From a virus, in the IMG/VR virus record IMGVR_UViG_3300010354_000654, positions 1 to 23,975 of that record: a stretch of 23,975 nt of DNA, one strand, 5' to 3'. Each line of letters starts with the position of its first letter. The stretch's first letter is position 1. Shown here piece after piece: positions 1 through 23,975 of this stretch. The position numbers were made by a program, and so were the translations under genes. The notes beneath the pieces are model-generated. The model searched no databases. It was not told the origin of the DNA and saw only the letters and a program-made list of their open reading frames with translations.

Positions 1-8
1 AACTCTAA

Positions 9-81
9 TACCCGTGGACAGATTCGAACTGTCGCTTGAACGATTTTAAGTCGTTTGCCTCTTCCGCTGGGCTACACGGGC
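9..81 (-). tRNA. tRNA-Leu (anticodon UAA)
   Basis: A full cloverleaf can be drawn on the minus strand. The acceptor is GCCCGTG paired with CACGGGT (first pair G-U), with a short D stem GCC/GGC. The anticodon stem is AACGA/TCGTT around loop CTTAAAA, which puts UAA at positions 34-36. The T arm is GACAG-TTCGAAT-CTGTC and the discriminator base is A. CCA is not encoded, so it would be added after transcription. The anticodon reads UUA, a common leucine codon in an AT-rich phage. The variable region is only about 5 nt (CAAGC), whereas leucine tRNAs are normally class II with a long variable arm. The structure is clear; the amino-acid identity rests on the anticodon and A73. Confidence 0.9.
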
Positions 82-87
82 ATAAAA

Positions 88-294
88 TCACGCTTGATAC
101 GTGATAGGATTATACTTGAGGAACTCCCAGAACGTCAACTTCATCTCTTTTTGTGTCATTCCGCAATGTTTTGCTGCTTTTGGCAGATTCCACTTTGCAG
201 TGAAAAGTGCCTCATTTGCTTCTTTTACGTTCTCTGGAGTGGTTTTCACAGGAACTTCTTGTAGGTTTGCTTTATTGATTTTGTATAGATTCAT
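88..294 (-). CDS. Small conserved-type phage protein, unknown function
   Basis: A 68-residue basic protein with no family I can name. The middle (roughly residues 25-60) looks helical, with a run reading NLPKAAKHCGMTQKEMKLTF that resembles a small helix-turn-helix: an alanine-rich helix, a glycine turn, then a second helix. That resemblance is inference only. The longest frame begins with TTG at 303, but I chose ATG at 294 because no ribosome site supports the TTG. Neither start has a good Shine-Dalgarno sequence. The stop lies 7 nt upstream of the tRNA gene on the same strand, so gene and tRNA may share a transcript. A perfect short inverted repeat overlaps the start codon. Confidence 0.6.
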   Translation of the reverse strand: MNLYKINKANLQEVPVKTTPENVKEANEALFTAKWNLPKAAKHCGMTQKEMKLTFWEFLKYNPITYQA

Positions 295-311
295 ACTTTT
301 CAAAAAAGTAT
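293..311. repeat. Perfect 8-bp inverted repeat at the start of the 68-aa gene
   Basis: ATACTTTT and AAAAGTAT flank a 3-nt loop. On the minus strand the right arm runs into the ATG at 294, so the hairpin would partly occlude that start codon in the mRNA. The stem is AT-rich and therefore weak. It could be a weak terminator, a translational control element or chance. Confidence 0.4.
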
Positions 312-373
312 CGTGTGAGAAAATTTTGGGGGAATTTTTTTGGACCTAAAATGGATTCAGAGGTCAATTTTGC

Positions 374-556
374 TCAGAGTGGATTTGCATACACCAAGGT
401 GTCTTCATCAAGTTTAGCACGAACAAAGTCTAGCACGTTCATAAACTCTTCAACCGTTTCACAGGACACTTGCTTTTCTGACCCTTCATTGGAATAAAGA
501 TACACAGTCCGTTTGAGGGGGTCAACCACGCAGCGTGTCAGGTACTCATCTAGCAT
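374..556 (-). CDS. Small acidic hypothetical protein
   Basis: A 60-residue protein, unrecognised. It starts with ATG at 556; an in-frame TGA lies four codons upstream, so no longer start is possible. The sequence is soluble and acidic, with an early segment reading VYLYSNEGSEKQVSCETVEE (roughly residues 18-37) that looks like a beta hairpin followed by a helix. No signal peptide or membrane segment is visible. It lies 37 nt downstream of the fibre-type gene at 594-1298 on the same strand. A G-run (GGGGG) sits about 15 nt before the start, too far and too unlike a Shine-Dalgarno sequence to count as one. Kept because it fills the gap in the strand-consistent gene order. Confidence 0.55.
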   Translation of the reverse strand: MLDEYLTRCVVDPLKRTVYLYSNEGSEKQVSCETVEEFMNVLDFVRAKLDEDTLVYANPL

Positions 557-593
557 TGGTTCGTTTCATGATTACCCCCATATCATAGCACGG

Positions 594-1298
594 TCAGGGT
601 TGGTCGTCAAGAGGCTGCCACTGTGTATTTCTGCGGTCATAGTCCCATCCACCAATAAGGAACTGCTGGTTATCACCAGGATAGTCATCAGGACTTTCTC
701 CATCATAAACGACATGCAGTTTTTCTTCATGATTCATTGGATTAATCCATCTTGCTGCCCAGACTTCATAGTAGCAATTAATATTAGCACCAACTCCAGA
801 ACGAATAATAATATTTTTACCCCACTCAATCCTATCGACAATGAGGTCTTGAGAATATCCAATTTGAGTAAGTGATACCGTAATGCTTTCTGGGTCTACA
901 AGACCTTCCCAATATTCTGGTAGTTCAATTACATTTGTATCTTTAAGTTTTCCGCGTACATAGATTCCCGCCTCTGGACCTTCAGCGATAATGTGACGAA
1001 TCCTTTTTCCTTTTTGTTTGACATGAGGAATGTCAAATGGAAGAACTTTATTTCCACTTGCTACACCATTTAGATTTCCATTAAAAATGGGGGCAGTGGC
1101 TTGGACATTAATTTGCAGATTGTCTATTTGTGCATTTCCATGATACCAAGGTGGGCAAGCGTCATCTGGATATGCAGATGGATCCTCACCAGTGTGAGAT
1201 TTAATAATGTAATCATATCTGGTAGACTTTCGTACACCACTAAAACCATCATCACAATAAGAGGTTCCAGATATATTAGGTATAAGTTCTTCAGGCAT
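594..1298 (-). CDS. Fibre-type virion protein with C-terminal phage fibre module (paralogue of upstream gene)
   Basis: A 234-residue protein. Residues about 86-218 form a module that recurs in marine phage fibre and virion proteins. It begins FDIPHVKQKGKRIRHIIAEG, continues through EAGIYVRGKL, LPEYWEGLVDPESITVSLT and a QDLIVDRIEWG strand, and ends SPDDYPGDN. The same module, with clearly different sequence, forms the C-terminal half of the next gene upstream (1301-2089), so the two are diverged tandem paralogues. The N-terminal 85 residues are unrelated and are probably the attachment part. A good ribosome site (AAGGAG) lies inside the 3' end of the upstream gene about 9 nt before the ATG, and the spacer is only 2 nt. 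A role as a tail fibre or baseplate decoration is inferred from the module and from position at the end of the baseplate block. Confidence 0.7.
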   Translation of the reverse strand: MPEELIPNISGTSYCDDGFSGVRKSTRYDYIIKSHTGEDPSAYPDDACPPWYHGNAQIDNLQINVQATAPIFNGNLNGVASGNKVLPFDIPHVKQKGKRIRHIIAEGPEAGIYVRGKLKDTNVIELPEYWEGLVDPESITVSLTQIGYSQDLIVDRIEWGKNIIIRSGVGANINCYYEVWAARWINPMNHEEKLHVVYDGESPDDYPGDNQQFLIGGWDYDRRNTQWQPLDDQP

Positions 1299-1300
1299 AA

Positions 1301-2089
1301 TTAGTTCTCCTTAACATCATAGTGATAACCAGAAACAGAATACTCATCATTATTTCCTGGATAGTCTGCTGGTGATTTACCTTTGTATTCTACAATAAGC
1401 CTCTCGCCGTCTTTTCTTTCGGCAAAAATATGATAAAAACAATCGATTGGCATTCCACCCTTAGATTGAAGATGTATCATATCAGAGTCTATTCTTTTAA
1501 TAATAACATCTTGATGAGCACCGATAGGTGTCAAAGAAACTGTTATAGATTCATGATCAACAAAATCTTTCCAGTAGTCAGGAAGAGCAATCTCTTTTTT
1601 ATTCGTAACTCTCCCACGAACATAGACATCATTGGAAGGACCTTCTGGACAAGTGTGGCGAAGTCTATATCCTTTTTTTGATGGATGTGGAATATCAAAG
1701 TTTTTCTTTGCAGAAAGACGATGAACTCCACATTTAGACCTCACATCACCCTGAGCAATAATATCATTGCCAGCATGAATAGTTCTGTTGACTTCAAGAT
1801 TATCAAATATGCAAGCATCACCAATAACAGCTAAAGAATATGGACTATTATTAGTGCCACAAAGACCACCAGGAATTATAGGAGTAGCAGTATCGGGATT
1901 TGTGAGTCCTGCCACAACCAGAGTTGCTTGTGGTATAAATGTTGATTTTCTTGGATTTCCAAAATGAATTGGACCTTCTATAAAACATGATCCAGGTACG
2001 GCTTTAGTTGCAGTCCCAATTACAGGAGGTTTACCTGCACCAACCATTAAACGTTTTCCTACTACTATTTCATCCTGACCCCAAGACAT
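1301..2089 (-). CDS. Fibre-type virion protein with C-terminal phage fibre module
   Basis: A 262-residue protein. Residues 1-125 are rich in glycine, proline and short beta strands, like a phage fibre shaft or needle. Residues about 128-252 are the same module as in the neighbouring gene: FDIPHPSKKGYRLRHTCPEG, then DVYVRGRV, LPDYWKDFVDHESITVSLT, QDVIIKRI, a CFYHIFAERKDGE strand and SPADYPGNN. In other marine phages this module sits near the C-terminus of host-recognition fibres, sometimes next to an S74 chaperone; no S74 domain is visible here. A Shine-Dalgarno AGGAG lies about 9 nt before the ATG, just after the stop of the upstream gene. Assignment to the virion is well supported by context; binding specificity is unknown. 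Confidence 0.7.
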   Translation of the reverse strand: MSWGQDEIVVGKRLMVGAGKPPVIGTATKAVPGSCFIEGPIHFGNPRKSTFIPQATLVVAGLTNPDTATPIIPGGLCGTNNSPYSLAVIGDACIFDNLEVNRTIHAGNDIIAQGDVRSKCGVHRLSAKKNFDIPHPSKKGYRLRHTCPEGPSNDVYVRGRVTNKKEIALPDYWKDFVDHESITVSLTPIGAHQDVIIKRIDSDMIHLQSKGGMPIDCFYHIFAERKDGERLIVEYKGKSPADYPGNNDEYSVSGYHYDVKEN

Positions 2090-2104
2090 AAATTTTTCTC
2101 CTAA

Positions 2105-2794
2105 TTACCTTTGATATTTTTTCCAAAATGAAGTTCCACCATTACGTGGTCTGACACCAGAGCAAGAGTCAGTTACTCCTTGAATTAGACCGCCATAAAT
2201 TTTTAAACACCCCTTGCCAACAAGTTCAGTTACTCCAGTTGAGATTAAATAAAGGCGACTTTTTGCCTTTACTTGAACTACTTTTGAATTCAAAAGTATA
2301 TTTTGACTTCCGTTAATAGTTACGTTTCCCTTCTTAGTTCCCTCACCAATCGCATTAATTTCAACATTAACACCAGAAAGTATCAGATTTCCTTTCTTAG
2401 CAGTAATAACTATGTCACCGTTATGTGTATAACAGTGAAAAGCAATTTGACCCTCTGGAAATTCTGTGTCAGATGCAGCATCAATAGCAATTCTTCCAGG
2501 AGCAGTTATCTGAGTACATCCTTTCAACTCACCATCTTTAGAAAGAGCAATCGAATGTCTGCCGTCACTTGCTTGAAGTAATACATCATTAACTACATCA
2601 CCTTGTTTATTGATATGACCAAATGCAATGTTTCCGTGGTCATTTCCATAATTTAAAGTTGTATAAGTCTTTTTAGATGTATCCCTTTTCTCTTTAGTAG
2701 GATCAAAACCAGCCCTAGCATCTGCTGGTCTATCCCTAGGTGCTCTAGGGAGAGAAGTGGCTGGATTATTATTTCTATTTTGTGGTGTTGCCAT
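2105..2794 (-). CDS. Beta-repeat needle-like virion protein (gp5 C-terminal / spike type)
   Basis: A 229-residue protein. The first 45 residues are proline-, arginine- and asparagine-rich and probably disordered. From about 70 to 195 the chain is a ladder of short alternating beta strands: SIALSKDGEL, RIAIDAASD, QIAFHCY, GDIVITAKKGNLILSGVNVE, GNVTINGSQNILLNSKVVQV. This pattern is typical of the intertwined trimeric beta-helix of T4 gp5 and of VgrG/GpV spikes. The gp5-like gene in this window (6925-8760) has the OB domain but no obvious needle, so this protein may supply it; that is inference. It has its own late-promoter-like motif 19 nt upstream. It could equally be a fibre shaft. Confidence 0.6.
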   Translation of the reverse strand: MATPQNRNNNPATSLPRAPRDRPADARAGFDPTKEKRDTSKKTYTTLNYGNDHGNIAFGHINKQGDVVNDVLLQASDGRHSIALSKDGELKGCTQITAPGRIAIDAASDTEFPEGQIAFHCYTHNGDIVITAKKGNLILSGVNVEINAIGEGTKKGNVTINGSQNILLNSKVVQVKAKSRLYLISTGVTELVGKGCLKIYGGLIQGVTDSCSGVRPRNGGTSFWKKYQR

Positions 2795-2813
2795 TTAATA
2801 ATTAATGGTTATT

Positions 2814-2823
2814 ACTATTTAAT
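2814..2823 (-). promoter_or_regulatory. Late-promoter-like motif ATTAAATAGT
   Basis: On the minus strand the sequence reads ATTAAATAGTAATAACC, starting 29 nt and ending 19 nt before the ATG at 2794. The 9-mer TTAAATAGT recurs before two other minus-strand late genes (8972 and 10358). It resembles the T4 late octamer TATAAATA with one base missing or changed. With a start site about 10 nt downstream, the leader would be very short. Confidence 0.4.
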
Positions 2824-2828
2824 TGGAT

Positions 2829-5800
2829 TTAAATTAAATTATCTGGCGTATTTGGAATATCCAATCGCGGATCATTGCTCGTAATATCCGTTCCCTGTCT
2901 TTGAATTGCAGAAGCACGAGTAGTAACTTGAGCATCAATACTCTCTTGTAGTGTAGCATAAACTTGAACTAATTGTCCAGGTGTTTCATAGAATCCAGCG
3001 TAACTAACACCATCTTTAAAGAATACTGCTCCATAATAAGCACGACCATCTACATATCCAGTTTGCTTCAGTCCGACTAAATCTGTTACCTGAATGAGTT
3101 TTCTTGGAGCTGCAATTGGATCTCGAACAACTTCAAACTGAGGTCTAAATCTGGCATTTACTCCAGTATCAGATGGAAGACTTATATCAGGATATTCAGT
3201 AAATCCAAGTCCAGGATTTAAAATTGTTATTGATTTAATTTTACCAAATGGATCGCAAACATAATCTAATTGTGCTCCATTATCGGGAACTATTCTTAGT
3301 TTATCCACTCCACAGTTATAATTAATACCTGGGTCCTCAACAATTACTTCTTTTAACCTTAAAGTAACAGGATATCCAGTTCCAGCGGGGGGAAGATATC
3401 CATTTCCAGGATCAATAATTTTAATATCAGTAACAACTCCTTTACCTCTAATTAATCTCGGACAAGGTGGGGGAACTAAAGCAGCTCCGATTCCTGTTGG
3501 GTTTTCATCCCAAGATTTACCTCTTCCCGTCGAAGCATTTATTTTTTTAGTGATTACAGCATTAAAAACTATTGGATTTGTTTCAAATGTACTATTTTCA
3601 TTTCCAGGAATATTATAAATTTCCAATTCAATTGTTCGTTTTCCTTTTGTTGCATTAAAAGTAAAAGTTTTTACACCATCAAATACCTTTGCTTTGCCAA
3701 CTTCATTTCCATCAACTCTTACAATTACATAATCATCCGCTTCTGCCTGCAAATCATAACGACCATCCTCAGGAAAATCTACATTGGTCCATGTCAAAAT
3801 CCACTTTTTATCCATATTGTTTGCACGATAATCATCATCATCCTTAAATGCAGGAGTTAAAAATGGACCAAGTTTTCCATTTCTATATGATGCTAGTGCT
3901 GGACCAGAATAAGTGACACCAGGTGATGTTGGTGATTGATTGTTCGTCGTGTATGTTGTAGTGGTAGTTGCTTTATTTTCTGCGGTTACTTTCTTATTCC
4001 ATACAGCAATACCAAACCTATCACCTTTATATGAACCAAGAGTAAGACGAGTATCTTTATCCCACTCAATATAATTTGTATATGGATCGGTGTTATTCCA
4101 ATCGCCACCATCTCTTATTTTCTTACCTTTATAATAAGTTCCCTCAGTGTGTTTATGGAATGATGCATTGCTCGGAATTGTTGTTATCACTCTACCTCTA
4201 TCACCAGTTTGAGAATTTGGAGGAACATACACATCACTAACTTTCACCCACTCTTCTTTAGTTGTTGCAGCATTTATAGTAGATGTTTTTGGAATGGAAG
4301 CCCAATCTTTAGTATCAAAAATTTTCTGATCTATTAATTGAAAACTTTCTGACTTTGAGTTCTCAAGTTCTATAGAAATCGTATGCCTTCCTTTTGTTAT
4401 GAAAACCTTTTGTGATTTAACTTTGTTTCTAAAATTTTTCCACAAATCATCGCCAGCAGTTTTAATGTCGAATGCTAGATTTCCATCTAAGTAGATTCTT
4501 GCAGTATCATCTCGTTGTACTTGGAATTTATAGAATCCATCATAAGGAATATCAATTTCCCAAGAGTTTTTAAATATTGTACCACCAGCATCCGTTCCGA
4601 TAGATGTTAATGGTGGTATTGGCGATATTGCATAACGATTAAAAAATGGAGCCCATGGTTCCTTTCTTCCCTGGGGACTTTTGGATCCAAAAAACTTTAC
4701 TGGATACCATTTTTCTCTCGAACCTGGAGAACGTGTAGACCAAATTGGATTTGGTGGGCATCTTCCCTCTTGGATTGGTGCTGGTTCTTGAGGAATTGGA
4801 GGTTCTGGAGAATCAATTGACAATGAAACTCCCATAGGATTTTCATTCCAAGATTTAGCGGAAACAACGTTTTGTTCTACAACAGCAACTTCAATGTCAA
4901 CCGCTAATGCCATTGGGTTAGTTCCTTTGACACCACCAAAACCAAACTTTCCACCTGGTATCTGTTCCAAATCAGCAACAATATCATATGTTCCAGCCTT
5001 AATAAAACTAGTTTGATTTAATTCACCAGTTCCTGTGCTTGTTCCTTTTACAAATCCTTCTTTTCTTATTGTTAACTGATTGCCAATTGATAATGTAACA
5101 TTATCATCAACCTCTAAACGTATTTTATAATTACCACTAACAGGAAAAGATACATTCTTCCAAACAATTTGATGAGTTCCTGCATAAGGATTGTCCTTCA
5201 ACTGTTCTATGGATGTATCAAATGGACAGATGCCCGCTTCACCTAAGAACCCACCACGCCCATATGTATTAGTTCTCCACAAAGTTCTATTTGCTTTACT
5301 AATGTAATCAATAGTATTGAAAACTTTCTTAACAGCAAATCCAGTTGCTGATGGTTTTGATCCAGAAGAAGATGTTGTACTTTCTACTTTGAATTTCAAA
5401 TCATATGTGTTTCTTCCAGTCCCATCTTTATTAACTGGTCTTTTGTTACTCGAAACAAATGTTCCAAGAGAAGTTGAAATTTGGATATCATCATTATCAT
5501 TATCAGAACTGATATGATCAGCAAAAACTTTTTGAGAATCTCCTATACCACCTTCTTTATTTTTCTTTCCGTTTTTTATTAGTCCTTGTTCAACTTGTCC
5601 CCTTGTTGAACTTGCAATTACTTTGTAAGAAAGATTTGGTTTAACTTTAATAGTCTCTGTTCTATTTTGTTTTGTTTTTTCATTACCCTTAATCGAAAAA
5701 GAGTGCGAACCATCCTCAGACATGAAAGAGAATATCATTTTATTGGTATTCTTTCCCTCACCATAAACATTAAAAGAAACATCTACAAAATTAGTATCTT

Positions 5801-6878
5801 TAGATGTTACTGCTGTTTGTATTTTTTGATAGATTGGTTCATTGTACAAATCTATTCTAATCTTATGTTTTCCTTCTTTAATTGTTTTTGTAATCGAATT
5901 TACTGGATCACCAAACCCACCCAAGTCTGCAATCTTTAAATTGTCAAAATATAAAACAGCACGATTATCACACAATCCCCTAAAGACATAATCACCCGTA
6001 ATGGGAAATTCATTATCCCATTCCATCGTAAAAAGTATTCCAGCAAAATCGGTTCCAGGAACATTCGACGGAGGAACTGGAGATATTGCATAAGAATTCA
6101 TAAACTCATTCCAAGCTGGGTGAGTTACATCATGTTTAATAGCCTGTTTAATTTTTGAGTCAGATGTTCTAATTCTATCTGGTTTATACTTTCTAGTAGT
6201 CCAGAAAGGTTTTCTTTCTAATTCTCTAATTAATTTCGTGTATGTTTCAATTTCTTTTTGGATGGGATCTTTTCCTACCTTTGTATATTTTGAAGGATCC
6301 CATGGTCCCAAATCCTCTCCACCTGGTCCATAGTTTCTACCGTAGTCTTCTGGTATAGATTCACACAATTCATATTCTTCAAAGTCCTCTTCTCCTTCAT
6401 ATGTTTCATATGATTCCGTAACTTCACCTAGAACAGCAGTAAATACTGCTCCATTTCCATATTGACATTCATCAATTGCTCTAACTTGTGGTGGGAATTG
6501 ATATCCATGCCCACCAGAAACTAGGTCTACCGCAAGAATAGAACCATCGCTACCGATGACTGGATTGCCTACAGCACCAATTCCACCACCACCAAATATA
6601 TTAAGTTCTGGTTGCCCACATTCCTTTTTCTGATTTAACCCACCACACTCATCAGTGTTAAGTAAATCATTTGCAGTTAATTTATTAACCTCATTAATAT
6701 TGAGATATCTTAGAATATTATTACCACTCTTAAAAATGAATGTTGTGCCTGGGTCTTTTTTTGCGTACTCATTTGCTTCACATTTAGTTAACCCACTAAC
6801 ATACCCCCTCTCTGAGTCAATATATCCGACTTTGATATCGTCATCCGTAGGTGGTCCAAACAAATTTGATGATGCCAT
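2829..6878 (-). CDS. Large virion structural protein with four PA14-like modules
   Basis: A 1349-residue protein. At least four segments follow the PA14/GLEYA pattern: a wet-surface strand, G-x-Y-x-F or similar, then a DD/DN pair and a strand ending in a short turn, then GKHxIRIDLYN-type. They lie at about 253-347, 565-640, 742-840 and 1003-1092. Examples are GDYVFRGLCDNRAVLYFDN, GNYKIRLEVDDNVTLSIGN, GFYKFQVQRDDTARIYLDGN and GRYDLQAEADDYVIVRVDGN. PA14 modules often bind sugars. Two SWNENPMG / SWDENPTG linkers (about 676 and 1122) are also repeated. Glycine-tyrosine beads (VDLVSGGHGYQFPP near 118, IIDPGNGYLPP near 1154, ILNPGLGFTEYP near 1219) flank the PA14 array. The C-terminal 100 residues are a separate small domain. 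Cyanophages carry long virion proteins of this kind near the baseplate genes. A peripheral baseplate or fibre adhesin role is likely but unproven. Confidence 0.75.
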   Translation of the reverse strand: MASSNLFGPPTDDDIKVGYIDSERGYVSGLTKCEANEYAKKDPGTTFIFKSGNNILRYLNINEVNKLTANDLLNTDECGGLNQKKECGQPELNIFGGGGIGAVGNPVIGSDGSILAVDLVSGGHGYQFPPQVRAIDECQYGNGAVFTAVLGEVTESYETYEGEEDFEEYELCESIPEDYGRNYGPGGEDLGPWDPSKYTKVGKDPIQKEIETYTKLIRELERKPFWTTRKYKPDRIRTSDSKIKQAIKHDVTHPAWNEFMNSYAISPVPPSNVPGTDFAGILFTMEWDNEFPITGDYVFRGLCDNRAVLYFDNLKIADLGGFGDPVNSITKTIKEGKHKIRIDLYNEPIYQKIQTAVTSKDTNFVDVSFNVYGEGKNTNKMIFSFMSEDGSHSFSIKGNEKTKQNRTETIKVKPNLSYKVIASSTRGQVEQGLIKNGKKNKEGGIGDSQKVFADHISSDNDNDDIQISTSLGTFVSSNKRPVNKDGTGRNTYDLKFKVESTTSSSGSKPSATGFAVKKVFNTIDYISKANRTLWRTNTYGRGGFLGEAGICPFDTSIEQLKDNPYAGTHQIVWKNVSFPVSGNYKIRLEVDDNVTLSIGNQLTIRKEGFVKGTSTGTGELNQTSFIKAGTYDIVADLEQIPGGKFGFGGVKGTNPMALAVDIEVAVVEQNVVSAKSWNENPMGVSLSIDSPEPPIPQEPAPIQEGRCPPNPIWSTRSPGSREKWYPVKFFGSKSPQGRKEPWAPFFNRYAISPIPPLTSIGTDAGGTIFKNSWEIDIPYDGFYKFQVQRDDTARIYLDGNLAFDIKTAGDDLWKNFRNKVKSQKVFITKGRHTISIELENSKSESFQLIDQKIFDTKDWASIPKTSTINAATTKEEWVKVSDVYVPPNSQTGDRGRVITTIPSNASFHKHTEGTYYKGKKIRDGGDWNNTDPYTNYIEWDKDTRLTLGSYKGDRFGIAVWNKKVTAENKATTTTTYTTNNQSPTSPGVTYSGPALASYRNGKLGPFLTPAFKDDDDYRANNMDKKWILTWTNVDFPEDGRYDLQAEADDYVIVRVDGNEVGKAKVFDGVKTFTFNATKGKRTIELEIYNIPGNENSTFETNPIVFNAVITKKINASTGRGKSWDENPTGIGAALVPPPCPRLIRGKGVVTDIKIIDPGNGYLPPAGTGYPVTLRLKEVIVEDPGINYNCGVDKLRIVPDNGAQLDYVCDPFGKIKSITILNPGLGFTEYPDISLPSDTGVNARFRPQFEVVRDPIAAPRKLIQVTDLVGLKQTGYVDGRAYYGAVFFKDGVSYAGFYETPGQLVQVYATLQESIDAQVTTRASAIQRQGTDITSNDPRLDIPNTPDNLI

Positions 6879-6918
6879 TCTACTTTATATTCTAAAACTT
6901 CTTCATATCTGTTAGTAA

Positions 6919-6926
6919 TATTTATT
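6919..6926 (-). promoter_or_regulatory. Late promoter octamer AATAAATA
   Basis: The minus strand reads CTAATAAATATTAC, matching the NATAAATA late motif of T4-like phages. It overlaps the stop codon of the gp5-like gene and lies about 40 nt before the ATG at 6878, a normal distance for a short leader. It probably gives the PA14-repeat protein gene its own late transcription. Confidence 0.6.
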
Positions 6927-8760
6927 AGGCAATTGCATTTTTATCCGCAATCTCTTTTGTTATTCTAGCATCTTCCGCCTTAGTTCCAGCACCAACATTT
7001 ATATCCGATTGATTTGCGGTTGGGGTAGCAAATGGTATATCAGCAGTGGCAGAAATCTTCTTATCGCTAACTTTACTAGCAAGTTGAGTGGGATTTGGTA
7101 GTTGACCTTGAGGAGAGTCCCCACCACCAGATTGGATAGTAAAGAAACTATTTAAAGGAATGTCAGGTTTTAAATCACACCCCAGAAGATCTAATTTAAA
7201 ACTAGTGAAATTAAGAGCAGCAGATATGCTTCCAGTAATAGCACCCAGCAGTCCAGACATATTTGTAAACCCACCGATCGAATCTAGTAAACCCTCAATA
7301 TCAGCAAGTTCACCGAGCATATCATCCATAAATTCTTCAACCGCACCAAGTATGTTATCATTTTCTTGCTGCATTTGTGGTAGTGCAGTAGATAAAACAT
7401 CAGCAACTAATTGCTCTACAGAGCATACAAAAACTACAGGCGTGTTTCCTGTGACAGTATCATTATCAATTTTTGGATCCTTAGATGGAGTTGCTTTTGC
7501 AAAAGCCTCATCTAGTACTGACTGAATCAATCCACATAATTGATTAGCAAGTTTGTTATATAAACAAGTCAGTGTATCAGTAATAAACTCTCTTATATCA
7601 AGAAACTTATATCTATCATTTGGAAACATCAGTTCAACTAAAGGTGCCATTGCTTTATTAATCTGATCAAGAACATACTGAAATATTTGATCAAGAACGA
7701 CTTTCATATATTTTGCAATTTCACATGCAGCATTTGCTATGACTCTTTGTATCTCACGAATGACGCTAGAAACTGCATCAATATAACTCCTAATTAACTG
7801 AAGATACTTGTCTATTTCTTTCATCAAGTTTTCAAGTTCTATTTGAATTCCTTTCAGAGCAGAAGCAATTGGGTCAAGAGCCTGAGGTACTTGTCTCTTC
7901 AAACAATAAAGTTCATTTCTCTTTACATCAGCGGCAGTTTGTAAATGTACGGAGTTTATACCCTCATCAGCAGCACCAGGTTGAGACTGTGAAGATGGAG
8001 AGTTGGCTACTTTACATCTATTTTTAATTCCCTCGGAGACCCTCTGCATTTTAAGGTCTTCGTATTCTGGACTACCCCTTCTAAGACCAAGTGTTTGAGC
8101 TTCTTGAATAGCAGCTTGTTGGTCTTTAAGTTGCTCAGATGTAAGACTTATATCTGGTCTAAGACCATACTTATTAACAGCAACCCCAGGAGGAGGAGAT
8201 GCACACTCCTTACCTTGAGATGCGCTCTTTGGTTTTGAAACAACTAGTTTATTATCTGGAACTTTTGGTGCTGCCGATCCAGTTAGAGGATCTTGTCCTT
8301 GAGCATATCCGCTTGTCGCTAAACTTCCAGGACTATCATTTGTGACTCTGTTATCACCTATGGTTGATGCTAATACAGTAGAACTATTATTCGCTAGGAT
8401 ACCAGTAATGATAGGGACTTGATTGTTTGGATAATCTTGCCACTCACCATACACCATCATTCCCTGACGAATGTTTGGTGTTTGTGAAGAAGAACCTTGA
8501 CCACCACCCGCCGTTGCTGGCATTTCAAGATATGCCCAAGGAAGATCAGAAGAAGGTATCGACTCTTCTCCTTGGTCATGAACACCAATAATTCTTACCT
8601 TATATCGATATCCCCATCCTGGAGTGCTGTTTTTATCTTCAAACTTTCCACAAATAGTATTATCTCTCCAAGTGGAATCGTCAGCGATTTGACCAAACCA
8701 CTTGTTAGAACTATAACCAAAAAATCCAGGATCAAATAAACTACTTGCTTCTGCTGCCAT
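6925..8760 (-). CDS. gp5: gp5-like baseplate hub protein, OB fold, no lysozyme domain
   Basis: A 611-residue protein. Residues about 20-125 match the N-terminal OB domain of T4 gp5: WFGQIADD, then YRYKVRIIGVHDQGEESIPS, LPWAYLEMPAT and a late GMMVYGEWQDYPNNQVPIITG strand pair. In T4 this domain sits on the gp27 trimer at the tip of the tail tube. The lysozyme domain of T4 gp5 is absent. Instead there is a low-complexity linker (130-270), then a long helical region (about 275-425) rich in isoleucine, leucine and heptad-like spacing, and further helices to about 540. The gene follows the CP12-like gene with a TGATG stop/start overlap, so the two are probably coupled in translation. The gp27-like gene lies just upstream, as expected for hub partners. 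Confidence 0.8.
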   Translation of the reverse strand: MAAEASSLFDPGFFGYSSNKWFGQIADDSTWRDNTICGKFEDKNSTPGWGYRYKVRIIGVHDQGEESIPSSDLPWAYLEMPATAGGGQGSSSQTPNIRQGMMVYGEWQDYPNNQVPIITGILANNSSTVLASTIGDNRVTNDSPGSLATSGYAQGQDPLTGSAAPKVPDNKLVVSKPKSASQGKECASPPPGVAVNKYGLRPDISLTSEQLKDQQAAIQEAQTLGLRRGSPEYEDLKMQRVSEGIKNRCKVANSPSSQSQPGAADEGINSVHLQTAADVKRNELYCLKRQVPQALDPIASALKGIQIELENLMKEIDKYLQLIRSYIDAVSSVIREIQRVIANAACEIAKYMKVVLDQIFQYVLDQINKAMAPLVELMFPNDRYKFLDIREFITDTLTCLYNKLANQLCGLIQSVLDEAFAKATPSKDPKIDNDTVTGNTPVVFVCSVEQLVADVLSTALPQMQQENDNILGAVEEFMDDMLGELADIEGLLDSIGGFTNMSGLLGAITGSISAALNFTSFKLDLLGCDLKPDIPLNSFFTIQSGGGDSPQGQLPNPTQLASKVSDKKISATADIPFATPTANQSDINVGAGTKAEDARITKEIADKNAIA

Positions 8761-8972
8761 CAGTCGTCATAAACTCTACATTCTAAAGCATCTGGATTAG
8801 CATCACAATACAATTCTAAAGATGTTGGATCGTGGTCATCTCCTGGATGTCTCTCAACCCATTTTTCAAGTGCTGCCAATTCTTCTTCCGTATGGCGTCT
8901 TGCTTGAGGAGATGTTGTAGGATCATCAAGGATTTTCCTATCTTGCTCAATGTGCTTTTCTACACTATCCAT
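8760..8972 (-). CDS. cp12: CP12-like protein (Calvin cycle regulator family)
   Basis: A 70-residue protein. The C-terminus, SLELYCDANPDALECRVYDD, has the hallmark CP12 ending: two cysteines eight residues apart (YC...EC) and the RVYDD tail. In cyanobacteria this part forms a disulfide under oxidising conditions and inserts into the GAPDH active site, after which phosphoribulokinase is bound and the Calvin cycle slows. The N-terminal half (VEKHIEQDRKILDD, then RRHTEEELAALEKW) is helical and contains EEL like the CP12 core, but has no N-terminal cysteine pair and no clear AWDxVEEL motif. Phage CP12 is known in cyanophages, where it is thought to divert carbon toward the pentose phosphate pathway. 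Here it lies between gp27-like and gp5-like genes and overlaps the gp5 start by one base, so it would be made late with structural proteins. Confidence 0.8.
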   Translation of the reverse strand: MDSVEKHIEQDRKILDDPTTSPQARRHTEEELAALEKWVERHPGDDHDPTSLELYCDANPDALECRVYDD

Positions 8973-8994
8973 ATTAGTGTTTTATAATAGTATT

Positions 8995-9004
8995 ACTATT
9001 TAAC
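8995..9004 (-). promoter_or_regulatory. Late-promoter-like motif GTTAAATAGT
   Basis: The minus strand reads GTTAAATAGTAATACTATTATAAAA between the stop of the gp27-like gene and the CP12-like start, ending 22 nt before the ATG. The identical 10-mer occurs before the gp27-like gene at 10376-10385. It is likely a variant late promoter for the cp12-gp5 pair; this is inference from recurrence and position. Confidence 0.45.
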
Positions 9005-9008
9005 AAGT

Positions 9009-10358
9009 TTATATTGCCTTATATGTTGGACTACCCTTTTTGCCCATAGAATCCCTAACCAATAGTAATCTTGTATAAGCACCACTTTGCTTACTGATGT
9101 AATGACATAGGTCTGCAATCACGTAATAACCATCAAAAACTTCGTTTGAATCTTTCTCTTTTCTATTTGAATTTTCTGGAGTGCGAATATAAACAGAATC
9201 TCCAGCATGTAAACTAAAATCAGCTACAATAGTTATAGAATGTCTAACCGTAAACATTTGATTATATCTCATCGTAGATTGATTGAGAATATTTTTGGGG
9301 TCAAAATTTATATCTTTTGACTTAGAAATTTGTTGGTCTGTCGTTCCACTTGGTAAAGTACCAGAATCTAAAACAATAAATTGTGTTCTGGAAAAATCTT
9401 TATTTGTTCCTGGAACATTAAACTCTGGATTCTGAACTGGGAAATCTAGTCCTGCTTTTTTAACATTACTTGTTGTTTCTGAAGATTTGATATTAACAAC
9501 TTCATAGTAAAGGTCAACAGGATTAATTAGAATAATTCTAGTAGCATCTGTACCAATTTGAGCTTTCTGTTGCTGGTCACCAGCAACGTCCTGTGGATCA
9601 TATTTAAGAATATGAGAAAACCCAGGTAAAGTTTCGCTATCTGGAGATTGTGTATAAGTAAAATTTTTGCATGTCTTACCTTCTATAGATAACAATTCAT
9701 CGATAGCTTTAAAATTAAATCCTTTTGATGTCTCCCAAAAGAAAAATCCAGCACTGTTTCCAGGAACTATTCCTTCAGGAACTGCTTTTTTTGATAACCA
9801 AAGTAATGTGTATAATGGTTTATAATTATTTCCAATGAAGTTATATGAGTTGGCAGTCGGACTAATATCAAGTTTCTTTTTACTATTCAAAAACTTAGAA
9901 TCCGTTAAAATTTTTTTTATATGATCGGATATTTTTCCATCAAATCTACGATTTATTCTCACCTTCTCATTCATAATAAATTCCTTAGATCCTAAATCTA
10001 AAGTTACTAATGATTTATTTACTTGTTGTGCTACTTTTTTAACATTATTCACATACAAGGTAAGATTTATTTCAACTCCATTGGAATCCTTCATCACCAA
10101 TGATGTATTTTCTTGCCCATATAGAGGAAGACCTTCAATCACACTTTTATACTTACCACCACCAGTGTCAACGGAACTACCAGTATCAGTGTATATAATT
10201 GAAGCTCTGACTGTTTCCTGTAAGATGCTTTCCCAATAATAAACGTCAGATATTAAATCAACAATATCAACTTTTCTATCTTTTTTGTTAGACGTAATTA
10301 AAATTTTAGAGATGTCAACATCTCTAACTTGTCTAGTTGTCAGTGGGGTTTGCGCCAT
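9009..10358 (-). CDS. gp27-like baseplate hub protein
   Basis: A 449-residue protein. I assign it to the gp27/GpD hub family from its overall build. The N-terminus has a domain of strands typical of hub tube domains (VDIVDLISDVYYWESILQET, ASIIYTDTG). The middle reads YKPLYTLLWLSKKAVPEG followed by GFFFWETSKGFNFKAIDELL, close to T4 gp27, where a long helix is followed by FVFVWQD and a strand. The C-terminus has the second barrel: SLHAGDSVYIRTPE, then FDGYYVIADLCHYISKQSG and TRLLLVRDS, like the gp27 ending FYVDEVIHELSNN. In T4 the gp27 trimer joins the tail tube to gp5. The neighbours fit: a tape-measure-like gene upstream and cp12 plus gp5 downstream. Confidence 0.7.
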   Translation of the reverse strand: MAQTPLTTRQVRDVDISKILITSNKKDRKVDIVDLISDVYYWESILQETVRASIIYTDTGSSVDTGGGKYKSVIEGLPLYGQENTSLVMKDSNGVEINLTLYVNNVKKVAQQVNKSLVTLDLGSKEFIMNEKVRINRRFDGKISDHIKKILTDSKFLNSKKKLDISPTANSYNFIGNNYKPLYTLLWLSKKAVPEGIVPGNSAGFFFWETSKGFNFKAIDELLSIEGKTCKNFTYTQSPDSETLPGFSHILKYDPQDVAGDQQQKAQIGTDATRIILINPVDLYYEVVNIKSSETTSNVKKAGLDFPVQNPEFNVPGTNKDFSRTQFIVLDSGTLPSGTTDQQISKSKDINFDPKNILNQSTMRYNQMFTVRHSITIVADFSLHAGDSVYIRTPENSNRKEKDSNEVFDGYYVIADLCHYISKQSGAYTRLLLVRDSMGKKGSPTYKAI

Positions 10359-10375
10359 TATAGGATTATTTTTTT

Positions 10376-10385
10376 ACTATTTAAC
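10376..10385 (-). promoter_or_regulatory. Late-promoter-like motif GTTAAATAGT
   Basis: The same 10-mer as at 8995-9004, ending 17 nt before the ATG at 10358, in the short gap after the 1067-residue gene. Its exact recurrence at a similar distance from the start codon is the argument for a promoter. Confidence 0.4.
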
Positions 10386-10393
10386 ATTGGATA

Positions 10394-13300
10394 TCAAGTT
10401 CTATACAAACTATCATATCGAGGATCATGTGAACCACCTCTTCCACCTAATCCAGTTCCACGTCCACCTATAATCTGTGGAGGAGTTTGAACAATCTCCC
10501 TTACCTTTCTTTCTACGGTTACTATTCTATCACCACCAGATTCATATTGAGTATAATATCTAAGAACTGATGCAAGTTCTTTTTTTCTTTTTGCTTTGTT
10601 TAACCTATCAAGAAGAAGTGGAGCCATGGAATCTAATCCACGGGTTGTATCAGCATCAAAGACAAACTCAGGTCCCCTCTCCCCAAGAAGAGCGAAAGTT
10701 GGATTATTAACACGCCCACCAACAAATAGTTTTCTTGCGCCACCTGCCAACGTATTGATATATCGGGCAACTACACTATCTTTTGCTTGCATATGAACAT
10801 GCGTTCCATCTGGACCAGCAGGACTAATATTTCCACTATATCCTTGAGATCCAAGACTGGTTCTAAATGCTTGAACTTTTTGTCCCTTCCTTACTGAAAT
10901 TCTATTAAAGTGTCCAAGCTCCACCTTTCCAGAGCTAGACATAATCTCAACCCAATTTCCACCACCACCAGCTGGGCCAGCAAAAGTAACTTCACCCGTT
11001 ACTGGAGATGGGACGGGAATATTTAAAAATTTATTTCCCTTATATAGTGTAAAATCCTGAACCAATGCTCCACGTCCGTCCGAAGAACGTTGATAATCAT
11101 GATGTGGGGGAAGTTGAGAAAAATTAGTTATGGTTGCACCACTTCTAGTAACTTTATATCCACCTGGTCCAGTAGCCATTTGATTAAGATCATCGGTAAC
11201 TGGATACATCTTTCCTCTCTGTGCCTTACTAATAGCAGCTTGTAACTTTTGACGATTAACAAATTTCAATCCGCGCCATTCCGAAATAAAGTTATCTGGG
11301 TTTGCCCCCGTTCTCAATCTATATTTGATTAAAGCGATGCCTAATTTATCTTGAGTCTCAGCATCAAACTTATCATTCATAGAAACTCCCGTTTCTCCAT
11401 AACTCTTTCGATTAATCAACCCATCCATCGTGCTACCAATAATTTGATATCTTCCAGCAGCGTGTATAGGTGGATTAACATTTTTTTGATGCGCCATTAT
11501 CTCTTTAACTGTCATGCTAGTTAAAGCTCTCCTCAGTGGACCTGTACGAGAATCACCACCGTATCCAAGAACCTTATATCCATTTGCAGCTCCACCTTCA
11601 TTGTAAGCATTGTATCCAGCACCAGCACTTTCTCTACTAGAAATCATATCTAATAGTTCTTTATAGTCACCTGCATTTGTAGAATAACCACTATCATCTC
11701 CCATATCACCCGCTTCAACTGGTCCTTGTTGTTCATCACTTTCCTTTCTTGTTCCATAATTGGGAGCAAGATTCAATTGCTCATCTAACATAGATCTTAT
11801 GTTATCAAAAGTAGGGGACAAATCCTCTTCTAATTTTTTTGCAATCACGGATGTATTATCTTGGTTCATAGAAAAATCACCGTCGCTTGCAGAACCACCT
11901 TCAGCAAATCCAGCAATTCCTCTCATAACTCCAGTACTAATAGTTCTTTGCATCCAGGCAGATAATCCGCCAGCAGCATTTTCATAATCTCTACCAGTTG
12001 GTTCTTGACCCAACTTAGCTTTGTCGTAAAGAGAGAGAATGCCCCCGACACCAGGAACCATGGACACTTTATCATGGGCATCCTTCAAAAATCCTAATGG
12101 ACTTGCTGGGGTTTTTCCATCAACCTTTTCTCCCAGATTTGCCTCTGGGAATAATCTTTTAATTTTTTCTTCACCACCAATAGATTGTCCTGGTTTGATT
12201 TCTGTTTTTTGACCGACTAAAGTTCTTTTTACTGGTTGTTTTTTCAGTTTTCTTTGTGGACGACCTCCTACCTTTTTACCACCCCTCGTAATTTCTCCAC
12301 CTTCAGCTCTTCCTTGAGTGGGTTTGGATTGTGGTTTTTTTCCACCAAAGAAGGCATCATAAATTGCACCGCCAGCCATATCACCAAGAGCTCCACCAGC
12401 AAGACCACCCACAGCAGCGCCGACAAACGCCAGAGGTCCACCAGCAAGACCTATACCGCCACCCAGAGCCATTCCAACGGAACCCAGAATTCCTGCGCCT
12501 ATTGCCTTAAACGCGGCTCTACCTGGGTCTTCTCCAAGTGCCCATGATAATCCAAAGTCTATTAATGCACCAACAACAGGAATGGGAATCCTCTTAAGAA
12601 ATGGTCTTGCAATCTTGAGAAGATTTTTTGCTCCGCCTTTACCTAAAGCACTTACAAGTCCTCTTCTAGCAAATTTGGTGAGACCACTTCTCGCCATTGC
12701 CTTAGGTAATTTTTCAAGACCTTCTTGTCCAAATCTTTCAATAAACGCATCTCTTCCATATCTTTGGAAGTAGCGTTTCATTATATCTCGGTCAGCATTT
12801 AGATGAGAAAATCCTCTAGAAGGATTAGTTGCTCTTTCCCAAGATAAATTCCATCCTTGTTTTTCTTTAAAACCTCTTCTGGGATCTTTAAAATCAGAAC
12901 TTCTCCCACCACCAGTGCCACCTTGGCCACCAGTGCCACCTTGGTCAGCAGTGGCTAAGGCAACGAAAATAGCAGTCTCAATTAATTTATCAACAACACC
13001 AGTAAAGTCATCAAACTTTTTAGCAGCATCTTCACCACCAAGAGTTTTTATAAACCCTCGGGTAGCATCATAAGCGTCGTATCCTATTTTTAAAAATGTT
13101 CCCAACCCATCAACTAAACCAATAAAAAAGTCTGTTACAAATTCAGTTGCATAAGCAATTCCAGTAATAATACCAGGAAGTTTTTTTACTTGGGGAAGCA
13201 TTCTTACTGCAACATATCCAAGTAACATATTAACAAAGAAGTTTTTAATCCTATCAATTATTCCTAATTTTGGAACACTGGGGATTTTATTTTGCTTACC

Positions 13301-13597
13301 TTCCTGTTTGGTTTCTTTTTTTTCAATTTCTTTTTCTTGCTCTGCGCGTTTATTTTTTTCAGTATTCTTTCTTATTCTTTCCGTCTCTTTTACCTTTGTA
13401 AAATAAGTCGATCCTAGTAAACTTTTAATCGTAACAACACGCTCTTCTATAGAAGACAAATCTTTTTTAGAAATTGTTATTGTTTTAGTTGTAGCAACCA
13501 TCTTCTGCTGAAGACTTTGTTTCATGGCAAGTCTTCCAGCATAACGTCTGTGAATCTCAGATGGTCTGTTTAAAAGTTTACCTGAATTAATTGCCAT
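10394..13597 (-). CDS. Tape-measure-like hub protein with lysozyme-like and M23-like domains
   Basis: A 1067-residue protein. Residues 1-100 are helical and highly charged (coiled coil). Hydrophobic stretches at about 118-165 and 335-415 (glycine/alanine-rich) are typical of tape measure proteins. Residues about 644-770 look like a small muramidase or transglycosylase: MISSRESAGAGYNAYN with candidate catalytic E656, then AAGRYQIIGSTMDGLI. Residues about 830-940 resemble an M23 endopeptidase: DF at 848-849, VPSPVTGEVTFAGPAGGGGN, GHFNRISVRKGQKV and the HxH pair THVHMQ (H933, H935). The usual first zinc histidine of HxxxD appears to be Ala844, so this domain may be inactive. A tape-measure tail motif, NNPTFALLGERGPEFVF, follows at about 965. 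The start overlaps the stop of the upstream gene (TAATG). It probably opens the cell wall during infection, replacing the lysozyme missing from gp5. Confidence 0.75.
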   Translation of the reverse strand: MAINSGKLLNRPSEIHRRYAGRLAMKQSLQQKMVATTKTITISKKDLSSIEERVVTIKSLLGSTYFTKVKETERIRKNTEKNKRAEQEKEIEKKETKQEGKQNKIPSVPKLGIIDRIKNFFVNMLLGYVAVRMLPQVKKLPGIITGIAYATEFVTDFFIGLVDGLGTFLKIGYDAYDATRGFIKTLGGEDAAKKFDDFTGVVDKLIETAIFVALATADQGGTGGQGGTGGGRSSDFKDPRRGFKEKQGWNLSWERATNPSRGFSHLNADRDIMKRYFQRYGRDAFIERFGQEGLEKLPKAMARSGLTKFARRGLVSALGKGGAKNLLKIARPFLKRIPIPVVGALIDFGLSWALGEDPGRAAFKAIGAGILGSVGMALGGGIGLAGGPLAFVGAAVGGLAGGALGDMAGGAIYDAFFGGKKPQSKPTQGRAEGGEITRGGKKVGGRPQRKLKKQPVKRTLVGQKTEIKPGQSIGGEEKIKRLFPEANLGEKVDGKTPASPLGFLKDAHDKVSMVPGVGGILSLYDKAKLGQEPTGRDYENAAGGLSAWMQRTISTGVMRGIAGFAEGGSASDGDFSMNQDNTSVIAKKLEEDLSPTFDNIRSMLDEQLNLAPNYGTRKESDEQQGPVEAGDMGDDSGYSTNAGDYKELLDMISSRESAGAGYNAYNEGGAANGYKVLGYGGDSRTGPLRRALTSMTVKEIMAHQKNVNPPIHAAGRYQIIGSTMDGLINRKSYGETGVSMNDKFDAETQDKLGIALIKYRLRTGANPDNFISEWRGLKFVNRQKLQAAISKAQRGKMYPVTDDLNQMATGPGGYKVTRSGATITNFSQLPPHHDYQRSSDGRGALVQDFTLYKGNKFLNIPVPSPVTGEVTFAGPAGGGGNWVEIMSSSGKVELGHFNRISVRKGQKVQAFRTSLGSQGYSGNISPAGPDGTHVHMQAKDSVVARYINTLAGGARKLFVGGRVNNPTFALLGERGPEFVFDADTTRGLDSMAPLLLDRLNKAKRKKELASVLRYYTQYESGGDRIVTVERKVREIVQTPPQIIGGRGTGLGGRGGSHDPRYDSLYRT
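12912..12947. repeat. Two tandem 18-bp units coding for a glycine linker
   Basis: Two 18-nt units (CCAGTGCCACCTTGGCCA and the same with one change) lie head to tail. On the minus strand they code for a GGTG-Q-GGTG linker at about residues 218-230 of the 1067-residue protein, between a hydrophobic segment and a basic region. A likely slippage-prone spot that varies in length among related phages. Confidence 0.7.
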
Positions 13598-16062
13598 TAC
13601 TTAATCTGATAGATAGTCGAAACTTGAGTATGACCGTGTGGATGTGATGCGGAGAAAGATGGTACTTGTGGCTTACCTCCAGATCCTCCGCGACCTGGCG
13701 AACCCGATTTACCAGAACGGCTTTGTCTCACATAAATGTTTGACATAACTGGTGTTGTTATACCAGTATCTTTTCTCTTCTTTTTCATTTCAGCAAGTCT
13801 TATTTTTTTAGCTTTGACTGCGGCATTATAATCTTTGTAATACTTACCATCAGAACTAGAATAATATCTACCAATAGAAGCAGCGCCAGACTGTTTCACT
13901 CTTGCGTCAGATGCTTTATCAGCAGCATCCATTCTTGCAAGTCTCGCCTTTCCAATTCTACTATCTGGATCGGTAAACATTCTCATCAATCCTCTGGTAA
14001 ATCCACCCCAATCACCACCACGCTTATACCATTCTTTTGTTTTAGCACTACTCTCCGCTTCAAACCTTCTACCTACAGAATATCTTCTACCAGTTGCAGC
14101 GTAACTTAATTGATTTAACCTTTTTTGAGATGCTTCTTTAATTGCTTTTTGCCATGCAGCATTTTTTTGAGCTGGTTGAGCATTATTCATCAAGAAAACA
14201 TTAGCTATTGGTTTTGGTTTTGGTGCTGTAGGTGAAGCAGATGGAGGGGCGGAAGAAGGAGATGTTGGAGATAATTCTCCCGCTCTTGGTGTTGGTGAAT
14301 AAGGTTCTCGATAGGATTGTGAATCAAGAGAACCTGAAGGACCAGTTGACATTGAAGCAAAGTTATAATTTGCTGGATGAATTCCGTCTGAACCTGGGGA
14401 GAAACCGCCAGTAAAGGATGCACCATATTGAGTAGCAAGTTGTTTCAATTTATTATTCATTGCTGGCAACCCATTCAAATCTGTTCTACCTCTAGGTGGT
14501 CTTTGAGTTACGCCAAGAACTTTAACAGTTGCTCCAGAATCTTTAAGTAATTTTAATTGCGCTTCGACTGCAGATAATCCAGATATGTTATTTGTAATAC
14601 CCGTAGACAAGTAGACAGTTTTTCCTTTGAATCTACCTGGTCCATAATTTTGAAGCATGGTAAGAACTTCTGCTGGGCTAGCACCAACCATACTAGTGCC
14701 CATATTATCAGATGTAAGTTGTTTATTTCCACCTCTCCTTCCAGCAAGACCAGAAGCAATACTATCTCCAAAAATTAATCCGCCGCCTGCTGCATAAGTT
14801 TTTCCACCAATTTGTGTTGGTCTATTCGTTCCTCCTCCAGCAGCGTTCATTGCTTCGAGTGCATCTACACCATATTTTCTAACTGCACCAGCGGACATAA
14901 CAAATTCACCATGACTCAACATTGCTGGAATTTTATCAATACCTTTTTCACCACTCACAAAACCATTAAACATTTCTCCAACTTGATTAGCTCCACTGAG
15001 AAGCATTGCAAGAGGACCAAAAGAACCAGCACCTTTCAATATATTACCAAAATTAAATCCGCCCCCACCAAATCTAGGTATTACAAATCCACCACCAGAA
15101 TATTGTTGAGGTTCTACTGGTGGTTTTTTATTTTCATTCCCTCCAATACCACCAAAATTACCTATAGCATTACTCGCCGTGCTCATGATGGCAACGTCAG
15201 CAGCAACGCCAGCTATCGCTGCTACCGCTTTGCCCCGAGGTCCAAGAGCAAAACTAGCAAACTTACCAGCGCCCTTTAGTCCAGCTTTGGCTAAAAGTTT
15301 AGCACCTAATCCAGCCAGTCTAAGAGCCCCTCTCGCCAGAACCCCACCCAACTTTCCAATAAACCTACCCAAACTAGTTCCAAATCTTAGATATAAAGTT
15401 AAAAGAAATGGCCAACTATTCTTAAGAAATCTAATAATTGAATCAACTTTTTTCTTATTACCCTTATCACTAAACCAACGAAGAAGTTTTATAGCAACTC
15501 TTCCCAAAAATGCATACATGATGAAATCCATTATCCTACTTAAAAGAGATTTCACTGGTGCCATAACTTTTTCAGCTGCTCTAAAAGCAAATCCTAATCC
15601 ACTTTCAAGTAACGATTCTCTCTTATTTCGTGAATCTCTTTCCGATGCTTTCCTTTCTCCCTCTAATCTTTTTCCTTCCGCCTTATTTTGATTTTTTAAA
15701 ATTTCAATAATATCATCAAGTAAAGTTGTAATTCTCTTCAATCCCACACCAGAACCTTTTTCAGATTCAACTGTAGGTAATTTTTCACCGACAGTATCTC
15801 CACCAATCCTTTTACTTTGTGTCTTACTAATATTCTTAAGACTTGTAATTTTTTTAGATTGGTTTTCAACTATTTTTTCGATTGCACCAACACGAACAAC
15901 AATCTTTCTAGTAGCACCAGCTAAAGTAGATATTGTTCCATGAATATTTGTAATATCCTTAGACAAATCAGCAGCGGTCTTTCTCTTAAAACTAGCCGCA
16001 GAAATCTTTTTGACTTTAAGTTGAGAATCTAAATCGGCTAAATTTTTAGAAAGATCCGCCAT
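13597..16062 (-). CDS. Tape-measure-like hub protein with embedded SGNH/GDSL hydrolase domain
   Basis: An 821-residue protein. Residues 1-160 are helical and charged, with a heptad-like coiled coil (about 40-85). Residues about 155-295 alternate hydrophobic helices and glycine/alanine-rich stretches. A tape measure signature, IPAMLSHGEFVMSAGAVRKYG, sits at about 378-398. Residues about 425-570 then form an SGNH hydrolase: block I LIFGDSIASGL with Ser434, a later glycine, block III-like YLSTGITNN (488-492), and block V GSDGIHPANY with Asp559 and His562. All three catalytic residues of the serine-histidine-aspartate type are present, so an esterase or deacetylase is plausible. A serine/proline-rich linker (590-620) leads to a basic C-terminus. 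T4 gp29, the hub/tape measure protein, is the positional counterpart. The start overlaps the gp51-like gene by 17 nt. Confidence 0.75.
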   Translation of the reverse strand: MADLSKNLADLDSQLKVKKISAASFKRKTAADLSKDITNIHGTISTLAGATRKIVVRVGAIEKIVENQSKKITSLKNISKTQSKRIGGDTVGEKLPTVESEKGSGVGLKRITTLLDDIIEILKNQNKAEGKRLEGERKASERDSRNKRESLLESGLGFAFRAAEKVMAPVKSLLSRIMDFIMYAFLGRVAIKLLRWFSDKGNKKKVDSIIRFLKNSWPFLLTLYLRFGTSLGRFIGKLGGVLARGALRLAGLGAKLLAKAGLKGAGKFASFALGPRGKAVAAIAGVAADVAIMSTASNAIGNFGGIGGNENKKPPVEPQQYSGGGFVIPRFGGGGFNFGNILKGAGSFGPLAMLLSGANQVGEMFNGFVSGEKGIDKIPAMLSHGEFVMSAGAVRKYGVDALEAMNAAGGGTNRPTQIGGKTYAAGGGLIFGDSIASGLAGRRGGNKQLTSDNMGTSMVGASPAEVLTMLQNYGPGRFKGKTVYLSTGITNNISGLSAVEAQLKLLKDSGATVKVLGVTQRPPRGRTDLNGLPAMNNKLKQLATQYGASFTGGFSPGSDGIHPANYNFASMSTGPSGSLDSQSYREPYSPTPRAGELSPTSPSSAPPSASPTAPKPKPIANVFLMNNAQPAQKNAAWQKAIKEASQKRLNQLSYAATGRRYSVGRRFEAESSAKTKEWYKRGGDWGGFTRGLMRMFTDPDSRIGKARLARMDAADKASDARVKQSGAASIGRYYSSSDGKYYKDYNAAVKAKKIRLAEMKKKRKDTGITTPVMSNIYVRQSRSGKSGSPGRGGSGGKPQVPSFSASHPHGHTQVSTIYQIK

Positions 16063-16231
16063 TGGTCGCTTGCTGTTTTGTCTTTTCTTCTTCTAAATGT
16101 TGCTTTAACAATTCAGTATAGATGTCTCTCTCCCATGGTATTAAATTTTCAATCTCCCATAATGAATATTTATGGTACTGTATCAAAGCAAAATTTAATC
16201 TAAAGTAATTTTCAAGGTCCATATGGACCAT
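16046..16231 (-). CDS. gp51: gp51-like baseplate hub assembly protein
   Basis: A 61-residue protein. The core DLENYFRLNFALIQYHKYSL followed by IPWERDIYTELLKQHLEEE is the pattern I know from the short proteins that cyanophages annotate as baseplate hub assembly catalyst. T4 gp51 is much longer (about 249 residues), so this is a family name carried by synteny rather than proven equivalence. It sits between gp26 and the tape-measure-like gene, with 2 nt to the former and a 17-nt overlap with the latter. ATG at 16231 is taken; ATG at 16222 (giving MDLENYF) is an equally possible start, and neither has a Shine-Dalgarno sequence. A chaperone-like role in hub assembly is the family expectation. Confidence 0.65.
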   Translation of the reverse strand: MVHMDLENYFRLNFALIQYHKYSLWEIENLIPWERDIYTELLKQHLEEEKTKQQATNGGSF

Positions 16232-16233
16232 TG

Positions 16234-16953
16234 CTATGCGAAAAAAGATGCTAACCCTTCTATAACTACATCACTTTCTACTTTAGTTTTTGGATTTGTA
16301 ACCTTTATTGTGTGTGACAACTTGGGCATCGTTTCAAAAAACTTCTCAATTTGTTTAAACTGAGATGAATTCATCTGCTCTAAAAATTCATTTAATTCTT
16401 TTTTTGTACAATCTGCAGCAGACCAAACATCTTCATCAGTATAAATTTTATCAATACACGATGCAATCAAATCAAACGATTGATCCATTGCACTTTCATT
16501 TTTAAAATCAAAGTTAGATTTAATAAACTGTTCTAATGATGGATACTTCATTTCCATCATGATGTTTTTATCAACTTTTATCTTATTTGTATGTTCCTCA
16601 TTCTTCTGGACTTTAATATCATCCAAATCTATCTTTACTTCCACACTTGTTACTTCGTCATCTGGACAGATAACGTTTACTTCTATCTCTTCTCCAACAG
16701 ATTTTCCTCTAATGTTAAGAAAGAGATATTCGATATCAAATGTAGGAAGAGTCTCTACTTTAACACTCTTAGTAAGGACACAGTTTTTAATAACAGTTTT
16801 AATAGCATTTGTAATTTGTTTAGTATCCTCACTTTCCAATGCCATAACTAGGACTTTTTCTTCTTTTACAAGAAAAGGTCTATATTCAATTTCTTCTCCA
16901 GTTGATGGCAATTCGAGTGTATATGATGGGGTTACAATTTTTGGTAAAGGCAT
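16234..16953 (-). CDS. gp26: gp26 baseplate hub subunit
   Basis: A 239-residue protein. The N-terminus PLPKIVTPSYTLELPSTGEE leading to YRPFLVKEEKVLVMALESED and an alternating helix ending in a VIKNC turn is the signature of the T4 gp26 family (Pfam T4 baseplate protein). The middle (80-125) is a beta-rich insert, and the C-terminal half is helical with EFLEQMNSSQFKQIEKFFE. T4 gp26 has 208 residues, so the length is normal. In T4 it is needed for assembly of the central hub. The ATG has a clear ribosome site (TATAGGACATTATG), and a late octamer-like TCTAAATA lies 30 nt upstream. The next genes (gp51-like, tape-measure-like, gp27-like, gp5-like) form one hub operon. Confidence 0.85.
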   Translation of the reverse strand: MPLPKIVTPSYTLELPSTGEEIEYRPFLVKEEKVLVMALESEDTKQITNAIKTVIKNCVLTKSVKVETLPTFDIEYLFLNIRGKSVGEEIEVNVICPDDEVTSVEVKIDLDDIKVQKNEEHTNKIKVDKNIMMEMKYPSLEQFIKSNFDFKNESAMDQSFDLIASCIDKIYTDEDVWSAADCTKKELNEFLEQMNSSQFKQIEKFFETMPKLSHTIKVTNPKTKVESDVVIEGLASFFA

Positions 16954-16982
16954 AATGTCCTATAGAAAATTTCAGGTGTGAT

Positions 16983-16990
16983 TATTTAGA
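16983..16990 (-). promoter_or_regulatory. Late-promoter-like motif TCTAAATA
   Basis: The minus strand reads CTCTAAATAATC in the 41-nt gap between the stop at 16995 and gp26. It ends about 30 nt before the ATG and differs from TATAAATA at position 2. It probably starts the hub operon. Confidence 0.45.
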
Positions 16991-16994
16991 GGCT

Positions 16995-17900
16995 CTAGAA
17001 AAGTTTTAAATCTGAAGTATATGCAGTCTTAGTATCAATGGTGTTTCCAGATGCTTTTGCTGTAAACGGATTGACTCCTCCAGTCGTGGTAAACTGACCA
17101 TAGTTTACACCCAAATCTAAATTCTTACTAGTAAAAGCTTTATTCATTGCTGCCTGTTGCTCTGGAGTCAATGGTTTCCAAACATCATAATCAGTGCTGA
17201 TTGGAGATCCTTCTGGGTCTAATCCTTTAGAATCTGTAGTATCACCACCCGAATCTGGATCCATAACGTATCTAATGTAAGTCATTGATACTGTACATTT
17301 TAACAAGGAAGATACATCATAAGAAATAGGCATTGAAGTAATTGAAATTGGATATGGTTTAATAAAATCATATCTCAATTTTCTTGACATATTTCTTTCA
17401 AACTTCGTAACAGATAAAGCACTTCCAGTTCTATATCCATTGTTACCATCTGGATATCTAAATCTATAGTAGTAATTTGAGTCCTTTGACCCAACTGCTC
17501 TCTTACCTTTGTCACTAATACTTTCCTGAGCAATATACTTCATCCACGTTTCAAACATTCTAATTGATAGATAGTTTTCAGCATCAACATAGAAAGTCAA
17601 ATCAATACGATCATCATACAATCTTCTGTATGCAAACCTTTCAGTCGTTCCATGAAAGTCATTATTAACTTCATGAGTACTAAACTGCGATCCTGGCAAT
17701 GAAGCTTCTGAACATATAAGCGTCATTCTTGAACCGTCAATTGCAGCGTTATATGCTATTCCTTGCTGCTTTGCAAAGTTAGAAAAATCACCGTCAGGAA
17801 ATTTAATATAGACTTCAAAATTAGAAGTAAGAGCTGGAGTAAGAACTAAATTTGCCTTTAAATCATCTATGGTTCTTTTAGATGGTGCTGGCGATGCCAT
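16995..17900 (-). CDS. Tail-tube-fold baseplate protein (gp54/gp19-like)
   Basis: A 301-residue protein. After a short N-terminal linker, a strand reading NFEVYIKFP leads to MTLICSEASLPGSQFSTHEV. The cysteine-x-x-alanine-x-x-LPG pattern is typical of phage tail tube and tube-initiator proteins. Next come YRRLYDDRIDLTFYVD and a helix, MFETWMKYI, then strands including YDFIKPYPISITSMPISYD and TVSMTYIRYVMD, which complete the tube-like barrel. The C-terminal 80 residues look disordered. In T4 such folds occur in gp19 (tube, 163 residues), gp48 and gp54 (tube initiators). The length and the place next to gp26, with gp48 across the divergent promoter, point to a gp54-type initiator, but I cannot exclude a different baseplate tube paralogue. 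Confidence 0.65.
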   Translation of the reverse strand: MASPAPSKRTIDDLKANLVLTPALTSNFEVYIKFPDGDFSNFAKQQGIAYNAAIDGSRMTLICSEASLPGSQFSTHEVNNDFHGTTERFAYRRLYDDRIDLTFYVDAENYLSIRMFETWMKYIAQESISDKGKRAVGSKDSNYYYRFRYPDGNNGYRTGSALSVTKFERNMSRKLRYDFIKPYPISITSMPISYDVSSLLKCTVSMTYIRYVMDPDSGGDTTDSKGLDPEGSPISTDYDVWKPLTPEQQAAMNKAFTSKNLDLGVNYGQFTTTGGVNPFTAKASGNTIDTKTAYTSDLKLF

Positions 17901-17901
17901 T

Positions 17902-17909
17902 TATAAATA
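17902..17909 (+). promoter_or_regulatory. Canonical T4-type late promoter TATAAATA
   Basis: An exact TATAAATA lies in the divergent gap between the tail-tube-fold gene (minus) and gp4 (plus). Transcription would start near 17915-17920, before the gp4 ribosome site TTAGGGAT and the ATG at 17943. Gp33, encoded in this window, would be the co-activator. It overlaps a short palindrome ATTTATAAAT, but only the plus reading gives the full octamer. Confidence 0.75.
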
Positions 17910-17942
17910 TTTTTGACTGTTATATATTATGTATTAGGGATA

Positions 17943-18392
17943 ATGGCAGAAAGTATCAAGAGCAAATACAAACCATCTTATCCAGAAAAATACATTGGCA
18001 ATGCAGAAAATATTATATGTCGTTCTTCTTGGGAGAGAAAATTTTGTTATTGGTGCGATTTAAATGAAAACATAATTTCTTGGGGTTCTGAGGAAATTAG
18101 AATTCGTTATTATGATCCAGTAAAACAAAAACTAAGATTCTACTATCCAGACTTTATAATCAAAGTCAAAGAAAAAAATGGAACTATCAACAAATATATT
18201 GTTGAGATTAAACCAAAGAAACAAACAACATCTCCACAGAAAAAATCTAGAACAACAAAATCATACATTCATGAAACACTAACATACGAAACTAATAAGG
18301 CAAAATGGAAAGCAGCTGAAGAGTTTTGTAAAGATAATATGATTAAGTTTATGATTATTACCGAAGATGATCTAAACATTTCTAACAAGTAA
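17943..18392 (+). CDS. gp4: gp4 head completion protein, TnsA-like nuclease fold
   Basis: A 149-residue protein, the same length as T4 gp4 (150). The signature PEKYIGNAENIICRSSWERK matches T4 NPNKYIGNSRNIVYRSLLE. It is followed by IISWGSEEIRIRYYDPV and YYPDFIIKVKEK, then KYIVEIKPKKQT. This gives a PD-(D/E)XK arrangement: Glu31, Asp70, Glu88 and Lys90, as in TnsA endonuclease. In T4, gp4 finishes heads after packaging so that tails can join; whether it cuts DNA is unclear. ATG at 17943 is chosen over the earlier TTG because it has the ribosome site TTAGGGAT and lies after the late promoter. It opens the plus-strand island, and the next gene starts 1 nt after its stop. Confidence 0.88.
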   Translation: MAESIKSKYKPSYPEKYIGNAENIICRSSWERKFCYWCDLNENIISWGSEEIRIRYYDPVKQKLRFYYPDFIIKVKEKNGTINKYIVEIKPKKQTTSPQKKSRTTKSYIHETLTYETNKAKWKAAEEFCKDNMIKFMIITEDDLNISNK

Positions 18393-18393
18393 A

Positions 18394-18780
18394 ATGAAAA
18401 TCAAAGAAGAAAATCTTGGTCAGTATACAGAAAAATTTGATAGAATTCAAGAACTAAAGGAAAAAATTATTGATATTGAAGACCCAGAACTTTTAATGTT
18501 GGAAATTATGGACCACCTTAAGGAAACGGAATTAGTTCCAGAAGTTGGTGGATATTACACATTCATATACAATCCAAAGACGCCAAATATAACTTATGAC
18601 CAACACCCATTAGTAGCCTGCACTTCTGTCGAACGATGGGGATTCAAAGGAATAAATTTTCACTGGAATGATTCCAGGAACTACACATGGGAAGAAATAC
18701 CAGGCAGACTTCATGTTATACAACGTAGTGAAATAGATACTTTAAGATCAATACCATACGCAAAATATCTCCAAACATAA
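18394..18780 (+). CDS. Conserved-type phage protein, unknown function
   Basis: A 128-residue protein, family not recognised with certainty. The first 45 residues are a charged helix. Then comes a compact beta-rich part: GGYYTFIYNPKTPNITYDQH, PLVACTSVERWGFKGINFHW and EIPGRLHVIQR. Proteins with a Y-NPKT...YD-PLV...GF-G-NFH pattern recur in marine myoviruses, usually unnamed. It starts 1 nt after the gp4 stop, so it is co-transcribed with gp4 from TATAAATA and precedes gp48, which suggests a virion or assembly role. No catalytic motif, signal peptide or membrane segment is seen. Confidence 0.7.
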   Translation: MKIKEENLGQYTEKFDRIQELKEKIIDIEDPELLMLEIMDHLKETELVPEVGGYYTFIYNPKTPNITYDQHPLVACTSVERWGFKGINFHWNDSRNYTWEEIPGRLHVIQRSEIDTLRSIPYAKYLQT

Positions 18781-18781
18781 C

Positions 18782-18789
18782 CATAAATA
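18782..18789 (+). promoter_or_regulatory. Late promoter octamer CATAAATA
   Basis: CATAAATA (NATAAATA type) lies directly after the stop of the preceding gene and about 80 nt before gp48. The 89-nt gap holds no other gene. It would give gp48 and gp53 an independent late transcript. Confidence 0.6.
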
Positions 18790-18857
18790 ATCAATAAATC
18801 TTTGTGTTCGATGTTTAAGGGAGTTAAAATATCATATAGCAATGATTTTATTTCATT

Positions 18858-18863
18858 GGAGGT
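18858..18863 (+). promoter_or_regulatory. Strong ribosome binding site GGAGGT for gp48
   Basis: GGAGGT ends 6 nt before GTG at 18870 and decides the start. The nearby ATG at 18842 is out of frame and stops after 11 codons, so GTG is the true initiation codon. Confidence 0.8.
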
Positions 18864-18869
18864 ATTCTA

Positions 18870-20303
18870 GTGGCTGAACCATATACCCCCAAGTATAGAA
18901 ATGATGTTGTCAAAACAACTTACGTAGGTATCCCAATCAACGTGGGACCTAATAAAAATAAACTAGTAAAAGGATATCAAACAACATTTAAAGATGGAAC
19001 TTCGAAATTTATTTACGAAGGAGATACAAATCTAAGTTCCAACTTTGATTATTCAACTTTCACTGGAAAAAAAGATAGTAAGGGAAATTGGGTTTGGTCC
19101 CCCACCACATCCAACAGCGTTCAAAACCTAGCAACCAGAGAAGGAATTAGTGCAGAAAATATCAACAAAGCTTTATATACAAAAAAGCAAGGAGATAGTG
19201 CGTCACAAATTGCTACAGTATTGAATGGAAATAGAGTAACTCAACTGGGTGGAACAAAAGAAGCACAAAAAGTAGATCCAAAAATACCAGGAGCAACAGG
19301 AACATCAACACAAGCTCCAGATTATACTGGTATTGGAAATAGTTCCACTGCGGGACCTTCAGAAGATGCTGAGAAAATTAAAAAAGAAAGTGGAACTGTT
19401 AGATCAGGTACGAGAACTGAATATGGTGATATTAGATATCCACTGACATTGAAGTTGGAAAAACAAGATGTTATAAAATTTTCAATTATGGAATATAAAC
19501 CACCTGGTTTAAAATCAACACAACAAGGTGGAGCAAGTGAAGCAAATAGAATTGTATCATTCACCGCGTCTAAAGATAAAACTGGAGATGTCCCAACATT
19601 ATCAGATAGAAAAATTCTTGGAACAATTACGTTACCAATTCCAGGTGGAATTTCAGATAGCAATGTAGCAAATTGGCAAGAAGATTCCCTCGATGTATTA
19701 ACAAAAGCAGGAGCCGATATTGTCGGTAGTTTTATAGGAGGAGGTCCTAGTGCGGCAGGAGAAGCAGCAACAGATCAAGTGGAAGGAGCATTACCTGGAG
19801 GAGACACTTCAGCTGCTGAAGCAACAATTACTTCCAAGATGACAGAAGCAGCTACTAATAGTACAAATTTACAGCAGAGAATGTTTGGAACTCTATTGAA
19901 TCCAAACACAGAACTTCTATTCACTGGACCTGGACTAAGACAATTTGGATTTACATTTAGACTAACTCCTAGAAGTCAAGAAGAAGCAAGAGCAGTTAGA
20001 AAAATAATTCGTTGGTTTAAACAGTCAATGTCAGTAAAAAGAAGTGAATCATCACTTCTACTCAAATCACCAAATACATTTGCAATTGCATACTTGCATG
20101 AAGGTAAACTTCATCCTTACTTAAATAGATTTAAAGAGTGTGCATTAACAACGTTTAACGTTGATTACACTCCAGACCAAACTTATATGACATATGAAGA
20201 TGGTTCAATGACTTGTTATCAATTAACAATGTCTTTCCAAGAACTAGAACCTCTGTTTGATGATGAATATGGCGGCAACGATGACAAAAATATAGGATTC
20301 TAA
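18870..20303 (+). CDS. gp48: gp48 baseplate tail tube cap
   Basis: A 477-residue protein with a GTG start. The C-terminal part (about 343-465) carries the gp48 signature: NPNTELLFTGPGLRQFGFTF, then TPRSQEEARAVRKIIRWFKQ, LLLKSPNTFAIAYLHEGK, LHPYLNRFKECALTTFNVDY and PDQTYMTYEDGSMTCYQLTM. In T4 gp48 sits on the hub and, with gp54, forms the platform on which the tail tube polymerises. T4 gp48 has 364 residues; this protein is longer, mainly through an N-terminal region (1-190) rich in threonine, serine and lysine and an alanine/glycine-rich insert at 280-330. The order gp48-gp53 is the same as in other cyanophages. Confidence 0.85.
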   Translation: MAEPYTPKYRNDVVKTTYVGIPINVGPNKNKLVKGYQTTFKDGTSKFIYEGDTNLSSNFDYSTFTGKKDSKGNWVWSPTTSNSVQNLATREGISAENINKALYTKKQGDSASQIATVLNGNRVTQLGGTKEAQKVDPKIPGATGTSTQAPDYTGIGNSSTAGPSEDAEKIKKESGTVRSGTRTEYGDIRYPLTLKLEKQDVIKFSIMEYKPPGLKSTQQGGASEANRIVSFTASKDKTGDVPTLSDRKILGTITLPIPGGISDSNVANWQEDSLDVLTKAGADIVGSFIGGGPSAAGEAATDQVEGALPGGDTSAAEATITSKMTEAATNSTNLQQRMFGTLLNPNTELLFTGPGLRQFGFTFRLTPRSQEEARAVRKIIRWFKQSMSVKRSESSLLLKSPNTFAIAYLHEGKLHPYLNRFKECALTTFNVDYTPDQTYMTYEDGSMTCYQLTMSFQELEPLFDDEYGGNDDKNIGF

Positions 20304-20304
20304 T

Positions 20305-20970
20305 ATGTCAAACTATTTTCAAAAAGTACCAGACTTCGATTATATTAGCAGATTACCTGATGCAAAAATATCAGAATATATTCGCGTAAAAAATTTATTC
20401 AGACGTGGAAAACTGCGAGATGATATTTTTAAAAATTTAGCCTTTTTTGAAAAGTATAAAATTTATGGTGACGAAAGACCCGATAATGTTGCCTATAATT
20501 ATTACGGGTCATCCGAATATGATTGGCTTGTTCTTCTTTCCAATAATATTTTAAATGTTCAAACTGAATGGCCAATGTCTCAAGAATCTTATGACAGTTA
20601 TCTAATTGAAAAGTATGGTAGTTATGAAAAACTAAGTGAAGTTCATCACTACGAAACAATTGAAGTTAAAAATACAAATGATGTTGTGATTGTGCCTGCG
20701 GGTTTACAAGTTGATAGTGGATATTCAATAATTTATTACGACCCCCTAAAAGGAACCACAGTTGACAGTGGAAATATTTCTGTTCCAGTTTCCAACTATG
20801 AGTATGAAGAAAAAATCGAAGATAACAAGAGAAATATCTTTCTTCTAAAACCAGCATATCTAAACATCGCTGTTGATGATCTGAATGATATTCTTCCATA
20901 CCAAGAAGGTTCTACTCAGTATGTGAGCAGAACCTTGGCAAAAGGAGAGAATATTAGGATTTACACCTAA
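20305..20970 (+). CDS. gp53: gp53 baseplate wedge subunit
   Basis: A 221-residue protein (T4 gp53 has 196). The signature YKIYGDERPDNVAYNYYGSS followed by EYDWLVLLSNNILNVQTEWP (about 51-90) is typical of gp53. The C-terminal 100 residues are beta-rich and less conserved. In T4 gp53 joins the last wedge protein to the hub and promotes hexagonal baseplate closure. A ribosome site (TAGGATTCTAATATG) overlaps the end of gp48, only 1 nt separates the two genes, and they are clearly co-transcribed. The stop codon abuts the stop of gp32 on the other strand with no gap. Confidence 0.88.
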   Translation: MSNYFQKVPDFDYISRLPDAKISEYIRVKNLFRRGKLRDDIFKNLAFFEKYKIYGDERPDNVAYNYYGSSEYDWLVLLSNNILNVQTEWPMSQESYDSYLIEKYGSYEKLSEVHHYETIEVKNTNDVVIVPAGLQVDSGYSIIYYDPLKGTTVDSGNISVPVSNYEYEEKIEDNKRNIFLLKPAYLNIAVDDLNDILPYQEGSTQYVSRTLAKGENIRIYT

Positions 20971-21927
20971 TCAATCATCAACTAGTTTTTGAAAGTAAGC
21001 AAGAGCATCATCTTCGTCTTCATCCTCAGATTCTTGAGTGATTTTGGGAAGTGAAGGAGTCTTCGATTTGGAACGAGCATAAGATTGCTCAAGTTCTTCC
21101 ACGACTTTGCTCTCTACTGAAGGAGTTTCAGTATAAGATTCATACTCATCTTCTTGCTCAACCACAGCACGGGATTGGGATGGAGCAGTCTTTTGACCAA
21201 GAACATACTTCAGACGCTTCTCAAGATCATCATAGGACTTGAATTGATCTGCTGAAGTCAGAGCGGTAAGTGAATACTGCTTTTTCCAGAGACCTTCAAG
21301 TGCATCATCATCATCCAGAAGAGGAGAAACAGATTCAAACTCAGACTTGTCATAGTTCCAGTAACCATCAACCTTACGAATCTTCAGTTTGAAGTTAGCG
21401 CCTTGCCAGAAGTCAAAGGGATTGATTGGAGTTTCATCTTCGAACTCAGGTTGCATCGATGCCATCACCTTGTCAAAGATTTTCTTACCATACTTGAACA
21501 GGAAGACCTTACCTTCGTTTTGAGGATTTACAGGATCCTTCACAACATAGATGTTACTGTAATAAGACAGTTTGCGTTTTTGCTTACGCACAGTTTCTTT
21601 GTTTGTTTCCGTGCCAGTATTCCAGAGTTCACGATTATATTCGGACACGGGATCTTTCTGACCCACAGTAGTCAAAGAGTTTTCAATGTACCAACCACCA
21701 GGACCTTGAAAGGCATGGGAGTACATCTTTGCCCAGGGAAGTTCTTCACCTTCAGGGGCAGGGAGGAAACGGATAACAGCAAAACCGTTACCAGTTTTAT
21801 CCAGTTCTGGTTTCCATAGGCGGTCATCTTCTCCGCCACTTGTAGTATTCATCTTCTCAACTTCTTTTACCAGTTTAGAAGTGAGAGAACCCAGCTTGGA
21901 TTGTTTTTTAAGGTCTGCAAAAGACAT
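20971..21927 (-). CDS. gp32: gp32 single-stranded DNA-binding protein, zinc cysteines lost
   Basis: A 318-residue protein (T4 gp32 has 301). The N-terminus MSFADLKKQSKLGSLTSKLV is the cooperative-binding LAST-type region. The core OB domain spans about 35-240, with NGFAVIRFLPAPEGEELPWA, GGWYIENSLTTVG and WNYDKSEF. The acidic tail (ESEDEDEDD) and final AYFQKLVDD recruit replication partners, as in T4. The zinc site of T4 (His64, Cys77, Cys87, Cys90) is represented by His71, Asn83, Asp92 and Ser95, so zinc binding is lost while the loop stays. The gene has a clear ribosome site (GAGGTAATCT before ATG). gp32 coats single-stranded DNA in replication, recombination and repair, and works with gp59 upstream. 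Confidence 0.92.
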   Translation of the reverse strand: MSFADLKKQSKLGSLTSKLVKEVEKMNTTSGGEDDRLWKPELDKTGNGFAVIRFLPAPEGEELPWAKMYSHAFQGPGGWYIENSLTTVGQKDPVSEYNRELWNTGTETNKETVRKQKRKLSYYSNIYVVKDPVNPQNEGKVFLFKYGKKIFDKVMASMQPEFEDETPINPFDFWQGANFKLKIRKVDGYWNYDKSEFESVSPLLDDDDALEGLWKKQYSLTALTSADQFKSYDDLEKRLKYVLGQKTAPSQSRAVVEQEDEYESYTETPSVESKVVEELEQSYARSKSKTPSLPKITQESEDEDEDDALAYFQKLVDD

Positions 21928-21975
21928 TAGATTACCTCGGATTAATAGGATTTGGCTTTTGTGTACTTCGTTATT

Positions 21976-22320
21976 CTACAGGTCGGAACCTGTTTTGTCA
22001 ATCTGTTTTTTCATGACCTCAAGCATTTTGGACATATTGTTCAAAATGATGTTCATGTCAGTTCCAGAAGGAAGACCCATCATCACTGCGGATTGAGTAA
22101 TGCGTTCTTTCATTTCAACTGCTTCTGGATCATCAGATAAACTCAGTCTTGTATAAAGAACTTTTTGTTTATCCAATAAACGTTCAAGAAGTTCTACATG
22201 TTCCAGTTTTTCTTCTTTAGACATTGAAGGAAATTTGAAAACGTTTGAGTAAACGTCTTCTTGCAATTCACTTATTTCAGCCATCTCAGCACGGACGACC
22301 TCTGAATCAAAAAACTTCAT
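21976..22320 (-). CDS. DUF1825-like protein
   Basis: A 114-residue helical protein. It begins KFFDSEVVRAEMAEISELQE, continues with EHVELLERLLDKQKVLYTRL and SLSDDPEAVEMKERI, and ends in NNMSKMLEVMKKQID. This matches my memory of the cyanobacterial DUF1825 family (start FFDSEIV, a central E-x-x-LLE block, then RxxLSDD and an amphipathic C-terminal helix). The family has no settled function to my knowledge. The start overlaps the gp59 stop (ATGA), so the two are coupled. T4 has nothing between 59 and 32, so this is an insertion relative to T4. A role in replication, late transcription or host takeover is inferred from position only. Confidence 0.7.
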   Translation of the reverse strand: MKFFDSEVVRAEMAEISELQEDVYSNVFKFPSMSKEEKLEHVELLERLLDKQKVLYTRLSLSDDPEAVEMKERITQSAVMMGLPSGTDMNIILNNMSKMLEVMKKQIDKTGSDL

Positions 22321-22913
22321 GAACCCTCCAGAACAATTTCTTTCAATATTTTACGATAACGGAATACATCTATATGTAGGAAAGGAGAATACTTCTTTAT
22401 TTTTTTACTGACGGTTTCCCACACTGGGTCATTTAGTTTTTCGTCAAACTTTTTCCCGAACAGGAATATTTTATCACAAATTACCAGTGTTTCAAGACTA
22501 ATTTTCCCGCTCAGGAAACTTTTTAAAACTGGTGGATGCCCTTTAGAGCATTTAAAAACTTCTTCAAATTTATTTTCACTGAAGAGAACTTCAGTTTCTT
22601 GTTTAAAATTATACGATAATGATTGAACTCTTCTCTGCCAATCATTATAGTTTTGTTCTCCGTTCTTTACAATCTCACCTATCCATAGAAACTGAGGATC
22701 GGTACATGAGATAAAGTTTGCTACAAAAAAGTTTTCAACTTCTTCGTCTGTTTTTTGTCTCGAAATTTTTTCGAACCAAAAACGATCCTTTCTCCTATAA
22801 AAAGATTGAATGGATGCTCTGGATTTTTTACAATACTTATGGTAGTCGTATGATTCTTTAGAAAAATGATTCTTTAATGCCAAATATGTTTTATAACAAT
22901 CAAAGGGAGCCAT
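22317..22913 (-). CDS. gp59: gp59 helicase loader
   Basis: A 198-residue protein (T4 gp59 has 217). The N-terminus FDCYKTYLALKNHFSKESYD followed by DYHKYCKKSRASIQSFYRRK and DRFWFEKISR matches T4 YKLYLMIKQHMNGKYDVIKYN and RRDKYFFQKL. FFVANFISCTDPQFLWIGEI matches ISNLVANQDAWIGDI, and the C-terminal part with SLETLVICDKIFLFGKKFDE and a final helix also fits. gp59 loads gp41 helicase onto forked DNA coated by gp32. It starts 3 nt after the gp33 stop and ends overlapping the DUF1825-like gene. The T4 order 33-59-32 is kept. Confidence 0.85.
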   Translation of the reverse strand: MAPFDCYKTYLALKNHFSKESYDYHKYCKKSRASIQSFYRRKDRFWFEKISRQKTDEEVENFFVANFISCTDPQFLWIGEIVKNGEQNYNDWQRRVQSLSYNFKQETEVLFSENKFEEVFKCSKGHPPVLKSFLSGKISLETLVICDKIFLFGKKFDEKLNDPVWETVSKKIKKYSPFLHIDVFRYRKILKEIVLEGS

Positions 22914-22916
22914 TCA

Positions 22917-23174
22917 TCAAAAAACAATTTTAGCGCGTGATGTTTTCTTCAAGAAGTTTAATTCCATTGCCTCATACTTTATTTTCTCTTTGAGAGGCTT
23001 TGAAATTAATTTGGGGACTGATTCAATATCGATATTATTTTCTTCACAAAAATGAATAATCGCGTCGATATAATTCATATCCGAATTATCTTTGACAAGA
23101 GTTTCTATCTCTTGAGCAAATTTGGAGGGACAGAAAAACTTACTTTCGAGTATCTTTTCTAATTCATTCTCCAT
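22917..23174 (-). CDS. gp33: gp33 late transcription co-activator
   Basis: An 85-residue protein. A run reading MNYIDAIIHFCEENNIDIES followed by ISKPLKEKIKYEAMELNFLK aligns with T4 gp33 MSYLEATTAFLEENSI and GIIEKIQSEAIDENLL. In T4, gp33 binds the RNA polymerase beta flap and bridges it to the gp45 sliding clamp, with gp55, to activate late promoters. T4 gp33 has 112 residues; this one lacks part of the N-terminus and ends in AKIVF. I chose ATG at 23174: the longer frame begins with TTG at 23198 and has no ribosome site, while ACTAGGT precedes the ATG. It overlaps the end of the exonuclease gene by 11 nt. Confidence 0.8.
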   Translation of the reverse strand: MENELEKILESKFFCPSKFAQEIETLVKDNSDMNYIDAIIHFCEENNIDIESVPKLISKPLKEKIKYEAMELNFLKKTSRAKIVF

Positions 23175-23844
23175 CTGACCTAGTATTGTGATGTACAAAT
23201 TCTTTGATGTAGCGAACTAATAACTTAATATAATCCCCTTTGTTCCTTTTGTCAAATACTTTCACTTCTCCACTAGGAGTTACCATTAAAGTAATTAATT
23301 TTTTAATTGATTTACCAGTCAATTCATAATACATCGCTGCATATGCAGTCTCTTGAACAAAGTAGTTTTCAATCCACTCTTCTGGTTTGATTTTATCTGA
23401 TGTTTTAAAGTCGATTACAGCAAGTTCTCCTTCGTATTCTGCAATACAATCAACTCTACCTGCGAGTCCAAAATATTCAGAATATAAAGTTCTTTCAATT
23501 GCATGAATATTATTTATCTTATCAAGATAAGGTTTTGCGTGAATGAACATTATCTTTGTGAGGGGTTGATAATCGTTCCAGTTCAGTTCCTTGTTCTCAA
23601 GGTAATCTTGGCAAACTTGGTGAAAGTCAGTTCCTCTTGCTGTTGCTCTTTTAGTAATACGATTTGCTTCTTCAAGACCAACACGCTCTCGCCACTTCAC
23701 AAAAATCTGACGATTGTAGAAAGAAGTTACAGACGTAATAGATGGCACCCAGTCTCCATTTGGTAGATTATAGAGACGGATGCCATTCTGTTCTTTCTTT
23801 TCTAGTTCAAGTTCACCTAAAAAATTACAATGATTAAAACTCAT
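23164..23844 (-). CDS. PD-(D/E)XK exonuclease (RecB/Cas4-like fold)
   Basis: A 226-residue protein. Motifs of the RecB-type nuclease superfamily appear in order: RGTDFHQVCQDYL (His75), ERTLYSE (Glu117), FGLAGRVDCIAEY (Asp132), LAVIDFKTS (Asp145, Lys147) and VQETAYAAMYYE (Gln164, Tyr168). The order H, E, D, DxK, QxxxY is that of the RecB, Cas4 and MGME1-type exonucleases. Such proteins are common in T4-like cyanophages beside gp33 and probably degrade host DNA or act in recombination. In T4 this place holds dsbA and rnh. The start overlaps the upstream partial gene by 4 nt (ATGA). Confidence 0.85.
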   Translation of the reverse strand: MSFNHCNFLGELELEKKEQNGIRLYNLPNGDWVPSITSVTSFYNRQIFVKWRERVGLEEANRITKRATARGTDFHQVCQDYLENKELNWNDYQPLTKIMFIHAKPYLDKINNIHAIERTLYSEYFGLAGRVDCIAEYEGELAVIDFKTSDKIKPEEWIENYFVQETAYAAMYYELTGKSIKKLITLMVTPSGEVKVFDKRNKGDYIKLLVRYIKEFVHHNTRSDGE

Positions 23845-23975
23845 ACTCCGATTTCCATTTTTGCAAGGATGTATTCTTTCACCAATCCAGAGCGAACAAT
23901 ATCATCAACTCCAAATTCAATAATATCAATAGAAGGCATAATACGAAGAACTTTCATAAAGTCAACGATACCATT
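23841..23975 (-). CDS. phoH: PhoH-like protein, C-terminal end (cut by window)
   Basis: Only the last 44 residues lie in the window; the frame is open to the edge. They read NGIVDFMKVLRIMPSIDIIE, then FGVDDIVRSGLVKEYILAKM. This fits the end of PhoH-family ATPases, where a helix (GLxxxxxVLxxIxGI) and a strand (xxxFxxxDVVRHxLVxxIxxAY) close the fold. PhoH is common in cyanophages and often counted among phosphate-stress genes, although its phage role is unsettled. The stop overlaps the start of the exonuclease gene (ATGA). Other recombination or helicase proteins are possible given the short stretch. Confidence 0.6.
   Translation of the reverse strand, partial: NGIVDFMKVLRIMPSIDIIEFGVDDIVRSGLVKEYILAKMEIGV

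Follow-up and report, generated by a model that had tools for sequence, protein, structure and literature searches.

The window analysed here is the whole of a 23,975-base virus record from IMG/VR, and its gene order matches that of a T4-like cyanomyovirus: an exonuclease, gp59, gp32, gp53, a tube cap, head genes, gp26, a gp27-like gene, cp12, gp5 and a PA14 protein. A megablast search with the whole window returned no near relative, the best match and nearest isolate by DNA being S-SM2, with approximately 78% identity over 8% of the window. S-SM2 shares the gp27-like/CP12/gp5/PA14 order, including the overlap of a single base, and T4-GC15 occupies the slot of the gp27-like gene in S-SM2 as well as in S-SM1. 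The initial annotation had placed cp12 between a gp27-like and a gp5-like gene with a one-base overlap, which agrees with the matches of the two neighbours to phrog_350 and phrog_33098 and with base 8760, common to the TGA stop of cp12 and the ATG of the gp5-like gene (TGATG; Table 1).

Table 1. Features around cp12 in the window, and further copies of the upstream element
Feature	Position	Strand	Remarks
gp5-like baseplate hub protein, 611 aa	6925..8760	minus	phrog_33098, E 1.8e-180
cp12, 70 aa	8760..8972	minus	CP12 with only the C-terminal Cys pair (C56-C65); ATG start
Gap between gp27-like stop and cp12, 36 bp	8973..9008	minus	contains the late-promoter-like element
Late-promoter-like element TTAAATAGTAA before cp12	8993..9003	minus	TTAAATA core starts 31 nt upstream of ATG
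gp27-like tail/hub protein, T4-GC15 slot, 449 aa	9009..10358	minus	phrog_350 (tail protein), E 3.2e-86
Second TTAAATAGTAA, before gp27-like gene	10374..10384	minus	exact 11-mer
Third TTAAATAGTAA, before 229-aa gene	2812..2822	minus	exact 11-mer

Two further features of the window deserve mention. Adjacent genes of 234 and 262 amino acids on the minus strand (594-2089) are paralogues, 42% identical over 177 amino acids, and both match phrog_17490/28536, of unknown function. Pfam gives no lysozyme domain for the gp5-like protein at E<=0.01; upstream of it, a 1067-aa protein (10394-13597) has a peptidase M23 match just under the curated cut-off as well as matches to endolysin PHROGs, and cutting of the cell wall may have passed from the former protein to the latter.

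The initial annotation read the small gene as a CP12-like protein with a C-terminal cysteine pair and an RVYDD tail, and suggested an HMM search as a check. That search confirms the reading, as the Pfam family CP12 (PF02672) matches residues 2-69 of 70 (E 9.9e-13, 49.1 bits, cut-off 22.7). Furthermore, phrog_627 matches the protein end to end (E 8.9e-32) and the solved cyanobacterial CP12 (6gfo/3zdf) matches it by sequence (E 1.2e-7); an NCBIfam search gave no CP12 match and is uninformative. The protein ends with SLELYCDANPDALECRVYDD, and its only cysteines, C56 and C65, are arranged as C56-x3-P60-x4-C65 before the tail RVYDD, i.e. it shows the CxxxPxxxxC motif and the (R/K)xYDD-type tail by which a CP12 is recognised. 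The C-terminus is identical in 15 of 22 residues to the segment of Thermosynechococcus elongatus CP12 found in GAPDH complexes, and in 11 of 22 to the tail of Arabidopsis CP12-2. An AlphaFold2 model, made from 42 relatives, is a confident helical hairpin plus tail (mean pLDDT 93; helices 4-16, 22-41 and 51-58), on which the CP12 of phage S-T4 superposes with a TM-score of 0.95. The best PDB fold matches to this model are the CP12 entries 6gfo, 6ghl and 6ghr (probability 0.97-0.87, with marginal E-values of 0.03-0.06), and full-length CP12 on cyanobacterial GAPDH accounts for the only PDB matches above background. A homologue covering at least 80% of the query is present in 363 phage records. 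Compared codon by codon across relatives, cp12 has a median dN/dS of 0.165, and CP12 is therefore under purifying selection, with the residues of the GAPDH tail among the invariant ones. The number of phage records, this dN/dS value and the conserved upstream motif described below put cp12 far beyond chance; the open reading frame is a CP12 and adds one more member to the cp12 family already known from cyanophages.

The cp12 gene has been described before in T4-like cyanophages. I gathered 162 phage loci by CP12 similarity, 156 of them with enough sequence, and in this similarity-drawn sample, whose fractions are no census, a gp27-like gene lies directly upstream of cp12 in 109 of the 156 testable loci, gp5 starts no further than 60 nt downstream in 96, and 88 loci show the two features together. 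Among 93 tight hub cases, cp12 overlaps gp5 in 66, by exactly one base in 21 and by four in 32. The gp27-like/cp12/gp5 slot is present in the isolates S-RSM4, S-WAM2, S-SSM7, S-CAM4, S-SM2, DSL-LC02 and DSL-LC03, and small unnamed slot genes of Bellamy and SynMITS9220M01 read as CP12, while in Syn9, S-SM1, Syn33, S-RIM2 and P-SSM4 an insertion of cpeT or tRNA genes separates cp12 from gp5. The location had been taken as odd, but the hub slot is the commonest cp12 position among the T4-like cyanophage loci examined, and a position 'near gp5' had been noted previously (PMC3037559); the arrangement is ordinary. On the cp12 tree, parsimony gives 15 changes between hub and non-hub positions, of which 3 are forced by well-supported branches, although an alignment of 70 columns is too short for a firm history.

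The close link between cp12 and gp5 at most hub loci could also mean that CP12 has gained a role in the virion or in baseplate assembly, as had been suggested initially. In S-SM1, cp12 is located between T4-GC15 and gp5, and virions of this phage contained both neighbours (PMC3037559). However, CP12s that are 69-79% identical to the one in the window are encoded far from hub genes (L007, L034, L063, L078), which is unexpected for a hub protein and makes such a role unlikely. In addition, P-HM2 and P-TIM68 join gp27 directly to gp5 with no cp12 in the slot, and the residues of the GAPDH tail are among the invariant ones. CP12 is not named among the S-SM1 virion proteins in the main text of that report, though small proteins are easily missed (PMC3037559). 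The hub protein reading was rejected on account of the similar copies outside the hub region and the hub genes joined without cp12, and I consider a virion role very improbable.

The exact 11-mer TTAAATAGTAA occurs in the window before cp12, the gp27-like gene and the 229-aa gene and nowhere else; with one mismatch allowed there are four matches, which are not significant by themselves. The cyanophage late promoter is described as NATAAATA (PMC2984593), and the TTAAATA before cp12 differs from it by one mismatch and lies at promoter distance. No sigma70-like promoter was found on the minus strand in the 36-bp gap. The late-promoter-like motif reported initially is thus recovered at 9003-8993, and it is conserved among relatives. 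Of the 93 distinct hub-slot upstreams, 64 have the pattern [ACT]TAAATA at a distance of 25-36 nt from cp12, compared with 9.8 in dinucleotide shuffles (maximum 17); for non-hub cp12 all but one of 39 distinct upstreams, i.e. 38, have it (5.5 in shuffles, maximum 11); the non-hub loci are partly one clade, the motif nonetheless being present in several CP12 clusters. Within 23-38 nt, it precedes 98% of non-hub cp12 genes versus 3% of the other open reading frames at the same loci, whereas its frequency upstream of host cp12 genes is that of the background (9% vs. 8%). Judged by this motif, a late-type promoter stays with cp12 across genome positions. In many non-hub loci (L034, L051, L063, L078, L228) a small phrog_14124 gene of unknown function is found just upstream of cp12, and cp12 behind this gene has a near-perfect AAATAAATA element.

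Every hub locus with a gap of at least 20 nt between gp27 and cp12 carries it, while in the motif-less hub loci the gap is at most 18 nt or cp12 overlaps gp27, so that these look like read-through operons; cp12 therefore appears either to have its own late-type promoter or to lie inside the hub operon. The motif is found inside gp27 in 1 of 90 cases. Where cp12 abuts gp5, it is rare inside cp12 before gp5 (5/73), and where cpeT or tRNA genes split the two, gp5 has its own motif in 14 of 15 cases, a pattern which fits cp12 and gp5 being on one late transcript. In Syn9, with gene classes that I assigned from the annotation, the motif is present at 13 of 36 structural gene starts and at 0 of 18 replication genes. 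Among 15 auxiliary genes of this phage only cp12 has it at the normal distance (hsp20 has one at 64 nt); psbA, psbD, talC, gnd, zwf, petE and hli have none, leaving cp12 as the sole tested carbon or photosynthesis gene with the motif. Sigma70 promoters are not enriched upstream of hub cp12 (17 vs. 16.0 shuffled), and a dual sigma70 and late promoter was rejected for these loci; upstream of non-hub cp12 some enrichment is observed (13/39 vs. 6.3).

Since the motif is conserved and specific in the hub, non-hub and Syn9 counts, late expression of cp12 is plausible. The initial annotation had proposed that cp12 is made late, in step with the hub proteins; late expression with gp5 is in keeping with the motif, but the cp12 of P-HM2, the one measured case, which has CATAAATA at the matching distance of 31 nt, was placed in the middle cluster, highly expressed (PMC5082946). 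For middle expression of the RB49 type, early and late promoters that overlap have been proposed (PMC2984593), so the motif alone is no proof of late timing. CP12 could keep its function unchanged while its gene, like other metabolic genes, is expressed in the middle phase; the late motif would then either prolong expression or be paired with an early promoter, an arrangement proposed for psbA, whose upstream regions in cyanomyoviruses hold both sigma70 and Gp55 sites (PMC5931967). Carbon diversion for dNTPs would also be most useful during replication. However, the hub-slot upstreams lack sigma70 enrichment and the gap in the window contains no such site, the tightly overlapping cp12 copies resemble members of the hub operon, and P-HM2 is not a hub-slot case, its cp12 adjoining talC. 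I regard middle-phase expression as a serious but rather unlikely alternative. A further proposal, made tentatively and with somewhat less than an even chance of being correct, is that cyanophage cp12, unlike talC, zwf and gnd, is a late gene driven by gp55 and takes its late promoter along from slot to slot, in which case inhibition of the Calvin cycle would peak at packaging and assembly, or act in two phases, and not chiefly during dNTP synthesis, where the current model puts it.

An N-terminal cysteine pair is absent from the window protein, in agreement with the initial annotation, C56 and C65 being the sole cysteines. The claim that this pair had been lost does not hold. An N-terminal cysteine is found in 0 of 97 phage CP12s of a first set, and in the larger set of 162 in two entries only, one with a single cysteine and one with 13, which is taken to be a misextended start; yet the pair is also absent from all 80 CP12s of the genome collection, approximately 74 of which are of host type (Prochlorococcus, Cyanobium, Synechococcus) and approximately 6 of which look like phage contigs binned elsewhere. 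Because host CP12s are without the pair too, a phage-specific loss was rejected. The window protein fits the C-only form, with a C-terminal pair, no N-terminal pair, approximately 70 amino acids and no CBS domain, a class described in picocyanobacteria and cyanophages (PMC3906501). The core AWD_VEEL is missing as well: 0 of 97 phage CP12s fit a relaxed pattern, and the window reads RRHTEEEL, with RRH in place of AWD and the EEL part alone remaining. Some bins assigned to Euryarchaeota, Nonlabens, Rhodopirellula and Anaerolineales (L099-L104, L113) also contain phage-type cp12 genes, most likely on misbinned cyanophage contigs. In Cyanobium-type genomes (L250-L256) there is a further CP12-like gene, less closely related, whose product ends with CDLNPSD(V/I)NC(R/L)VYDD and whose translation shows no N-terminal pair.

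From the missing pair it had been proposed that the phage protein binds GAPDH only and is unable to recruit phosphoribulokinase (PRK). The absence of both the pair and the AWD core would be consistent with this, and reduced PRK affinity is possible given the RRH of the window. However, host CP12s of the same type are likewise without the pair, and the CP12s of S. elongatus and Galdieria, which also lack it, are reported to form the ternary complex with GAPDH and PRK all the same (PMC9406205), so GAPDH-only action is not implied. Binding restricted to GAPDH thus seems to me somewhat doubtful.

As a whole, the locus is best, and rather probably, explained as a standard cyanophage CP12 in its usual slot, a GAPDH-binding inhibitor of the Calvin cycle that is transcribed late with gp5. 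Most likely, to judge from the conserved tail, its disulfide-capable C-terminus would dock in the active-site cleft of the host GAPDH, Gap2; the docked protein would slow the Calvin cycle, so that NADPH and sugar phosphates stay available to the phage. The gene itself would most likely be transcribed from its own gp55-type late promoter, joined to gp5 in a single unit by the TGATG overlap, possibly with additional read-through from gp27. The replacement of the core AWD by RRH is a point against this explanation.

In the textbook view, phage CP12 allows cyanophages to switch off CO2 fixation in marine phototrophs that are abundant. What remains noteworthy is the late-type promoter that appears to accompany cp12 wherever it is placed, which hints at a later switch-on than in the current model. 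Should most phages turn out to keep cp12 under late control, the accepted account, derived from P-HM2, that CP12 feeds dNTP synthesis in mid-infection would have to be reconsidered.

Canonical CP12s, such as those of T. elongatus and Arabidopsis (CP12-2), share the GAPDH-inserting tail (15/22 and 11/22) and the helical-hairpin layout with the window protein, but they have the N-terminal cysteine pair and the complete AWD_VEEL core. The picocyanobacterial CP12s of Prochlorococcus, Cyanobium and Synechococcus resemble it in having the C-terminal pair only, a length of approximately 72 amino acids and a tail of the form HDP..LE.(F/Y)CD.NP, but they are 43-53% identical to it, and their genes have the late-promoter element upstream at background level. 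Also close is the cyanophage auxiliary metabolic gene cp12 (T4-GC 337; S-RSM4 SRSM4_226, S-SM2 SSM2_015, Syn9 gp17, P-HM2 PHM2_227), of the same Pfam family, with 70-75 amino acids, a single C-terminal cysteine pair and mostly the same gp27-like/cp12/gp5 slot, although Syn9, S-SM1 and S-RIM2 have cpeT or tRNA genes before gp5, an insert that the window does not have. Protein identity to the window is mostly approximately 50-68% for these isolate cyanophage CP12s, and the closest relatives, at 87%, are encoded on uncultured IMG/VR contigs.
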